Source: Lysobacter sp. BMK333-48F3 (GTDB lineage Bacteria; Pseudomonadota; Gammaproteobacteria; Xanthomonadales; Xanthomonadaceae). Taken from it: a stretch of DNA of 64,000 nucleotides. The stretch is from the NCBI RefSeq assembly GCF_019733395.1, contig NZ_JAIHOO010000001.1, forward strand, positions 1,116,001 through 1,180,000, read 5' to 3'. This document shows, piece after piece, positions 1 through 64,000 of the stretch (within the stretch, counting starts at the first letter, position 1; every line of letters begins with the position of its first letter). The notes beneath the pieces were generated by a model. It did not search any database and was not told the origin of the DNA. It saw only the letters and a program-made list of their open reading frames with translations. Position numbers and translations under genes: made by a program.

Positions 1-1026
1 ACTGGGACGCAGGTGGCGCTTGAAGAAATCGACATAGCCGGCGAAGGCCGCGCCCGGATCGCCCTCATAGCGCGAGTCGGCGTCGAACGTGCAGCGCGCG
101 CTGTTGCCGAACGCCTGCAGATAGGCCTGGCACAGCGCCGGGCCGAAGTCCGGGTAGTGCACCGGGTCGCGCTGGGCGATCTCCTCCAGGGTCAATAGCC
201 GGCCGACCTCGGGGCTGTCGTAGATCAGGCGCACCGGCGGGTCCGGCTTCAGGCCGGCGTTGACGCTGCCGATCGCGCTGCCGAACTGGGCGTGCTTGGG
301 GTTCTTCCGGTTGAACAGATACACGAATCGCGGCCGGTCGGCCGGCACGATGAAGAGTTCGGCGAACTCGGCGCCGGAATAGGTCGTCTGCGCGTTCACC
401 GCGTAGACCGCGTTGACCCGGGTCGACTGGCGCGCGACCGGATCGGCGCTGTCCGGATCGCGCATATCGTCCTGCAGCGCGGTCCACACCGCCAGGGTGC
501 CGCGCGACTGGCCGACCAGGAATACGTTGCGCTTGTCGATGTTCAGCGCCTGCGCGTTGGCGCGGATGAACTGCAGCGCATAGGCGATATCGTAGTGCGG
601 CACGCGCGGGTCGGTGCCGCTGTTGGCCTCGTCCTGGTTGGTCACCGGATGGCGGAACTCGAGCGAGGCGAACGAAAAGCCCGCCCGCAGCGCCGGCGCC
701 ACCAGGGCCTGGTACATCGGCGAAGCGTCGGACAGGGTCTTGCTCATCCCGTTCGGATGCGCCCAGACGATCAGCGGCGTCGGCGTCGTCGACGGCGCGC
801 GGTAGAAATCGAACTGCTGCTGCAACTGGCGTCCGCCCAGGGTCGGCTCCGGCCAGGTCTGCGCGCCGTAGCACAGGTCCGGCCCCTGCGCGCCCATCGG
901 CAACGGCGTCGGCGTGCAGGCGCCGGCTTCGGCGGCGAACAGGACCAGGGCCGCGGCGCCGCCCAGCAGGCCGGCGCGCAGGCCGCGCATTTTGTGGTTC
1001 TCGCTCTCGTTCAAGGGCTGCATCAT
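1..1026 (-). CDS. Secreted alpha/beta-hydrolase family protein (3' end outside window)
   Basis: The minus-strand frame is open for 342 codons from an ATG at 1026 to the left edge, so the C-terminus is missing. Residues 14-36 form a hydrophobic signal peptide after a short charged leader. The body has an alpha/beta-hydrolase pattern: a strand leading to WAHPNGM (oxyanion-turn position) and the nucleophile elbow GQSRG with Ser174. GGAG stands about 8 bases before the ATG; a second ATG follows directly, and Met13 would give a more typical signal peptide. The substrate is unknown; an esterase, lipase-like or depolymerase role all fit. The gene lies 171 bp downstream of the GH-A-like lipoprotein gene on the same strand, so the two may be co-transcribed. 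Confidence 0.8.
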   Translation of the reverse strand, partial: MMQPLNESENHKMRGLRAGLLGGAAALVLFAAEAGACTPTPLPMGAQGPDLCYGAQTWPEPTLGGRQLQQQFDFYRAPSTTPTPLIVWAHPNGMSKTLSDASPMYQALVAPALRAGFSFASLEFRHPVTNQDEANSGTDPRVPHYDIAYALQFIRANAQALNIDKRNVFLVGQSRGTLAVWTALQDDMRDPDSADPVARQSTRVNAVYAVNAQTTYSGAEFAELFIVPADRPRFVYLFNRKNPKHAQFGSAIGSVNAGLKPDPPVRLIYDSPEVGRLLTLEEIAQRDPVHYPDFGPALCQAYLQAFGNSARCTFDADSRYEGDPGAAFAGYVDFFKRHLRPS

Positions 1027-1197
1027 CGTTAGGCTCCGTGTGTTGTCGTCGTAGCGCGGCGCTGCATCGGCCGTCCCCTGGCCGACACAGCGATTCGCTC
1101 GGCGCCGCACGACCGGCCGCGCTATCGCGGCCAGCCGTGCGGCAGTGCCACCGGACGCTCCCCCATCCGGCGGCGTCTTGCAGGGCTCAGGCCGCGC

Positions 1198-3234
1198 TCA
1201 GCGCGCCGCCACCGCGTCCGTGGCGCAACCGTCCCACCAGCACGGCACCGAGTCGCGATACGGCAGTACCGCGCTCCACTTCGGGCTCTCCGCCGCGGTC
1301 TTGAACAGGCTTTCGCGCAGGCCCCAGGCGCCGTACTTGCTGTACGCGCCGGCGAAGTTGAACTGCACGAACACCTGGCCGTCGTTGGCCTGCCAACGCT
1401 CCATCGTTTGCTCGTAGGCCTGGCCCATGCGCGGATCGCGATTGGCGCGCAGCCACAGGGCCTGCCACTTGGCCTGGAACTCGGCCTCCACCGCGGCGCA
1501 GTCCGGCGGATCCTTGATCTTGCACTTGTACGGGCTGCCGTTGATCAGATGCTGGCCGCCCTCGTAGGCGTAGATCGGCTTGGCGTACGTACCGCGGGCG
1601 ATGACGTCGCGATAGTTGCGCATCCAGATGTCGGACTGGGCCAGAGCGCCGCCGACCGCATCGGGCTGACGCCCAGCGGCGATGTCGCTCAGCGGCGTCT
1701 TGGCCAGCGGCTGGCCGTTCTTGTCCCGGGCGAGGATCTCTTCGAACAGCTTGTCCAGGCCGCCGTCGCTCTGGGTGAACCAGGTCTTGACGATGCGGTC
1801 GCGGTAAGCGTGCTCGGACATGTAGACGCCAAAATAGGGCGCGATCGCCACCGCATCGAAGCTGGCGGAGCAGGGCTTGCCCAGAATCGCCGCCGCCTTC
1901 GGACACGGCAGCAGCTCGTACTCGGCGGTCCAGGTCGTCGCCGCCTGCGCATTCACCACGCATTCCACTCGCCCCGCCTCGGCGCCGAACTCGGCCTTGA
2001 CCAGGTCGCACAGCTGCGCGGCACGCATCGCGTGCCAGTTCTGCTGCCAGCCGTAAGGCGTGGTGTTCGGATCGTCGTCCGTTTCCGGATCGCCCCACAG
2101 GCCGACCGACTGGTCGTACTGCCACTTATAGTTGTCCCAGAAGCCGCCGTTCCAGGGTTCGTTGGTGTATTCGAGGATCAGCTTGGCCTTGGGGTGCAGA
2201 TTGGCCTTGACGGTGCGCGCGAACCGCTGCGCGTAATCGTCGTTGGCCTGGGTCGGCAGGTTGATCCAGGCGTCGGCCTTCAGCGTATTGGCCAGATCGA
2301 TCATCACGCCCACCGGCACGCCGTAGGGCCCGGTCCAGGTCGCGTCGGTCTTCATCGGACGATCCGCCCAGTCGGCGAGCTTGGAGCTGTTGGTGCGGCC
2401 CCAATCCATGAAACGCAAGGTGCGCATGCCGCTGAGGTCTGCCAGGAAGGTCGGGAACCACACCTGGGTCTTGGACAGCGTTTCCAGGGACACGTAGTCG
2501 CCGTCGCAGCTCGCGTCGCCCGGCACGTAAACGTTCCTCGCCGCTGCGCACACGCCGCCCGGCGGAATCACGCGGATATTGCGGATGTGGTCGCCGGCCG
2601 TGGTCGACCTGATCCTGACCAGGAAGCCGCCGCCTTCGTCCTGGCCGGAGTTGCTGACCCGCACCAGGTCGCGGCCCTTGGACGCGGAGACCAACGAACC
2701 GATGCCGTCGTATTCGATCGTACCGCTGCCCTCGTACAGCACGGTATAGACGCCGGCCGGATGATCGCCGCGGTCGCCCTGGAACAGGTCCGCGACCACG
2801 TAGCGATACTTGACTTCGCCGTCGCCGGCCGCGGGCAGGCTCTTGACCCAGCCGTTCTCGTCCAGATCCAGCCGGTCCGCTTCGCCGGTATCCCAGACCC
2901 CGTCCTTGGAGGTGATCCAGGGGCTGGCGCGCTTGAACTGGTCGATGGTCGGGAAATCGTTCGACCAGTAATCGAACCCGGACAGGTTCACGCCCATGCC
3001 GCCGTAATGCCTTTGCCCCGGCAGCGCCGCGGCAACAGCCGCGACGTGCGCGGGGTCGCGCGGGCTGACCACGGACGGCGCGGCCTGCGGCGGCGCGCTT
3101 GCGCTTCCGCCCGGGGCCTCGCCAACGCTACCGCCGCTGCAGGCCTGCAGGGCGCCGGTCATCGCCACCAGGCACAGCCACTGCGGCCCCGGCATCCGCG
3201 CTGCGGATGCGATGCGGGACTTCGACTTCGACAT
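1198..3234 (-). CDS. Lipoprotein with clan GH-A-like glycoside hydrolase fold
   Basis: A 678-residue protein. The start at 3234 is chosen because GGAGAAGAAG lies just upstream and the next residues form a lipoprotein signal ending in LQAC, so it should be anchored to the envelope. Two acidic motifs fit a retaining clan GH-A (GH5-like) barrel: EYTNEPWNG with Glu359 as probable acid/base, and YAYEGGQ with Glu558 as probable nucleophile. Several Trp-rich segments would suit a sugar-binding cleft. Similar proteins are often named cellulose-binding or hypothetical. The polysaccharide substrate cannot be read from sequence. The next gene downstream on the same strand is the secreted hydrolase at the window edge. 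Confidence 0.7.
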   Translation of the reverse strand: MSKSKSRIASAARMPGPQWLCLVAMTGALQACSGGSVGEAPGGSASAPPQAAPSVVSPRDPAHVAAVAAALPGQRHYGGMGVNLSGFDYWSNDFPTIDQFKRASPWITSKDGVWDTGEADRLDLDENGWVKSLPAAGDGEVKYRYVVADLFQGDRGDHPAGVYTVLYEGSGTIEYDGIGSLVSASKGRDLVRVSNSGQDEGGGFLVRIRSTTAGDHIRNIRVIPPGGVCAAARNVYVPGDASCDGDYVSLETLSKTQVWFPTFLADLSGMRTLRFMDWGRTNSSKLADWADRPMKTDATWTGPYGVPVGVMIDLANTLKADAWINLPTQANDDYAQRFARTVKANLHPKAKLILEYTNEPWNGGFWDNYKWQYDQSVGLWGDPETDDDPNTTPYGWQQNWHAMRAAQLCDLVKAEFGAEAGRVECVVNAQAATTWTAEYELLPCPKAAAILGKPCSASFDAVAIAPYFGVYMSEHAYRDRIVKTWFTQSDGGLDKLFEEILARDKNGQPLAKTPLSDIAAGRQPDAVGGALAQSDIWMRNYRDVIARGTYAKPIYAYEGGQHLINGSPYKCKIKDPPDCAAVEAEFQAKWQALWLRANRDPRMGQAYEQTMERWQANDGQVFVQFNFAGAYSKYGAWGLRESLFKTAAESPKWSAVLPYRDSVPCWWDGCATDAVAAR

Positions 3235-4174
3235 GTCTTCTTCTCCATAAGAATGAGCGGAAGCGGGAGAGCTTCCGACGGCCGCCCGCATACGCGGATC
3301 GTTCCGATGAAACGCGCAGGCGGTTTCGCGCAGCCGCGCATCGATGCGACGCCGCTGGGCGACGCGCCGCGAGCTTACGGCAGCCGCGGACGCATCGGCG
3401 CGGCCGGATGCGTCTTCGACCGCGCGGATGTTCGGAGCTGGGAGCGAGCGCCCGGTCGCCGGCTACGGTCGGCATGGCCGGTGTCGCAATGTCGCGCATG
3501 CGGCGTACGTGTACTGCATATCGGCAAAGCACACTGCACTTCCGTTCGTCGCGATCGAGCGTCCGTTCGTCGCGGCGGCGAAATTTCCCGGCGGCGCTGT
3601 CAACCCGATCGCGGGCAGGGCGTTCTTGCCGGAGTCGGACGGACCCGCGCGCGCATCGTCGCTTGCGAACGGTTCGCCGCGCAGCCCCGTCGAGGCGCAG
3701 CGGATTTCGGTATCCCGCTGCCGCATGCAAGGGCATCCCCCTGCGCTCGACCCAGAACAGAACGATCAGACAAGGACGCACACATGAAGCTCGAGCCGAC
3801 GCCGCCTCCTCGCGCAAGAACCGCTCCGGCCGGCGCGATGGATATCGCAGTCCTGCATCGATTCCGCTCGGCGCCGCCGCCGATACGCCGTGGCCGCATG
3901 CCCGACGCCGGGCGCGGCCACGGCGGTTGCGGCGCGATGCCGCACCCCAGGCTTCGACCGGCCTAGTTTCGGCCGGCGCACGGCTGCGCCGCGCTCGTTT
4001 CGGCCGGGCCGAACCGCCGCCGGTCGCGCCCCGCGCAGGCCGTCGGCGGCAACGCGATCCAGACGACTTTCGACTCCGGCCCAGCACCGCCGGCGGACCG
4101 GCCGTGCGCGATCGCCCTGCGCGCCGGCATCGCCGGAACCCTCACCGCCGTCCTATCTTCCCTCCGAGCCCCTC
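3235..4174. other. Long gene-poor divergent intergenic region
   Basis: About 940 bp between the GH-A-like lipoprotein gene (leftward) and the TetR gene (rightward). Open frames exist on both strands but show Arg/Pro-rich, unstructured translations typical of GC-rich shadow frames. The only one with a plausible ribosome site is a 60-codon frame at 3784-3966 (AAGGA about 8 bases upstream); it resembles nothing I know. The region probably holds the divergent promoters. Confidence 0.5.
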
Positions 4175-4816
4175 ATGTCCCCCGCCCACACACGCGAAGG
4201 CATCGGTACGCGCCGCTCCCGCATCCTGCGCACCGCGCTCGAATGCTTCCTGAATTTCGGCTACCAGAAGACCTCGATCGAAGATATCGCCCGGCGATCC
4301 GGCCTGGCGCGCACCTTGGTCTATCGGATCTTCCGCAACAAAGAGGACGTGTTCTCCGCCGTATTCGAACAGTGGCTGGCGTCGCGCCATCCGGCCGCGC
4401 GGACGATCGCCGCATCCAAGCAAACCGCTTGCGAGCGCCTGAGCGCGGTGATGGAACTGCTGGTGATCGCCCCCTGGCGGGAGATGGCCGGCGCGCCGAT
4501 GGCCGGGCAGTACTACGAAGTCTGCCGCCGGCTGATTCCGGAGCATCTGGACAATCACCGCCAGGTCCTGCGTCGCTGCACCGAGTCGGTGCTGGGCGAC
4601 GAGTTGGCCGCTGAAGTCTTCCTGCTTGCACTGGATGGCCTGCTCGCCAGCGCACCGTCCGCGGAAGCGCTCCGGCAGCGGGTGGCGCTGCTGATCGATC
4701 GCTTCGCACCGCCTCCCGCGCCCCGTTTCGGCCTGCCCAGCGTCGCGCCGGAGCGGCTGGCCGGAGCGTCCCGGCCCTACCGGCCCGCCCTATCGCCATC
4801 GCTGTATCGACCGTAG
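4175..4816 (+). CDS. TetR/AcrR family transcriptional regulator
   Basis: A 213-residue regulator. Residues about 11-57 form the TetR DNA-binding domain: a first helix ILRTALECFLNFGYQKTS, then IEDIARRSGLARTLVYRIF and NKEDVF. The rest is a helical ligand-binding domain without recognisable specificity. The ATG at 4175 begins just before the conserved arginine-rich N-terminus; longer readings upstream are Arg/Pro-rich and unconvincing. The DUF1800 gene starts 80 bp downstream on the same strand with its own ribosome site, so the regulator may control the DUF1800/DUF1501 pair, the divergent lipoprotein gene, or both. The effector is unknown. Confidence 0.85.
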   Translation: MSPAHTREGIGTRRSRILRTALECFLNFGYQKTSIEDIARRSGLARTLVYRIFRNKEDVFSAVFEQWLASRHPAARTIAASKQTACERLSAVMELLVIAPWREMAGAPMAGQYYEVCRRLIPEHLDNHRQVLRRCTESVLGDELAAEVFLLALDGLLASAPSAEALRQRVALLIDRFAPPPAPRFGLPSVAPERLAGASRPYRPALSPSLYRP

Positions 4817-4896
4817 CCCATCGCCGTCCATCGTCCGCGCCCGGCGCCGTCGTTGCCGCGACACCGGATGCGCGACACCACATAGAGGGGAACTCC

Positions 4897-6678
4897 ATGT
4901 CCTTGCAACGCATACGCATCCGAGCGCCGGGCTATGCCGCCCTGGCGCTGCTGACATTCGCCTTGGCCGCCTGCGACAGGCCCGCTCCCAGCGCCGCGAC
5001 CGCGCCGATGGCGCGCGCACCGCAGTCCGTTCGCACAGCCGCCCAGGCGGTATCCGACGCCGCGCCGATGGCGGTCGAATCCGACGCCGCGGCCGCGCGC
5101 TTCCTGGCCCAGGCCACCTTCGGCCCGACCCTGGACGACATCGCCCACCTGCGCCGGCTCGGCAGCTACGAGCGCTGGATCGACGAGCAGTTCGCGCTGC
5201 CGGCGTCCTCGCATGCGCGCTATCTGCATGCCTTGCAACCGGACCCGCCCGACACCGGCATCGACGACGACCAGCGCCTGGAGGGCTGGCTGCAGATGGC
5301 GATCGGCGGCACGGACGGGCTCACTCCCGGCCTGGTCCACCGCGACCAGTTGCGCCAGCGGGTCGCCTTCGCGCTCAGCGAAATCCTGGTGATCTCGGCC
5401 GCCGGTATGCAACAGCGCGCCGGCTTCTCGACCAGCAGCTACTACGACGTATTGGTCGAAGACGGGTTGGGCAATTACCGAACGCTGCTGGAACGGGTGA
5501 CCCTGCATCCGGCGATGGGCAAGTACCTGTCGATGCTCGGCAACGAGAAACCCGACCCGCTGCTCAACATCCGTCCCGACGAAAACTATGCGCGCGAAGT
5601 GATGCAGTTGTTCAGCGTCGGGCTGATCCGGCTGAACCCTAACGGCACGCCGCTGCGCGTCGACGGCAAGACCGTGCCGACCTACGGCCAGGACACGATC
5701 CAGGGCTTCGCCCACGTGTTCACCGGCTGGTCGTACCGCGGTTGCGTGCGCTTCCGCAACTGCAAGGCCAACCGCATCGATCCGGTGCGCGAGCAGCCGA
5801 TGGCGGCGTATCCGGAGTTCCACGCCAGCGCGCAGTCCAAGCAACTGCTCAAGTACCCGGGCGTCGCCCTGCCCGACGGCGTACTGGCGGCCGGCGGCTC
5901 GCCCGAGAGCGACCTGCGCGCGGCGCTGGACAATATCTTCCACCACCCCAACGTCGGCCCCTTCATCGGCCGCCAGCTGATCCAGCGCCTGGTGACCAGC
6001 AACCCCAGCCGTCCCTACGTCGCCCGCGTCGCGGCCAAATTCGACGATAACGGCGCCGGCGTGCGCGGCGACATGCAGGCGGTGGTCAAGGCCATCCTGC
6101 TCGACCCGGAGGCTCGCGCCGCGGTCGCGCCGGAACACTTCGGCAAAGTGCGCGAACCGATGCTGCGCCTGACCCACCTGTGGCGGGCCATGGACGCGCG
6201 CAGCCGCAGCGGCCGGTATGTCGCGCGCAGTCCCGACTACTACCAGCGCAACCTCGGCCAGTACCCGCTCGGCTCGCCGTCGGTGTTCAACTTCTTCCGC
6301 CCCGACTTCATGCCGATGGGCGAAATGAGCGAGCTGCGCCTGGCCGCGCCGGAGCTGTCGCTGGCCAACGATTCGCTGATCCCGGCGACCAACAACCTGT
6401 GGTGGACCCTGCTGCGCTCGTACCACACCGGCAACCCCGACCAGCCCGACAGCGCGATCCTGATGGACTACCGCCGCGACCTGCCGCTGGCGGCCGCCCC
6501 CGGCGCCCTGCTCGACCGCTACGACCTGCTGTTCCTGTCCGGGCAGATGTCGCCGGCGATGCGCCAGGTGCTGCTGCGCCGGCTCGAAGACACGCGCAAC
6601 GACGACGGCGGCCTGGCCCGGGTGCAGCTGGCGCTGTACCTGATCCTCAACTCGCCCGAATACAACGTCCAAAAGTGA
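4897..6678 (+). CDS. DUF1800 domain-containing lipoprotein
   Basis: A 593-residue protein starting after AGAGGGGAA. The N-terminus is a lipoprotein signal ending in LAAC (Cys26 region). The body carries DUF1800 hallmarks: RFLAQATFGPT, then YERWIDEQF, DQLRQRVAFALSEILV, the stretch NYAREVMQLFSVGL, and PSVFNFFRPDF near the C-terminus. DUF1800 proteins are almost always encoded next to DUF1501 proteins, as here, with only 8 bp between the genes. Their biochemical role is not established; surface or export-linked functions have been proposed. The gene follows a TetR regulator and probably forms one transcription unit with the downstream partner. Confidence 0.9.
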   Translation: MSLQRIRIRAPGYAALALLTFALAACDRPAPSAATAPMARAPQSVRTAAQAVSDAAPMAVESDAAAARFLAQATFGPTLDDIAHLRRLGSYERWIDEQFALPASSHARYLHALQPDPPDTGIDDDQRLEGWLQMAIGGTDGLTPGLVHRDQLRQRVAFALSEILVISAAGMQQRAGFSTSSYYDVLVEDGLGNYRTLLERVTLHPAMGKYLSMLGNEKPDPLLNIRPDENYAREVMQLFSVGLIRLNPNGTPLRVDGKTVPTYGQDTIQGFAHVFTGWSYRGCVRFRNCKANRIDPVREQPMAAYPEFHASAQSKQLLKYPGVALPDGVLAAGGSPESDLRAALDNIFHHPNVGPFIGRQLIQRLVTSNPSRPYVARVAAKFDDNGAGVRGDMQAVVKAILLDPEARAAVAPEHFGKVREPMLRLTHLWRAMDARSRSGRYVARSPDYYQRNLGQYPLGSPSVFNFFRPDFMPMGEMSELRLAAPELSLANDSLIPATNNLWWTLLRSYHTGNPDQPDSAILMDYRRDLPLAAAPGALLDRYDLLFLSGQMSPAMRQVLLRRLEDTRNDDGGLARVQLALYLILNSPEYNVQK

Positions 6679-6686
6679 GGTCCGCC

Positions 6687-8075
6687 ATGAATAGACGCAC
6701 GTTCCTCGGCCAGTCGCTGCTGGCCGCCGTCGGCGCCGGTGCCGCCTATGCCGCCCCCTCGGGCCTGAACCTGCTCGGCGCGGCGATCGACCGCTACGGC
6801 CCCGGTCAGTTCGACGACTACAAGGCGCTGGTGATGGTGTTCCTCCACGGCGGCAACGACGGCTTCAACACCGTGGTGCCGCTGGAAGGCGCCTACTACG
6901 ACCGCTACGCCGCGGCCCGCGCGACCCTCGCCCTGCCGGCCTCGGCCTTGCTGCCGCTGGACGCGCTGCCGGGCGGCGGCGCCTCGGACGGCGCGCGCTA
7001 CGGCCTGCAATCGGCGTTGAGCGAAACCGACGAGATCGGCACCACCGGCCTGCAGCGGCTGTTCGGCCGCGGCGCCGCCGCCGTGCTGGGCAACGTCGGC
7101 ACCCTGATCCGGCCGACCGACAAGGACGCCTACCTCGGCAACCGGGTGCCGCTGCCGCCGCAGTTGTTCTCGCACTTCGACCAGGCCCAGTACTGGCAGA
7201 TCTCGCGCAACGACGACAGCCGCCGGCTCGGCTGGGGCGGCCGCATCGCCGATGCGATGGCTCCGGTCAACGGCGACACCGCAGTGCCGATGCTCATCTC
7301 GATCAATGCCGCCGCGACGCTGGCGCGCGCCGCCAGCCTCGACCAATACGTGCTGCACCAGACCGGCCCGATGCTGATGACCCCGGCCAACGCCGACACC
7401 CGCCAGGCCATGCAGGACCTGGTCGCGCCGGACCTGCAGGCGCATGCGATGGAACGCAGCTACGCCGGCTCGTACCGGCGCGCGCGCGACGTCGGCCAGG
7501 CGGTCACCGAAGCCCTGGCCAGCGTGGCCCCGCCGACCACGCCGTTTCCCGACACCGGCCTGGGCGGCGCGCTGCAGATGGTTGCGCACGCGATCGCCGC
7601 ACGCAACGCGCTCGGCCACCGCCGGCAGATCTACTGCGTCTCCCTGGGCGGCTTCGACACCCACGACGACCAATTGCTCGAACACCCGACCTTGCTGAGC
7701 ACGCTGTCGCAAGCGCTGACCGCATTCCACGAGGCCACGGTCGAACTCGACATCGACCGCGGCGTCACCGCCTTCACCGCCTCGGACTTCGGCCGCACCC
7801 TGTCGTCCAACGGCGACGGCTCCGACCACGGCTGGGGCTCGCACCACTTCGTCGTCGGCGGCGCCGTACGCGGCGGCCGCTACTACGGCCGCATGCCCGA
7901 CCTCAGCGTCGACGGCCCCGACGACGGCGGCCAGGGCCGGATCATCCCCACCACCTCGGTCGACCAATACGCCGCCACCCTGGCCCGCTGGTTCGGCCTG
8001 GGCGAGGACGACATCGACTCGATCCTGCCGAACCTGCGCAACTTTCCGGTGCGGGATTTGGGGTTTTTGGGGTGA
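6687..8075 (+). CDS. DUF1501 domain-containing protein, Tat-type signal
   Basis: A 462-residue protein starting 8 bp after the DUF1800 stop. The N-terminus MNRRTFLGQSLLAAVG has a twin-arginine motif followed by a hydrophobic stretch, so folded export through Tat is likely. The body matches the DUF1501 (sulfatase-like fold) family: VMVFLHGGNDGFNTVVPL, QYWQISRND, SLGGFDTHDDQL, and the C-terminal TASDFGRTLSSNGDGSDHGW followed by HHFVVGGAV. Histidines and aspartates in these motifs would fit a metal site of the alkaline-phosphatase superfamily, but no enzymatic activity is proven for the family. It is the constant partner of DUF1800. Confidence 0.9.
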   Translation: MNRRTFLGQSLLAAVGAGAAYAAPSGLNLLGAAIDRYGPGQFDDYKALVMVFLHGGNDGFNTVVPLEGAYYDRYAAARATLALPASALLPLDALPGGGASDGARYGLQSALSETDEIGTTGLQRLFGRGAAAVLGNVGTLIRPTDKDAYLGNRVPLPPQLFSHFDQAQYWQISRNDDSRRLGWGGRIADAMAPVNGDTAVPMLISINAAATLARAASLDQYVLHQTGPMLMTPANADTRQAMQDLVAPDLQAHAMERSYAGSYRRARDVGQAVTEALASVAPPTTPFPDTGLGGALQMVAHAIAARNALGHRRQIYCVSLGGFDTHDDQLLEHPTLLSTLSQALTAFHEATVELDIDRGVTAFTASDFGRTLSSNGDGSDHGWGSHHFVVGGAVRGGRYYGRMPDLSVDGPDDGGQGRIIPTTSVDQYAATLARWFGLGEDDIDSILPNLRNFPVRDLGFLG

Positions 8076-8125
8076 GCTTACGGGCCGCGCAGTCCTCCTC
8101 GCGGCCGCGGAAACCCGCCCTGTTC

Positions 8126-8149
8126 GACCCGGCCGGCATCGGCCGGGTC
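8126..8149. terminator. Hairpin between convergent genes
   Basis: A perfect 10-bp stem (GACCCGGCCG / CGGCCGGGTC) with loop GCAT lies between the converging DUF1501 gene and the lipoprotein gene. There is no T-tract on either side, so a terminator role rests on position and stem strength. Confidence 0.45.
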
Positions 8150-8193
8150 GCGCTCTGATTGCCTCGCCTCGGATGCCGCGCCCGGTGCGCGCC

Positions 8194-8856
8194 TCAAGCT
8201 CCAGGCTTCGGTACGATGCCGCGGATCCGCACCAACGGCGCGAAGTAGGCATGGACCACGGCGACCTCCTCCGCCACGTAGGCCTGCGAGACCTCCGGGA
8301 AAAAACCGACGTTGCCGCGGAACCCGCCGGTTTTGGAACCGGGGCCGGATTTCTTCACCGTATAGGTGACCTTACGCTGGTCTTGGCTGATCCGGGGGGC
8401 GTAGCCCCGAGGGAAATCTTTGCGGATCAGTTGCAGTGGGGGCAGGAAACGAGTTCCAGCCGGGGCTGTTACCGACACGTGGCATTTTCTTGACTGTCCG
8501 ACTTTTGATTTGCACTTTTTCGTGCTGACGATCGGGCACTGCGCCTGCTCGTACGCCGTCAACCGCTCGTTTCGCAGATCTTCGTAGACCTGGTCGACTC
8601 GACGGTTCAGATTCACCGCCGCCGGCTCCGGCCCGAACTCGGCGCTCTCCTTTCGCCATTTGGCCATCAGCGTGACTGCCAGGGCATCCAACTGCTGTTT
8701 TCGCTCCTGCAGATGGAAGGCCGGACGCGGCGGCGGCCGGCCGAAGCAAGCCACAACCTCCGTTTTCTCCGTAAGCGACTTGTTTTCGCATCCGGACAAT
8801 ATCGCTGCGGCGGCGCACACCACCAGGCCGCCTTTCAACACCGATTTAAGGTTCAT
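8194..8856 (-). CDS. Hypothetical lipoprotein
   Basis: A 220-residue protein. The start at 8856 is supported by GGGGGGAG upstream and an immediate lipoprotein signal (MNLKSVLKGG to ILSGC). The mature part is basic in the middle and has a segment with several Cys (around QCPIVSTKKCKSK) that could form disulfides. I recognise no family. Third-position GC is visibly lower than in neighbouring genes, hinting at later acquisition. It is convergent with DUF1501 and divergent from the LuxR-type regulator, whose start is about 120 bp away. Confidence 0.65.
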   Translation of the reverse strand: MNLKSVLKGGLVVCAAAAILSGCENKSLTEKTEVVACFGRPPPRPAFHLQERKQQLDALAVTLMAKWRKESAEFGPEPAAVNLNRRVDQVYEDLRNERLTAYEQAQCPIVSTKKCKSKVGQSRKCHVSVTAPAGTRFLPPLQLIRKDFPRGYAPRISQDQRKVTYTVKKSGPGSKTGGFRGNVGFFPEVSQAYVAEEVAVVHAYFAPLVRIRGIVPKPGA

Positions 8857-8974
8857 GCGGGCTCCCCCCTTTTTTGGACTCGCGCATCGGCGCACTTCGC
8901 CGACGCGTAGTTGATAGAGCCGCGACCGGGGCGGAAGATACTTCCAAATGCGGCTTGACGCCGAGAGGGAAGCC

Positions 8975-10108
8975 ATGGCAGGCACCACCATCGAAAGAGT
9001 ACTGGAACCGCTTTACGCCTCGATCGCGGAACCGGCACGGCTGCGCGAGTTCTGCTCCCGCCTGGCCGACGCTACGGGCAGCCATGTCGGCGCGGTGATG
9101 ACGCAGGACCTGCGCCTGCCAGGAGGCCGTCTCGACCTGGTGGTCGGCGGCGATGCGCAGGAAGCAGCACGTTACGAGCTGGAGTTCGCGGCCGATAATC
9201 TCTGGCTGCAACGCGGCGCCCACCGTCTGGCGACCGGTGCCGTACTGGATAGCGACGATTTCGTCCCGCGTCGCGAACTCCGTCTCAGCCGGTACTACAA
9301 CGAGTACCTGCGGGCGCACGATGTCGAGCAGTCCGTCGCCTTGTGCGCGCACTTCGACGGCAAGAACGTGGTTACGGCCACCGTCTGCCGGTCCGGCAGG
9401 CTGCGTCCATACACCAAGCAACACTTGGACGTGTTGCGGCAAGTGGCTCCGCATTGGGTCAACGCCTATGCGCTGCTGCGCCGGATCAAGGGCCTGGAAC
9501 AACGCATAAACTCGTTGGAAAGCGCAGTGGACAGACTGCCCGTTGCCGTGTTTCTACTCGACGCCGCCGGCCGCGTGGTTCGCTGCAATGCCGCTGCGCA
9601 GCCGCTACTCAGCAGCGGCCGCCTGCGCAGCACGCCGACCGGCCTGGCCGCCACCGGGCGGGCCGCGGCCCCGTTCCACGCCCTGGTGCAAGCGGCAACG
9701 ACCGGCATCCTGCACGACGGCCAACTGCAGCGACGCGGCGGCAACCTGACCCTGCACGCAGCCGAAGGACCGGCCGACTGGGTCGCGGCCATTCACCCAT
9801 TGTCGAGCGCGTTGAGCGCCGACGATCGATCCGTCGCGATGCTGATCGTCCAGCCGAAAATCGCCTCGGACACCCCCTCGTTCCGCAGCCTGCTGCGCAG
9901 CGCCTTCGACCTGACCGGGGCCGAGGCCGCGTTGGCGGCGGCGCTGTACCGGCATGCCGACCTGGCCGCCGCCGCCCAGACCTGCGGCATCACCGCACCG
10001 ACCGCGAAGACCCGCATCCAGGCCGTTTACGACAAGACCGGCGAACACGGGCAAGCGGCCCTTATGCGCTTGTTGGCGGCGATCGCGACGTCGAGCGGCA
10101 ATCTCTGA
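8975..10108 (+). CDS. LuxR-type helix-turn-helix regulator with PAS-like domain
   Basis: A 377-residue protein. The first ~170 residues are an uncharacterised sensor-like region. Residues ~180-295 contain a PAS-like core (VDRLPVAVFLLDAAGRVVRCN). The C-terminal ~60 residues match the LuxR/GerE helix-turn-helix: FDLTGAEAALAAALYRHAD, then AAAQTCGITAPTAKTRIQAVYDKTG. The ATG at 8975 has AGAGGGA upstream; an in-frame ATG at 8948 is possible. The gene is divergent from a lipoprotein gene and lies just before the tRNA that marks the start of an accessory region. Targets and signal are unknown. Confidence 0.8.
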   Translation: MAGTTIERVLEPLYASIAEPARLREFCSRLADATGSHVGAVMTQDLRLPGGRLDLVVGGDAQEAARYELEFAADNLWLQRGAHRLATGAVLDSDDFVPRRELRLSRYYNEYLRAHDVEQSVALCAHFDGKNVVTATVCRSGRLRPYTKQHLDVLRQVAPHWVNAYALLRRIKGLEQRINSLESAVDRLPVAVFLLDAAGRVVRCNAAAQPLLSSGRLRSTPTGLAATGRAAAPFHALVQAATTGILHDGQLQRRGGNLTLHAAEGPADWVAAIHPLSSALSADDRSVAMLIVQPKIASDTPSFRSLLRSAFDLTGAEAALAAALYRHADLAAAAQTCGITAPTAKTRIQAVYDKTGEHGQAALMRLLAAIATSSGNL

Positions 10109-10233
10109 CGACTACCCATCGCGTTCGACGGATTCGCCCGCAACCGCCCCTCGGACGCCCCGTCGCGACAAACCAGCCCCGCGCCCCATGGCTTACGCCC
10201 CATTCGCTTAGCCATTAGAATGCCCGCTCGCGC

Positions 10234-10309
10234 GGGCCTATAGCTCAACGGTTAGAGCAGAGGACTCATAATCCTTTGGTTCCAGGTTCGAATCCTGGTG
10301 GGCCCACCA
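10234..10309 (+). tRNA. tRNA with CAU anticodon, probably tRNA-Ile2 (lysidine type)
   Basis: A 76-nt cloverleaf with encoded CCA. Acceptor GGGCCTA pairs with TGGGCCC (one T-G wobble), the D stem is GCTC/GAGC, the anticodon stem GAGGA/TCCTT carries loop CTCATAA, and the T arm is CCAGG-TTCGAAT-CCTGG. The acceptor has consecutive C4-G69 and C5-G68 pairs, which are TilS recognition features of tRNA-Ile2; elongator tRNA-Met usually differs there. Automatic annotation may call it tRNA-Met. It borders the accessory region at 10.3-13.9 kb. Confidence 0.9.
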
Positions 10310-10487
10310 ACCCCCATTCGCCCCCAACAGCCCTCAACAGCTCCCACTGGCCCTCATTGGCCCCAATGGGTCAGGGTGCGGCATGGCCAGTGTGTGCTTT
10401 CGACCCAAAACGGACACCAATCGCTGCCAAGGCGCCTCGGTCAGATTCGGGATAGTATTTGACCGACAACCACCAGTTAAACCCAAG

Positions 10488-11114
10488 ATGGCACTTCGGC
10501 GAGTTTTGGCGCTCTTTTTTGGCCATTTTCATGCGACTGGGAATTCCGAAGTTCTCGCTAATCCGTCGCTCGTCAAACGCCGCGATCTAGACCCGTCTCG
10601 AATCTGCATGGCAGGTATTAGGCTTGGCGGCGCAGCGACGTCGATTCCCCTGAACAAAGTCGCCCAGGTTACGTCGGCTCCAATAGTTGCTTGTAGCTCC
10701 AGCAGTGATGGAAGTAGAAAATACTTTGACGCGGCCGGAAAGCAACTGACCTTGCAAGCGGTAATCGCCAACGCGATGGAGTTTCGAGGCATTCTCCATT
10801 ACGCGAATTGCCTCAGTTTCGGCATCACGGAGGGTGCCGTTTCTGCATTTTCATTCTACGGCGATCACCTTCGAATGTTCGCTCAGATCAAGACCTTTGA
10901 AGCGCTTCTCGCGGAGTTCGGCGAGCCCGACATAACCCTGGTCGATGAAGCGTATGGCGACCATATGGGCTATACGATCTATTACAACCAATCCAAGAAG
11001 TTGATGGTTTGGGACAGCTGGGCCAATTCCTTGAGCTCAGTCAGATTCGGCCCTCCGACCGACGAGCTGCTCGGTCGCGCCGACGCAGCCCAGCTGGGCA
11101 GATCGCTGTCTTGA
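10488..11114 (+). CDS. Hypothetical protein in tRNA-adjacent accessory region
   Basis: The frame is open from 10383 to 11114 (up to 243 residues). I place the start at ATG 10488, but no good ribosome site separates the candidates and ATG 10608 (MAGIRLGGAATSIPL) may be the true beginning of the conserved part. The C-terminal half looks like a folded cytosolic domain (EFRGILHYANCLSF, LLAEFGEPDITLVDE, MGYTIYYNQSKKLMVWDSW), as in small immunity- or beta-rich hypothetical proteins. No family is recognised. Codon use is markedly less GC-rich than the core genes, consistent with horizontal acquisition next to the tRNA. Confidence 0.45.
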   Translation: MALRRVLALFFGHFHATGNSEVLANPSLVKRRDLDPSRICMAGIRLGGAATSIPLNKVAQVTSAPIVACSSSSDGSRKYFDAAGKQLTLQAVIANAMEFRGILHYANCLSFGITEGAVSAFSFYGDHLRMFAQIKTFEALLAEFGEPDITLVDEAYGDHMGYTIYYNQSKKLMVWDSWANSLSSVRFGPPTDELLGRADAAQLGRSLS

Positions 11115-11251
11115 GGAGTTCCATGCCGCGTCCGCTCCTGGCCTGATGGCATCGGCTAGGCGACGTGTAACGACCCGCATCGACGGTCGCAGAGCGTCAA
11201 CCTCACGGCCCTTTGCCTCCCATCGGAGTTGTTCGATGATGTGGACACCAC

Positions 11252-11326
11252 TCCGGGATAGTTCAGCGGTAGAGCGCGCGGCTCCTAACCGAGTGGGCGC
11301 TGGTTCGAATCCAGCTCCCGGCCCCA
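11252..11326 (+). tRNA. Divergent tRNA-Arg(CCT)-like gene, possibly degenerate
   Basis: A 75-nt cloverleaf can be folded: acceptor TCCGGGA against TCCCGGC, T8-A9, D arm GTTC-AGCGGTA-GAGC, anticodon arm CGCGG-CTCCTAA-CCGAG, T arm GCTGG-TTCGAAT-CCAGC, and encoded 3' CCA. Two flaws are visible: position 1 against 72 is T-C, and the second anticodon-stem pair is G-A. The discriminator base is C, unusual for bacterial tRNA-Arg. It sits inside the AT-richer region 1 kb from a complete tRNA. It may be an acquired, mobile-element-type tRNA or a decaying copy. Confidence 0.55.
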
Positions 11327-11587
11327 CCTCTATTGCACGGTTCACAAGCGCATGTCGACGCACGACGCCGAACTTGAGGGGACGCCCGGCATCGGCGCGG
11401 GCTGTCACCGAGCTTGATATGAAATTTGATCACTTGTTGTCTGGGAAGCCCTTCACCGATGCCGATAAGCTTAATTATGAAATGAGGCAAGCCAACTTCG
11501 AAATAGACGTTTTCAAGGCATAATGGATTGCAGCTCTGCGAGCATCCGTCGCGTGAAATGGACCTCAAGATCAGTCGGGATGTCTAG

Positions 11588-11998
11588 TTGAGAACTCACT
11601 CAATCCTCCTCGGTGCACTAGTTCTATCTACTGGCTGCAGCTCGCGAGTCGCAGTGGACCAGGTGACGATAAAGCTGGGCGAGGAGCGGCCTCGCAATAT
11701 CGTCAGTCTGATCGAGGGGCGCCTTACCGCTCACGGATTCGAGCGGTACAACATCAGTCACCCTGACGCGCCTGGCTCGCCCTTGGAGGCGCGCTTCTAT
11801 GAGGGCAAGGGCAACGCCCATGCGAACATTTACATTGAGTCCGGAGATTGCGTCGGATTCGTAACACTGGTCGATCCGGGAGAGAAGGACATGACTCGCG
11901 TTAAGGCGCTCTTTGCTGACGTGAGAAATCTACTCAAACAGAACTCGGACCTCTCATTCACGATCGGTGACTGTTCGAATCCGCCCGAGAAATTTTGA
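11588..11998 (+). CDS. Small hypothetical lipoprotein (TTG start)
   Basis: A 136-residue protein read from TTG at 11588. The N-terminus RTHSILLGALVLSTGCSS is a clear lipoprotein signal with Cys at about residue 17, which fixes the start even though the start codon is not ATG. The mature domain is about 120 residues with alternating strands and helices and two Cys (SGDC, IGDC) that may pair. No family is recognised. Base composition matches the AT-richer accessory region, and the IS3-type element begins 74 bp downstream. Confidence 0.6.
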   Translation: MRTHSILLGALVLSTGCSSRVAVDQVTIKLGEERPRNIVSLIEGRLTAHGFERYNISHPDAPGSPLEARFYEGKGNAHANIYIESGDCVGFVTLVDPGEKDMTRVKALFADVRNLLKQNSDLSFTIGDCSNPPEKF

Positions 11999-12071
11999 CT
12001 TGGGTGGCCTTAGGGTGAGCGGCCCCGCCGACTACCGGAACCACTCGCCACGCCAGCCTTACAGCAACTAG

Positions 12072-12096
12072 TGAATCGCCCCGGGTTTACTAGACA
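12072..12096 (+). repeat. Left terminal inverted repeat of the IS3-family element
   Basis: Begins TGAATCGCCCCGGG, the same outer 14 bases as the right end read inward. It ends in TAGACA, also shared; differences are confined to the middle five positions. Confidence 0.9.
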
Positions 12097-12134
12097 TCTC
12101 CAAGCCGTAAATTACGGAAATCACGGAGGTGGAT

Positions 12135-12407
12135 ATGAGTGGCAGGCGGTATTCGGAAGAGTTCAAGGCCGAGGCGGCCAAGCAGGTGGTCGATCAAGGT
12201 CGTTCGGTGCGGGAGGTTTCGACCCGGCTAGGGGTCAGCATCGACTCGCTGTACGCGTGGGTCAGGGAACAACGCAAGGTGCCGGCAACCCGCCAGGTGG
12301 ACGCCTCGCTGGCGGCGGAGAATCGGCGTCTGCAAGCTGAGCTCAAACGGGTAACCGAAGAACGAGATATCCTAAAAAAGGCCGCAGCGTACTTTGCCAA
12401 GGGGTAA
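12135..12407 (+). CDS. IS3-family transposase OrfA
   Basis: A 90-residue OrfA: HTH_Tnp_1 domain (RRYSEEFKAEAAKQVVDQG, then VREVSTRLGVSIDSLYAWV) and a C-terminal leucine-zipper-like helix (SLAAENRRLQAELKRVTEER) ending ILKKAAAYFAKG, typical of the IS3 group. GGAGG lies about 6 bases before ATG 12135; GTG 12129 is an in-frame alternative. It binds the element ends, and most transposase is normally made as an OrfAB fusion through the slippery site near its 3' end. Confidence 0.93.
   Translation: MSGRRYSEEFKAEAAKQVVDQGRSVREVSTRLGVSIDSLYAWVREQRKVPATRQVDASLAAENRRLQAELKRVTEERDILKKAAAYFAKG
12374..12380 (+). promoter_or_regulatory. Programmed -1 frameshift heptamer A_AAA_AAG
   Basis: The heptamer AAAAAAG is phased as A_AAA_AAG in the orfA frame (codons CTA AAA AAG). 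A -1 slip leads directly into the orfB frame (…KYAFMQAHLDQ…), the arrangement known for IS3-family OrfAB fusion. Confidence 0.85.
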
Positions 12408-12424
12408 GGGCGAAGTACGCCTTC

Positions 12425-13279
12425 ATGCAGGCGCATCTGGATCAATTCCACGTTACCAGCATGTGTCGCGTACTGAGCGTGCAGCGCAGCGGGTTCTACG
12501 CGTGGCGGCAGCGGCCGCAAAGCGAGCGTCAGCGCGAAGATCGGCGTCTGCTCGGGATGATCAAGCAGGCATGGCTGGAAAGCGGCACGGTCTACGGCTA
12601 TCGCAAGGTCGCCGCTGACCTGCGCGATCTGGGTGAGCGTTGCGGCAAGCATCGCGTGGCTCGGTTGATGAAAGGCGAAGGTTTGCGGGCGCAGGTCGGC
12701 TATAGCCGTCGCCCGCGATCCGGAGGTGGCCGGATATCGACGGTGGCGCCAAATCATCTGGATAGGCAGTTCATGGTGGCCGCGCCGAATACCCATTGGG
12801 TCACTGACATCACCTACATCCGCACGCACGAGGGCTGGTTGTACCTAGCGGTAGTGCTGGATCTGTACTCGCGTCAGATCGTGGGTTGGGCGATGCACGG
12901 GAGGATGCATGCCGATCTGGTATTGCAGGCGTTGCTGGCGGCCGTGTGGCGGCGCAAGCCGGCCCCCGGCCTGATGCTGCACTCGGATCAAGGCAGCCAA
13001 TTCACCGGCGCCTAGTGGCAGGCGTTCTTGAAGGCCCACGGAATCGTCTGCAGCATGAGTCGGCGCGGCAATTGCCACGGCAACGCGGTGGCGGAGAGCT
13101 TCTTCCAGTTGCTCAAGCGGGAACGGATCAAACGCAAGATCTATCTGACACGTGATGCGGCACGCAGCGACGTGTTCGACTATATCGAGATGTTCTACAA
13201 CTCCAAACGCCGGCATGGATCCAACGGAGGCGTCTCTCCGGTAGAGTTCGAGCGGCAGGCGGGACTTTCAGACTTGTAG
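12425..13279 (+). pseudogene. IS3-family transposase OrfB, interrupted by in-frame TAG
   Basis: OrfB with HTH_21-like and rve integrase domains: MCRVLSVQRSGFYAW, GYRKVAADL, catalytic Asp in WVTDITYI, second Asp in MLHSDQGSQF, and after the break NAVAESFFQLLKRE with the catalytic Glu. The frame is continuous to 13279 except for one amber codon at 13013-13015, directly after SQFTGA, where relatives usually have an acidic or small residue before WQ. One GAG-to-TAG change would explain it. The Asp-Asp part and the Glu part are therefore separated, and the product should be inactive unless the stop is read through. Confidence 0.92.
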
Positions 13280-13280
13280 G

Positions 13281-13305
13281 TGTCTACAAGGCCCGGGGCG
13301 ATTCA
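13281..13305 (-). repeat. Right terminal inverted repeat of the IS3-family element
   Basis: Read inward on the minus strand it starts TGAATCGCCCCGGG, matching the left end, and is followed on the outside by the TAG target repeat. Confidence 0.9.
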
Positions 13306-13308
13306 TAG

Positions 13309-13865
13309 AGACCTGGCGGCAGCGTAGAACGCCAATTGTCGAAGGTCGCATTCGGCAAGATACATCTAGCACCGTGCGACTTCGAATTCCGATGGAGCGC
13401 GCCGCCGGTGGTGGCAATCAGGAAACATCCGGCCGACCAACTCATGCAGCGAAGTGGGAGTGGCCTCGTAGCCGCCCTCCCTCATGGCAGCGGCTTTTCC
13501 TCCGAAGCATCAGCGTCGATTTGGCCGCTGTACGCATGAAACTTCTCACTCGCCGCCCCCGATGCTTTTGCGAGCAGCGTCGCAATGACGCGAAACAGCC
13601 GCCGAATTTTGTGAGCCGAATCAAGCATCGATCAAAAACATTGGCCGCCGCTTGCGCTTGACAGCGTAGTAGCTGGCGATGCGCTAGGACCCAGATGCTC
13701 GAACCTAAGACGGTCGCCAGGACGGTAGCGCCCATTGGGCGTCCTTTCCGGCATGCACGTGCCATGCGGCGCCGGCTCCACGGAGCCGGCGGCATGACAG
13801 CCGATGAAGGCAGCAGCGGCGCCTCACCCAATCCCGGAAGCCAATCAATATAAGGAGATTCCATC
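13309..13865. other. Gene-free stretch upstream of the lectin gene
   Basis: About 550 bp without a convincing gene on either strand. It contains a stable 9-bp hairpin at 13770-13791 (CGCCGGCTC / GAGCCGGCG, loop CACG) and a TTGACA at 13658-13663 that lacks a good -10 at normal spacing. It probably contains the promoter and leader of the lectin gene and the right boundary of the accessory region. Confidence 0.4.
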
Positions 13866-14285
13866 GTGGGCATCCAATGGTCGGACCCTCAATCCTTGGA
13901 CTACATCCCCGACGGCAAGCTGGTGACGTTCACGGCGATGCATCAGGCCGAATACACGCAGTACGTCCAGATCGTCGACTCCAGCGGCAACCCGATCAGT
14001 TTCTATCGCCTGGACGGCGTTCAGGAGACCTTCCCGATCTCGGGAAGCGGCGTCAACGTCGGCTTCCTCCAGAACGGCGCCGGCCGGTTCACCATGGCGA
14101 CCGGGATGCGGGTCCAGTTCGGCAGCAGCGGGCCTTACGTTCCCAAGGTCTCGGCGGGCAACCCCGTCGTGTTCTTCATCAACAAAGTGGTCGGCGGGGG
14201 CAACTTGTACGTGACGGAAGACGGTACCGATAACGACTACAACGACACCAACTTCGCCATCCAGTGGTACCAGTACGTGGGCTGA
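13866..14285 (+). CDS. LecB (PA-IIL)-like calcium-dependent lectin
   Basis: A 139-residue protein without signal peptide, GTG start at 13866 behind AAGGAG. The C-terminus EDGTDNDYND (residues 118-127) followed by FAIQWYQYVG is the calcium-binding signature of the PA-IIL/LecB family, and the last residue is Gly, whose carboxylate completes the calcium site of the partner subunit in LecB. By eye-alignment the LecB sugar-specificity loop Ser22-Ser23-Gly24 corresponds to Ala28-Glu29-Tyr30, so sugar preference may differ from fucose/mannose. An N-terminal extension of about 20 residues is present. It lies 120 bp upstream of a CxxCH lipoprotein gene. Confidence 0.85.
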   Translation: MGIQWSDPQSLDYIPDGKLVTFTAMHQAEYTQYVQIVDSSGNPISFYRLDGVQETFPISGSGVNVGFLQNGAGRFTMATGMRVQFGSSGPYVPKVSAGNPVVFFINKVVGGGNLYVTEDGTDNDYNDTNFAIQWYQYVG

Positions 14286-14404
14286 CCCGCCCCCGCCCCC
14301 TTCCCGACTGAGGCGGGGACGGCACGAAAACTCGAGAATTTCCATGGCTGCCGCGATGGATCGCATGGATTCACCACGGAGCGAAACAACGACGGAGTGC
14401 GGCA

Positions 14405-16168
14405 ATGAAGACCAAGATCATCATGTTCGGCGCGCTCGCCAGCGCGCTGGCGATGGCGACATCGTGTACGAAAACCGAACCCAATGTCGCCGTTTCACCG
14501 AGCTCCAAGGATCAAACGACATCGTTTCCGGGCGGCGAACCGATCACGCCGGCCGACCTGACCGCGACCCCGGCAGCCCTGCCCGCCGCCCCGCCGGCGT
14601 ACAACTACGACCCCTATAAGCCCAACATCACCCACGCGGAATACGCGCGCTTTGCCTGGCGGCAGTTCATCCACTTCAATTCCCCCGCGAAGAAGAATGG
14701 CGTCGATGCCGCCGGCAAGTCTCCGGTCGTGCGAGGAGCGATCGATCCGACCCGCAACTTCGCCGCATCCGGCGCCATCGACTTCCACCAGAGCGGCAGA
14801 ACCGCCAGCTCCAACTTCAGCAGCAATCAGTTGGTCTGGGAGACCTTCGCTCATCGGTCCGAGCTGTTCCCCGCGGGATCGGCTCCGAAAGGAAACCTCG
14901 CCAACCTGGATCCTCAGTACGCCTTCCAGGAAGGCCTCAAGGTCGCGTCGACCGACGCCCGATTCAACAATCTCGACGAAAATACCCAGATCGGCCAGAA
15001 CCAGATTTTCTTCCCGAAGAACGGCAACACGCCGTCGACCAATCCCCAGGACGATCACATCATCTTGTTCCAGGCCAAGGTGAGCCCGGTCGAATACGAC
15101 TACGTGAAATCCATCTACAACGCCGAGAATCCTCCCACCGCACTGGAACTTCCGCCCAACGGGACGAACCAGAACGAGTCCGTGGAGGTCAAGTCGGCGT
15201 GGCGGGAAATGACGCCCGAGTTGATCGCGTCCGGCCGCTATCACACCGCCGAGGCGCTGTACTACTACAGGGAGAACGGCAAGATCCAGGCCCGGGTGGC
15301 CACCTTCGGCCTGGTCGGCCTGCACATCCTGCGCAAGATGGAGAACTACCCGACGTTCGTCTACACCACCTTCGAACAGGTGGACAGCCTGACCACGCCG
15401 GACAAGCAAAAAACCGGCTTGTATGTCATCAACCTCTACGATCAACTGCAATACGATGCATCGGTAGCGCCGGGGACGCGGCCGACGGCCATCCTCAATT
15501 CCGGACCCAACCGGACCGCGGTCGTGCTGCCCTTGGCGGGCGCCATAGACACCGCCCACGGCTACGATGTCGTTCCCGGCTCGTTCGACCTGCCTGAGGG
15601 ATTTACGGGTCCGGTCAGAGTCCAGAATCCGCCGGTAGCGACCCTCGCTGTCAGTACGGTCAACGCCGAAGTCCAGCAAGCCATGGCCGGCTCGCCCGCG
15701 TTCAAGGATTCGGTGTGGCAATACTATCGCCTCGTCGGGTTGCAGGTATTGCCAACTAACGAGGACAGCTCGATCACGCCGAGCAAGCCCGATCCGCTGA
15801 CCCAGGACTATTACCTGGCGAACATCGTGGTCGAGAGCAGCCAGCCCGGCATCCAGTTGTTCAAGGGCGGCGTCAAGGATCCCCACCCCGACAAGCAGGA
15901 TTTCACCCTGCTGGCCAAGCGCGGGCTGGCGAGCATCCGAAACGTGAAGGGGCTGCCTCCGAAATCCGACCAACTGGTGATGGGCGGATGCATGGGTTGC
16001 CACGGCAACGCGCAATATCCCAGGGACAAAGACACCGGTCTGGGCCCGAGTATCTTCAGCTTCCTGATCAACCAGGACACCATGACCGGGCAGGGCTTCA
16101 GCGCCGACGTGCGCAACGAATCCCCCGAGGCCTTGCGCGCGAAAAGGCTGGAGTATCTGTCCTACTAG
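14405..16168 (+). CDS. Large lipoprotein with single CxxCH haem-binding motif
   Basis: A 587-residue protein starting after GGAG. The N-terminus is a lipoprotein signal (MKTKIIMFGALASALAMATSC). A single c-type haem motif CMGCH occupies residues 529-533 near the C-terminus, followed by GPSIFSFLINQD. The remaining ~500 residues are not recognised; they include FAWRQFIHFNSPAKK near the N-terminus and AWREMTPELIASGRYHTAEA, so the protein is not a simple cytochrome. An envelope redox or oxygen-sensing enzyme is possible. It is on the same strand as the LecB-like lectin and is probably co-transcribed. A 12-bp hairpin follows its stop. Confidence 0.75.
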   Translation: MKTKIIMFGALASALAMATSCTKTEPNVAVSPSSKDQTTSFPGGEPITPADLTATPAALPAAPPAYNYDPYKPNITHAEYARFAWRQFIHFNSPAKKNGVDAAGKSPVVRGAIDPTRNFAASGAIDFHQSGRTASSNFSSNQLVWETFAHRSELFPAGSAPKGNLANLDPQYAFQEGLKVASTDARFNNLDENTQIGQNQIFFPKNGNTPSTNPQDDHIILFQAKVSPVEYDYVKSIYNAENPPTALELPPNGTNQNESVEVKSAWREMTPELIASGRYHTAEALYYYRENGKIQARVATFGLVGLHILRKMENYPTFVYTTFEQVDSLTTPDKQKTGLYVINLYDQLQYDASVAPGTRPTAILNSGPNRTAVVLPLAGAIDTAHGYDVVPGSFDLPEGFTGPVRVQNPPVATLAVSTVNAEVQQAMAGSPAFKDSVWQYYRLVGLQVLPTNEDSSITPSKPDPLTQDYYLANIVVESSQPGIQLFKGGVKDPHPDKQDFTLLAKRGLASIRNVKGLPPKSDQLVMGGCMGCHGNAQYPRDKDTGLGPSIFSFLINQDTMTGQGFSADVRNESPEALRAKRLEYLSY

Positions 16169-16178
16169 GCAAGGCGTC

Positions 16179-16206
16179 GACCCGGAAGCGTTCTCGCTTC
16201 CGGGTC
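16179..16206. terminator. Terminator-like hairpin after the CxxCH lipoprotein gene
   Basis: A perfect 12-bp stem (GACCCGGAAGCG / CGCTTCCGGGTC) with loop TTCT begins 11 bp after the stop codon. No T-tract follows, so termination is inferred from position. Confidence 0.5.
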
Positions 16207-16410
16207 ATGCGTAGTGGTCGCGCGGCGCCATCGAGCCTGGGGCCAAGCCTTGATCACCAGTGACCCCCGTTGGCTCTCGAATGCCTTCAACGGCGCCTTC
16301 AGCGAGTTGGAATCGGTGCTTCGCGACTCCACCAACATCGGCAGGCTATCCGCGCCATCTGCGCGACAAAAGTCCCGTTCTTAATGATTTCCCCAGCACC
16401 GCGTGCATGC

Positions 16411-16920
16411 CTAGCGGATGTCCTGCCTTTGCATAAGCGTGTCGGCGTGCCGATGAACGACACGCCAGCCTTCCGGCTCGCGCCGGAAGATGGTGGTGAC
16501 GCGGTAATCGCGTTGGGCGCCCTCCGGATATCCAGGACGGCGATAACGAATGTGTTCGTACTGCACGATATAGGCCAATTCTCCGCTCACCGCCGTCTGG
16601 ACCTGCTCGATGCGCTTGGTGCCGTTGGCATCCAGGAACTGGGAGCTCGCCCAGTCGAGCCGGGAGCTGACCTCGCTCCATCCTTTTGCGGTAGCGCCGC
16701 CCGCCGCTCCCGACAGCGTTACATCGTCCGAGTGCGACCAAAGTGCCTTAACGGCCTCAGCCCTGCCGTTATAGAACAAGGTCGCGGCGTCGGCATACTT
16801 GCGAAGCATGGCCTGCAGGTCCGCATCGGGCACCGACTGCACGGACGTTTCTGCGGCAGAGCTCGCGCTCGCTGCGATCAGGAGCGCGGCTGCGAAAACG
16901 AAGGGGCGCAACGATTTCAT
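16411..16920 (-). CDS. Secreted SnoaL/NTF2-like protein (DUF4440-type)
   Basis: A 169-residue protein. AAGGAG stands about 8 bases before ATG 16920, followed by a signal peptide (MKSLRPFVFAAALLIAASASSAAE). The mature part has the cone-fold layout of SnoaL/NTF2-like proteins: a first helix with YADAATLFYNGRAEAVKALWS, then SDDVTLSGAAGG, and a closing sheet YRVTTIFRREPEGWRVVHRHAD that is typical of the family. These proteins bind small ligands or catalyse simple isomerisations; no catalytic residues can be assigned. Its frame is convergent with the lectin/CxxCH unit. Confidence 0.75.
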   Translation of the reverse strand: MKSLRPFVFAAALLIAASASSAAETSVQSVPDADLQAMLRKYADAATLFYNGRAEAVKALWSHSDDVTLSGAAGGATAKGWSEVSSRLDWASSQFLDANGTKRIEQVQTAVSGELAYIVQYEHIRYRRPGYPEGAQRDYRVTTIFRREPEGWRVVHRHADTLMQRQDIR

Positions 16921-17662
16921 GATCGACTCCTTGTGGCGGTTGGTACGCGGCGTGCCTCGATCAAGTCGAGCCGCGAAACGGCTTCGGCTTGAATGCATTG
17001 CCAGGCGGCATAGTCAGTCTCCTCCCTCCAGCAGCGAACGTATTGCGCTGCGTGCCACAGGCCAGGCCGGCGATGCGGGACGAGCCACGCTCCGTCGAAT
17101 GAGGCGTAGCAACCCATCGATGGCCCAAACCGGGTCAGGGCAGCATTTACGTCGATGCCACATCCATGGCGCAGCCCACAAACCCCACTCCTAGCCAGGG
17201 CCTGCGGCCAAGGCATGGACAACCTCAACCCTACCCAAGTACAGGCCACCCCCTGCATACCCATCAAGCAGGAATAGGGGTCCGGAAACAGGCGCAAACG
17301 GAAATCGGAACGGGCTCAATGAAAGTCCGCGCCGGCCCCTGTTTATCCAATCTTCGACACGATCGCGGACGCACGTGCTCATGCGCCGCATGAGCGCGAG
17401 TTTCGCGATGTGACGCTCGCCGCATTAATCGGAGATGGACAACTTGACAGGCGGATCGTCGCCCACCACAGTCGGCGGCGTCCTATAGCGCTGCACATGC
17501 ATGCGGCGCACTGCGCGGTTCGGCAACCGACCGCGCCACCGTCGTCATTGGTTCTCTGGGGGGAACGGCCGCGCCGCAGCGGGTTTGCCGCGCGTGGCTC
17601 GAGGTCGGCGCGTCCGCGCCCGCCTCCTTCCCTATCCATCAGGCATCTGGAGAACACACCTA
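16921..17662. other. Gene-poor divergent intergenic region
   Basis: About 740 bp between the leftward SnoaL-like gene and the rightward chitinase gene. Frames on both strands are short or low-complexity; a minus-strand frame at 16917-17297 was considered and not accepted. It probably holds both promoters; no clear -35/-10 pair was found. Confidence 0.4.
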
Positions 17663-19456
17663 ATGAGCGTCAGATTGTCAGGAATCTTGCTGTCCGGCTT
17701 TTTGCTGGCGGCCGGGCTGTCGCCCGCGCAGGCGCAGAGCGTCAGCTGCACGGGGATCGCCGAATGGAACGCGGCCACCATCTATAGCGCGGGCAGCAAG
17801 CTCGTCTATCAGGGGCGGCTGTACCAGGCGACCATGTCGATCTGGAATACGCCGCCCACGCACTGCCCCAGCTGCGGCTACTACCAGGACCTGGGCGCCT
17901 GCAGCGCGGGCGGCAACCCGCCGCCGACGGTCAGCCTGACCGCGCCGGCGAACGGCGCGAGCTTCACGGCAGGCGCCACCATCACCGCCACAGCGAACGC
18001 AGCCGATAGCAACGGCAGCGTCGCCCAGGTGCAGTTCTTCCGTGGCGGCACTTCGCTGGGCATCGATACCGCGTCTCCCTACAGCGCGACCTGGACCAAT
18101 GCGGCCGCAGGCAGCTACGCGATCACCGCGGTCGCCACCGACAACGAAGGCGCCACCACGACGTCCGCAGCGGCAAACATCACCGTCAATGCCGGGACGC
18201 CCGACACCACCGCACCCAGCGTGCCGGCCGGACTGGCCGCGACGTCGGTGACCTCGTCCAGCGTCAACTTGAGCTGGAACGCCTCCACCGACAATGCGGG
18301 CGGCAGCGGCGTCGCCGGCTACGACGTCTACCGCAACGGCACGCTGGTCGGCTCGCCTGCGGGTACGTCCTTCAGCGACACCGGCTTGGCCGCATCCACG
18401 GCCTACGCCTACCGCGTGCGTGCCCGCGACAACGCCGGCAACGCCTCGGCGCAGGGCACGCAGATCAGCGCGACCACCAGCGCCGGCGGCGACAACACCC
18501 TGCCGCGGCATGCGCTGGTGGGGTACTGGCACAACTTCACCAATCCGTCCGGTCCCACCATCCCGATCAGCCAGGTCGCCAACGACTTCGACGTCATCGT
18601 GGTCGCCTTCGGCGACGATGCGGGCAACGGCGCGGTCAGCTTCACGGTCGATCCGGGCGCCGGAACCGAAGCGCAGTTCAGGGCCGACGTGGCCGCGGCG
18701 CGGGCGCGCGGCAAGAAGGTCGTGCTGTCGCTGGGCGGCCAGAACGGCACGGTGACGCTGAACAACGCGACCCAGGTCGCCAACTTCGTCGCCAGCATGG
18801 AGGACCTGATCCGCTACTACGGTTTCGACGGCGTGGACATCGACCTGGAAAGCGGCGCGGGCGTCTACCACGGCGCGGCCGTGCAGACCAACCTGGTCGC
18901 GGCCGTCAAGCAGCTCAGTACGCGCATCGGTCCGTCGTTCTACCTGTCGATGGCGCCCGAGCACCCGTATGTCCAAGGCGGCTTCACCGCTTACAGCGGA
19001 ATCTGGGGCGCCTATCTGCCGATCATCGACGGACTGCGCCAGGAGCTGGACCTGATCCACGTGCAGTACTACAACAACGGCGCGCTGTATACGCCGTACA
19101 GCCAGAACGGCCTGGCCGAAGGCACGGTCGACATGCTGGTCGGCGCCAGCCTGATGCTGATCGAAGGGTTCAGGACCAACAACGGCACCGGCGTCGTCTT
19201 CAACGGCCTGCGGCCGGACCAGGTCGCGCTGGGACTGCCCTCGGGCCCCTCCTCGGCCAACAGCGGACAGGCCTCTTCGGCCACGATCGCCAATGCGCTG
19301 AACTGCCTGACGCGGCTGCAGAACTGCGGAACCATCCGGCCCCAGCAAGCCTATCCCACGTTCCGCGGCGTCATGACCTGGTCGATCAATTGGGACCGGC
19401 GCGACGGCTTCATCTTCTCCAGGCCGGTGCGGGCGACCTTGAACGCCCTGCCCTGA
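17663..19456 (+). CDS. Secreted GH18 chitinase with CBM5/12, Ig-like and Fn3 modules
   Basis: A 597-residue exported chitinase. A signal peptide (to AQAQS) is followed by a CBM5/12-type chitin-binding module ([22 protein letters not shown]), a bacterial Ig-like module (~residues 85-180, [15 protein letters not shown]), an Fn3 module (~185-275, [20 protein letters not shown]), and a GH18 barrel from ~280. The catalytic motif DGVDIDLE is residues 389-396, with Glu396 as proton donor. GGAG lies upstream of ATG 17663. The architecture resembles Streptomyces/Lysobacter-type ChiA-D enzymes and suits attack on crystalline chitin together with the LPMO encoded at 57.7 kb. Two hairpins, one with a T-tract, follow the gene. 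Confidence 0.95.
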
Positions 19457-19469
19457 CCGGCAGCGAATA

Positions 19470-19501
19470 GTCGGAGGGCAAGGCTTCGCCTGCCCTCCGA
19501 C
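19470..19501 (+). terminator. Hairpin after chitinase gene
   Basis: GTCGGAGGGC pairs with GCCCTCCGAC, with an inner AGGC/GCCT extension. It starts 14 bp after the chitinase stop and stands in tandem with the T-tailed hairpin that follows. Confidence 0.55.
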
Positions 19502-19511
19502 GCCTCTCTAC

Positions 19512-19540
19512 TCGGCGCCCTCGATGGGCGCCGACTTTTT
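19512..19540 (+). terminator. Rho-independent terminator
   Basis: TCGGCGCCC pairs with GGGCGCCGA (loop TCGAT) and is followed by CTTTTT. On the plus strand this is a classical intrinsic terminator for the chitinase transcript. Confidence 0.8.
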
Positions 19541-19641
19541 GTGTCGCTGCCCTGGAGTCGATTCCAAGGCCAGGGCGCAGCCCGGTCGTCCCTGCATGCG
19601 GCACGAGAGCCTCGCACCATTAAGAGGGTCGGCCCCGCAGG

Positions 19642-20910
19642 CTATTCCTGCTGCTCGGGAAATTTGAATCCGATATAGGTGCCGGAACTCAATCCCATCA
19701 GCCCCAACAATGTGGCGCTGAACTCCGGCATGGCCAGGCTGTTGTAGACGGACGACAAGAACATGATTCCGAGCACGATCGTCCAGGCGAAGATCTGGAA
19801 TCGATGGAAGGAATAGCCATGGCGGTCGGCCATGACGTCGCGAAGGAATCCGCGCGTCGCGCGAGCCGGCTTTGTCGACTCCAGCGACGAGAGGCAGCGA
19901 TCCGCCTGGTCCAGCTGCGCCTTGCCCTGCTGAATCTGCTTGTCGATGCTGTCGCGGCCGGCCGTGTCGTCGGACGACATCGCAGCCGTAGATTCGGCAT
20001 CCGCGCACTGGGACTGCAAGTCGGCGACGGCCTGCTCCATCGTCTGTCGCCGCGCCAGCATGTCCCGCCGCTGCTCCGATCGCGCCGCTTCCTTGCTGGA
20101 ATCGATCAAGGCCTCGCTCAGCGCGGTTCCGGCGCTGATCCCCATCAGTCCCAGCAGCGACGGCGTGATCGTATCCAGCATGTCGGTGATCAGCCAGATC
20201 ACCAGGTAGGAAACGTAGACAAGAAAGAACCAGAACGCCATCTGCGTTCGCCCCAGGTTGTACGCCTTGGCTCTCCCATCGGCCGGATTGGGGCCCGGGT
20301 CGCGAACGATATTGGTTTTTCTTGCGAGGCGCACGAACAGCACCAGAGTGACCAAAGCGACGACCGTCGCGACCACTCCCCACTCCGGGGAAATGACCGT
20401 CATCTGGATCGGATTGCTCTTGTCGTAGACGGTGTCGAATGGCGAATGATCCTCCAAGCCGACGCTGAACCTCACCGGCCGCCGGATGCTCTCCGGCGCC
20501 CCCAGCAAGTCCGTCCAGAGCTCCCGGTTACCCGATGTGATCTTCAGATGGAAGTAGACACGCCCCTCGCGAGGATGGATTTCCTCCGGGTAATTGCCGC
20601 GAATCGCCCGGCCGTCGATGAAGGGAACGAGTTTTGTGGGATCGTGAGCGGCCGACCACTCCCTCAAGTTGTCGATCGTGACCTCTGCGATAGCGTCGAG
20701 CTGAAGCTCTCCTTCGACGCCGGAGACCTTCGGCGCCGAAATAGATACTGCCGCGGAGCCGGCCGGATCCGGGTTGATAGTGGCACCGCCGTACGCTGCC
20801 GCGGCCTGCGCATCGGAAACCTGCGCCCCTGCCTCGGCGGATGCCTCGCACAGGATCATCAGCGCCAACACTGGCGCAAGAACGAAATAGTTCCAGGCTC
20901 TATTCGACAT
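19642..20910 (-). CDS. Membrane protein of unknown function, partner of muramidase
   Basis: A 422-residue protein if started at ATG 20910; TTG 20928 is an in-frame alternative. A signal peptide or first helix (FVLAPVLALMILCEASA) leads into a ~130-residue beta-rich extracytoplasmic domain. Transmembrane helices follow near WGVVATVVALVTLVLFV, MAFWFFLVYVSYLVIWLIT, and FQIFAWTIVLGIMFLSSV at the C-terminus. Two similar motifs, LLGLMGISAGT and LLGLMGLSSGT, suggest an internal duplication separated by a long charged helical insert (~100 residues, possible coiled coil). The gene begins 54 bp after the muramidase stop on the same strand, so they form a likely operon. Function is unknown. Confidence 0.75.
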   Translation of the reverse strand: MSNRAWNYFVLAPVLALMILCEASAEAGAQVSDAQAAAAYGGATINPDPAGSAAVSISAPKVSGVEGELQLDAIAEVTIDNLREWSAAHDPTKLVPFIDGRAIRGNYPEEIHPREGRVYFHLKITSGNRELWTDLLGAPESIRRPVRFSVGLEDHSPFDTVYDKSNPIQMTVISPEWGVVATVVALVTLVLFVRLARKTNIVRDPGPNPADGRAKAYNLGRTQMAFWFFLVYVSYLVIWLITDMLDTITPSLLGLMGISAGTALSEALIDSSKEAARSEQRRDMLARRQTMEQAVADLQSQCADAESTAAMSSDDTAGRDSIDKQIQQGKAQLDQADRCLSSLESTKPARATRGFLRDVMADRHGYSFHRFQIFAWTIVLGIMFLSSVYNSLAMPEFSATLLGLMGLSSGTYIGFKFPEQQE

Positions 20911-20964
20911 GATCGTTCGCTTCGCCAATCCCTGAAGGAGCTCCCCGTCGGCAAACCGATACGG

Positions 20965-21549
20965 TCACGCACTGCGCATGCAGAACCGCGAATAGGCGGT
21001 GGCAAGCTTGGAGTCGTAGCAGTTCCTGGAAAACTCCGGCCCGTTGTACGTGGCCGCGAAACCTTTCCAGTCTTTGCCCCGCAGTGCGCGGATCAGCTTC
21101 GGATGGGCGATCAGGCGGGAGAATGCGGCCAGTTGGGCGTCCGCGCTTTCCTTGTTCGCGGCGACGAAAGCTTCGACATCGTCGAACCCGCACATGGCGT
21201 AATTGAATCCCATGATCTGAAACGCGCCCCAACTCGCGGACTCCAGCGCGGCCGCGCGATCGAGGACGCAGGCGGCATCCATCCGCCTCCATTCTCCCGC
21301 CACCGAGCCGGAGTACTTGGTTCTATCCCAATGGGGATAGCTCAGCTCGGGATGGCTGGAGTCGAAGCGCCCCTTGGTCTGGCGATGGAACACGTGGCCT
21401 TCGAAAAGGATCTTGGGCAGTTGCGAAGGCGGCCGCATGAATCCGCTGCCCGAGGACTCGACCTCGGCCACGGCTTTCAGGCTGGCTTCGTCCACGCCCA
21501 GCGATTCCGCTAGGGTTTTCCACGCCTGCGGCGAGATGACCCGATTCAT
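20965..21549 (-). CDS. N-acetylmuramidase (PF11860, DUF3380-type)
   Basis: A 194-residue protein matching the phage-endolysin-like N-acetylmuramidase family: AVAEVESSGSGF (Glu29/Glu31, catalytic region), LPKILFEGHVFHR, DSSHPELSYPHWDR, AALESASWGAFQIMGFNYAMCGF, and AFSRLIAHPKLIRALRGKDW followed by FAATYNGPEF. It cleaves the glycan backbone of peptidoglycan. The start at 21549 has GGTGGAG six bases upstream; no signal peptide is present, so export would need a secretion system, a holin-like partner or lysis. No other phage genes are near. The downstream co-oriented membrane protein could be an immunity or release partner. Confidence 0.9.
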   Translation of the reverse strand: MNRVISPQAWKTLAESLGVDEASLKAVAEVESSGSGFMRPPSQLPKILFEGHVFHRQTKGRFDSSHPELSYPHWDRTKYSGSVAGEWRRMDAACVLDRAAALESASWGAFQIMGFNYAMCGFDDVEAFVAANKESADAQLAAFSRLIAHPKLIRALRGKDWKGFAATYNGPEFSRNCYDSKLATAYSRFCMRSA

Positions 21550-21903
21550 TTCAGTCTCCACCTGGATGAGGTCGATGCGAGGGACGAGCCGCGATAGCGG
21601 TACGGATGGCCAAGGATGGCGCGCACATCGAGTACAGGCACGCAGCAGTCCGCCATTCAATGCCGTCGGCTGCCTCTGCTTCCGTTCAACGCTGCAACGC
21701 CCGACTCGTGAACCGCACCAGCCAAGCAACCGGGCAACGGGAAATCGCGGCAGAGCCCCCCTCCCCTGGATCTCTCGCGCTCTTGGACCGGGAGCGGCCT
21801 CGACCAGTCCTTGCTTCGATGGCGCCTTAAACCCTTCGCCGCCGAAACGCATCGCACAGAGGCCGTCGCAAGGACGGCCCAACACCACCCAAGGGGAGTC
21901 TGC
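21550..21903. other. Divergent control region
   Basis: 354 bp between the muramidase and serine hydrolase genes, which point away from each other. I see no gene, strong hairpin or consensus promoter; it presumably contains both promoters. Confidence 0.4.
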
Positions 21904-23022
21904 ATGCTGTCCGGAACGAAACGCACCGCCACCTTCTTTGTTGCGATCCTGATGACGGTGCCGTGCCTGGCGTCCGCAGCCGACGCCTTGGACGAAGCCA
22001 ACGGCAAGGCCCGTCGGTTCGTCCGCCAGACCATGCAGGAGCAGCGGATACCGGGCCTGCAGATCGCGGTCATTCGCGACGGCCGGGTCGTGCTGTCGGA
22101 AAGCCACGGTTTCGCCAATGTCGAGAACCGCGTGCCGGTGAACGATACGACGCTGTTCCCGATCAATTCCGCGACCAAGCCCTTCACCGGAGTGGCGCTG
22201 ATGCAACTGGTCGCCGATGGGCGGGTGGAGCTGGATGCGCCGATCTCGCGCTATCTGGACGATCTGCCGATCGCCTGGCGCGAGATCCGCGTGCGCCAAT
22301 TGCTCGGCCATACTTCCGGCCTGCCCGACATCGTCGACGGCGACGGGTTGGTGGGAGGAGGCACCGAGTCGCAAGCCTGGGCGGCGGTCAAGCAGCGACC
22401 GCTGGAAGCGCCGGCAGGCGAACGATTCGCCTACAACCAGACCAACTACGGCCTGCTGGCGCAGATCGTGACCCGGCTGACCCATCGGCCCTTCGAACGC
22501 TTCCTGGCGGAGCGTCAATTCGCCGTGGCGGACATGCCTTCGACCACGTTCGGCGACAGTTACGACTTGGTACCCAATGCGGCGACGGTCTACAGCCTCT
22601 CGCCTCGCGGCAGCTTGGCCGCGGACGATAGCCATCGGCTGTCGCATTGGTTCTACGACATCCCCTACAGCCTGTGGTCGGGCGGAGGCATCCAGACCAC
22701 CGCCGGCGAGCTGTCGCGCTGGCTGCTCGCGCTGTCGAACGGGCGGCTGATCGATCCGTCCGCGGTCCAGCGCATGTGGACGCCGGAAAAGCTGAGCGAT
22801 GGCGGCGATGCGGACTGGGGCCTCGGCTGGCCGGTGCTGCAGTCGTCTCCGCCTCGGCGGGTGGCGGGTATCGGCGGCGCACGCGCCGCATTCGTCGTCT
22901 ATCCGGACCAAGGCCTGACGGTGATCGTGCTGACCAATCTTGCCGGATCGAACCCGCAAAGGTTCATACCGAAGATCGCCGAGTTCTATCTGCCGCCCGA
23001 GCAAACCGCGCCCCGCCGTTAA
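21904..23022 (+). CDS. Secreted serine hydrolase, class C beta-lactamase/PBP fold
   Basis: A 372-residue protein with AGGGGAG before ATG 21904 and a signal peptide ending at ASAAD. It carries the beta-lactamase (PF00144) pattern: SATK as the S-x-x-K nucleophile motif, QLLGHTSGLPD, and FAYNQTNYGLLAQIV at the YxN position. That motif reads Y-N-Q rather than Y-x-N, which is seen in some esterase-like members and argues against a true beta-lactamase. The C-terminal GGARAAFVVYPDQG takes the place of the KTG/HxG motif. Likely an esterase or D-amino-acid peptidase of the periplasm; substrate unknown. Confidence 0.88.
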   Translation: MLSGTKRTATFFVAILMTVPCLASAADALDEANGKARRFVRQTMQEQRIPGLQIAVIRDGRVVLSESHGFANVENRVPVNDTTLFPINSATKPFTGVALMQLVADGRVELDAPISRYLDDLPIAWREIRVRQLLGHTSGLPDIVDGDGLVGGGTESQAWAAVKQRPLEAPAGERFAYNQTNYGLLAQIVTRLTHRPFERFLAERQFAVADMPSTTFGDSYDLVPNAATVYSLSPRGSLAADDSHRLSHWFYDIPYSLWSGGGIQTTAGELSRWLLALSNGRLIDPSAVQRMWTPEKLSDGGDADWGLGWPVLQSSPPRRVAGIGGARAAFVVYPDQGLTVIVLTNLAGSNPQRFIPKIAEFYLPPEQTAPRR

Positions 23023-23292
23023 CGCCGCCGGCCTCGCCGTCGATCCACCGCTTCGCGCCTGCGCGACGCAAAGCGCCGCCGCGTCGAACGTCGTCGCTCG
23101 ATCGGCGCCGGCAGGTACCGGCAGACCGGCCCGCGCATGATGCGACGCATCATGTGCTAGCGTCGCCCGTTCCAGGCGCGCCGGAAGTCGCCGCCGTTTT
23201 CGGCCGGCTCGCGTCGTCGCGATACGCGATGCGCGCGCCGTCACGGCCTGGCCGGGGATGGGTCGCGGCGGCTTTCAACGGAGGAAAACCGC

Positions 23293-23556
23293 ATGAAGGG
23301 ATGGATTGCCAGAACCGCCGCGCTCGCCTTGTTCGCGGCCCTGATGGGCTCGGCTTCGCCGGTCGCCGCCGAGCCGACCTACGCCTGCACCGCAGCGACG
23401 GAAGGCCACTTGTTCCAGGTCGCCTACGACCATCCGTACGACCCGGGCTCGTTCTATCAGTGCCGGGCCGGCGCGTGGCGGCTGATCGGGGTATGCACGC
23501 CCAGCCACGGCTGTCCGCCGCCGCCGGATCCGAACGGGCCGATCGTCGAGGTGTAA
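23293..23556 (+). CDS. Small secreted cysteine-containing protein
   Basis: An 87-residue precursor with a very good ribosome site (GGAGGAAAA) and a clean signal peptide (cleavage near VAAEP). The mature ~60 residues have four Cys (YACT, FYQC, GVCT, HGC), enough for two disulfides, and end in a Pro-rich tail. The spacing with SFYQCRAGAW resembles small carbohydrate-binding or toxin-like folds, but I recognise no family. It follows the serine hydrolase gene by 270 bp on the same strand. Confidence 0.7.
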   Translation: MKGWIARTAALALFAALMGSASPVAAEPTYACTAATEGHLFQVAYDHPYDPGSFYQCRAGAWRLIGVCTPSHGCPPPPDPNGPIVEV

Positions 23557-23759
23557 GCGCGAGATTGCGGCGCAAGCGGCGCGCGCGAGGCGGGGCCAGT
23601 CCCGCCTCGCGCTTCGAACGAGCGCGCAAGCGCGGCGATGGTCGATCCAGGCTCGCCATGCGAACATCTCGCGCCCGGCTGGTGAGGCGCGCCGTGGCTG
23701 ACGGCGTGCAGTCGCAGCCGTGACCTTGCGCCAGTTTTCATTCTGAAAGAGTTTCGTTG

Positions 23760-24053
23760 ATGGACCTGCCCCAACTCGGCGAGTTCCTGCTCGGCGCCTT
23801 GCTATCGGCCGTCGTATTCCTGGCCAATGTCGCACGCCCTCGCTTTCTCGGAGTTGTTTCCCCGAACCTGGGCCACGTCGACCGCGACGATCTGGTCAAG
23901 TCGCTCAACCAGACCTTGCTGATCTCCGCTGTCGCGACCGTCGCTTGCTTGCTGCTGTACGACCTGGACAGGCCGGAACGGGCGTTTCCGGTACTCGGCG
24001 TCGCCGCCGGCACGCTGGCGGTGTATACGGTAGCGATGTTCCGCTTGAAGTAA
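23760..24053 (+). CDS. Small three-helix membrane protein
   Basis: A 97-residue protein with three predicted membrane segments: LLGALLSAVVFLANVA, TLLISAVATVACLLLYDL and VLGVAAGTLAVYTVAMF, separated by a charged loop (NLGHVDRDDLVKSL). ATG 23760 is preferred over TTG 23757. GAAAGAG lies 8-9 bases upstream. I recognise no family. It stands alone between the small secreted protein and the convergent GH92 gene. Confidence 0.65.
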   Translation: MDLPQLGEFLLGALLSAVVFLANVARPRFLGVVSPNLGHVDRDDLVKSLNQTLLISAVATVACLLLYDLDRPERAFPVLGVAAGTLAVYTVAMFRLK

Positions 24054-24313
24054 CGGCGCGCCGCCTGCCGCTCCACCCGCCATGCCGCGCACGTACCCAG
24101 CCGAGCCGGCGCTCTTCCGCGAACGCGGCTACTTGCCAGGATTCCGCAGCGCCATGACGCTGGAGCCGCTGCGCCGATCGATCCAGGTCAAGCGCCTGAT
24201 CGAGGGCAAGGGCGGAACGTCCTTGCGCCGGCCACCGGTCTTCCGGCAGACCGGCTCCTGCTCGGCGGCGGTGCGCGTGTCGCAACTGCAGTCCACGCTT
24301 TCATCCCTCATCC

Positions 24314-26722
24314 TCAGCGCTTGCCGCTCATCGAATACGGCCGCGCTGCCGGATCCGTCGCCCAGGCTTTGTCCGGTTCGGCCTGCATGACGAAACGCAG
24401 CTCGCCGCCGGCGAGGATCTCGTCGTGGCGCAGGTAGGCGCGGTCCAAGGGCTGGCCGTTGAGGGTCGCGCTGCCGATGTAGGGGCGGGCTGCGTTCAGG
24501 CCTTCGGCGACGATGCTGAAGCGCTTGCCATTGGGCAGGTTGAGCGTGGCCTTGGGCAGGAACGGGCGGCCGATGATGTATTCGTTGCTGCCGGGGGCGA
24601 CCGGGTAGAAGCCTAGCGCGGTGAATACGTACCAGGCCGACATCTGGCCGAGGTCGTCGTTGCCGGCCAAGCCGTCGGGACGCGGCGCGTATTGGCTGGC
24701 CATGATCTGGGCCAGGCGTTCCTGGCTGCGCCAGGGTTGGCCGGCGTAGGCGTACAGATAAGCCACGTGATGGCTGGGCTCGTTGCCGTGCGCGTACCAG
24801 CCGATCAGGCCGGTGATGTCTTCCATGTGGGCGAAGACCTTCGGGTCGACCTTGGCGTCGAACACCTGGTCGAGACGCTCGATCAGCTTCTGCTCGCCGC
24901 CGTGCGCGGCGGCGAGGCCGGCGACGTCCTGCGGCACGTACCAGGAGTACTGCCAGGCGTTGCCCTCGGTGTAGTCGGTGCCGTAGCCGCTGGCGCTGGG
25001 ATCGAAGGGCTCGCGGAAGGCACCGTCGCGCTTGCGCGCGCGCATGAAGCCGGTCGACGCATCGAAGGCATGGCGCCAGTTCCCGGCCCGTTTTTCGAAT
25101 CGCTCGGCGATGTCCCCACGCCCCATCGCCCCGGCCATGCGCGCGATGCTCCAGTCGTCGTAGGCGTACTCCAAGGTCTTGGACGCGGCCTCGCCTTCCT
25201 CGTCGATCGGCACGTAGCCCAGCTGCTTGTATTGGGCGATGCCGTCGTAAGGGCCGTAGTCGGCGCTGGCGACCATCGCCTGCAAGGCTTCGTCGGCATC
25301 GAAGCCGCGGATGCCTTTCATGTACGCGTCGGCGATCACCGGCACGGCGTGGTAGCCGACCATGCACCAGGTTTCCTGGCCATGAAAGGCCCATACCGGC
25401 AGCACGCCGTAGGGGCTGTGGCGGCGCGCGGCGAGCAGCGAGTTGACGAAGTCGGCGTTGCGGCGCTCGGGCTGGACCAGGGTCAGCAAAGGATGCAGCG
25501 CGCGGTAGGTGTCCCACAGCGAGAAGGTCGAATAGTTGGTCCAGCCTTTGGCTTGGTGCACGGCGTTATCGGGGCCGCGATAGCGGCCGTCGGCGTCCAT
25601 GAACAAGGTCGGGCCGAGCAGGCTGTGGTAGAGCGCGGTGTAGAAGCTCTTGCGCTGCGGCTCGGGCGCGTCCAGCTCGACCGCCGACAAGGCCTCGCTC
25701 CAGCGCTGGCGCGCCTGCGCGCGCACGGCGTCGAAATCGAAGCCGGGCACTTCGGCGTCGAGGTTGGCGATGGCGCTGTCTTCGCTGACCGGCGAGATCG
25801 CGAGCTTGACGATCAGCTCCCGGCCCGCGGCTTCGGCGAAATCCAGGCTGGCGACCAGCTGCCGGCCTTCGATCTGGGCGCGCTGGCGCGGGTCTTTCTC
25901 GCCCGGCGGCGGGAAGCCCTTGTAGACCACCTCGGCTTCGGTGTCGTGCAAGGCGTGGCCGCTGAGCGGGCGCGAGAAGCGCATGGCGAAGTACAGCTGC
26001 CGGCCCGGCGCCCAGCCGCGGGTTTCGCGGAAGCCGGTGACGGTGCCGTCGGCGCGCAGGCGCAGCCGCGACCACAGCACCTTGCCGGGGTAGTCGTACA
26101 GGCTGGTGCGCAGGTCGATCAGCAGGTGCGCGCTCTGCCCGGCCGGGTAGCGGTAGCGGTGCACGCCGACGCGTTCGCTGGCGGTGAGTTCGGCGCGGAT
26201 CTTGTAGTCGTCCAGAGTGACCGCGTAATAGCCGGGCTCGGCGCGCTCGTCGTCGTGGCGGAACGCGGAGCGGTAGCCGCTGCGCGGGGTCTTGGCCTCG
26301 CCGCGTTCGAGCTTGACCTCGCCGGCGATCGGCATCAGCAGCACGTCGCCGAGGTCGGAGTGGCCGGTGCCGGAGAAATGGGTATGGGAGAAGCCCACGA
26401 TGGTGGGATCGCCGTGGCGGTAGCCGGCGGCCCAGCCGTAGGCTTCCTTGCGCGGCTTGATCTCGGTGTCCGGGCTGAGCTGGACCATGCCGAACGGGAC
26501 CGTCGCGCCGGGATAGGTATGGCCTTCGCCGCCGGTGCCGATGAAGGGGTCGACCGCGCGGTAGGCGCGCTGGCCGGCGTCGCCGGCCGGGGCGGCCAGG
26601 ACGGGACCGGCGCAGAATGCGGCGCAGGCGCCCCCGACCAGGACGACGGCCAGGCCGGCGCGCCAGCGGCGCGCGGCGGGACGGGACGGGCGGACGGGGG
26701 ACGACGGGATCGGCCGGGTCAT
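24314..26722 (-). CDS. GH92 family alpha-mannosidase, exported
   Basis: An 802-residue exo-alpha-mannosidase with an N-terminal signal (LAVVLVGGACAAFCAGPVLA). GH92 signatures are strong: VDPFIGTGGEGHTYPG, ATVPFGMVQLSPDT, THFSGTGHSDLGD, FSLWDTYRALHPLL, TEGNAWQYSWYVPQD and GNDDLGQMSAWYVF. Family enzymes are calcium-dependent and release mannose from alpha-1,2- and related N-glycan or yeast-mannan linkages. The start at 26722 has GGAG upstream. It is transcribed away from the LacI-FucP-kinase-isomerase operon across a 240-bp region with two LacI-type palindromes, so it is very likely induced together with mannose uptake and catabolism. Confidence 0.96.
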   Translation of the reverse strand: MTRPIPSSPVRPSRPAARRWRAGLAVVLVGGACAAFCAGPVLAAPAGDAGQRAYRAVDPFIGTGGEGHTYPGATVPFGMVQLSPDTEIKPRKEAYGWAAGYRHGDPTIVGFSHTHFSGTGHSDLGDVLLMPIAGEVKLERGEAKTPRSGYRSAFRHDDERAEPGYYAVTLDDYKIRAELTASERVGVHRYRYPAGQSAHLLIDLRTSLYDYPGKVLWSRLRLRADGTVTGFRETRGWAPGRQLYFAMRFSRPLSGHALHDTEAEVVYKGFPPPGEKDPRQRAQIEGRQLVASLDFAEAAGRELIVKLAISPVSEDSAIANLDAEVPGFDFDAVRAQARQRWSEALSAVELDAPEPQRKSFYTALYHSLLGPTLFMDADGRYRGPDNAVHQAKGWTNYSTFSLWDTYRALHPLLTLVQPERRNADFVNSLLAARRHSPYGVLPVWAFHGQETWCMVGYHAVPVIADAYMKGIRGFDADEALQAMVASADYGPYDGIAQYKQLGYVPIDEEGEAASKTLEYAYDDWSIARMAGAMGRGDIAERFEKRAGNWRHAFDASTGFMRARKRDGAFREPFDPSASGYGTDYTEGNAWQYSWYVPQDVAGLAAAHGGEQKLIERLDQVFDAKVDPKVFAHMEDITGLIGWYAHGNEPSHHVAYLYAYAGQPWRSQERLAQIMASQYAPRPDGLAGNDDLGQMSAWYVFTALGFYPVAPGSNEYIIGRPFLPKATLNLPNGKRFSIVAEGLNAARPYIGSATLNGQPLDRAYLRHDEILAGGELRFVMQAEPDKAWATDPAARPYSMSGKR

Positions 26723-26790
26723 CCGGGCACTCCGTATCGGAACTGGGCGGCAGGAACGCGTCCGGGTCGGCAAAAACGGCCCGGAGGCCT

Positions 26791-26806
26791 TTTAGATCGT
26801 TCTAAA
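26791..26806. promoter_or_regulatory. Probable LacI-family operator 1
   Basis: TTTAGATCGTTCTAAA is a 16-bp inverted repeat (TTTAGA/TCTAAA arms) located 69 bp upstream of the GH92 start. It is nearly identical to a second site 102 bp away. Size and symmetry suit a LacI/GalR dimer. Confidence 0.75.
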
Positions 26807-26892
26807 TTGAGCCAAGCTAACACGCGTCCCGACCGCGTTCATGCTGCATTGCAGAATGCAGCGGCGGGGCTTAGACCGCAGGATGGCGGCAT

Positions 26893-26908
26893 TTAGAACG
26901 ATCCAAAA
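26893..26908. promoter_or_regulatory. Probable LacI-family operator 2
   Basis: TTTAGAACGATCCAAA matches the reverse complement of operator 1 at 15 of 16 positions. It lies 54 bp before the lacI-type gene, so paired sites could loop and repress both divergent units. Confidence 0.75.
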
Positions 26909-26962
26909 GCCGCCCGGAGCCATGATTTCGGTTCGATCCCCCCTCGCAGCGAGGTGTTCACG

Positions 26963-28015
26963 ATGAACGACGCGCCCGCCCCCCGTGGCCGAGTCACCCT
27001 GGCCGACATCGCGCGCGCCTGCGGACTGTCGCGCGCGACGGTGTCGCTGGTGCTGCGCGGCAGCCCGCTGGTGCATGCCGACACCCGCGCCCGGGTCGAA
27101 GCCGAACTCAAGCGCCAAGGCTACGTCTATCACCGCGGCGCGGCCAACCTGCGGCGCAAGGTCTCCACCGGTGTGGCGCTGGTGATCAACGACCTGTCCA
27201 ACCCGTTCTTCGCCGAATTCGCCGCCGGCGTCGACGAATGGCTGGCCACCGCCGGCTTCGTCACCCTGCTCGGCAGCACCAACGAATCGGTCGAACGCCA
27301 GCAGGCGGTGCTGACCTCGCTGATGGAGCACGATCCGGCCGGGATCATCCTGTCGCCGGCCGAAGGCAGCGACGGCGCGCGGGTGCGCAACCAGATCGGC
27401 GAACGCACGCCGGTGCTGGTGTTCAACCGCGAACTCGACGGCACGCCGTGGGATTTCCTCGCCCTGGACAACATCCACGGCGCGCGCCTGGCCACCCGCC
27501 ACCTGATCGAGCGCGGCCATCGCCGCATCGCCTTCTTCGGCGGCCATCGCGATTCGTCCTCGTGCCGGCAGCGCCGGCAGGGCTATCGCGAAGCGATGGC
27601 CGAGGCCGGGCTGGAGCCGGAACCGCAGTGGCTGGTGGAATGCGCGCCGACCCGGCTGGAAGCGGCGCAGCAGACCGGCGCGCTGTTCGTGCGCGACCCG
27701 GCGCCGACCGCGGCGGTCTGCTACAACGACGCGGTCGCGCTGGGCCTGATGGCCGGCCTGGTCGCGCGCGGCCGCCGCCCCGGCGGCGATTTCGCGGTAG
27801 TCGGATTCGACGACATTCCCGAAGCCTCGGTCGCCTCGCCGACCCTGACCACGGTCGCGGTCGACCCGCGCGCACGCGGCCGCCAGGCCGCCGAACTGAT
27901 CCTCAAGCGCCTGCGCGACCCGGACATGGCCCGCGCCCACACCATCGCCCCGGTGCGGCTGCAGGCGCGCAGCAGCAGCGAGGTGCACCTGCCGCACAAC
28001 GGAGCTTCCGCATGA
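26963..28015 (+). CDS. LacI-family transcriptional regulator of the mannoside divergon
   Basis: A 350-residue LacI/GalR repressor. The N-terminal DNA-binding domain is residues ~11-60 (VTLADIARACGLSRATVSLV, hinge AANLRRKVSTG), followed by a periplasmic-binding-protein-like sensor (VALVINDLSNPFFAEF, AVVGFDDIPEASVASPTLTTV). ATG 26963 has GAGG eight bases upstream. It is the first gene of an operon overlapping the transporter gene by 4 bp, and faces the GH92 gene. Two palindromes of the type bound by this family lie in between. Its effector is probably mannose or a downstream sugar (phosphate). Confidence 0.95.
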   Translation: MNDAPAPRGRVTLADIARACGLSRATVSLVLRGSPLVHADTRARVEAELKRQGYVYHRGAANLRRKVSTGVALVINDLSNPFFAEFAAGVDEWLATAGFVTLLGSTNESVERQQAVLTSLMEHDPAGIILSPAEGSDGARVRNQIGERTPVLVFNRELDGTPWDFLALDNIHGARLATRHLIERGHRRIAFFGGHRDSSSCRQRRQGYREAMAEAGLEPEPQWLVECAPTRLEAAQQTGALFVRDPAPTAAVCYNDAVALGLMAGLVARGRRPGGDFAVVGFDDIPEASVASPTLTTVAVDPRARGRQAAELILKRLRDPDMARAHTIAPVRLQARSSSEVHLPHNGASA

Positions 28016-29310
28016 GCCGTCGCGACATGTCCTACACCGCCGCGCTGGCGGTGGTGACCACGATCTTCTTCACCTGGGGCGGCCTGACCAGCCTCAACGA
28101 TGTGCTGATCCCGCATCTGAAGGCCGTGTTCCAGATGAACTACGCCCAGTCGATGCTGATCCAGTCGACCTTCTTCGGCGCGTACTTCCTGATGTCGCTG
28201 CCGGCCAGCCGGGTGGTGGCCAGGTTCGGCTACAAGAACAGCATCGTGATCGGCCTGATCGTGGCCGCGATCGGCGCGGCGATGTTCTTCCCGGCCGCGC
28301 GCATTCCGTCCTATCCGCTGTTCCTGGGCGCGCTGTTCGTGCTCGCCAGCGGCATCACCCTGCTGCAGGTCTCGGCCAATCCCTACATCAGCCTGCTCGG
28401 CGATCCGGCCGGCGCGCCTAGCCGCCTGAACCTGGCCCAGGCGCTGAATTCGCTGGGCACCACCGTGTTCCCGTACGTGATCGGCCCGCTGATCCTGTCC
28501 GGCGCGGTGCTCGGCACCGCCGAACTGGCGGCGATGACGGCCACCGAACAGGCCGCCTACCGCGCCCACGAGGCCGCGTCGGTGCAGATGCCGTACATGA
28601 TCATCGCCGGCTGCCTGCTGTTGCTGGCGGTGTTCGTCTACACCATGCGCATCCCGCCGCTGACCGAGGCCACCGAGAGCGCCGACCCGGTGCACCACAG
28701 CTTCGCCGAGGTGTTGAGCCAGAAGCACCTGCTGTACGGGGTGATCGCGATCTTCCTCTACGTCGGCGCCGAAGTCTCGATCGGCAGCTTCCTGATCAAC
28801 TACATCTCGCCGCCGGAGATCGGCAACATCGACCACGCCAAGGCCAGCGAATACCTGGCGTACTACTGGGGCGGGGCGATGGTCGGCCGCTTCGTCGGCG
28901 CGATGCTGCTGCAGCGCTTCGACGCGCGCCGCCTGCTGGCGCTGTTCGCGATCGCGGCGATGGCGCTGCTGGCGCTGACCATGAGCAGCAAGGGCTCGCT
29001 GGCGATGTGGACGGTGCTGTCGATCGGCCTGTTCAACTCGATCATGTTCCCGACCATCTTCACCATCGCCATCGAACGGCTCGGTCCGATGACCAGCAAG
29101 GCCTCCAGCCTGCTGATCATGGGCATCGTCGGCGGCGCGGTGGTGCCGTGGCTGCAGGGCGTGCTGTCCGACCGGATCGGCATCCAGCAATCGTTCGTAA
29201 TTCCTTTGATCTGTTACGCCTTCATCGTCTGGTACGGCTTCGCCGGCTCGCGCATCCGCGCCGGCCAGGGCCAGCACGCCAGCGCCCAGGCTTCGGGAGT
29301 GATGCATTGA
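28012..29310 (+). CDS. FucP-family sugar:proton symporter (MFS)
   Basis: A 432-residue, 12-helix MFS transporter. It matches the FucP/GluP branch: FFTWGGLTSLNDVLIPHLK, YAQSMLIQSTFFGAYFLMSLP, and FVLASGITLLQVSANPYISLL with the conserved NPY. The ATG overlaps the regulator's stop (ATGA), giving translational coupling. Context with a mannosidase, a mannose-type isomerase and a hexokinase-type kinase suggests uptake of mannose (or fructose) across the inner membrane. The central cytoplasmic loop around residues 190-240 is normal for the family. Confidence 0.94.
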   Translation: MSRRDMSYTAALAVVTTIFFTWGGLTSLNDVLIPHLKAVFQMNYAQSMLIQSTFFGAYFLMSLPASRVVARFGYKNSIVIGLIVAAIGAAMFFPAARIPSYPLFLGALFVLASGITLLQVSANPYISLLGDPAGAPSRLNLAQALNSLGTTVFPYVIGPLILSGAVLGTAELAAMTATEQAAYRAHEAASVQMPYMIIAGCLLLLAVFVYTMRIPPLTEATESADPVHHSFAEVLSQKHLLYGVIAIFLYVGAEVSIGSFLINYISPPEIGNIDHAKASEYLAYYWGGAMVGRFVGAMLLQRFDARRLLALFAIAAMALLALTMSSKGSLAMWTVLSIGLFNSIMFPTIFTIAIERLGPMTSKASSLLIMGIVGGAVVPWLQGVLSDRIGIQQSFVIPLICYAFIVWYGFAGSRIRAGQGQHASAQASGVMH

Positions 29311-30323
29311 TGTCTGCTGCAGTGCAGCCCGCGCAATCGCGCAACGCCGCCATCGTCTGCTTCGGCGAAGCCCTGATCGATTTCCTCGCCCGCCCGGCCA
29401 AGGCCCCGGGCGAGCCGCGCCATTTCGTCGAATACGCCGGCGGCGCGCCGGCCAACGTCGCCGTGGCCGCGGCCCGGCTCGGCGCGCCAGCGCGCTTCGT
29501 CGGCATGCTCGGCCAGGACATGTTCGGCGACTTCATCGCCGCGCAGTTGCAGCACTACGGCGTGGACACCCGCGACGTGGTCCGCACCGGCGAGGCCAAG
29601 ACCGCGCTGGCCTTCGTCTCGCTGGACGGCGACGGCGAGCGCAGCTTCAGCTTCTACCGCCCGCCGGCGGCCGACCTGCTGTTCCGCGACGCCGACTTCC
29701 GCGCCGACGGCTTCGTCGATGCGGGCATCTTCCACGTCTGCTCCAACAGCCTGACCGAGGAAGCCATCGCCGCGACCACCCTGGCCGGGATGCGCCGCGC
29801 GCGCCTGGCCGGCGCGCTGGTCAGCATGGACATGAACCTGCGGCCCTCGCTGTGGCCGGCCGAGGTCGATCCGGCGCCGCGCCTGATCGCGGCGCTGCTG
29901 GAGGCCGACCTGATCAAGCTGTGCGGCAGCGAGTTCGAGTTCCTCGCCCGCCACCTGGGCGGCGAAGAGGCCGCGCTGCAGCGGCTGTGGCACGGCCATG
30001 CGCGCTGCGTGCTGATCACCGACGGCGCCACTCCGATCCGCTGGCATACCCGCACCCGCCAGGGCGAGGTCGCGACCTTCCGGGTCGCGCCGGCCGACAC
30101 CACCGGCGCCGGCGACGCCTTCGTCGGCGGCTTGCTGCAACGCCTGTCCAGCCTGGGCGTGGACGCGGCCGGCTTCGCCGAGTTCATCGCCGACGAAGCC
30201 GCGCTGGTCTCGGCGCTGCGCTACGCCGCGGCCGCCGGCGCGCTGGCCACCACCCGCCACGGCGCGTTCGCGGCCATGCCCGACACCGCCGAGGTCGAGC
30301 GGCTGATCCGCGAACAGTCCTGA
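29310..30323 (+). CDS. PfkB-family carbohydrate kinase, probable fructokinase
   Basis: A 337-residue kinase whose ATG overlaps the transporter stop (TGATG). PfkB signatures are present: IVCFGEALIDFL, EYAGGAPANVAVAAARLGA, and the ATP/catalytic motif DTTGAGDAFVGGLL with the catalytic Asp. The short GEALIDF opening and EYAGGAPANVA are fructokinase-like. With the AGE-type isomerase encoded next, the likely reaction is fructose + ATP to fructose-6-phosphate, completing mannose entry into glycolysis without mannose-6-phosphate isomerase. Specificity is inferred from context. Confidence 0.9.
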   Translation: MSAAVQPAQSRNAAIVCFGEALIDFLARPAKAPGEPRHFVEYAGGAPANVAVAAARLGAPARFVGMLGQDMFGDFIAAQLQHYGVDTRDVVRTGEAKTALAFVSLDGDGERSFSFYRPPAADLLFRDADFRADGFVDAGIFHVCSNSLTEEAIAATTLAGMRRARLAGALVSMDMNLRPSLWPAEVDPAPRLIAALLEADLIKLCGSEFEFLARHLGGEEAALQRLWHGHARCVLITDGATPIRWHTRTRQGEVATFRVAPADTTGAGDAFVGGLLQRLSSLGVDAAGFAEFIADEAALVSALRYAAAAGALATTRHGAFAAMPDTAEVERLIREQS

Positions 30324-30354
30324 CCGCCGCCCCGCTTCCGATCCGGTATCCCCC

Positions 30355-31566
30355 ATGAATCTTCCCGCGCATCCGCTGCCCGACTTCCGCCGGCCCGAGA
30401 CCCTGCTCGCGCATATCGCCGACACCATGGCCTTCTACGATCCGGTGGCGCTGGATCCGAACGGCGGCTTCTTCCATTACTTCCGCGACGACGGCTCGGT
30501 CTACGACGCCTCGCACCGGCATCTGGTCAGCAGCACGCGCTTCGTCTTCAACTATGCGATGGCGGCGGTCGAGTTCGGCCGCGACGACTATCGCGAGCGC
30601 GCCCGCCACGGCCTGCGCTACCTGCGCGAGGCGCACCGCGACCCGGCCGGCGGCTATGCCTGGACGATCCGCGACGGCCGCGCCGAAGACCGCATGAACC
30701 ACTGCTACGGCGTGGCCTTCGTGCTGCTGGCCTACTCCACCGCGCGCAAGGCCGGCATCGCCGAGGCCGCGGCGTGGATGGACGAAACCTGGGACCTGCT
30801 GGAAGCGCGCTTCTGGGAACCGGCCCACGGCCTGTACCGCGACGAGGCCGACGCGGAGTGGAACTTCACTGGCTACCGCGGCCAGAACGCCAACATGCAC
30901 ATGTGCGAGGCGATGCTGGCCGCCTTCGAGGCCTCCGGCGAAGAGCGCTATCTGCAGCGCGCGCTGACCCTGGCGCAGAACATGACCCAGCGCCAGGCGG
31001 CGCAGGGCGACGGCCTGGTGTGGGAGCACTACGACCGCGATTGGAACATCGACTGGGACTATCACCGCGACGATCCCAAGCACCTGTTCCGGCCCTGGGG
31101 CTTCCAGCCCGGCCATCAGACCGAGTGGTCCAAGCTGCTGCTGATCCTCGACCGCCACCTCACCGCGCGCGGCGAAACCGTGCCGTGGCTGGTGCCGACC
31201 GCGCGCCATCTGTTCGACGTCGCCGTCGCCCGTTCCTGGGACAGCGAGCACGGCGGGCTGTGCTACGGCTTCGCCCCGGACGGCACGGTCTGCGACGACG
31301 ACAAGTATTTCTGGGTCCAGGCCGAATCGCTGGCGACGGCGGCGATGTTGGCGATCCGCACCGGCGAAGCTCAGTACTGGGCGTGGTACGACAAGCTGTG
31401 GGCCTACGTCTGGCAACACATGGTCGACCACCGCTACGGCGCTTGGTACCGGATTCTCGATCGCGAGAACCGCAAGTACAGCGACGAGAAGAGCCCGGCC
31501 GGCAAGACCGACTACCACACCATGGGCGCGTGCTACGAAGTCCTGCGCTGGTTGCGGCAGCGCTGA
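30355..31566 (+). CDS. AGE-family epimerase/isomerase, probable D-mannose isomerase
   Basis: A 403-residue (alpha/alpha)6-barrel enzyme of the N-acylglucosamine 2-epimerase superfamily. Conserved histidine motifs fit mannose isomerase/YihS-type enzymes: FQPGHQTEWSKLLL and KTDYHTMGACYEVL, with RFVFNYAMA and MNHCYGVAFVLLAY in the barrel. In this operon (FucP transporter, fructokinase) the expected reaction is D-mannose to D-fructose. N-acetylglucosamine epimerase activity is less likely because no amino-sugar genes are adjacent. It is the last gene; REP elements follow. Confidence 0.9.
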   Translation: MNLPAHPLPDFRRPETLLAHIADTMAFYDPVALDPNGGFFHYFRDDGSVYDASHRHLVSSTRFVFNYAMAAVEFGRDDYRERARHGLRYLREAHRDPAGGYAWTIRDGRAEDRMNHCYGVAFVLLAYSTARKAGIAEAAAWMDETWDLLEARFWEPAHGLYRDEADAEWNFTGYRGQNANMHMCEAMLAAFEASGEERYLQRALTLAQNMTQRQAAQGDGLVWEHYDRDWNIDWDYHRDDPKHLFRPWGFQPGHQTEWSKLLLILDRHLTARGETVPWLVPTARHLFDVAVARSWDSEHGGLCYGFAPDGTVCDDDKYFWVQAESLATAAMLAIRTGEAQYWAWYDKLWAYVWQHMVDHRYGAWYRILDRENRKYSDEKSPAGKTDYHTMGACYEVLRWLRQR

Positions 31567-31596
31567 GGTTCGCGGCCGCGCGGCGCACCGGCTTTC

Positions 31597-31830
31597 TGTA
31601 GGAGCGGCGTGAGCCGCGACCAAGGGACGCGCAGAAAACCATAGTCGTTCGCACCCCATCGAAGCCGCGCCGCCCCCTTGTAGGAGCGGCGTGAGCCGCG
31701 ACAGCCGAAGCGGCGTACGCAAGCGCACCAAGCCGAGCGCCCGACAACCGCGAGCGCTCGCAGCGCAGGGCTTCGGCAGGCAAGGTGGTATCGAACCGCT
31801 GCGGTTGTCGCTGCTTACGCCGCTCCTACA
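31597..31830. repeat. Three REP-type palindromic elements
   Basis: Copies at 31597-31620 and 31679-31702 are identical over 24 bases (TGTAGGAGCGGCGTGAGCCG...), and an inverted, slightly diverged copy lies at 31807-31830. A fourth copy is at 42147-42170. Each has a short GCGGC/GCCGC self-complementary core, as in REP sequences of Xanthomonadaceae. They fill most of the 393-bp gap after the mannose operon. Confidence 0.85.
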
Positions 31831-31959
31831 GGGGCAAGGCGGGTTTCGACGCGAACATGTTGCGCCGCTCGTCGGGAGCGCTGCGCGGGGCCCGGCATCA
31901 GGGCCGTGCTGCGGTGCGCGCCGCGCCTATCCTGGTCGCCCGCCTCCGAGGATCGCGCC

Positions 31960-32325
31960 ATGGACACCCAGCAGATCGCCAATCGCTACGTCGAGCTGTG
32001 CCGCGCAGGCAAGCACGAACAGATCCAGGACGAACTCTATGCCGACGACGCCGTCAGCATCGAGGCGCCGGGCAACCAGGCCGGACCGCTGGGCAACGTC
32101 GAAGGCCTGGCGGCGATCCGCGAAAAAGGCCGCCGCTTCATGGACGACGTGATCGAGATCCACGACAGCTGGTGCAGCGACCCGGCGGTCGGCGGTGACT
32201 GGTTCAGCCTGGCGATGAGCATCGACGCCACCTACAAGAGTATGGGCCGGATGCCGATGGCCGAGGTCGCGGTGTACAAGGTGCGCGGCGGCAAGATCGT
32301 GCACGAACAGTTCTTCTACGGCTGA
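31960..32325 (+). CDS. SnoaL-like / NTF2-like cytosolic protein
   Basis: A 121-residue protein with GAGGATCGC before ATG 31960. The sequence follows a SnoaL-like fold: IANRYVELCRAGKHEQIQDE, LYADDAVSIEAPG, EGLAAIREKGRRFM, and a last strand VAVYKVRGGKIVHEQFFYG that is characteristic of the nuclear-transport-factor-2-like superfamily. No signal peptide. Family members are ligand-binding proteins or small isomerases/hydrolases; the role here is unknown. It is flanked by REP elements on one side and the rpoD terminator on the other. Confidence 0.85.
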   Translation: MDTQQIANRYVELCRAGKHEQIQDELYADDAVSIEAPGNQAGPLGNVEGLAAIREKGRRFMDDVIEIHDSWCSDPAVGGDWFSLAMSIDATYKSMGRMPMAEVAVYKVRGGKIVHEQFFYG

Positions 32326-32516
32326 GCCTGCGCGCCTTGAGTCGCTTCGGGCCCGTATCCGCGCGGCCGGCTGCGCCGGCGCACGTCGCTTCGCTGCCGC
32401 AGCTTAGGGCCGCAGGAAATCCCGTGGCAGGCCGCTCCTGCTGAAGCCGCGCACTGCGCCGACGATGCGGTCCGCCGGGAACCACGCGCAGCGCCGGCGA
32501 TACGGGCCCGACCCCG

Positions 32517-32549
32517 CAAACGAAACAGGCCCCGCTCTCGCGGGGCCTG
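32517..32549 (-). terminator. Rho-independent terminator of rpoD
   Basis: CAGGCCCCGC pairs with GCGGGGCCTG (loop of four). On the minus strand it is followed by TTTCGTTTG, and it lies 28 bp after the rpoD stop. Confidence 0.8.
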
Positions 32550-32576
32550 CCGTGTTCCGTGCGCTGCCCGACCGAC

Positions 32577-34439
<1,863 letters not shown>

Positions 34440-34476
34440 GGGCTGCGCCACCGCTGCTTGGATAGGGGAACGCTCC

Positions 34477-34482
34477 AGTATA
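34477..34482 (-). promoter_or_regulatory. Possible -10 element for rpoD
   Basis: TATACT on the minus strand, 38-43 bp upstream of the rpoD ATG. No convincing TTGACA stands at the -35 distance. Confidence 0.35.
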
Positions 34483-34531
34483 TCAGATCCGCCAGGGTCG
34501 GCCGGAGGGCCGGGGCCAGGCAGGGACGGAT

Positions 34532-34972
34532 CTAGGACCGGAGAAGGAAGGTGACCGGGCCGTCGTTGACCAGGCTGACCACCATATGGGCACCGAAGCG
34601 GCCGGTTTCCACCCCTCCGGCGTGACGCGCCCGGCAAGTTTCGACCAGCCGGTTGAATAGCGGTTCAGCCAGGGCCGGCGCGGCCGCGGTGCTGAAGCCC
34701 GGACGCATGCCGCTGCTGGTGTCCGCGGCCAGGGTGAACTGGCTGACCAGCAGCAGGCCGCCGCCGGTGTCGGCCAGGCCGCGGTTCATCCGCCCGGCCT
34801 CGTCGGCGAACACCCGGTAGCCGAGCAGGCGTTCGGCCATGCGCGCGATCTGGGCTTCGCCGTCGCCGGGTTCGACCCCGACCAGGGCCAGCAGGCCGGG
34901 GCCGATCGCGCCGACGGTTTCGCCGTCGACCACGACCGAGGCCTGGGCGACGCGCTGGATCAGACTGAGCAT
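34532..34972 (-). CDS. dtd: D-aminoacyl-tRNA deacylase
   Basis: A 146-residue Dtd protein, the normal family length. It removes D-amino acids mischarged on tRNA. Signature motifs are present: [18 protein letters not shown] at the N-terminus, [21 protein letters not shown] (the SQFTL motif), and the C-terminal [14 protein letters not shown] containing the NxDGPVT-type Gly-cisPro region (here VNDGPVT). The gene lies upstream of rpoD on the same strand and may share transcripts with it. On the other side a 22-bp perfect inverted repeat separates it from a divergent acyltransferase gene. Confidence 0.97.
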
Positions 34973-35010
34973 GTGGACGGGCGGATCACGGCGTTCGGGC
35001 CCGAAAGTCT

Positions 35011-35056
35011 AAAGGGACGGAGGGGGTTAAGCCCGCTTAACCCCCTCCGTCCCTTT
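35011..35056. repeat. Perfect 22-bp inverted repeat between divergent genes
   Basis: AAAGGGACGGAGGGGGTTAA plus GC (35011-35032) is exactly complementary to 35035-35056, with only CC between. It stands 38 bp before the dtd start and 15 bp before the acyltransferase start, so it would be transcribed into at least one leader. Short T-runs flank both sides. It may be a REP/RAYT-type element or a leader hairpin. Confidence 0.85.
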
Positions 35057-35071
35057 TACTAAACTGGGGCG

Positions 35072-35992
35072 ATGACCCGTTTCGTCGCCCGCTTGCTCTA
35101 CCTCGCCGCCGGTGCGCTCGGCCGCCTGCCCTGGTCCTGGCAGATGGGCCTGGGCGATGCGGTGGCCCGGCTATGGCAGCGCCGCGCCGCGCGCGAGGCC
35201 CGGGTCGCCCGGGTCAACCTGGAGCTGGCCTATCCGGACCTGGCGCCGGAGCCGCGCGAGCGCCTGCAGCAGGCCATCGTCCGCACCACCGCGCGCCAGG
35301 CGATCGAGACCCTGCGCCTGTGGACCCGGCCGCATGCCGAGAACCTGGCGCTGCTGCGCGAGCAGCACGGGGTCGAGCTGTTCGACGCCGCCCTGGCCTC
35401 CGGCCGCGGCCTGATCGTGGCCGCGCCGCACTACGGCAACTGGGAGCTGCTGAACCAATGGCTGGCCTCGCGCACGCCGCTGGCGATCCTGTACCGACCG
35501 CCCGAATCGGCGGTCGGCGAGGCCTTCCTCAACCTGGTCCGCGCCGACAGCGACACCGGTCGGGTGACCCAGGTCCGCGCCGAGGGCGCGGCGGTGCGCC
35601 AGCTGTGGAAACGGCTCAGCGCCGGCGGCGTGGTCGGGATCCTGCCCGACCAGCAGCCCAAGGCCGGCGACGGCGAGTTCGCGCCGTTCTTCGGCGTGCC
35701 GGCGCTGACCATGACCCTGCTCGGCCGGCTCGCCGAACGCACCGGCGCGACCGTGCTGTTCGCCTATTGCGAACGCCTGCCGGCGCATCCGCAGCAGCCG
35801 GCGTTCGCGCTGCGCATCGAGGCCGCGCCGGCCGGCATCGCCGACCCCGATCCGCAACGCGCCTGCGCCGCCCTCAACGCCGCAGTCGAACGCATCGCCC
35901 GGCGCGACCCGGCCCAGTACCAGTGGACCTACAAGCGCTACACCCTGCGCCCGTCCGGCAACGGCGACGACAATCCCTACCGCTTGCGCTGA
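35072..35992 (+). CDS. LpxL/HtrB-like lipid A acyltransferase family protein
   Basis: A 306-residue inner-membrane-associated acyltransferase of the LpxL/LpxM (lysophospholipid acyltransferase) superfamily. The HxxxxE catalytic motif is AAPHYGNWELLNQW, preceded by a membrane-proximal N-terminus. Later motifs are ILYRPPE and GGVVGILPDQQP, followed by FAPFFGVPALTMTL. It most likely adds a secondary acyl chain to lipid A or a related lipid. The ribosome site is weak (GGGGCG close to ATG 35072) and a 22-bp inverted repeat stands immediately upstream, which could affect expression. bPH2-domain genes follow on the same strand. Confidence 0.88.
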   Translation: MTRFVARLLYLAAGALGRLPWSWQMGLGDAVARLWQRRAAREARVARVNLELAYPDLAPEPRERLQQAIVRTTARQAIETLRLWTRPHAENLALLREQHGVELFDAALASGRGLIVAAPHYGNWELLNQWLASRTPLAILYRPPESAVGEAFLNLVRADSDTGRVTQVRAEGAAVRQLWKRLSAGGVVGILPDQQPKAGDGEFAPFFGVPALTMTLLGRLAERTGATVLFAYCERLPAHPQQPAFALRIEAAPAGIADPDPQRACAALNAAVERIARRDPAQYQWTYKRYTLRPSGNGDDNPYRLR

Positions 35993-36067
35993 GCGCGCCG
36001 CAACGCGCACTGCGCGGCCGTCGTCGCGGCTACACTCGGCGCTTCACGCACTAGCCGCCGACCGACG

Positions 36068-36613
36068 ATGACCGACGCGCCCGCCAGCGCCGATTCCCCT
36101 GCCCCGCCGGCGCCCGCGCCCGCCATCGACGCGCCCGCCGCCGACGAGGGCTGGCAACAGCTGCCGCCGCGCGCCCAATTGCTGTGCACGATCGACGTCA
36201 GCATTTCCCTGGCGGTGGTGTTCGCGATCGCCGGGGTGGTCGCCGGGGTGCTGACCCGCGGCCTGCTGGTCGGCGCCGCCAGCGCGCTCACCGGCGCCCT
36301 GCTCGGCGCCGGCATCGGCACCTGGATCGGCCTGCGCCGTTATCGCAACACGCTGTGGCGGCTGGACGCGCACGGTTTCGCGGTGCGCCGCGGCGTCGCC
36401 TGGCAGCGCGAGACGCTGGTGCCGCTGACCCGGGTCCAGCACCTGGACCTCAAGCACGGCCCGCTGCAGCGATTGCGCGACCTGGCCACCCTGGTCGTGC
36501 ACACCGCCGGCACCCGCCACAGCGCGGTGTCGATCGACCACCTCGACGCCGCCGACGCCGAGCGCCTGCGCGAACGCCTGGGCCGCCAGCTCGACAGCGA
36601 CGACGAGGCCTGA
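36068..36613 (+). CDS. bPH2-domain membrane protein (YdbS-like)
   Basis: A 181-residue protein. After an Ala/Pro-rich cytosolic N-terminus come two hydrophobic helices (TIDVSISLAVVFAIAGVVAG; GLLVGAASALTGALLGAGIG) and a bacterial PH domain (bPH2/DUF304): TLWRLDAHGFAVRRGVAWQ, TLVPLTRVQHLDLKHGPLQR, and TLVVHTAGTRHSAVSIDHLD. It overlaps the start of the larger bPH2 protein gene (TGATG), the usual ydbS-ydbT pair. These pairs are membrane proteins of poorly known function, sometimes linked to stress or antimicrobial resistance. Confidence 0.88.
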   Translation: MTDAPASADSPAPPAPAPAIDAPAADEGWQQLPPRAQLLCTIDVSISLAVVFAIAGVVAGVLTRGLLVGAASALTGALLGAGIGTWIGLRRYRNTLWRLDAHGFAVRRGVAWQRETLVPLTRVQHLDLKHGPLQRLRDLATLVVHTAGTRHSAVSIDHLDAADAERLRERLGRQLDSDDEA

Positions 36614-38145
36614 TGAGCGCGCCCGAGCCCGCCGCCGCGACCGCTCCGTCGCCGCCCGCCGCGCCGCGCGGCGAGGCCGCGCTGGACCGGCGCCTGCATC
36701 CGATGTCGTGGCTGTTCGTGCTGATCCAGCAGCTCAAGCAGTTCGTGGTGCCGCTGATCGCCCTGCTGGTGTTCGGCCGCGGCGACCGCAACGAGCTGTG
36801 GCCGCTGATCGGCGTCGGCGTGCTGGTCGTGGTGTCGATCTGGCGCTACCTGACCTATCGCTACGGCATCGGCGCCAACCACCTGGTGGTGCGCAGCGGG
36901 CTGTTCAACCGCAGCCTGCGCGAGATCCCGTTCGTGCGGATCCAGAACGTGGCCGTGCACCAGACCGTGCTGCACCGCTTGTTCGGGGTCGCCGAGGTGC
37001 GCCTGGAATCGGCTGGCAGCAAGGAGCCGGAGGCGCAGATGCGGGTGCTCAAGCTCGCCGACGCGCTGGCCCTGGAAGCGCTGGTGCGGCGGCGCGGCGA
37101 CGCGGCCGCGCCGGACCAGGCCGAGCCGGCGGCCGAGGTCCTGCTGCGCCTGTCGCCGGCCGAGGTGCTGCGGCTGGGGCTGGTCTCCGACGGCGGCCTG
37201 GTCCTGATCGGCGCCGGCTTCGCCGCGCTGACCCAGGCCATGCCCGACTTCAACGCCAAGGTGCCGGGCCGGCTGATGCGCGAGGCGGTGCGCTGGCTGT
37301 TCGGCCGGGTCGAGTCCTATCACCTGGACGCGCTCGGCTACGTCGGCGTGGCCCTGATCCTGGCGCTGACCCTGGCGGTCGCGCTCAAGCTGCTGTCGGT
37401 GGCGCTGGCGGTGCTGCGCTATTACGGCTTCGAACTCAGCGAACACGGCCGCCGCCTGACCGCCGAACGCGGTCTGCTCGGGCGCTGGCGCACCACCGTG
37501 CCGCGCCGGCGCATCCAGGCCTGGACCCTGGAGGAAGGCCTGCTGCACCGCCTGTTGGCGCGGCGCCGGCTGGCGGTGGACACGGTCGGCGCCGGCGACC
37601 AGGACGACGGCCGCGCGCTCAAGGAGCTGGCGCCGATCGCGCCGCTGCCGGTCTGCGACGCCCTGGTCGACCGGCTGTTGCCGGGCGCGCAGCTGGAGCG
37701 GCTGCCGTGGCGGCCGCTGCCGGACGCGGCTTGGTGGCGACTGTTCCTGCCCGACCTGCCCTGGGTCGCGCTGGCGGCGTTCGCGCTGTACTGGCAGGTC
37801 GGAATCTTGAGCGCGCTGGCGCTGCTGTGGCTGCCGTGGGCGGCGTTCAAGGCCCAGCGCCGCGCGCGCCGGATCGGCTACGCCGTCGATGCGCAGTTGG
37901 TCGCGGTGCGCGAAGGCTGGTGGCGGCGCTATTGGCGTTTCGCCGAACTCGACAAGCTGCAGGCCTTGCAGATCACCCGCTCGCCGATCGACCGCCGCTG
38001 CGGCACCGCGACCCTGTGGCTGGACACCGCCGGCGCCGGCGCGCTGGGGCCGCCGTTGCGGATCCGTTTCCTGCCCGAAGCCGAAGCGCGGCGGCTGTAC
38101 GCCGAACTGGCCGCGGTGCTGGCGCGGCGCCCGCTGCGTTGGTGA
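36613..38145 (+). CDS. bPH2-domain membrane protein (YdbT-like)
   Basis: A 510-residue membrane protein coupled by ATG/TGA overlap to the YdbS-like gene. Three bPH2-type repeats are visible: YRYGIGANHLVVRSGLFNRS with EIPFVRIQNVAVHQTVLHR; YYGFELSEHGRRLTAERGLL with TTVPRRRIQAWTLEEGLLHR; and IGYAVDAQLVAVREGWWRR with ELDKLQALQITRSPIDRR. Hydrophobic helices alternate with these domains. This matches YdbT architecture. The pair probably assembles in the inner membrane. A cargo or ligand is not known. Confidence 0.9.
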   Translation: MSAPEPAAATAPSPPAAPRGEAALDRRLHPMSWLFVLIQQLKQFVVPLIALLVFGRGDRNELWPLIGVGVLVVVSIWRYLTYRYGIGANHLVVRSGLFNRSLREIPFVRIQNVAVHQTVLHRLFGVAEVRLESAGSKEPEAQMRVLKLADALALEALVRRRGDAAAPDQAEPAAEVLLRLSPAEVLRLGLVSDGGLVLIGAGFAALTQAMPDFNAKVPGRLMREAVRWLFGRVESYHLDALGYVGVALILALTLAVALKLLSVALAVLRYYGFELSEHGRRLTAERGLLGRWRTTVPRRRIQAWTLEEGLLHRLLARRRLAVDTVGAGDQDDGRALKELAPIAPLPVCDALVDRLLPGAQLERLPWRPLPDAAWWRLFLPDLPWVALAAFALYWQVGILSALALLWLPWAAFKAQRRARRIGYAVDAQLVAVREGWWRRYWRFAELDKLQALQITRSPIDRRCGTATLWLDTAGAGALGPPLRIRFLPEAEARRLYAELAAVLARRPLRW

Positions 38146-38178
38146 GCGCGCGCCGCCGAGACGCCCGGACGGCGGAAC

Positions 38179-39063
38179 TCAGCCGGCCGGCTGCGGCCAG
38201 GCCGCACCGAGGCCGTCGACCGCCGCCGCGTCCGGCTGCGGTTGTTGCTGCAGGCCGTGCTCGGTCCAGGCCAGGCGCTGGCGCCGGGTCTGCGCGCGCA
38301 GGGCGCGATTGAAGGCGATGCTCTCGGCGCTGGCGTAGCCGCGCGGATGGTCCAGGTGGACCACGATCGCGCGATGGCGGATGCGGATGCCGCGCACGCC
38401 GGCGTTCTCCAGCCGTTCGCCGAATTCGCGGTCCTGGCCGCCGTAGCGCATGCGCTCGTCGAAGCCGTTGACGGCCAGGATGTCGCGCTTCCAGCCCGAG
38501 GCGCCGTGGCCGTTCCAGCTCGCCCGCGCCGGGCTGACCTGGTCCAGCAACCAGGCCAGCCGCGGCGGCGCCGTCAGTTTGAGATCGCGGCGCGTGGCCG
38601 GCATGCCGTGCGCGCGCAGCCAGTGCGCGTCGAAGCAACGGCCGGCGGCGATGTCGTCGCCGTCGATGCGCCGGCTCGTCTCCATCGGCAGCTTGTGATA
38701 GCCGCCGGACAGGAACCGGCCGGGGCGGCGCAGGCGCAGATGGGTGGCGACGAAGTCGGCGCGCGGGATGCAATCGCCGTCGGTGAAGATCAGATAGTCG
38801 GCGGCGCTGGCGCGGATCGCCATGTTCAGCGCCTGGCATTTGCGGAAGCCCTGGTCGGGCTGCCACAGGTGGCGCAGCGGCATCGGCAGCTGCGGCCGCA
38901 GGCGCTCGATGCATGCGCGGGTTTCCTCGCCGCTGCCGTCGTCGGCGACCAGGATCTCGAAATCGCGCCGGCTCTGCGCGGCGAAGCCCAACAGCACCTT
39001 CTCCAGCCAGGCCGGCTGGTTGTAGGTGGTGAACACGACGCTGGCGGCGGGCGATGGGGTCAT
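38179..39063 (-). CDS. GT2-family glycosyltransferase
   Basis: A 294-residue GT-A fold glycosyltransferase: SVVFTTYNQPAWLEKVLLG, then EILVADDGSGEETRACIE, the metal-binding motif LIFTDGDCIP, and FDERMRYGGQDREFGERLEN as the acceptor/ED-type motif in the C-terminal half. Layout resembles N-terminal GT2 plus galactosyltransferase C-terminal domains of polysaccharide enzymes. It is convergent with the YdbT-like gene and divergent from a WaaE-like glycosyltransferase gene. It probably acts in LPS core or surface glycan synthesis; donor and acceptor cannot be told. Confidence 0.92.
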   Translation of the reverse strand: MTPSPAASVVFTTYNQPAWLEKVLLGFAAQSRRDFEILVADDGSGEETRACIERLRPQLPMPLRHLWQPDQGFRKCQALNMAIRASAADYLIFTDGDCIPRADFVATHLRLRRPGRFLSGGYHKLPMETSRRIDGDDIAAGRCFDAHWLRAHGMPATRRDLKLTAPPRLAWLLDQVSPARASWNGHGASGWKRDILAVNGFDERMRYGGQDREFGERLENAGVRGIRIRHRAIVVHLDHPRGYASAESIAFNRALRAQTRRQRLAWTEHGLQQQPQPDAAAVDGLGAAWPQPAG

Positions 39064-39180
39064 GGCGGCACGTCGTCACGGAAGCGGCGGCGGAGCAATC
39101 AAGCCGCAACGCGTCCGCGCCATCATCGGTTTGCGCGTCCCGCGGTTGCGGCGCGCCCACCTTGACCTGCGAATACGACG

Positions 39181-39975
39181 ATGCCGTTACCGGACCATGC
39201 CAGTTCTTCGCGCCGCCCGACGCTGTCGGCGACGGTGATCGCCTGCGACGAAGCCGACCGGATCGGCGATTGCCTGGCCTCGCTGGCGTTCTGCGACGAG
39301 ATCCTGGTGGTCGACTCGGGCTCGCGCGACGCCACGGTCGAGATCGCGCGCGGCTTCGGCGCGCGGGTGCTGCACCGGCCGTTCGACGGTTTCCGCAGCC
39401 AGAAGCAGTACGCGGTCGAACAGGCCGCGCACGACTGGGTGCTGTGCGTGGATGCCGACGAGCGCATCGACGAGCGCTTGCGCGCGGCGATCGAGCGCGC
39501 CCGCGACGGCGGCTTCGCCGCGGCGGCCGGCTACCGCTTCGCCCGCCGCTCGGAGTACTTCGGCCGCTACCTGCGCCACGGCAACGCCTACCCCGACCGC
39601 AAGCTGCGCCTGTTCGACCGCCGCCGCGGCGGCTGGCGCGGCGACCGCGAAGTGCACGAAAGCGCCAGCGTCGACGGCGCGGTCGCGACCCTGCGCGGCG
39701 ACCTGCTGCACCGCCCGTTCCGTTCGTTCGAACACCAACTGGCCAAAGGCCGGCGCTACGCGCAGATGATGGCCGAGCACGACCACGCCCGCGGCAAACG
39801 CGCCTCGCTGGCGCGCCTGGTGCTGTCGCCGGCCTGGCGCTTCTGGCGCGGCTACCTGTTGCGCGGCGGCTTCCTCGACGGCTGGCCGGGCCTGGTCTAC
39901 GCCTATGTCACCGCGTATACGGCGCGGCAGAAGACGATCCGGTTGTGGCTGTTGGGGAGAAGCGGGGAGTCGTGA
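39181..39975 (+). CDS. GT2-family glycosyltransferase, WaaE/KdtX-like (copy 1)
   Basis: A 264-residue glycosyltransferase of the WaaE/KdtX-like group, which adds glucose to LPS inner-core heptose in enterobacteria. Motifs: LSATVIACDEADRIGDCLAS, CDEILVVDSGSRDATVEIA, GFRSQKQYAVEQAAHDWVL, CVDADERI, and REVHESASVDG with AGYRFARRSEYFGRY. It starts at ATG 39181. A close paralogue lies at 41249-42055 beyond a convergent glycerophosphotransferase gene, so this part of the cluster arose by duplication. Confidence 0.93.
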   Translation: MPLPDHASSSRRPTLSATVIACDEADRIGDCLASLAFCDEILVVDSGSRDATVEIARGFGARVLHRPFDGFRSQKQYAVEQAAHDWVLCVDADERIDERLRAAIERARDGGFAAAAGYRFARRSEYFGRYLRHGNAYPDRKLRLFDRRRGGWRGDREVHESASVDGAVATLRGDLLHRPFRSFEHQLAKGRRYAQMMAEHDHARGKRASLARLVLSPAWRFWRGYLLRGGFLDGWPGLVYAYVTAYTARQKTIRLWLLGRSGES

Positions 39976-40002
39976 GCGAAAGCGAGTTAGCCCGCTCGCC
40001 GC

Positions 40003-41073
40003 TCACCCCGTCGGCCCCCAATAGCCCAGTTCGCGGCGGATCTGCAGGCCGCGCAGCAAGGCGGTGAACGGGCGCTTGCGCAGGCGGCCGAGGCGGCCGG
40101 CGAGCAGGTTGTCGGTGGCGGCGATGACCCGCTGCGAGGAGCGGCCGTCGCGGTAGGGATGGATCTGCTCGGCGTAGGCGTCGATCGCCGCCTGCAGCGA
40201 CGCGTCCGGCGCGAACGCGCGCGCCAGTTGCCCGGGCAACTGCGCCGGATCGGCGAAATCCAGCATGTGCGGCTTGGGCGCGCGGTTGCGGAAGGTCACC
40301 ACCGGCTTGCGCTGGACCACGAACTCCGACACCACCGAGGTGGTATCGGCGAGCAGCACGTCGGCGGCGCGCTGGGCCGCGACCAGTTGCTCGGTCTCGA
40401 CGAAGTGCGCGTTCGCGCCCTGCAGGGCGCGGTAGCGCTCGAACAGTTCCGGCGCGCACTTGGGATGCAGGGTCAGCAGCCAGTAGCGCTCGCCGGCGGC
40501 GACCTGCGCGGCGATCGCCTCGAGCAGGTGCGGCGCGGCGCTGAGCCGCTCGGTGAAGGTCGAGGCGAACAGCACCACCGGCCGGCCGCCGGCGCGCGCG
40601 CGCAGTTGCGCGGCGCTGCCGTCGTCGTCGCGGAACAGCGGATCGAGCTTGGGCCAGCCGGTCTCGACCACGGCGAAATGCCCGGCCTGCTCGGCCAGGG
40701 CGCGGAACGGCGCGGTGGTCGCCGGGCCCTGGGTGCAATACAGGTCGAACAGGCCGCGCACGCGGAAGTGGCCGCGCGCGTCGTCGCGCTTTTCGACGTT
40801 GAAGCCATGGAACAACTGCACCTTGGCCCCGGCGATGAACGGCGGCACCCAGTTGGCGGCACTGAACACCGCGCGCGGCTTGAGCGCCACCGCCGCGCGC
40901 AAGCCCTCGCGCCCCGGCGCCAACCGCCGCACCGGCGCCGGCAGGGCCGAGCCGGCGGCGCCGTCGGCGAACCAGGCATGGGCGACGTGCCCCTGCGCGT
41001 GCAACGCCTCCGCCAGCGGCTGCAGGATCGGCAGGGCGTAGCGTTCGGTGGCGAAGAGCAGGTAATCGGACAT
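40003..41073 (-). CDS. CDP-glycerol glycerophosphotransferase family protein
   Basis: A 356-residue GT-B-like enzyme of the Glyphos_transf family (PF04464): VQLFHGFNVEKRDD (the HG..K motif), VVETGWPKLDPLF, PVVLFASTFTERLS, YWLLTLHPKCAPELF, and the acceptor-side motif ADVLLADTTSVVSEF followed by KPVVTF. In Gram-positives such enzymes polymerise teichoic acid; in this Gram-negative setting they are expected to add phosphoglycerol or a similar phosphopolyol to a surface glycan. It lies between two paralogous WaaE-like genes transcribed in the opposite direction. Confidence 0.9.
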   Translation of the reverse strand: MSDYLLFATERYALPILQPLAEALHAQGHVAHAWFADGAAGSALPAPVRRLAPGREGLRAAVALKPRAVFSAANWVPPFIAGAKVQLFHGFNVEKRDDARGHFRVRGLFDLYCTQGPATTAPFRALAEQAGHFAVVETGWPKLDPLFRDDDGSAAQLRARAGGRPVVLFASTFTERLSAAPHLLEAIAAQVAAGERYWLLTLHPKCAPELFERYRALQGANAHFVETEQLVAAQRAADVLLADTTSVVSEFVVQRKPVVTFRNRAPKPHMLDFADPAQLPGQLARAFAPDASLQAAIDAYAEQIHPYRDGRSSQRVIAATDNLLAGRLGRLRKRPFTALLRGLQIRRELGYWGPTG

Positions 41074-41248
41074 GGCTGGAGCGCTGGGGAGCCAGGAACG
41101 AGTTTAGAGGAACGAGGAACCAGAGAAAGCCCGGCCCGGGACTCGCTTCCCCGCGCCTGTCCACTCGTTCCACTGCACTCGTTTCCGGCCCCCGGAGTAT
41201 CCTGACGCCCAGCTCCCGCGTCCCCTCCCGCCGCCCCGGACCTTCGCC

Positions 41249-42055
41249 ATCGACACGCCCTCGCCCGCCGCCGAACGTCCGCGCCTGTCGGCCTGCATCA
41301 TCGCTTTCGACGAGGCCGACCGGATCGGCGACTGCATCGCCTCGCTGGCGTTCTGCGACGAGGTGCTGGTGGTGGATTCGCATTCGCGCGACGCCACCGC
41401 GGCGATCGCCCAGGCGGCCGGCGCGCGGGTGCTGCAACGGGCCTTCGACGGCTTCCGCAGCCAGAAGCAGTTCGCGATCGAACAGGCCGCGCACGACTGG
41501 GTGCTGTGCCTGGACGCGGACGAGCGGGTCAGCGAGGAACTGCGCGCGGCGATCGAGGCGGCGCGCGCGCGCGGCTTCGCCGACGCCGCCGGCTATCGCT
41601 TCGCCCGCCTGTCGGATTATTTCGGCAGGTTCCTGCGCCACGGCAACGCCTACCCCGACCGGGTGCTGCGCCTGTTCGACCGCCGCCGCGGCGGCTGGCG
41701 CGGCAAGCGCGAGGTGCACGAAGCAGCCAGCGTCGACGGCGCGGTCGCGACCCTGCGCGGCGACCTGATCCACTACCCGTATCGCTCGCTGGAGCAACAG
41801 CTGGCCAAGACCGAGCGCTACGCGCGGATGATGGCCGAGCACGACTACGCCCGCGGCAAGCGCGCGACCCTGGCCAAGCTGGTGCTGGCGCCGGCGTGGC
41901 GGTTCTGGCGCGGCTATCTGCTGCGCGGCGGCTTCCTCGACGGCTGGCACGGCCTGGTCTACGCCTATGTGCGCGCCAACTACGTGCGGCAGAAGACGGT
42001 GATGCTGTGGCTGCTGCAGAACGGGCAACCGGTGACTACGCCGCGGCGGGATTGA
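41249..42055 (+). CDS. GT2-family glycosyltransferase, WaaE/KdtX-like (copy 2), start unclear
   Basis: The frame encodes a close paralogue of copy 1: RLSACIIAFDEADRIGDCIA, LVVDSHSRDATAAIAQAAGA, GFRSQKQFAIEQAAHDWVL and CLDADERV. Homology demands a start near 41249, but the codon there is ATC, in the place where copy 1 has ATG; the nearest in-frame downstream choice is CTG 41285 or GTG/ATG far inside the Rossmann core. Upstream of 41249 no in-frame ATG, GTG or TTG occurs before a stop. Either a rare ATC initiation or a point mutation has damaged this copy. Length from ATC is 268 residues against 264 in copy 1. Confidence 0.8.
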   Translation: MDTPSPAAERPRLSACIIAFDEADRIGDCIASLAFCDEVLVVDSHSRDATAAIAQAAGARVLQRAFDGFRSQKQFAIEQAAHDWVLCLDADERVSEELRAAIEAARARGFADAAGYRFARLSDYFGRFLRHGNAYPDRVLRLFDRRRGGWRGKREVHEAASVDGAVATLRGDLIHYPYRSLEQQLAKTERYARMMAEHDYARGKRATLAKLVLAPAWRFWRGYLLRGGFLDGWHGLVYAYVRANYVRQKTVMLWLLQNGQPVTTPRRD

Positions 42056-42146
42056 GGCGGGCGCGGGTTCGGCGCCAGACCGGTGAGCACGGTCGCGACG
42101 TGCACGGGTCCGGCAGGCGCATACGCGGCGAGACCGAAACATCGCG

Positions 42147-42170
42147 GTCGCGGCTTACGCCGCTCCTACA
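42147..42170 (-). repeat. REP-type element, fourth copy
   Basis: Inverted copy of the TGTAGGAGCGGC element described at 31.6-31.8 kb, sitting in the short gap between the WaaE-like copy 2 and the convergent O-antigen ligase gene. Confidence 0.8.
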
Positions 42171-42192
42171 GGAGCCTGCTCGGCCGCACGTC

Positions 42193-43473
42193 TCAGCGCA
42201 GGGCGTCGCAGTCTTCCTCGTCCGACTCGCGCAGGGCGAAGCCGTACAGCACGCCGACCGCGATGGCGAAGAACGACGCGATCAGCTGGTGGGCGAACAT
42301 CGACTGGGTCAGGCCGCAGGCCAGGTAGACCAGGATCAACACCAATCCGGCCAGGGCCGCGCTGCGCGCGCGCCCGGCCACGCGTTCGCGCAACCGGCGC
42401 GCGAACAGCGCCAGCGGCACCAGGTAGATCGCCAGCACCGCCAGCAGGCCGGGCGCGCCCATGGTCGCGGCCCACTCGGCCAGGTCGCTGTGGGCATGGC
42501 CGAGCTTGCAGAAACCGATCCGCGGCGCCGGCGGCCGGCATTGCGGGGTCGCCAGCACCACCTCTTCGAAACGGCCCACGCCGATGCCGCTGAGCGGATG
42601 CTCGGCGAAGGTCTCGCCGGCCAGGCGCAGCAGGGTCAGGCGCGCGCCCAGCGAGGACTCGGCATCGCCTTCGCGCAGACGGTCGACGTCGGTGCGCAGC
42701 TCGTGCATGCGGGTCTGCTCGGCCAGCGGCGCGACCCACACCGCGGCCGCCGCGGCCAGCACCAGCGCGGCCAGCATCGCCCAGCTGAGCTTGCGCGCGC
42801 GGCCGCCGCTGACCAGCAAGCCGACCAGCAGCACCAGGGCCAGGCCCGGCCAGACCCCGCGGCTGCCGCTGAGCGCGATCGCGCCGACCCCGAGCGCGCA
42901 GGCGACGGTGGTCCACAGCAGTTCGCCGGAGGGACGGCAGTAGACCGCGATCACCACCACGCCGATCAGCGCGTCGGCGAACACGATCGCGTTCGCGGTC
43001 CAGCCGGCGGCGCGGTCGGCGCCGCTGCCGACCTGGATCAGCGCGATCAGGAAACCGCCCGCCAGCCCCAACAACGCGCCGCGCCACAGCCAGCGCCGCG
43101 ACGGCCGGTAGGCGTACACCATCAGGGCGAAGAACGGCAGGGTCAGCAGGCGCAGGCGGTTGTCGATTTCGCGCCAACGCACATCGAACTGGAACTTGGA
43201 CACCACCGCCACCGCGACCACGCCCAACACCAGCCACCACAGCAGCCGCAGCGATCCGCCCAGTTCGCGCCAGCCGGCGGCCAGGCGCCCGGGCGCCAGG
43301 ACCAGGGCCAACAGGGCGAACGCGGTGAACGGCGACAGGCCCCAGGGCGTGGCGACCAGCAACGCCGGCAGGCACAGCAGGCCGGCTTCCAGCGCATGCC
43401 GGGCCCAGCGCTGGCGCGGCGACTCGTTGCCGGGCCAGGACGCGGCGGAAACGGCGATCGGGCCGGACGTCAC
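42193..43473 (-). CDS. O-antigen ligase / polymerase family membrane protein (Wzy_C)
   Basis: A 426-residue, multi-helix membrane protein with a GTG start at 43473, two bases after the stop of the upstream GT39 gene, so translation is probably coupled. The Wzy_C signature is in the large periplasmic loop: LSGSRGVWPGLALVLLVGLL, ETFAEHPLSGIGVGRFEEV, and HAHSDLAEWAATMGAPGLL, with the conserved Arg and His of WaaL-type ligases. It likely joins undecaprenyl-linked glycan to lipid A core, or another acceptor. Acidic C-terminal tail (RESDEEDCDALR). Confidence 0.9.
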   Translation of the reverse strand: MTSGPIAVSAASWPGNESPRQRWARHALEAGLLCLPALLVATPWGLSPFTAFALLALVLAPGRLAAGWRELGGSLRLLWWLVLGVVAVAVVSKFQFDVRWREIDNRLRLLTLPFFALMVYAYRPSRRWLWRGALLGLAGGFLIALIQVGSGADRAAGWTANAIVFADALIGVVVIAVYCRPSGELLWTTVACALGVGAIALSGSRGVWPGLALVLLVGLLVSGGRARKLSWAMLAALVLAAAAAVWVAPLAEQTRMHELRTDVDRLREGDAESSLGARLTLLRLAGETFAEHPLSGIGVGRFEEVVLATPQCRPPAPRIGFCKLGHAHSDLAEWAATMGAPGLLAVLAIYLVPLALFARRLRERVAGRARSAALAGLVLILVYLACGLTQSMFAHQLIASFFAIAVGVLYGFALRESDEEDCDALR

Positions 43474-43475
43474 GC

Positions 43476-45215
43476 TCAATCCGGATCGTCTTCGTGCGGA
43501 TGCACCGCCGGCGCGGCCGGACAGTCCGCGCGGGCGGCGTAGGGCACCAGCCACCACACGCGCCGGTTGGCGCGCCCGCCCAGTTCGATCCGGCTGCGGT
43601 CGACGCAGTCGGGCAGCGCCGGCTCCTGCACCAGCAGCCAGCGCCGGCCGGGCGCCTGCTTCTGCCAGGCCAGGCCGTGCTCGAGTTGCTTGGCCCAGCC
43701 CATGACGAAGCCGAAGGTGGTGGTGTCGGAGCGGCTTTGCAGCAGGTTCTGCTCCTTCCACGCGACCAGGCCGAGCTCGGCCTGCGGGCCGATGCGCTGC
43801 GCGACGTTGACCATCACTCCGCGCGCCGAAGAGGAATCGTTGAGCACCGGCGTGACCAGCAGGCCGTACAGCACCCACAGCCCGCACAGGGTCGAGGCCA
43901 TGGCGTGGATCGGCCGGCGGCGGCCGAACCACAGCAGCGAAGCCAGGCCCCAGGCGCCGATCGCCAGGATCGCCGCCTCCAGCTGGCGGCCGCCGTCGGT
44001 GAAGCCGCGCTCGGCGATCAGCTTGGCCTCGAACTTGGGGTCGCCGAACCACATCGACAGGCCGACCCCGAGCAGGGCGAAGGTCAGCGCCGCGGCGAAG
44101 CCCAGGGCGATGCGCCGCGGCCACAGCTTGCGCACGATGCCCGGCAGCAGCGGCGCGAACATCAAGCAGGCCATCGGCAGCGCCGGCAGGATGTAGACGT
44201 CGCGCTTGCCGTGCGGAATCGAGAAGAACACGATCACCAGCGCCCACCAGGCCAGCGGCAGCAGGTAGCGCGGATCGATCCGGCGCAGGCGCCGGCGCCA
44301 GGCCGGCAGCGCCCACGGCAGCGCCAGCATCGGCGGCAGCCACATCGACAGCATCACCCCGAGGTGGTACCAGGCCGGCTGGTGGTGGTCCCAGGAGTTG
44401 GAATAGCGCCCCGCGGTCTGGCGGAACAGGATGTCGTTGAGATAGGCGCGGTAGCTGGGGTCGTCGTTGGACAGCGCGGTGGTCACCATCGGCACGATCC
44501 ACAGCGACACCGCGGCCACGAACGCCAGCGGGCCGAGCCAGAAACGCGGGTTGCCGATGCCGGCGCGCACCGGCATCGCGGCCCAGGCCAGCAGGCCGCC
44601 GCCGTCGCGCGCGCGCAGCGGCCGCAGCAACGCGGCCAGCGCCACCGGCGCCAGCATCAGCAGGGCGATCGCGCCCACGCCCTTGGTGATCGTGCCGATG
44701 CCGGCGGCGAACCAGCCCAGCGCCCACCAGCGCCAGTTCGGCCCGGTCAGCAGATGGCGCAGCAGGCCGTAGTTGGCGAAGGTGATCCAGAACACCACCG
44801 ACGGGTCGATCTGCGCCTTCTTGGCCTGGTAGGCGAAGTGCAGGGTCAGCAGCAGCGCCCAGCCGGCGTAGTAGCCGACCTGACGGGTCCACAGCCGGCG
44901 GCCCAGGTCGACCACGCACCACAGCGTGCCCATCGCCGCCAGCAGCGACGGCAGCAGGAAGGCGATGCGCCAGTTCTGGGTGATCAGGAACGAGACCGCC
45001 TCGGTCCACATGAACAACGGCGGCTTGTCCGAGTACAGCTCGGTGCCGCGGTGCGGGAACAGCCACTGGCCGCTCTCGACCATCTGCTTGGCGACCAGGG
45101 CGAAACGCGGTTCGTCGGCGGGCCAGGGGTCGCGCAGGCCCAGGCCGGCCCCGAGGACAAGCCAGGCGACGATCCAGAACAGCCAGGCTTGCTGGGAGCG
45201 GAGGGTCTTGAACAT
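43476..45215 (-). CDS. ArnT-like GT39/GT83 membrane glycosyltransferase
   Basis: A 579-residue integral membrane protein of the PMT/ArnT superfamily. The first periplasmic loop has the catalytic acidic motif LRDPWPADEPRFALVAKQMV, then GQWLFPHRGTELYSDKPPLF with the conserved YxDKPP; many helices follow, and a soluble C-terminal domain of about 130 residues. Such enzymes transfer a sugar from a polyprenyl phosphate to lipid A (ArnT: aminoarabinose, polymyxin resistance) or to other acceptors. No arn biosynthesis genes are adjacent, so the donor is uncertain. Operon with the O-antigen ligase. Confidence 0.93.
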   Translation of the reverse strand: MFKTLRSQQAWLFWIVAWLVLGAGLGLRDPWPADEPRFALVAKQMVESGQWLFPHRGTELYSDKPPLFMWTEAVSFLITQNWRIAFLLPSLLAAMGTLWCVVDLGRRLWTRQVGYYAGWALLLTLHFAYQAKKAQIDPSVVFWITFANYGLLRHLLTGPNWRWWALGWFAAGIGTITKGVGAIALLMLAPVALAALLRPLRARDGGGLLAWAAMPVRAGIGNPRFWLGPLAFVAAVSLWIVPMVTTALSNDDPSYRAYLNDILFRQTAGRYSNSWDHHQPAWYHLGVMLSMWLPPMLALPWALPAWRRRLRRIDPRYLLPLAWWALVIVFFSIPHGKRDVYILPALPMACLMFAPLLPGIVRKLWPRRIALGFAAALTFALLGVGLSMWFGDPKFEAKLIAERGFTDGGRQLEAAILAIGAWGLASLLWFGRRRPIHAMASTLCGLWVLYGLLVTPVLNDSSSARGVMVNVAQRIGPQAELGLVAWKEQNLLQSRSDTTTFGFVMGWAKQLEHGLAWQKQAPGRRWLLVQEPALPDCVDRSRIELGGRANRRVWWLVPYAARADCPAAPAVHPHEDDPD

Positions 45216-45364
45216 GCGCGAATGATACGAGGCCGTTCAGGCCGGGTGGAGGGGCGGATGGCCGCGACGCCCGGCCGCGGCCGGCGTCGACCGGGCGGCA
45301 TTATCCAGGCCCGGGCTGAGGAATTCGTTACCGGAACGTCGGAATCGTGTCTGCGACCCGCAAT

Positions 45365-45436
45365 CGCCGGCCGGCCATCGTCGGCCGGCCCCCATTGACC
45401 AACCCTCATCGGCTGGCCCTCATCGGCCGGCCGGCG
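45365..45436. repeat. Short CATCGGC(C/T)GGCC repeats near the 3' end of rsmB
   Basis: Several copies of a CATCGGCCGGCC-like motif, direct and inverted, fill the space just downstream of the rsmB stop. GGCCGGC arms can form hairpins on the minus-strand transcript and may act as an untailed terminator. Confidence 0.5.
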
Positions 45437-45443
45437 TCGATCC

Positions 45444-47399
45444 TCAGCCGGCGCGGCGCAGGCGGGCGTAGAAGAAGCCGTCGCCGCCGTCTTCGCCGGG
45501 CAGGCGCTGGCGGCCGACCTCGCGGTCGTGGCCGTAGCGCGCGTCCAGCGGCTCGATCCGCGCATCGGCGGTGCGGGCCAGGAACGCGCGCACCTGGCCC
45601 TCGTTCTCGTCGTGCAGGATCGAGCAGGTCGCGTACAGCAGGCTGCCGCCCGGCGCCAGGGTGGTCCACAGCGCGTCGAGCAGGCGCGCCTGCACCGCGA
45701 CCAGGGCGGTCAGGTCGGTTTCGCGCCGATGCAGGACCACGTCGGGCTGGCGGCGGACGATGCCGGTGGCCGAGCACGGCGCGTCGAGCACGATCGCGTC
45801 GAAGGCCTGGCCGTCCCACCACGCCGCCGGTTCGGCGGCGTCGGCGGCGCGCAGTCGCGCGCGCTCGGACAGGCCGAGCCGGCGCAGCGTGTCCTCGACC
45901 CGGCGCAACCGCGCGGCATCGATGTCGAGCGCGGTCAGGCGCAGTTGCGGGTCGCGTTCGAGCAGGTGCGCGCTCTTGCCGCCGGGCGCGGCGCAGGCGT
46001 CGAGCACGCGCGCGCCGGGCGGCGGCGCCAGCGCGTCGGCGACCTGCTGCGCCGACAGGTCCTGGACCGAGACCAGGCCGTCGTCGAAACCGGGCAGCGC
46101 CGCGACCGGCAGCGCGTGCTCCAGACGCACCGCTACGCCGGGGCCGGCGCTGGCCTCGACCCCGGCCTCGGCCAGGCGCGCGAGATAGGCCGCGGCGGTT
46201 TCGCGCTGCGCATTGACCCGCAGCCACATCGGCGGCGGCAGCGCGCTGGCGGCGAGGATTTCGGCGTACTGCTGCGGCCAGTCGCGGCGCAGGCGTCCGC
46301 GCAGCCAGCTCGGCCAGTGCGAATGGGTCGGGTCCAGCGCCGGCAGGCCGTCGCGCTGGGCGCGGCGCAGCAGCGCGTTGACCAGGCCGGCCTGGTGCGG
46401 ATGGCCGAGCGCGCGCGCGGCTTCGACCGTCGCCGCCAGCGCGGCGTGTTCGGGCAGGCGCAGCGGATCGAGCTGGGCCAGGCCGACGTAGAGCAGGGCG
46501 CGCAGTTCGCCGTCGCGCGCCGACGGCGGCCGCGGCATCCAGGCTTCGAGGGTGCGCTCGTAACGCAGCGGCTGGCGCAGCACGGCGAAGCAGATCGCCT
46601 CGACCAGGGCGCGGTCGCGCGGGTCGCGCAACGCCGGCAGGCTCAGCGCCAGCTCGGCCTTGAGCGAGCGGCCGCGGTGCAGCACCGCGTCGAGCACGCG
46701 CGCGGCCAGGGCGCGGGTCTGCACGCCGCTGCCGGCGTCGGCCGGCGGCAGATCGCGGGCGGCGCCGCGGGCGGGATGGCGCTCGGCCGCGGCGGCCGCG
46801 GCCGGACGCGCGCGATCGGAGCGTTCGGAGGCGGAGCGCGGGCCGCGCTGCGATCCGGGACGCGAGGCGCCGGGACGCGGCGCGCGGCGCGAGCCGTCGC
46901 CGTCGGCGCGGCCGGGACGCGGCCGATCGCGTTCGGGCCCGCTGCGGCGCGGACGTTCGTCGCGTTCGCCGGCGGCGCGCGCAGGGCGCGCACGCGGCGC
47001 ATCGCCGTCGCGGCGCGGCGCACCGTCGCGGCGGCCGGCATCGCGCCGCTCGGCGCCGAACTTGCCGCCTTCGCGCCGTTCGCTGCCGCGCCGGTCGGAG
47101 GCTGGCCGGTCGGAGGCTGGCCGGTCGGAGCTTGGCCTGTCGGAGCTTGGCCGGTAGGAGCCTGGCCGATCCGCAGCGCCCGCCCTCGTCGGCGCACGGG
47201 CCGGACGCGCGGAACGCGACGATTCGCCCTCGCCCGTCGCGCCGGCGCGGCGCGCCTTGGCATAAGGATCGGGCGAAGGCAGCGGCTTGAGCGCGGGCTT
47301 GGCGGCCGGCTTGGGCGCGGCGGCCGGTTCGTCGGCCAGCGAGGGGCGACGGCCGGGCGGGCGGCGCGGCGGCTTTTCCGGATCGTGGTCTTGGCTCAT
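45444..47399 (-). CDS. rsmB: 16S rRNA (cytosine(967)-C5)-methyltransferase with long disordered N-extension
   Basis: A 651-residue RsmB; the usual length is ~430. Residues ~226-651 are the enzyme: NusB-like domain ([17 protein letters not shown]), then the SAM-dependent domain with [32 protein letters not shown] and [15 protein letters not shown]; both catalytic-motif Cys (APCS, TCS) are present. The first ~225 residues are Arg/Pro/Asp/Ser-rich and disordered, with a 5-residue repeat RPxSD four times at residues 83-102. The start is fixed by one-base spacing after the fmt stop. The extension may bind RNA. Confidence 0.95.
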
Positions 47400-47400
47400 G

Positions 47401-48324
47401 TCAGCTCACCGCCAGCAGGTCGCGACGACCGTTGAGGTAATCGGCGGCGGTGATCGCCTTGCCGCCGTCGCGTTGCAACACGCGGATGCGCAGGACGCCC
47501 TCGCCGCAGGCGACATCGATGCCGTCGCGGCCGGCGCCGAGCACCGTGCCGGGCGCGGCAGCGTGGGCCTGCGCCAGCGCCGCCGCGCCGTGCACGCGCA
47601 CGCGCTCGCCGGCGATCAGCGCATCGGCCATCGGCCAGGGATTGAATGCGCGCACCTTGTTCGCCAGCGCGATCGCCGGCTGATTCCAGTCCAGCCGCGC
47701 CTCGGCCTTGTCGAGCTTGTGCGCATAGGTCACGCCCTGCTCCGGCTGCACCCACGGCCGCGGGAACAGTTCCGCGCGGGCCAGGCCGAGGCCGTCGCCG
47801 AGCACTTCCGCGCCGAGCTCGGCCAGGCGGTCGTGCAACTGCCCGCCGGTCTCGTTGTCGCCGATCGCCAGCTTGGCCGACAGCAGCACCGGGCCGGTGT
47901 CCAGGCCTTTCTCCATCTGCATCAGGCACACGCCGCTCTCGCGGTCGCCGGCTTCGATCGCGCGCTGGATCGGCGCCGCGCCGCGCCAGCGCGGCAGCAA
48001 GGAAGCATGCACGTTCCAGCAGCCGTAGGTCGGGATGTCGAGCACCGACTGCGGCAGGATCAGGCCGTAGGCGACCACGATCATCAGGTCGGGCTTGAGC
48101 GCCGCCAGCGCTTCGCGCGAGACCCGGGACTTGAAGTTCTCCGGCTGCAGCACCGGAAACCCGCGCAGCAGCGCCTCGCGCTTGACCGGCGAAATCGCCA
48201 GCTCGCGCCCGCGCCCGGCCGGCCGGTCCGGCTGCGTGTACACGCCGACGATCTCGCCCTTGAGCGCCGCGGCGCGCAGGCAGGGAACGGCGAATTCGGG
48301 AGTACCGGCGAAGATCAGGCGCAT
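47401..48324 (-). CDS. fmt: Methionyl-tRNA formyltransferase
   Basis: A 307-residue Fmt, normal length. It formylates initiator methionyl-tRNA using 10-formyl-THF. Motifs: [33 protein letters not shown] (with the 16-residue insertion region), [13 protein letters not shown], and the folate-site motif [20 protein letters not shown] containing the catalytic Asn/His. Followed one base later by rsmB, with which it forms a conserved operon. def, normally just upstream of fmt, is separated here by a 186-bp spacer with an inverted simple repeat. Confidence 0.98.
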
Positions 48325-48510
48325 GGGGCGGGAATGGGGAATGGGGAGTGGGGAATCGGAAAGGCGCTACGGCGGCTCGAACGCCGCCGCCAAGGCACAC
48401 GCGTCGCTAATGCAGAATCGATGGAACGGAAACGAAAAAGGGAACGGAGACCCGCCGCAACGCCAAGTCGCGACGCCGATTCCCCATTCCCTATTCCCGA
48501 TTCCCGGCGA
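48325..48510. repeat. Inverted GGGAATGG-type simple-repeat element between fmt and def
   Basis: The left side (48328-48356) is a run of GGGAATGG/GGGAATCGG units, and the right side (48474-48508) is the complementary CCATTCCC/GATTCCC run. The two could pair around ~120 bp of ordinary sequence, giving a long stem in the def-fmt transcript. Confidence 0.7.
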
Positions 48511-49023
48511 TTACGCCGACAAGCGCTTCTGCTTGGCCAGCTTCTTGCGCACCATCTCGCGCTTGAGCGGGGACAGGTAATCGACGAACAGCTTGCCGTC
48601 GAGGTGGTCCATTTCGTGCTGGATGCAGACCGCGAGCAGGCCGTCGGTGCTCAGCTCGAACGGCTGGCCGTCGCGGCCGATCGCCTGCACGGTGATCTCG
48701 TTGGCGCGGGTCACGTCGGCGAAGATGCCGGGCACCGACAGGCAGCCTTCCTGGTAGACCTGCTCGCCGGACTTGGCGACGATCTGCGGGTTGACGAACA
48801 CCTGCGGCCGGCTCTTATCCTCCGACACGTCGATGACCATGAAGCGCTGGTGCACGTCGACCTGGCTCGCCGCCAGACCGATGCCCGGGCACTCGTACAT
48901 GGTCTCGAACATGCTATCGAGCAGTTGCTGGAACTCGGGCTCGGTAACGCGCGCGGGGTCGACCGCAACGGCCTTGGTGCGCAGGCGCGGATCGGGGAAC
49001 TCGAGGATGGGAAGAAGGGCCAT
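48511..49023 (-). CDS. def: Peptide deformylase
   Basis: A 170-residue Def, normal length, removing N-formyl groups from new proteins with a bound metal. All three family motifs are present: [11 protein letters not shown] (motif 1), EGCLSVPG with the metal-binding Cys (motif 2) and [17 protein letters not shown] with two metal-binding His and the catalytic Glu (motif 3). ATG 49023 is the only sensible start. Same strand and order as def-fmt-rsmB in relatives, divergent from the LysM protein gene. Confidence 0.98.
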
Positions 49024-49172
49024 GGCGTCAAAAAATGGGGGCGTGGGTCACATACGCAAGCTTTGGTTGCATTGTACCCCCGTTATAGGCTGCAAAGGCC
49101 TGCTAACGTTACGCAGCTTCTGGGCTATAGTCCGGGTGCCCGCTTAGGGCACCCTGAAGGGGAATCAGGTAG

Positions 49173-50333
49173 ATGGCCGCCATGTTTAAACCGATCCGCG
49201 CGGTTTTCGCCGCCGCGTTGCTGACTGTCGCCACGTACGCCATTGCGGCGGAACTGCGCGGCGACCACCCCGACACCTACGTGGTCAAGCGGGGCGACAC
49301 CCTGTGGGATATCTCGGCCCGCTTCCTGAAGCGGCCGTGGCTGTGGCCGGAAATCTGGCAGGCCAACCCGCAGATCAAGAACCCGCACCTGATCTACCCG
49401 GGCGACGTGATCTCCCTGGCGTATCTGGACCGGGTCGCCGCCCAGGTCAAGCCGGGTCCGCGCCAGGAGGCCCCGATCAGCGGCATCCCGCTGTCGGAGA
49501 TCGAGCCGTTCCTGAAGAACCTGCGCGTGGTCGACGAGTTCGAGCAGCTGCCCTACGTGGTCGGCCTCGAGGAAGACCGCCTGCGCGTCAGCCAGGGCCA
49601 GGTCGCCTACATCAAGAACCTGCCCGAGCAGAGCCCCGGCACCCGCTACGCCGTGGTCCGCCCGAGCCAGCGCTACACCCGCCTGGATCGCGTGGCCTGC
49701 TGCGACATCATGCGCGCCGCCGACCTCGACTTCCGCGGCAAGCGCACGGTCGATTTCGAAGCCATCTGGACCGACGTGGTGGTGCCGGACAAGGGCCGCG
49801 AGCTGCTCGGCTACGAGCTGGTCCAGGTCGCCACCGGCACCCTCAGCCGCGGCGCCGTGGGCGGCATGCAGGCCAGCACCCTGGTGGTCGACACCACCCA
49901 TCGCGAGATCCGGGTTGGCGACCGCCTGATCCCGGTCGAAGCGCAGCCCTACGACCTGCAGTTCTTCCCGCACCCGCCCAAGGCCCAGTTCGACTACGGC
50001 CGGGCCCAGGTCCTGGCGGTGGCCGACCTGGTCAAGCACGGCGGCCCGCGCGACGTGATCGCGCTGTCGGTCGGCGCCCGCGACGGCATCGACAACGGCA
50101 CCGTGTTCTCGACCTGGCGCGTCGGCAGCAGCGCTCCGGACCGGGTCAAGATCGGCGCCGACCGCGCCGAAGACCTGTTCGGCAAGCACTCGCGGGTGCG
50201 TCTGCCGGACGAGTTTGCCGGCCACGCGATGGTGTTCCGCACCTTCGACAAGGTCAGCTACGCCCTGATCATGGACGGCGTGCGCCCGACCAAGGTCGGC
50301 TACGAGCTCAAGCACCCCGACTCGCCGTACTGA
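49173..50333 (+). CDS. LysM-domain cell-wall protein upstream of dprA
   Basis: A 386-residue exported protein; AGGGGAATCAGGT precedes ATG 49173. A signal peptide (to YAIAAE) is followed by one LysM domain: TYVVKRGDTLWDISARFLKR, then WLWPEIWQANPQIKNPHLIYPGD in pieces, a classic peptidoglycan-binding repeat. The remaining ~300 residues are family-specific beta-rich sequence with VGLEEDRLRVSQGQVAYI and SVGARDGIDNGTVFS (a duplicated lipoyl/SH3-like look). Position between def and dprA is conserved in many proteobacteria. Probably a periplasmic wall-associated protein. Confidence 0.93.
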   Translation: MAAMFKPIRAVFAAALLTVATYAIAAELRGDHPDTYVVKRGDTLWDISARFLKRPWLWPEIWQANPQIKNPHLIYPGDVISLAYLDRVAAQVKPGPRQEAPISGIPLSEIEPFLKNLRVVDEFEQLPYVVGLEEDRLRVSQGQVAYIKNLPEQSPGTRYAVVRPSQRYTRLDRVACCDIMRAADLDFRGKRTVDFEAIWTDVVVPDKGRELLGYELVQVATGTLSRGAVGGMQASTLVVDTTHREIRVGDRLIPVEAQPYDLQFFPHPPKAQFDYGRAQVLAVADLVKHGGPRDVIALSVGARDGIDNGTVFSTWRVGSSAPDRVKIGADRAEDLFGKHSRVRLPDEFAGHAMVFRTFDKVSYALIMDGVRPTKVGYELKHPDSPY

Positions 50334-50342
50334 GTCCGGACA

Positions 50343-50363
50343 CCCCGCACGGCGCGGGGTTTT
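50343..50363 (+). terminator. Rho-independent terminator after LysM gene
   Basis: CCCCGC pairs with GCGGGG around loop ACGGC and is followed by TTTT, 9 bp after the stop. A second perfect hairpin (GACGGCGCC / GGCGCCGTC, 50379-50400) stands just before dprA. Confidence 0.7.
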
Positions 50364-50426
50364 CCGACAGCATCACGCGACGGCGCCTGCGGGCGCCGTC
50401 GTCGTTTGCGGGCTAGGCTGCCGCCC

Positions 50427-51593
50427 ATGCCCATCGCCTCCCCCGACGACCTGCCCGCGCTGCTGCGCCTGATCGATGCCGCCGGCGCCAGCGCGCCGCG
50501 GCGCGCCCTGCTCGAGGCCCATGGCGGCCCTGCCGCCGCGCTCGCCGCCGGGCCGCGCGCCTGGCAGGCGGCGCAACTGTCGCCGACGCAGATCCAGCGA
50601 CTGCAGGCGCCGCCGTCGCCGGCGCTGGCTTACGCCCTGGACTGGCTGCAGGCGCCCGGCCACCACCTGCTCGGCTGGCACGAGGCGGACTACCCGGCGC
50701 TGCTGCGGCGCGCGCCCAGCCCGCCGCTGGCCCTGTTCGTCGCCGGCGAGCCCGGCCTGCTCTGGCACCCGGCGGTGGCCGTGGTCGGCAGCCGCTCGCC
50801 GACCCCGGGCGGGCGCGACAACGCCGCCGACTTCGCCCGCGCCCTGGCCCGCTCCGGGCTGGCGGTCAGCAGCGGCCTGGCGGCCGGCATCGACACCGCC
50901 GCCCACCGCGCCGCGCTGGAGGCCGGCGGCCTGACCGTGGCCGTGCTCGGCACCGGCCCGGACCTGGCTTACCCGCGCAGCAACGCCGAGCTGCGCGAGC
51001 GCATCGCCGCCGCGGGCGCGGTGGTCAGCGAGCACCTGCCCGGCACCCAGGCCCGGCCGGAGCATTTCCCCAGCCGCAACCGGATCCTGGCCGGGCTCAG
51101 CCTGGCGACCCTGGTGATCGAGGCCGCCGAGCGCTCCGGCGCGCTGATCACCGCGCGCCTGGCGGCCGAGTCCGGGCGCGAGGTGTTCGCGGTGCCGGGC
51201 TCGATCCACAACCCGCTGGCGCGCGGCTGCCACCGCCTGATCCGCGAGGGCGCCGGGCTGGTCGAAAGCGCGGCCGAGGTCGCCGCCGCCCTAGCCCCGC
51301 TGGCGGCCGAACTGGCGGCCGACTTGCGTCGGCGCCTGGCCGCCCCCATACCCGGTGGCCATGAAGCCGTCACGGACCGCGCGCAGGATCCCCGCGCGGT
51401 CGCCGCGGGTTCGGAATTCGCCGACCCCGACTACCAGCGCTTGTGGCAGGCCCTGGGCCACGACCCTACCGGTATGGATCTGCTGGTCCAGCGCACCGGA
51501 TTGACGGCCGCGGAACTGTCCTCCATGCTGCTGGTCATGGAGCTTGAAGGTCGCGTGTCGGCCCAGCATGGCCGTTACTTCCGCAACCGCTGA
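50427..51593 (+). CDS. dprA: DNA-processing protein DprA
   Basis: A 388-residue DprA (Smf). It loads RecA on incoming single-stranded DNA in natural transformation. The Rossmann-like domain contains VAVVGSRSPTPGGRDNAADF, SGLAAGIDTAAHRAAL, VAVLGTGPDLAYPRSN and FPSRNRILAGLS, with REVFAVPGSIHNPLARGCHR. A C-terminal winged-helix domain (QALGHDPTGMDLLVQRTGLT) completes it. The start ATG 50427 has only a weak ribosome site; TTG 50406 is in frame. Followed by smg as in relatives. Confidence 0.97.
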   Translation: MPIASPDDLPALLRLIDAAGASAPRRALLEAHGGPAAALAAGPRAWQAAQLSPTQIQRLQAPPSPALAYALDWLQAPGHHLLGWHEADYPALLRRAPSPPLALFVAGEPGLLWHPAVAVVGSRSPTPGGRDNAADFARALARSGLAVSSGLAAGIDTAAHRAALEAGGLTVAVLGTGPDLAYPRSNAELRERIAAAGAVVSEHLPGTQARPEHFPSRNRILAGLSLATLVIEAAERSGALITARLAAESGREVFAVPGSIHNPLARGCHRLIREGAGLVESAAEVAAALAPLAAELAADLRRRLAAPIPGGHEAVTDRAQDPRAVAAGSEFADPDYQRLWQALGHDPTGMDLLVQRTGLTAAELSSMLLVMELEGRVSAQHGRYFRNR

Positions 51594-51684
51594 ATCCGTA
51601 TCGGTGTTCCTGCCGGCGGGTCATACGGTGAATCAGCAACTCCTGTGAGACCCACCGCGCCGCATGCGGCGCAGGCCGAGGGAA

Positions 51685-52173
51685 ATGAAAGAGAGCATCC
51701 TGGACGTCCTGCTGTACCTGTTCGAGCATTACTTCACCGACGATGCGGACCTGGTCCGCGACCGCGATTCGCTCCGCAGCGGCCCCCTGTTCGACGAACT
51801 GGGCCAGGCCGGTTTCAGCCCCGCCGAGATCAACAAAGCCATCGAATGGCTGGATGCGCTGGCCCAGCAACGGCCGAGCGTCAGCCAGCCGCGCGCGGGC
51901 GGCCCGACCCGGGTCTACTTCGGCCCCGAACTCGACAAGCTCGATGTCGAGTGCCGCGGCTTCCTGCTGTTCCTGGAACAACACGGCATCCTCGATGCCG
52001 CCCAGCGCGAGCTGGTGCTCGACCGCGCCATGGCCCTGGACCAGGACGAACTCGACCTGGACGACCTCAAGTGGGTGGTGCTGATGGTGCTGTTCAACCA
52101 GCCCGGTTCCGAGGCGGCCTACGCCTGGATGGAAACCCAGATGTTCGAGGACGAGCCCGAGCCGGTGCACTGA
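51685..52173 (+). CDS. smg: Smg/DUF494 family protein
   Basis: A 162-residue acidic protein, about the length of E. coli Smg (157). It matches DUF494: [59 protein letters not shown], and [16 protein letters not shown]. The ATG at 51685 has GAGGGA unusually close; ATG 51664 in frame is the alternative. Molecular function is unknown. The dprA-smg-topA order is conserved in gammaproteobacteria; here two GYF_2-domain genes stand between smg and topA. Confidence 0.95.
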
Positions 52174-52411
52174 GCGCCGGCCCGCGCGGCCTCCCTGCTG
52201 CGGCGCGACCGCCTTCGCGGTGCGCCGTCGTGCTAGCTTCTTGCGTCCGTCGCGCGCCCGGGGAGGCGCCGGCGCCGCCGACCGCGCCTCGGCCCGGCCC
52301 GCTTTGCGGCGTCGGGCTGGCTGCGCCGGCGACACGTCACCAAGGACCGTCGTCCGCCCGCATCCGCCCCGACGGCGGCCCGCGGCGGCGATCACAAGCA
52401 GGGGGAAGGCA

Positions 52412-53212
52412 ATGAGCAACTGGTACTACCACGACCCGGCCCAGGGTCGCGTCGGCCCGATCGACGTCGACGCCGTGCGCGGCCACTACCGCGCCGGCCG
52501 GATCCGCCGCGACACCCTGATGTGGCGCGAGGGCCTGCGCGAATGGCAGCCGCTGGAGCGCTTGTCGAGCGAACTCGGCCTGGACGAGGACATGCTCTCG
52601 TCCAATCCGCCGCCGCTGCCGCCGGACCTGCCGCCGGAATTGCCCGCGCAGCTGCAGCCGATGGCCGGCGGCGACGCCCAGGCGCCCAGCGCCGGCCACG
52701 CCTACCGCGCCCAGGCCCACCAGGCCCCCGGTCCCGGCCCGTCCCCGGCGCGTCCGGCCGCGCCGCCGCCGCGCCGCGGCCTGTCCGGCTGCGTGATCGT
52801 GCTGATCGTGCTCGCCGCCCTGTCGATTCCGGTGATCGGCATCCTCGCCGCGATCGCCCTGCCGGCCTACCAGGACTACACCCACCGGGCCAAGATCAGC
52901 GAGGCCCTGCTGATCTCCAGCCAGCTCAAGATCCAGGTCGCCGAATACGTCGCCGCCCACGACGCCTGCCCCGACAACGCCAGCGAAGGTTTCAAGCCGG
53001 CCGCCGCCTACGCCGGCCCGCGCGTGGCCAAGGCCGAAATCGGCGAGTTCGAGGACAGCGACCGTTGCGGCATCCAGCTGGAACTGCGCGGGGTCGGCAA
53101 CGACCAGATCGACGGCAAGAAACTGTGGCAGGAATACGACCGCAGCAGCGGCGCCTGGACCTGCGGTTCCGAGATCGCCGACCGCTTCCTGCCGGCCCAG
53201 TGCCGCGGCTGA
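52412..53212 (+). CDS. GYF_2-domain protein fused to a type IV pilin-like segment
   Basis: A 266-residue protein with GGGGGAAGG before ATG 52412. Residues 1-55 are a GYF_2 (DUF4339) domain: WYYHDPAQGRVGPIDVDAV, DTLMWREGLREWQPLERL. A ~75-residue Pro/Ala-rich linker follows. Then a membrane helix runs directly into a pilin-like start (SIPVIGILAAIALPAYQDYT followed by HRAKISEAL) and a small C-terminal domain with Cys at ~183, ~215, ~252 and ~263. The prepilin peptidase site (G-F-T-L-I-E) is missing, so it is probably not processed into a pilus. Function unknown. Confidence 0.85.
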   Translation: MSNWYYHDPAQGRVGPIDVDAVRGHYRAGRIRRDTLMWREGLREWQPLERLSSELGLDEDMLSSNPPPLPPDLPPELPAQLQPMAGGDAQAPSAGHAYRAQAHQAPGPGPSPARPAAPPPRRGLSGCVIVLIVLAALSIPVIGILAAIALPAYQDYTHRAKISEALLISSQLKIQVAEYVAAHDACPDNASEGFKPAAAYAGPRVAKAEIGEFEDSDRCGIQLELRGVGNDQIDGKKLWQEYDRSSGAWTCGSEIADRFLPAQCRG

Positions 53213-53257
53213 GCCGCGACCGCCCCGCCCCACGCCCCGCCCGATGAGATCCGCGCA

Positions 53258-54232
53258 ATGACCCAGTGGTATTACAGCGACGCCGACCGCAACCGACATG
53301 GACCGCTCGGCGCGGACGCCATGATCGAACGGCACCGGCGTGGCGAACTGGGCGCGGACACCCTGGTCTGGCGCGACGGCCTGACCCAGTGGCGGGCCTG
53401 GCGCGAGCTGGCCGGCGAGCTGATCGCCTCGCCCGGCTTCGCCGCGCCCGCCGCGCCGGCGCCGGCCGACCCGGTCGCGGCCGCGGTCGAAGCGCGCCTG
53501 GACGCGGCCGACGCCGCCGCGCCGGCCTCCCAGGCCGCGGCCGCGGCCGCGCCGTCGGCCCGGACCGGCGCCGACGGCGACTCGCCCTACGCCGCGCCGC
53601 GCGCCGGCGTCGACGAGATCGCCGAGGTCGTGCACGGCCACGAAGTGGTCGCGGTCGGCTTCTGGAAGCGCCTGGCCGCCTACCTGATCGACTCGATGCT
53701 GATCGGCATCGCCTACTACGCGGTCAGCATGTTCCTGACCGTGTTCGTGCTGGCGCTGGGCTTCGCTTCCTCGAAGTGGATGTCCAACCCGGAAGTGGCG
53801 ATGGTGCTGATGGTCGGCGGGATCTACCTGGTCATGGGCGCGCTGAGCCTGGCCTACTACGTCGGCTTCGAGTCCTCGTCGATGCAGGCCACCCTGGGCA
53901 AGCGCGCGGTCGGGATCAAGACCGTCGACCTCGACGGCCGCCGCCTGAGCCGCGGCCGCGCCTTCGGCCGCTGGCTGGCCAGCTGGCTGTCGTATGCCAC
54001 CTTCGGCGTGGGCTATCTGATGATCGCCTTCACCGACCGCAAGCGCGGCCTGCACGACCTGATCGCCAAGACCCAGGTGGTCGACCGCTGGGCCTACACC
54101 GCCCAGCCCGACCTGCAGCGCCGCGACCTGGGCCCGGTGGCGATCGTGGTCCTGGTCCTGGGCGGGCTGATGTGGCTGCTCACGATCGGCTTCGTCGCCA
54201 TGCTGGCGTTGCTGCCGATGCTGTCGCGCTGA
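53258..54232 (+). CDS. GYF_2- and RDD-domain membrane protein
   Basis: A 324-residue protein. The N-terminal GYF_2 domain (WYYSDADRNRHGPLGADAM, DTLVWRDGLTQWRAWREL) is homologous to that of the preceding gene. An Ala-rich linker leads to an RDD domain with membrane helices: GFWKRLAAYLIDSMLIGIAY (with the R-D-D pattern spread over the helices), LGKRAVGIKTVDLDGRRLS, and FTDRKRGLHDLIAKTQVV. RDD proteins are often ion/proton antiporters or membrane chaperones. A fourth helix lies at the C-terminus. Same strand as and 45 bp behind its GYF_2 neighbour, so they are likely co-expressed. Confidence 0.88.
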   Translation: MTQWYYSDADRNRHGPLGADAMIERHRRGELGADTLVWRDGLTQWRAWRELAGELIASPGFAAPAAPAPADPVAAAVEARLDAADAAAPASQAAAAAAPSARTGADGDSPYAAPRAGVDEIAEVVHGHEVVAVGFWKRLAAYLIDSMLIGIAYYAVSMFLTVFVLALGFASSKWMSNPEVAMVLMVGGIYLVMGALSLAYYVGFESSSMQATLGKRAVGIKTVDLDGRRLSRGRAFGRWLASWLSYATFGVGYLMIAFTDRKRGLHDLIAKTQVVDRWAYTAQPDLQRRDLGPVAIVVLVLGGLMWLLTIGFVAMLALLPMLSR

Positions 54233-54325
54233 GGGGGCCGGACTATTACCTGAACGGGCCCCGAGCCGTCACGCCTCCTTGAGCCGTTTCAGTGCCAAGG
54301 TATTGGCGGTTCCGGGAGGCCGGGC

Positions 54326-54400
54326 TTGACAGCCCCAGCCGCCGCATGATTCCACTAGAAAAAGGAAACCTGAACGCCCGCGGCCGGCAGCTGCGGGCGT
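54326..54400 (+). promoter_or_regulatory. Possible topA promoter and leader hairpin
   Basis: TTGACA at 54326-54331 has no perfect -10, but ATTCCA/TAGAAA lie at roughly the right distance. ACGCCCGC (54374-54381) pairs with GCGGGCGT (54393-54400) and is followed by CGCCTTCTT. The hairpin would be in the topA leader and could attenuate expression. Confidence 0.35.
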
Positions 54401-54475
54401 CGCCTTCTTAACCCCTTGTCTGTCAAGGCAATCGTTGTCGTGCAGCGGCCGCCCCCGCGGTCCTGCGGAGTACCC

Positions 54476-56971
<2,496 letters not shown>

Positions 56972-57029
56972 GCGGCATCGCGCCGCCGCTTGGCTTCGCC
57001 GCAACGGCAGCTCGCTTCGCTGCAACGAC

Positions 57030-57056
57030 AAAGAGCGGACTTCGGTCCGCTCTTTT
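57030..57056 (+). terminator. Rho-independent terminator of topA
   Basis: AAAGAGCGGAC pairs perfectly with GTCCGCTCTTT around a TTCG tetraloop and ends in TTTTCG, 58 bp after the topA stop. Confidence 0.88.
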
Positions 57057-57083
57057 CGTTTGCGCGCACGCCCTCTCCCGACA

Positions 57084-57297
57084 CGTCATCCCCGCGCAGA
57101 CGGAGATCCAGGACGGCACCGCGACCTACCCCTCACGCTCCGGCGTCGCCGCAGCATGGCGCTGAAGTCTCTGGATGCCCGCTTGCGCGGGCATGACGGT
57201 AGGCGGGTTTTGCCACGCCTCCTCAATAGGTGGGCTTCGCGCGCCTCCCCCAGCACGTCATCCCCGCGAAAGCGGGGATCCAGGGCGGCACCGCGAC
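57084..57297. repeat. Three copies of a CGTCATCCCCGC-type repeat
   Basis: Direct copies at 57084-57125 and 57256-57297 share CGTCATCCCCGCG...GGATCCAG-type sequence followed by GCGGCACCGCGAC in both (the first copy is slightly diverged), and an inverted copy (CTGGATGCCCGC...GGGCATGACG) lies at 57171-57198. Each has a GC-rich dyad. This is a widespread proteobacterial REP-like sequence. The rest of the 690-bp gap up to 57662 holds no gene I can support. Confidence 0.85.
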
Positions 57298-57662
57298 ATG
57301 TCCTCGCCTCGCCCGCCTCATCGCGTCGCGCCCCACGCCCGGCATCGACCTGGCACGACCCTGCACCGGCGCCCCGCCAGCGACACCGCGTCGCAGTCCC
57401 GCCCCCGTGGCGTGACTGGGTTCGCGGTTACGCGCCGGCGCCGGCGACCGTGCGCCGGCGCATGCGCGCGCAGGCGACCGCCGACACAGATTCGCATCGG
57501 GAACGGCCTCTAGGATCGCCGCTTCGAGGCTGCGGCCCCGCGGCGAACGCCGCGGCGGACCAAGACGGCCCGCGCCAGACGCGATCGCAATCGCGCACGA
57601 GTCATGCCACTGCGAGACCTGCCGGGGGGTGTCCTTCGCCTATCCCGTCGTCAGGAGTCGTC

Positions 57663-58673
57663 ATGTCCGCCATGTCCTCGTCTTTCCGCCTGTCCCTGCT
57701 CTCCGCCGCGGCTGCGCTGTGCGCCGCCGGCCTGCCGCTGTCCGCGGCCTGGGCCCACGGCAGCTTCGTCAACCCGCAAAGCCGCATCTACAAGTGCTAC
57801 CTCGGCAACAAGGAAAACCCCGCCGACCCGGCCTGCCGCGCCGCCTGGGAAGTGGCCGGCTCGCAGCTGTTCTACGACTGGAACGGCATCAACCAGGCCA
57901 ACGCCAACAGCAATCACCAGGCCGTGGTGCCCGACGGCAAGCTGTGCAGCGGCGGCAACCCGACCTTCCGCGGCCTCGACGTGATCCGCACCGACTGGCA
58001 GGCCACCACCCTGCGCTCCGGCGCCAGCTATACCTTCAGCTTCTACGCCACCGCGCCGCACGCGACCAAGGACTGGACCTTCTACGTGACCCGGCAGGGC
58101 TGGAACCCGGCCTCGCCGCTGCGCTGGGCCGACCTGCAGCAGTTCTGCAAGAGCGCGCGGGTGCCGCTGTCGAGCGGCAACAACTACCACATCACCTGCA
58201 CCCTGCCGGCGCGCAGCGGCCGCCACGTGATCTACAACACCTGGCAGCGCTCGGATTCGACCGAGGCCTTCTACACCTGCATGGACGTCAACTTCACCAG
58301 CGTCCTGGCGGCGCAGGACGCGCGCTGGAAGGACGCCGGCAACCTCGCCGTGGCCAACGACTACCCGGTCGGCACCTCGGTGACCTTGCGCGTGTTCAAC
58401 GCCGACGGCAGCGATGCGGAGAAGATCGAGACCGTGCTGCGCGCCGGCGAAACCTCGGTCGCGGACTGGCCGCGCCGGCTCGGCGAAGAGGTCAACCGCC
58501 GCTCGCGCTATGCGCGCATCGGCGAACCGGCCGACGGCGGCCGCTTCCAGGCCCGCTCCGGCCTGGCCGGCAACCACGTCTGGCTGGACGGCAACCGTTC
58601 GCACGCGATCGACGTGCGCCTGCCGGCCTCGGCGCGTCCGGCCGCCGGCGAGCACGCCCACCACGGCCATTGA
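57663..58673 (+). CDS. AA10 lytic polysaccharide monooxygenase, secreted
   Basis: A 336-residue precursor; AGGAG precedes ATG 57663. The signal peptide ends in AWA, which leaves His32 as the mature N-terminus, and His133 (TAPHATKDW) is the second ligand of the copper histidine brace. AA10/CBP21-type motifs: HGSFVNPQSRIYKCYLGN, WEVAGSQLFYDWNGINQANA, KDWTFYVTRQGWNP and VIYNTWQRSDSTEAFYTC followed by MDVNF. A ~115-residue C-terminal extension ends in a His-rich tail (EHAHHGH). It oxidatively cleaves chitin (probably) and would synergise with the GH18 enzyme at 17.7 kb. Confidence 0.95.
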   Translation: MSAMSSSFRLSLLSAAAALCAAGLPLSAAWAHGSFVNPQSRIYKCYLGNKENPADPACRAAWEVAGSQLFYDWNGINQANANSNHQAVVPDGKLCSGGNPTFRGLDVIRTDWQATTLRSGASYTFSFYATAPHATKDWTFYVTRQGWNPASPLRWADLQQFCKSARVPLSSGNNYHITCTLPARSGRHVIYNTWQRSDSTEAFYTCMDVNFTSVLAAQDARWKDAGNLAVANDYPVGTSVTLRVFNADGSDAEKIETVLRAGETSVADWPRRLGEEVNRRSRYARIGEPADGGRFQARSGLAGNHVWLDGNRSHAIDVRLPASARPAAGEHAHHGH

Positions 58674-58750
58674 CCGGCCGCGGCGACGGCGGCGCGCGCC
58701 GCCGTCGCCGCGCGCATGCGACACTCGCGGCTGAACTTCGCGGAGCCGCC

Positions 58751-59317
58751 ATGACCGTCGCCGACCTCTCGCTCGCCGCCGCCGCCGAAACGCTGCGCCG
58801 CGGCGGGGTGGTGATCTATCCGACCGAGGCGGTGTGGGGCATCGGCTGCGATCCGCGCGACCAGGCCGCGGTGCGGCGGCTGTTGGCGATCAAGCAACGC
58901 CCGCTCGACAAGGGCGTGATCCTGATCGCCGCCGAACTCGCCCAGCTCGACGCTTGGGTCGACTGGGAGGCCTTGCCGGCGGCGCGACGCGAGGCGGTGC
59001 TGGCCAGTTGGCCCGGCCCCAACACCTGGGCAGTGCCGGCGACCGCGGCGGTGCCGGCCTGGATCCGCGGCGTCCACGCCAGCGTCGCGGTGCGGCTGAC
59101 CGCGCACCCGCAGGCGCGCGCGCTGTGCCAGGCCTGCGCGCAGCCGCTGGTATCGACCAGCGCCAACCTCAGCGGGCAGCCGCCGGCGTTCCGCCGCGGC
59201 GAGCTCGACCCGGCCCTGATCGCGCTCAGCGACGGCGTCTGCGCCGGCGAAACCGGCGGCCTGGCCGCACCGACCCCGATCCGGGTCGCGCTCACCGGCG
59301 AAGTGCTGCGCGCCTGA
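58751..59317 (+). CDS. tsaC: Threonylcarbamoyl-AMP synthase TsaC
   Basis: A 188-residue YrdC/Sua5-family protein, the length of E. coli TsaC (190). It makes threonylcarbamoyl-AMP for the t6A modification of ANN-decoding tRNAs. Motifs: GGVVIYPTEAVWGIGCDP, LAIKQRPLDKGVILIAA, WPGPNTWAVPA, SVAVRLTAHP and PLVSTSANLSGQPP, the last containing the substrate-binding S-x-N. No Sua5 C-terminal domain. It starts 78 bp after the LPMO gene. Confidence 0.96.
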   Translation: MTVADLSLAAAAETLRRGGVVIYPTEAVWGIGCDPRDQAAVRRLLAIKQRPLDKGVILIAAELAQLDAWVDWEALPAARREAVLASWPGPNTWAVPATAAVPAWIRGVHASVAVRLTAHPQARALCQACAQPLVSTSANLSGQPPAFRRGELDPALIALSDGVCAGETGGLAAPTPIRVALTGEVLRA

Positions 59318-59388
59318 ACCGCGCGCTCGACCGCCGCCGGACCGCGACGCCGCTTTCGTCCTGCGCGCGGCTGGCGCAAGATGCGCGC

Positions 59389-60078
59389 ATGTCGCCCGGC
59401 CGCGCCTTCCGCTCTCGTTCGCTCACCGCGCTCGCGCTGTGCTGCGCCGCCGCGTCGGCCGGCGCCGCCGAGGTGACGATCTATCGCTGCACCGATGCGC
59501 AGGGCCGGCTGACCCTGCGCGATACGCCCTGCGCCTCCGGTCAGCGCCAGCAGACCCAGACCATGCTGCGTCCGGTCGACCCGCCGCCGCGACCGCCGAC
59601 GGCGGTACAACCCGCGGCCGCCCCCGCGCCGACCGCGGCCGCGCCGCGACCGCGGGTACTGGTGATACAGCCGCCGCGGCCGATGTACGAATGCGTCACC
59701 CCGGACGGCGAGCGCTATACCAGCGATACCTCCGAGGGCAATCCGCGCTGGCTGCCGATGTGGTCGCTGGGCTATCCGGCCTATCCCTCGCGCAATCCGC
59801 TCGGCGACCGGGTCGGCGCGCCGCCGCCGCGGCTGGGCGACCCGGATGCGCGCCTGCCGCGCCACGGCCACGGCTACGGCGTGCTCTACGGCGGCAACAC
59901 CCTGGCCCGCGACGAATGCCATGCGCTGCCGCAGCAGGACGTGTGCGCGCGCCTGCGCGACCGGCGCTATCAACTCGACCGGCGATACAACAGCGCGCTG
60001 CAGAGCGAGCGCGCGCAGATCGTCGAGCAACAGCGCGGCATCGACGCGCGCCTGAATACCGATTGCGGAGCGTACTGA
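59389..60078 (+). CDS. Secreted DUF4124-domain protein (paralogue 1)
   Basis: A 229-residue exported protein. A signal peptide (to SAGAAE) is followed by a DUF4124 domain: VTIYRCTDAQGRLTLRDTPC. A Pro/Ala-rich linker of ~50 residues and a second Cys-containing region (YECVTPDGERYTSDTSEG; DECHALPQQDVC) end in a charged helix. The gene overlaps the next DUF4124 gene by TGATG. DUF4124 proteins are periplasmic; function is unknown. Confidence 0.85.
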   Translation: MSPGRAFRSRSLTALALCCAAASAGAAEVTIYRCTDAQGRLTLRDTPCASGQRQQTQTMLRPVDPPPRPPTAVQPAAAPAPTAAAPRPRVLVIQPPRPMYECVTPDGERYTSDTSEGNPRWLPMWSLGYPAYPSRNPLGDRVGAPPPRLGDPDARLPRHGHGYGVLYGGNTLARDECHALPQQDVCARLRDRRYQLDRRYNSALQSERAQIVEQQRGIDARLNTDCGAY

Positions 60079-60737
60079 TGCGAGTGTGGTGGTCCCTGCC
60101 CGTTCTGTTGCTGGCCAGCGCCGGCGTTGCCGCCCAAGGCAAGGTCACGATCTATCGCTGCACCGACGCGCTCGGCCAGCTGACGGTGCAGAACGACACG
60201 CCCTGCCCCAAGGGCAGCCAGCAGGAGAAGCGAGTGATCGAAGGCGCGCCCAGCTCGTCCGCGCCGCCGACCTTCATCACTGCGCCGGTGGCGCCGATCC
60301 CGCAGGCCAATCCCTCGCCGCACCCGCCGGTGTCCTCGCAGCTGCCGTCGGTGACCAAGCCCGCGCCCAAGCCGGCGCCGGCCGCGCCCAAACAGGCAAT
60401 CGCCGATGCCGACCGGTTGCCGCCGCCGGCGCTGTTCGAATGCCGCACCTACGACAACGGACGCTACCTCAGCGACGACGGCAACCCGCCGCAACGCTGC
60501 GCGCCGCTGCAGACCACCGGCCTGGGCACCACCGCCAGCGGCGCCGGCGTGGCCTGCCAGATGGTGACCGACCAGTGTCAGCGCATTCCCGACCAGAGCC
60601 TGTGCGAGAACTGGAAGCAGCGCCTGCGCGAGGCCGAGTCGGCGCTGCGCTTCGGCCGCAGCGAAACCCGCGCCGCCGCGCAAGCCGAGGTCGAGCGGAT
60701 CCAGCGCATCGTGGTCGAGAGCACCTGCGGCCGCTGA
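60078..60737 (+). CDS. Secreted DUF4124-domain protein (paralogue 2)
   Basis: A 219-residue exported paralogue of the preceding gene with the same plan: signal peptide (to GVAAQG), DUF4124 domain VTIYRCTDALGQLTVQNDTPC, Pro-rich linker, then FECRTYDNGRYLSDDG and a Cys-rich C-terminus (GVACQMVTDQCQRI, SLCENWKQRL, STCGR). The repeat of YRCTDA and the E-C-x-T-x-D-x-x-x-Y motifs shows tandem duplication. Translational coupling by TGATG suggests joint function. Confidence 0.85.
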   Translation: MRVWWSLPVLLLASAGVAAQGKVTIYRCTDALGQLTVQNDTPCPKGSQQEKRVIEGAPSSSAPPTFITAPVAPIPQANPSPHPPVSSQLPSVTKPAPKPAPAAPKQAIADADRLPPPALFECRTYDNGRYLSDDGNPPQRCAPLQTTGLGTTASGAGVACQMVTDQCQRIPDQSLCENWKQRLREAESALRFGRSETRAAAQAEVERIQRIVVESTCGR

Positions 60738-61120
60738 GCCGTTCGCAGGCCGCGCCGCGACGGCGCCGCCGTTCGTCGCCGCGGGCGCGATCGCTGTCCG
60801 ACCGCGCCGGGAGCGCGCGTTGCTATAGCTGGAACCGCGGCGAGCAGAGCGCGGTTCGGCCTCGTCGAAGGACACGACGCGCTGCGCCACGGTGGACGAC
60901 GCCCAGCTACGGGACGGCATCCCGCTAGAACGGAACGGCGACCGCGCCCGGGCACCGGCGCGCGCACGCTCCGCCCCACCCGCATGAGCCGGACACCGGC
61001 GCGCGACCGCGCGGACGCCGGAGTGCGGCCCGAACGCCGCCGCCCGCGGCGATGGCCGCGTGCGCGCCTGCGTCCGCGCGCCGGTCCGCGGCGCGCCGGC
61101 GACGCCAGGAGACAGCCCCC
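60738..61120. other. Intergenic region before the astacin/ATP-grasp unit
   Basis: 383 bp. I searched it for a short precursor-peptide gene with a Thr/Lys/Asp/Glu core on both strands and found none with a ribosome site. It must contain the promoter of the two-gene unit; no strong consensus is visible. Confidence 0.4.
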
Positions 61121-62479
61121 ATGGCCACCCGCAAAGGCAACGACGACGACAACACCCGCCCGCCCAAGCAAGGCGAATTCCGCGGCGGCGGCCCGGTCCG
61201 CACCGCGCTGATCCGCGGCGAGACCTTCCGCGCCAAGGCCGTGCAATACGTCGAGATCGACGGCATGGCGATGTTCGAAGGCGACATCGTCCTGGGCACG
61301 GTCGAGGAAGTGGAAGCCGTATCGGACATGCTGCGCGAAGAAGCCTCCGCCGGCGTGGCGATGGCGGTGGCGATCAGCGGCTCGCAGTTCCGCTGGCCGG
61401 GTTGCAGGATCCCCTACACCATCGACCCGGGCTTGCCGAACCAGGCCCGCGTCACCGACGCCATCGCGCACTGGGAAGCCAACACCCGCTTCCGTTTCGT
61501 GGTGCGGACCAACGAAGCCGACTACGTCACCTTCCGTCCCGGCAGCGGCTGCTCGGCCCAGGTCGGCCGGCGCGGCGGCCAGCAGTTCGTCAACCTCGCC
61601 AACACTTGCAGCCTGGGCAACACCATCCACGAGATCGGCCACGTGGTCGGCCTGTGGCACGAGCAAAGCCGCGAGGACCGCGACTCCTTCGTGCGCATCG
61701 AGTGGGCCAACATCACCTCCGGCTTCGAGCACAACTTCAACCAGCACATCAGCGACGGCGACGACATCGGCGGCTACGACTACGGCTCGATCATGCACTA
61801 CCCGCGCAACGCGTTCTCGTCCAACGGCCAGGACACCATCGTGCCGGTCGGCGCGGTGCCGCCGGGCACGGTGATCGGCCAGCGCAACGGCCTGTCGCCG
61901 GGCGACATCGCCGCGGTCAACTCGTTCTGCCCGCTGGTCACGATCAAGGAGAAGCTCAAGGAAGCGCCGCTGGACACGCTCAAGGAAAAGACCAAGGAAG
62001 TTCCGCTGGACACGCTCAAGGAGAAGATCAAGGAAGCGCCGCTGGATACGCTCAAGGAAAAGACCAAGGAAGCCCCGCTGGACACCCTCAAGGAGCTGCG
62101 CAAGGACGTCATCAGCGACACGATCAAGGAGCAGATCGCCGATACGCGCAAGGAAGGCGTGTTCGACCCGGGCCCGACCCTGGCCGAGAACCTGACCACG
62201 CCGGGCCGCGGCGCGGTGATCAACCCGGTACTGCCCGGCGGAGTGCGCGGCGCGGTGCCGTTCGCGATCGCCACCGGCGCCGGCGCGCTGCCGGGCGCGG
62301 CCGGCGACGGCGGCGCGGGCGATGCGGAGATCGCCGACGCGGTCGTCGCGCTGGATGCGCAATTGCAGCAACTGGCCGAGGAACTGGCCCGCGCCGACGC
62401 CGCGCGCGCGGCGTTGCAGGCCCAGTACGACGAAACCGCCGCGCTGCTGGCGCAGATCGCCCAGTCCGGCCAGGGCTGA
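61121..62479 (+). CDS. Astacin (M12A) zinc metalloprotease with 12-residue tandem repeats
   Basis: A 452-residue protein. Residues ~85-270 are an astacin domain: HEIGHVVGLWHEQ (zinc His170, His174, His180; catalytic Glu171) and Met-turn SIMHYPRN with Tyr227. No signal peptide. From residue 276 a 12-residue unit of type KEKxKEAPLDTL occurs four times, then two degenerate copies (to ~347); DNA 61946-62125 shows a matching 36-bp periodicity. A Gly/Pro-rich linker and a terminal coiled-coil-like helix (residues ~402-446, LDAQLQQLAEELARADAARA) follow. The ATP-grasp ligase gene begins 24 bp downstream. The repeat may be substrate of that ligase. Confidence 0.92.
   Translation: MATRKGNDDDNTRPPKQGEFRGGGPVRTALIRGETFRAKAVQYVEIDGMAMFEGDIVLGTVEEVEAVSDMLREEASAGVAMAVAISGSQFRWPGCRIPYTIDPGLPNQARVTDAIAHWEANTRFRFVVRTNEADYVTFRPGSGCSAQVGRRGGQQFVNLANTCSLGNTIHEIGHVVGLWHEQSREDRDSFVRIEWANITSGFEHNFNQHISDGDDIGGYDYGSIMHYPRNAFSSNGQDTIVPVGAVPPGTVIGQRNGLSPGDIAAVNSFCPLVTIKEKLKEAPLDTLKEKTKEVPLDTLKEKIKEAPLDTLKEKTKEAPLDTLKELRKDVISDTIKEQIADTRKEGVFDPGPTLAENLTTPGRGAVINPVLPGGVRGAVPFAIATGAGALPGAAGDGGAGDAEIADAVVALDAQLQQLAEELARADAARAALQAQYDETAALLAQIAQSGQG
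61946..62125 (+). repeat. Five 36-bp tandem repeats inside the astacin gene
   Basis: Encodes residues 276-335: four near-identical 12-residue units (KEKxKExPLDTL) and one diverged unit (KELRKDVISDTI). Units with Thr at the fourth position read TKE(A/V)PLD. Confidence 0.9.
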
Positions 62480-62503
62480 GCCGCCACCGAGGGAGGACGT
62501 GCC

Positions 62504-63475
62504 GTGATCCTGGTGATATCGCACGACGAGGACATCCACGCCCGGCGCGTGGTCGACCACCTGCAGTCGATGGACCAGCCGGTGCTGTTGTTCGATCTGG
62601 CCGAATTGCCGGATCGCGCCACGCTCTCGATCGAGTACGCCGCCGACGCGCGCCCGCGCATCGACTACGCCCGCGCCGGCGGCGAGCGCTACGCCCTGGA
62701 CCGGGTCAGCGCGGCATGGTGGCGCCGGCCGCAGGCGCCGGACCTGTCCAGCGTCACCGACGCCAACGCGCACCTGTTCACCGCCAACGAATGGAACGAG
62801 GCCTTGAACGGGCTGTGGCGGCTGCTCGGCGATGCGCGCTGGATGAACGACCCCGGCCGCGACGACGCCGCCTCGCGCAAGGCCGCGCAACTGCGCGTCG
62901 CCGCCGAGCTGGGGCTGAAGGTACCGCGCACCCTGATCAGCTCCGACCCGCAACGGGTGCGCGATTTCGTCGCCGCGCGCGGCCCCGGCGCGACCGTGCA
63001 CAAGACCTTTTCCTGCACCCATGCGGTGTGGCGCGAGACGCGCCGCTTCGACGACAGCGACCTGCCGCACCTGGACACGGTGCGGCTGGCGCCGGTGATC
63101 TTCCAGGAGTTCGTGCCGGCCGACGCCGACATCCGGGTCACCGCGGTCGACGGCCAGCTGTTCGCCGCCGAAATCAAGCTCGACCCGGGCAGCGCCGCGG
63201 CCGCCGCCGGCGCGGTCGACTTCCGTCCCAACCTGGGCGACGCCGAGGTGCGCGAGCACGCTCTGCCGGAAGCGCTGCGCGAACGCCTGCGCGCGCTGAT
63301 GCGCAAACTGGGCCTGGTCTACGGCGCGATCGACCTGCGCCGCACGCCGGAAGGCGAGTACTACTTCTTCGAGGTCAATACCGCCGGCGAGTTCTTGTTC
63401 ATCGAACACCGTACCGGTCAGCCGATCGCGCGCGCGGTGGCCGACTGGCTGGCCGGGGTCAGTCGATCCGCTTGA
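62504..63475 (+). CDS. MvdC/MvdD-type ATP-grasp ligase (graspetide synthetase-like)
   Basis: A 323-residue ATP-grasp enzyme, GTG start behind GAGGGAGGA. It fits the RimK-related group that makes graspetides (omega-ester/omega-amide RiPPs): N-terminal MILVISHDEDIHARRVVDHL, the hallmark AAWWRRPQAP (VWYRRP in MvdC/D), RVAAELGLKVPRTLISSDP, a Lys-containing ATP-binding strand TVHKTFSC, and C-terminal metal-binding YYFFEVNTAGEFLFIE plus HRTGQPIARAVADWL. It should ligate Asp/Glu side chains to Ser/Thr/Lys in a peptide. No separate precursor gene was seen; the preceding astacin's repeats are rich in exactly these residues. It overlaps a convergent gene tail-to-tail by 17 bp. Confidence 0.87.
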   Translation: MILVISHDEDIHARRVVDHLQSMDQPVLLFDLAELPDRATLSIEYAADARPRIDYARAGGERYALDRVSAAWWRRPQAPDLSSVTDANAHLFTANEWNEALNGLWRLLGDARWMNDPGRDDAASRKAAQLRVAAELGLKVPRTLISSDPQRVRDFVAARGPGATVHKTFSCTHAVWRETRRFDDSDLPHLDTVRLAPVIFQEFVPADADIRVTAVDGQLFAAEIKLDPGSAAAAAGAVDFRPNLGDAEVREHALPEALRERLRALMRKLGLVYGAIDLRRTPEGEYYFFEVNTAGEFLFIEHRTGQPIARAVADWLAGVSRSA

Positions 63476-63791
63476 CCTGCAGGGTCAGCGCGTCGTCGCC
63501 GGCGCGCAGCGGATAGGACTGCACGGTAACGTAGTCGCCCCGGCCGAGGCGGCCGTCGCCGTCGCTGTCGACGTGCACCCACCAGGTGGCGTCGGCGGCG
63601 TCGATCAGGTCGTCGGCGATCTCGACCTGCAACGGCAGCGACTGGGCGTGTTCGGGCACGGTCTGCGCCCATTCGTCGAGCACCCGCGCCGGCGCGTCCT
63701 CGAACGAGGTGTCGCGCAGCTGCACGCTGACCGCACTGCCGGCGGGCAGTTCGGCGCCGTCGGCGGCGACGATGGTCAGGGCGAGACGCAT
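63459..63791 (-). CDS. YbaY-like (YscW-type) beta-barrel small protein
   Basis: A 110-residue protein without lipoprotein signal. The sequence follows the YbaY/YscW chaperone-like domain: LPAGSAVSVQLRDTSFEDAP, ARVLDEWAQTVPEH, SLPLQVEIADDLIDAAD, and a closing strand DDALTLQVKRID. Also GDGRLGRGDYVTVQSYP. The normal family members are periplasmic lipoproteins; this short form would be cytosolic, or its leader is unrecognised. Its 3' end overlaps the ATP-grasp gene on the opposite strand. It could be an accessory to the astacin/ATP-grasp unit or independent. Confidence 0.7.
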   Translation of the reverse strand: MRLALTIVAADGAELPAGSAVSVQLRDTSFEDAPARVLDEWAQTVPEHAQSLPLQVEIADDLIDAADATWWVHVDSDGDGRLGRGDYVTVQSYPLRAGDDALTLQVKRID

Positions 63792-63911
63792 GGCCGCAGT
63801 ATACGCCCGCGGTTCGCGCCGCAACGGCGCGCCGCGGCGCCGCCGCCGAACGGTCGCGCGCTGCGTCGATGCGCGGGGTTCGCCGGCCGGGGCACCGCTT
63901 CGGCCGCGGCC

Positions 63912-64000
63912 TCAGCAGCCGCCTCCGCCGTCCAGCGCCTGCCAGGACCCGCCCTCGCCGCCGGAACGCAGCAGTCGGTGGCTCCAGCTTTCGTACTGCT
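63912..64000 (-). CDS. C-terminal fragment of an unidentified gene
   Basis: The minus-strand frame from the right edge reads QYESWSHRLLRSGGEG then GSWQALDGGGGC and stops at 63912-63914. The composition is coding-like, but too little is present to name a family. Confidence 0.4.
   Translation of the reverse strand, partial: QYESWSHRLLRSGGEGGSWQALDGGGGC

Follow-up and report, generated by a model that had tools for sequence, protein, structure and literature searches.

A LegP-like astacin metalloprotease with a C-terminal repeat tail and an MvdC/MvdD-type ATP-grasp ligase are encoded 24 bp apart (62480-62503) in the Lysobacter-type genome considered here, where all positions refer to the window, that is, the whole stretch of 64,000 nucleotides that was analyzed. 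The tail is fused to the enzyme and paired with the ligase, and this pairing is independent of the enzyme domain. We consider it likely that the tail is a precursor of the graspetide type joined to an enzyme, in which the repeats would form the core while a PFxLxTPHH-like motif and a helix would serve for recognition, the tail presumably being the substrate of the adjoining ligase.

The astacin, its tail and the ligase

The predicted astacin (M12A; 452 aa, 61121..62479, + strand) was identified by Pfam (PF01400 Astacin, E 3.2e-47) and by NCBIfam, in which the LegP equivalog NF045530, covering residues 26-270, was passed with 302.5 bits against a cut-off of 300. Both hallmarks of M12A astacins are found, namely the HExxHxxGxxHE zinc motif, here HEIGHVVGLWHEQ (residues 170-182, 61628..61666, + strand; H170, E171, H174 and H180 are invariant in the alignments), and the SxMHY Met-turn, with proteolysis itself being predicted. 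The propeptide region contains FEGDI (61274..61288, + strand), of which E53, G54, D55 and I56 are invariant in 60 aligned sequences and which we take to resemble the FxGD aspartate switch of pro-astacins. Unlike LegP, the protein of the window has the repeat tail and the ligase in addition.

The tail contains a charged repeat region (residues 274-345, 61940..62155, + strand), proposed as a graspetide-type core on the basis of alignment, period count and K[DE] count. Four 36-bp units (61946-62089) encode KEKLKEAPLDTL, KEKTKEVPLDTL, KEKIKEAPLDTL and KEKTKEAPLDTL, and the codon differences between them are synonymous, unit positions 4 and 7 excepted. As at least four K[DE] pairs are present in residues 266-400 of 119 of the 120 best-listed homologues, including the window's protein (three in the remaining one), and as each of D309, T310, K328, E329, D333, T334, K336, E337, D341, K344 and E345 is conserved in 90% or more of 60 aligned homologues, in an alignment whose repeat register is partly arbitrary, the charged repeats are beyond chance. 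The sequence-only reading had described a 12-residue repeat; this form is seen in the window's strain and close strains, while the conserved period is one of four residues, x[DE]xx, in 118 cores. The resemblance it had drawn between TKE(A/V)PLD and a microviridin-type TxKxPSD core was rejected, as the spacing of T, P and D occurs in two of the four units and forms no conserved pattern among the homologous tails listed. The regular spacing of Thr/Ser/Lys and Asp/Glu expected of graspetide cores is found, with strictly periodic K-to-D/E distances (Asp at +4 of Lys in K-x-x-D-D units; +1 and +5 in DTxKE).

The core is followed by a Gly/Pro-rich linker. Between core and helix lies PFAIAT (62258..62275, + strand), the local form of PFxLxTPHH without the PHH part and a proposed ligase recognition site, and the long C-terminal helix (residues 400-448, 62318..62464, + strand) is the proposed follower. 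In the structure model, the helix has block means of pLDDT of 73-92 (residues 401-450), and the repeats appear at low confidence as weak helices. The N-terminal leader expected before a graspetide core is absent; the conserved PF motif and the helix come after the core.

The ligase (323 aa, GTG start, 62504..63475, + strand; model pLDDT 93.4) has the motifs AAWWRRP and FFEVNTAGEFLFIE and is of the MvdC/MvdD type, as in graspetide biosynthesis, with matches to ATPgraspMvdD in Pfam (1.7e-9) and to GRASP_SAV_5884 (232 bits), MvdC (189) and MvdD (159) in NCBIfam. As these three scores lie below the curated cut-offs, the ligase is assigned to a separate subfamily; its nearest solved relatives are graspetide synthetases. 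Graspetide synthetases with solved structures form rings. ORFs and Pfam thus bear out the earlier description of an astacin with Lys/Asp/Glu/Thr repeats and a ligase 24 bp on, and, as was also stated there, a separate precursor is not apparent: neither the gap between the genes nor their flanks show a precursor-like ORF of at least 40 aa. No ABC transporter was noticed among the ORFs neighbouring the ligase, and PADLOC gave no match for the three proteins queried. A convergent gene encodes a YscW-like protein (110 aa, 63459..63791, - strand; PF09619, 27.4 bits, cut-off 22.6). Counted with a profile that was iterated on the same loci, a YscW relative is encoded no more than 1500 bp away at 70 of the 80 astacin loci, and none was found in the two M43 loci; the YscW-like protein is a partner of the astacin and not of the tail.

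Pairing of tail and ligase across genomes and enzymes

Recurrence of the pair in additional genomes, which had been set as a check, is observed: the ligase is directly downstream at 42 of 80 related astacin loci, with six phyla represented (342-480 bits, domain start 0-53 bp past the astacin frame), and it should be considered that these loci are the best 80 of 544 and are not independent. A 43rd locus, L061, has a ligase of 150 bits at a distance of 798 bp. Ligase-linked tails consist of charged repeats; tails of other kinds, among them lectin and Cys-Pro tails, have no linked ligase. K/D/E-rich tails were found at 27 of 43 ligase loci against 0 of 37 others, and tails carrying the strict PF motif at 35 of these 43 against 1 of the 37, with both thresholds chosen post hoc, when the tails had already been seen; the strict motif is absent from the other eight ligase loci, and the window's own copy is also not strict. 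Lys followed by Asp/Glu within five residues occurs 3-16 times in 41 linked tails compared with 0-3 times in 35 unlinked ones, the outliers being L114 (4) and L061 (23), with L093 and L106 left out. For the 35 genomes with a ligase-free astacin locus (7 + 28), a ligase of at least 250 bits was found elsewhere in one, a MAG that also carries the ligase-linked L042. An apparent ligase fusion in another genome (G206, an 844-aa ORF) was discarded as a frame artefact, the astacin being in another frame.

The link is independent of the protease family, because the same type of tail is found together with the ligase on M43 proteases in two genomes, G727 (L154) and Burkholderia stagnalis (L216). Similar tails are present on tyrosinases, subtilases (S8) and V8-like proteases among the matches listed in the tail-homologue search (120 of 254 proteins listed, 19 read at both ends), and the strict PF motif is present in 103 of 120 tails among the matches listed in the M43/tyrosinase search. 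Given these carriers, the tail is a module and not an astacin trait, and a ligase function specific to astacins was rejected on account of the two M43 loci and of the tails on tyrosinases. The claim that repeats and ligase belong together therefore stands, as the pairing outlasts a change of protease family, while its restriction to astacins proved too narrow. A tyrosinase-tail search of plasmids gave 47 records, with none reaching 80% query cover among the 15 matches listed.

On the sequence-based ligase tree, M43 and astacin loci that have one tail type in common are grouped, L042 (astacin) standing with L154 and L216 (M43) and the archaeal L145 at a support of 99. One side of a branch with a support of 83 holds 47 tail-linked, eight myxobacterial and seven 'other' rows. 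The ligase of L157 (265 bits, long branch), with no such tail upstream, falls into one nested group with L055, L057 and L073, all three of them tail-linked, at a support of 99.

Surveys with the ligase profile matched 11 of 194 genomes of cyanobacteria, 5 of 149 of Acidobacteriota and 20 of 146 of Myxococcota (E<=1e-60), and 5 of 346 of Actinomycetota (E<=1e-70), the last being the start genome, that of the M43 locus L154 and three (L155-L157, 267-270 bits) without such a tail upstream. Most of the matches in cyanobacteria lie as adjacent pairs; at L163 and L172, precursors resembling those of microviridins were read. In Myxococcota, free small proteins with the order core, PF motif (or similar) and helix were read upstream of related ligases at L190 and L192; at L187, the end reads PFALATPHHFPAAPGR. 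Only two or three of the eight sister loci from myxobacteria can clearly be read as having a free precursor. Chloroflexota gave no new locus, the single match among 276 genomes (E<=1e-75) being the start genome, and the astacin profile matched 6 of 398 Pseudomonadota genomes at E<=0.001, strongly in the window's own genome only. Cys-Pro tails with radical SAM neighbours were found at two loci, which suggests a wider class; CPPAP tails are also present on M4, C1 and S8 proteins. In the phylum of L060, the astacin profile matched the start genome alone (1 of 198 genomes at E<=1e-40), and neither of these two astacin surveys added further radical SAM loci.

Proposed cross-linking and its alternatives

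We propose that the Lys/Thr/Asp/Glu repeats would serve as the core, and that the PFxLxTPHH-like motif, together with the long helix, would act as a natural C-terminal 'follower' replacing the N-terminal leader. The ligase would activate Asp/Glu side chains and join each to a Lys (or Thr) close by, so that small lactam (or lactone) rings would line up along the tail. Stiffened in this way, the tail would most likely be retained by the enzyme and act as a module for stability, targeting or export, in the position that lectin domains have in relatives.

Alternatively, the protease might be both carrier and processing enzyme and cut the modified tail off as a free graspetide, as could be read from the Gly/Pro-rich linker past the core and from proteases being the commonest carriers among the matches listed. 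Tyrosinase-tail fusions are, however, incapable of self-cleavage, and two relatives have lectin-like repeats at the same place, suggesting a module that remains attached, so that release is unlikely, although it should be kept in mind. Improbable, in our view, is action of the ligase on an unlinked peptide that the peptidase merely supplies or trims. Such a role of the peptidase was the proposal of Makarova et al. 2022 for their branches 7 and 8, which in the relevant sections of that work combine unrelated peptidase families and YscW with no precursor. It would also agree with the presence in the window's genome of two more ligases of the family, one of which, by eye, has next to it a precursor-like ORF as well as one resembling an ABC transporter. 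Yet the common feature is the tail and not the protease: tail-less astacins are mostly without ligase, two M43 proteins with the tail have one, and tyrosinases, which are not peptidases, bear the tail.

ATP-grasp chemistry would also permit the addition of amino acids to the tail (RimK-like glutamylation), or another side-chain amide, without rings, and Pfam does report a RimK domain (3.3e-5, 24 bits). One should nonetheless give this little credence, as the ligase failed the RimK glutamate ligase test (rimK_fam, 32.7 bits against a cut-off of 143.4), which GRASP_SAV_5884, MvdC and MvdD far outscore, and as the nearest solved relatives are graspetide synthetases. The repeats could, lastly, be an unmodified salt-bridged or low-complexity spacer with an incidental ligase neighbour, since period-4 K/E patterns can give helices or charged rods and the model shows weak helices; this is very improbable, as the repeat sequence differs wholly between lineages (PETIKE, TLKFRDD, FKKLRDDTGG, PKQLLD) while the ligase stays, and as Pro is frequent in the cores (11-14%).

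The fused-precursor reading may be one case of a general class, a tentative idea that we hold somewhat short of probable. Secreted-type enzymes (astacin, M43, M4, S8, C1 and V8-like peptidases, and tyrosinases) would carry interchangeable C-terminal repeat tails, each with an adjoining RiPP-type maturase and its own chemistry: Lys/Asp tails with the ATP-grasp ligase and Cys-Pro (CPPAP) tails with radical SAM/SPASM proteins, while a kinase and LanC-like pair might serve Thr-Pro tails. The cross-linked tail would then be a module for sorting, export or anchoring, and one machinery would be put to two uses, in free RiPPs and in tails of proteins. If the fused-precursor reading is right, RiPP-type cross-linking would extend past small peptides to full-size enzymes via a portable tag, a natural peptide tag stiffened by a ligase, and precursor searches would shift to protein C-termini.

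Comparison with known systems

As in the graspetides microviridin, plesiocin and fuscimiditide, an MvdC/MvdD-type synthetase is found with a core of regularly spaced Lys/Thr and Asp/Glu and with a Pro-Phe motif in the proposed recognition element (PFFARFL in microviridins). Unlike in these, the core is fused to a full-size enzyme, recognition would be on the C-terminal side and there is a single ligase; no PFFARFL leader, as in microviridin, is found in the ORFs around the window's ligase. In an engineered graspetide, a leader relocated to the C-terminus was reported in the section concerned to be still functional (PMC13003496).

According to the excerpted account of corallotide (PMC13097080), a Lys-Asp isopeptide was proven within KxxxD, at +4 spacing. 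The likeness lies in a long repetitive substrate, a TIGR04187-type ligase and Asp at +4 of Lys, as in the K-x-x-D-D units, whereas the DTxKE spacing of the window differs; corallotide also has a free precursor of ~22 kDa and 2OG oxygenase and beta-lactamase partners, and is described there from Corallococcus only. Graspetide group 32 (Carter et al. 2026; PMC13097080) similarly has varied neighbouring protease families, but in the excerpts of that paper these are treated as maturation or resistance genes, with no mention of a fused core. Our searches of open-licence PMC found nothing pairing graspetide or microviridin with astacin or graspetide with tyrosinase, and nothing joining ATP-grasp with 'M12 family metallopeptidase'; fused cores were not seen in the excerpts of graspetide/metalloprotease literature considered (PMC13039773, PMC10885120).

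Also comparable are the ATP-grasp branches 7 and 8 described by Makarova et al. 2022 (PMC8939145), which, in the sections available, share the ligase, unrelated peptidases, a YscW homologue (branch 7) and the lack of a free precursor, and which are probably the same loci as those described here. There, the precursor was expected elsewhere in the genome; here, it would be the tail of the neighbouring enzyme. The tail reading would thus supply the precursor not found in the peptidase-linked branches and offers a concrete answer to the published question of where the precursors of peptidase-linked graspetide ligases are located.

The window gene pair and the pattern of its tail

The sequence-only reading had described an astacin protease gene (61121..62479, + strand) with an ATP-grasp ligase gene behind it (62504..63475, + strand), and the pair is present as described. 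The astacin has 452 residues and, by eye, no obvious signal peptide. Its propeptide motif is FEGDI and its zinc motif is intact; residues 274-345 form a charged repeat region, after which come a Gly/Pro linker, the motif PFAIAT and a long C-terminal helix. The ligase begins 24 bp downstream and scores 232 bits for GRASP_SAV_5884, 189 for MvdC and 159 for MvdD, each below its own cut-off, and 33 bits for the RimK family. Its closest solved relatives are graspetide synthetases, and its structure model is confident (pLDDT 93.4). Convergent with the ligase and overlapping its end is a YscW-like gene (63459-63791, - strand). A YscW-like relative was found within 1500 bp, on either strand, of 70 of 80 LegP-like astacins (the best 80 of 544 relatives). 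The YscW-like protein is a constant partner of such astacins, perhaps as a chaperone or inhibitor.

We refer to the charged core, a PFxLxTPHH-like motif and the long helix (the proposed follower) as the tail. A protein search with the window astacin gave 2944 relatives among 8000 scored proteins, of which the best 120 were analysed. At least four K[DE] pairs fall in residues 266-400 in 119 of these 120 best-listed relatives, and the remaining one has three. When 60 of the 120 were aligned, T298, K300 and E301 were invariant, and D309, T310, K328, E329, D333, T334, K336, E337, D341, K344 and E345 were each conserved in 90% or more of the sequences. In 118 cores from the 120 relatives, Asp or Glu occurs at +1 and +5 of Lys at about five times the shuffled frequency and is rare at +2, +3, +6 and +7, with Ser and Cys making up 0.7% and 1.1% of residues. 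As this +1/+5 spacing gives a four-residue beat, x[DE]xx, as the conserved pattern, the 12-residue repeat reported earlier is real in the window and is a local form of that beat. Judged by these patterns, the repeat tail is old and constrained.

Pairing of tail and ligase in astacin loci

From 544 astacin relatives confirmed in a GTDB genome scan, the best 80 (loci L035-L114) were retained, and a same-strand ligase lies downstream in 43 of these 80. In 42 of the 43 the ligase reaches 342-480 bits, with the start of its domain 0-53 bp past the astacin frame, so that the search for such a pair in other genomes, proposed in the sequence-only reading, came out positive; six phyla stand behind the 42 (Pseudomonadota, Actinomycetota, Acidobacteriota, Bacteroidota, Chloroflexota and Planctomycetota). 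The exception is the verrucomicrobial locus L061, with a KERKDTKD-tailed astacin (2003-3394), an unassigned 255-aa ORF (3428-4192) and a divergent, weak ligase (4192-5121; 150 bits) 798 bp downstream. Among Xanthomonadaceae, 70 of 247 genomes match the ligase profile at E<=0.001; a close ligase (at least 436 bits) is found in five, and in all five an astacin stands directly upstream of it.

Of the 43 ligase loci, 35 have the strict PF motif, against 1 of the 37 others, and a K/D/E-rich tail at fixed thresholds is found in 27 of 43 versus 0 of 37 (Fisher p 2e-10, to be read considering that thresholds and motif were set post hoc and that the loci are not independent). Linked loci, with the ligase downstream, are separated from unlinked ones better by a looser count of Lys with Asp/Glu at most five residues on, taken over the 82 residues past the astacin domain: 41 linked tails have counts of 3-16 and 35 unlinked ones counts of 0-3; L114 has 4 and L061 has 23, and L093 and L106 stand outside the count. 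The shortest linked tails are those of Streptomyces. In Streptomyces malachitofuscus (L101), the astacin (7647-9074) has a degenerate core with PFVLATTPH and the helix kept, no ligase lies between it and the YscW-like gene (9040-9495), and the best ligase in the genome scores 199 bits, which looks like loss of both core and ligase. L114, from a Nitrosopumilus MAG, ends within its tail and was counted as unlinked. A further contig of that genome (L145, 1-1655) opens with tail sequence, followed by a ligase and a YscW-like gene, and we infer that the two are one locus. This tail, ligase and YscW-like gene could be an archaeal case, or the contigs could be mis-binned.

In a genome-wide check of 12 genomes, such a tail occurs in five (L040, L048, L078, L085 and L114), whose ligases score 339-477 bits, and the best ligase of the other seven reaches 209 bits. 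Among 29 further genomes, that of L065, the positive control, reached 459 bits. In 28 of them the fetched astacin locus is without a ligase, and of these genomes only the one with L068 has a high-scoring ligase (464 bits); L068 and the linked astacin L042 are contigs of one MAG. The remaining 27 genomes with an unlinked astacin locus gave no ligase above 246 bits at the limit used. Unlinked astacins have other endings, namely DUF346 repeats in L058, ricin-type lectin repeats in L068, and Cys-Pro repeats or sequence without assignment in others.

Where the astacin has a short aromatic tail, the YscW-like gene is often preceded by one for an acidic protein with repeated APPPD/PGPD-like motifs, as in L075 (3856-4437; no Pfam match) and similarly in L064, L083, L088 and L095-L098. 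A downstream open frame of L096 (2632-6624, - strand) contains HELTHVVQQTG, which we take to resemble the DUF4157 motif of contractile-injection-associated proteins.

Tails on other enzymes and the ligase tree

The repeat tail is not tied to astacin. A 431-bit ligase in L154 (Actinomycetota; protein recorded from Miltoncostaea marina) follows an M43 protease (PF05572, E 3.6e-17) with the tail LKFRDDPIDTLKRADDP...PFVLATPHHSMAWA-helix. A second M43 protease, in Burkholderia stagnalis (L216), is overlapped at its end by a ligase; its core consists mainly of Thr and Asp (TLATAD, TLSTLD), includes a single TLKFIDEP unit and lies before PFVLSTPHHSMAW, a pattern that would be of the ester type. As no YscW-like gene was found in either M43 stretch (that of L154 covers only 3.9 kb), YscW seems to be the partner of astacin, and the ligase that of the tail.

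With the L154 tail alone as query, 254 proteins were found (E<=1e-5, 8000 scored), and the best 120 of the 254 were sorted into 89 M43 proteases (the query among them), 18 tyrosinases, 6 astacins, 2 subtilases, 2 V8-like proteins and 3 proteins without a Pfam domain. The strict PF..TPHH motif is found in 103 of these 120 best-listed proteins, and each of them has 4 to 15 [KR]xx[DE][DE] units (median 8). A frameshifted protein, P0193, passes from such repeats into a stretch that resembles ligase sequence.

A tree was built from 153 ligases (quick mode, SH-aLRT), and one of its branches, with support of 83, has on one side 47 tail-linked, 8 myxobacterial and 7 other rows, the last being a shorter copy of the window ligase, L061 and five more, most of them on long branches. 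The two further ligases of this genome and the cyanobacterial pairs are among the 91 rows of the opposite side. L042 (astacin), L154 and L216 (M43) and the archaeal L145 group together at 99; TLKFxDD units are common to L042 and L154, L216 has the follower and one unit, and L145 only the PFVLSTPH motif. The fit of tail to ligase tree is imperfect, as L157, a long branch with no tail seen upstream, nests at 99 with the tail-linked L055, L057 and L073. In our own reading, by eye, the tail types PETIKE, TIKE.RKDPI and KK.RDD appear to line up with ligase clades.

Small free proteins with, in this order, repeats or an acidic core, PWGSP or PFGLE, and helices precede myxobacterial ligases, most clearly in L190 and L192, and L187 ends in PFALATPHHFPAAPGR. 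This order or end was read in three of the eight myxobacterial rows. We read the enzyme tail as a putative precursor of this kind fused to an enzyme. Elsewhere in the window genome (C1, about 940.5-942.1 kb; L115), a small precursor-like ORF with GGKGDTTHATGPNGDDPGDPDDGAV (6539-6790) stands beside its own ligase (6817-8073) and an ABC-transporter-like ORF, which looks like an ordinary graspetide cluster. A third ligase (C1, about 5.11 Mb; L116, 6734-9856) lies inside a 1041-aa open frame in which only an MvdD domain was matched in Pfam (residues 687-791); the frame may be a fusion or an artefact.

Other tails adjoin other candidate maturases. Two Cys-Pro-tail astacins (L050, 748-2223; L060, 854-2404) have CPPAPxx repeats. 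In each case the next gene encodes a radical SAM/SPASM protein that includes a PqqD-like domain (2227-3588 and 2530-3882, respectively), and a YscW-like gene comes after it. A search with the L060 tail gave 19 proteins (8 astacin, 8 M4, 2 C1 and 1 S8), all of which show Cys-Pro repeats. In L056, a Thr-Pro-tail astacin (4184-5872) adjoins an APH-like kinase (5876-7027), near a LanC-like protein (7698-9263) that resembles the LanM C-terminus. These loci, two for radical SAM and one for kinase/LanC, suggest a wider class of tail/maturase pairs. One Cys-Pro-tail M4 protease, P0248, ends in a helix-hairpin-helix/DUF4332-like domain (residues 650-709).

Predicted chemistry, role and known systems

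Lys and Asp/Glu are the partners that stay constant from one tail type to the next, often with Thr nearby, and in the K-x-x-D-D units of 102 cores Asp stands at +3 and +4 of Lys. The corallotide ligase belongs to the same NCBIfam type, and the isopeptide that it makes between Lys and Asp of KxxxD is proven, according to text sections of PMC13097080. As this bond and the Asp spacing in the tails favour lactams, the predicted links would be lactams, or lactones where the core is of Thr type. By analogy, a recognition element C-terminal of the core is plausible, as the fuscimiditide synthetase takes a leader moved to the C-terminus at about half rate (sections of PMC13003496).

Concerning the role of the tail, the proteases may release it as a free peptide. 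Tyrosinase carries the tail and is not a peptidase, which argues against a shared function in supplying peptides. The enzyme families carrying the tail are mostly secreted types. Considered together with the lectin-like repeats that occupy the tail site in two relatives, this makes a targeting, anchoring, export or stability module the likeliest role.

Makarova et al. 2022 describe, in text sections of PMC8939145, two ligase branches whose linked peptidases belong to unrelated families; YscW is often present in branch 7. In these branches a precursor was not detectable, and the peptidases were suggested to cut other cell proteins. Carter et al. 2026 (text sections of PMC13097080) list one group whose neighbouring proteases are diverse. 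The text sections of neither paper describe a fusion of core and enzyme, and a targeted literature search of open-licence papers found no publication on this pairing. The N-terminal leader of graspetides does not occur here. We file the enzyme-tail/ligase system as one of graspetide kind, with putative cross-linking.
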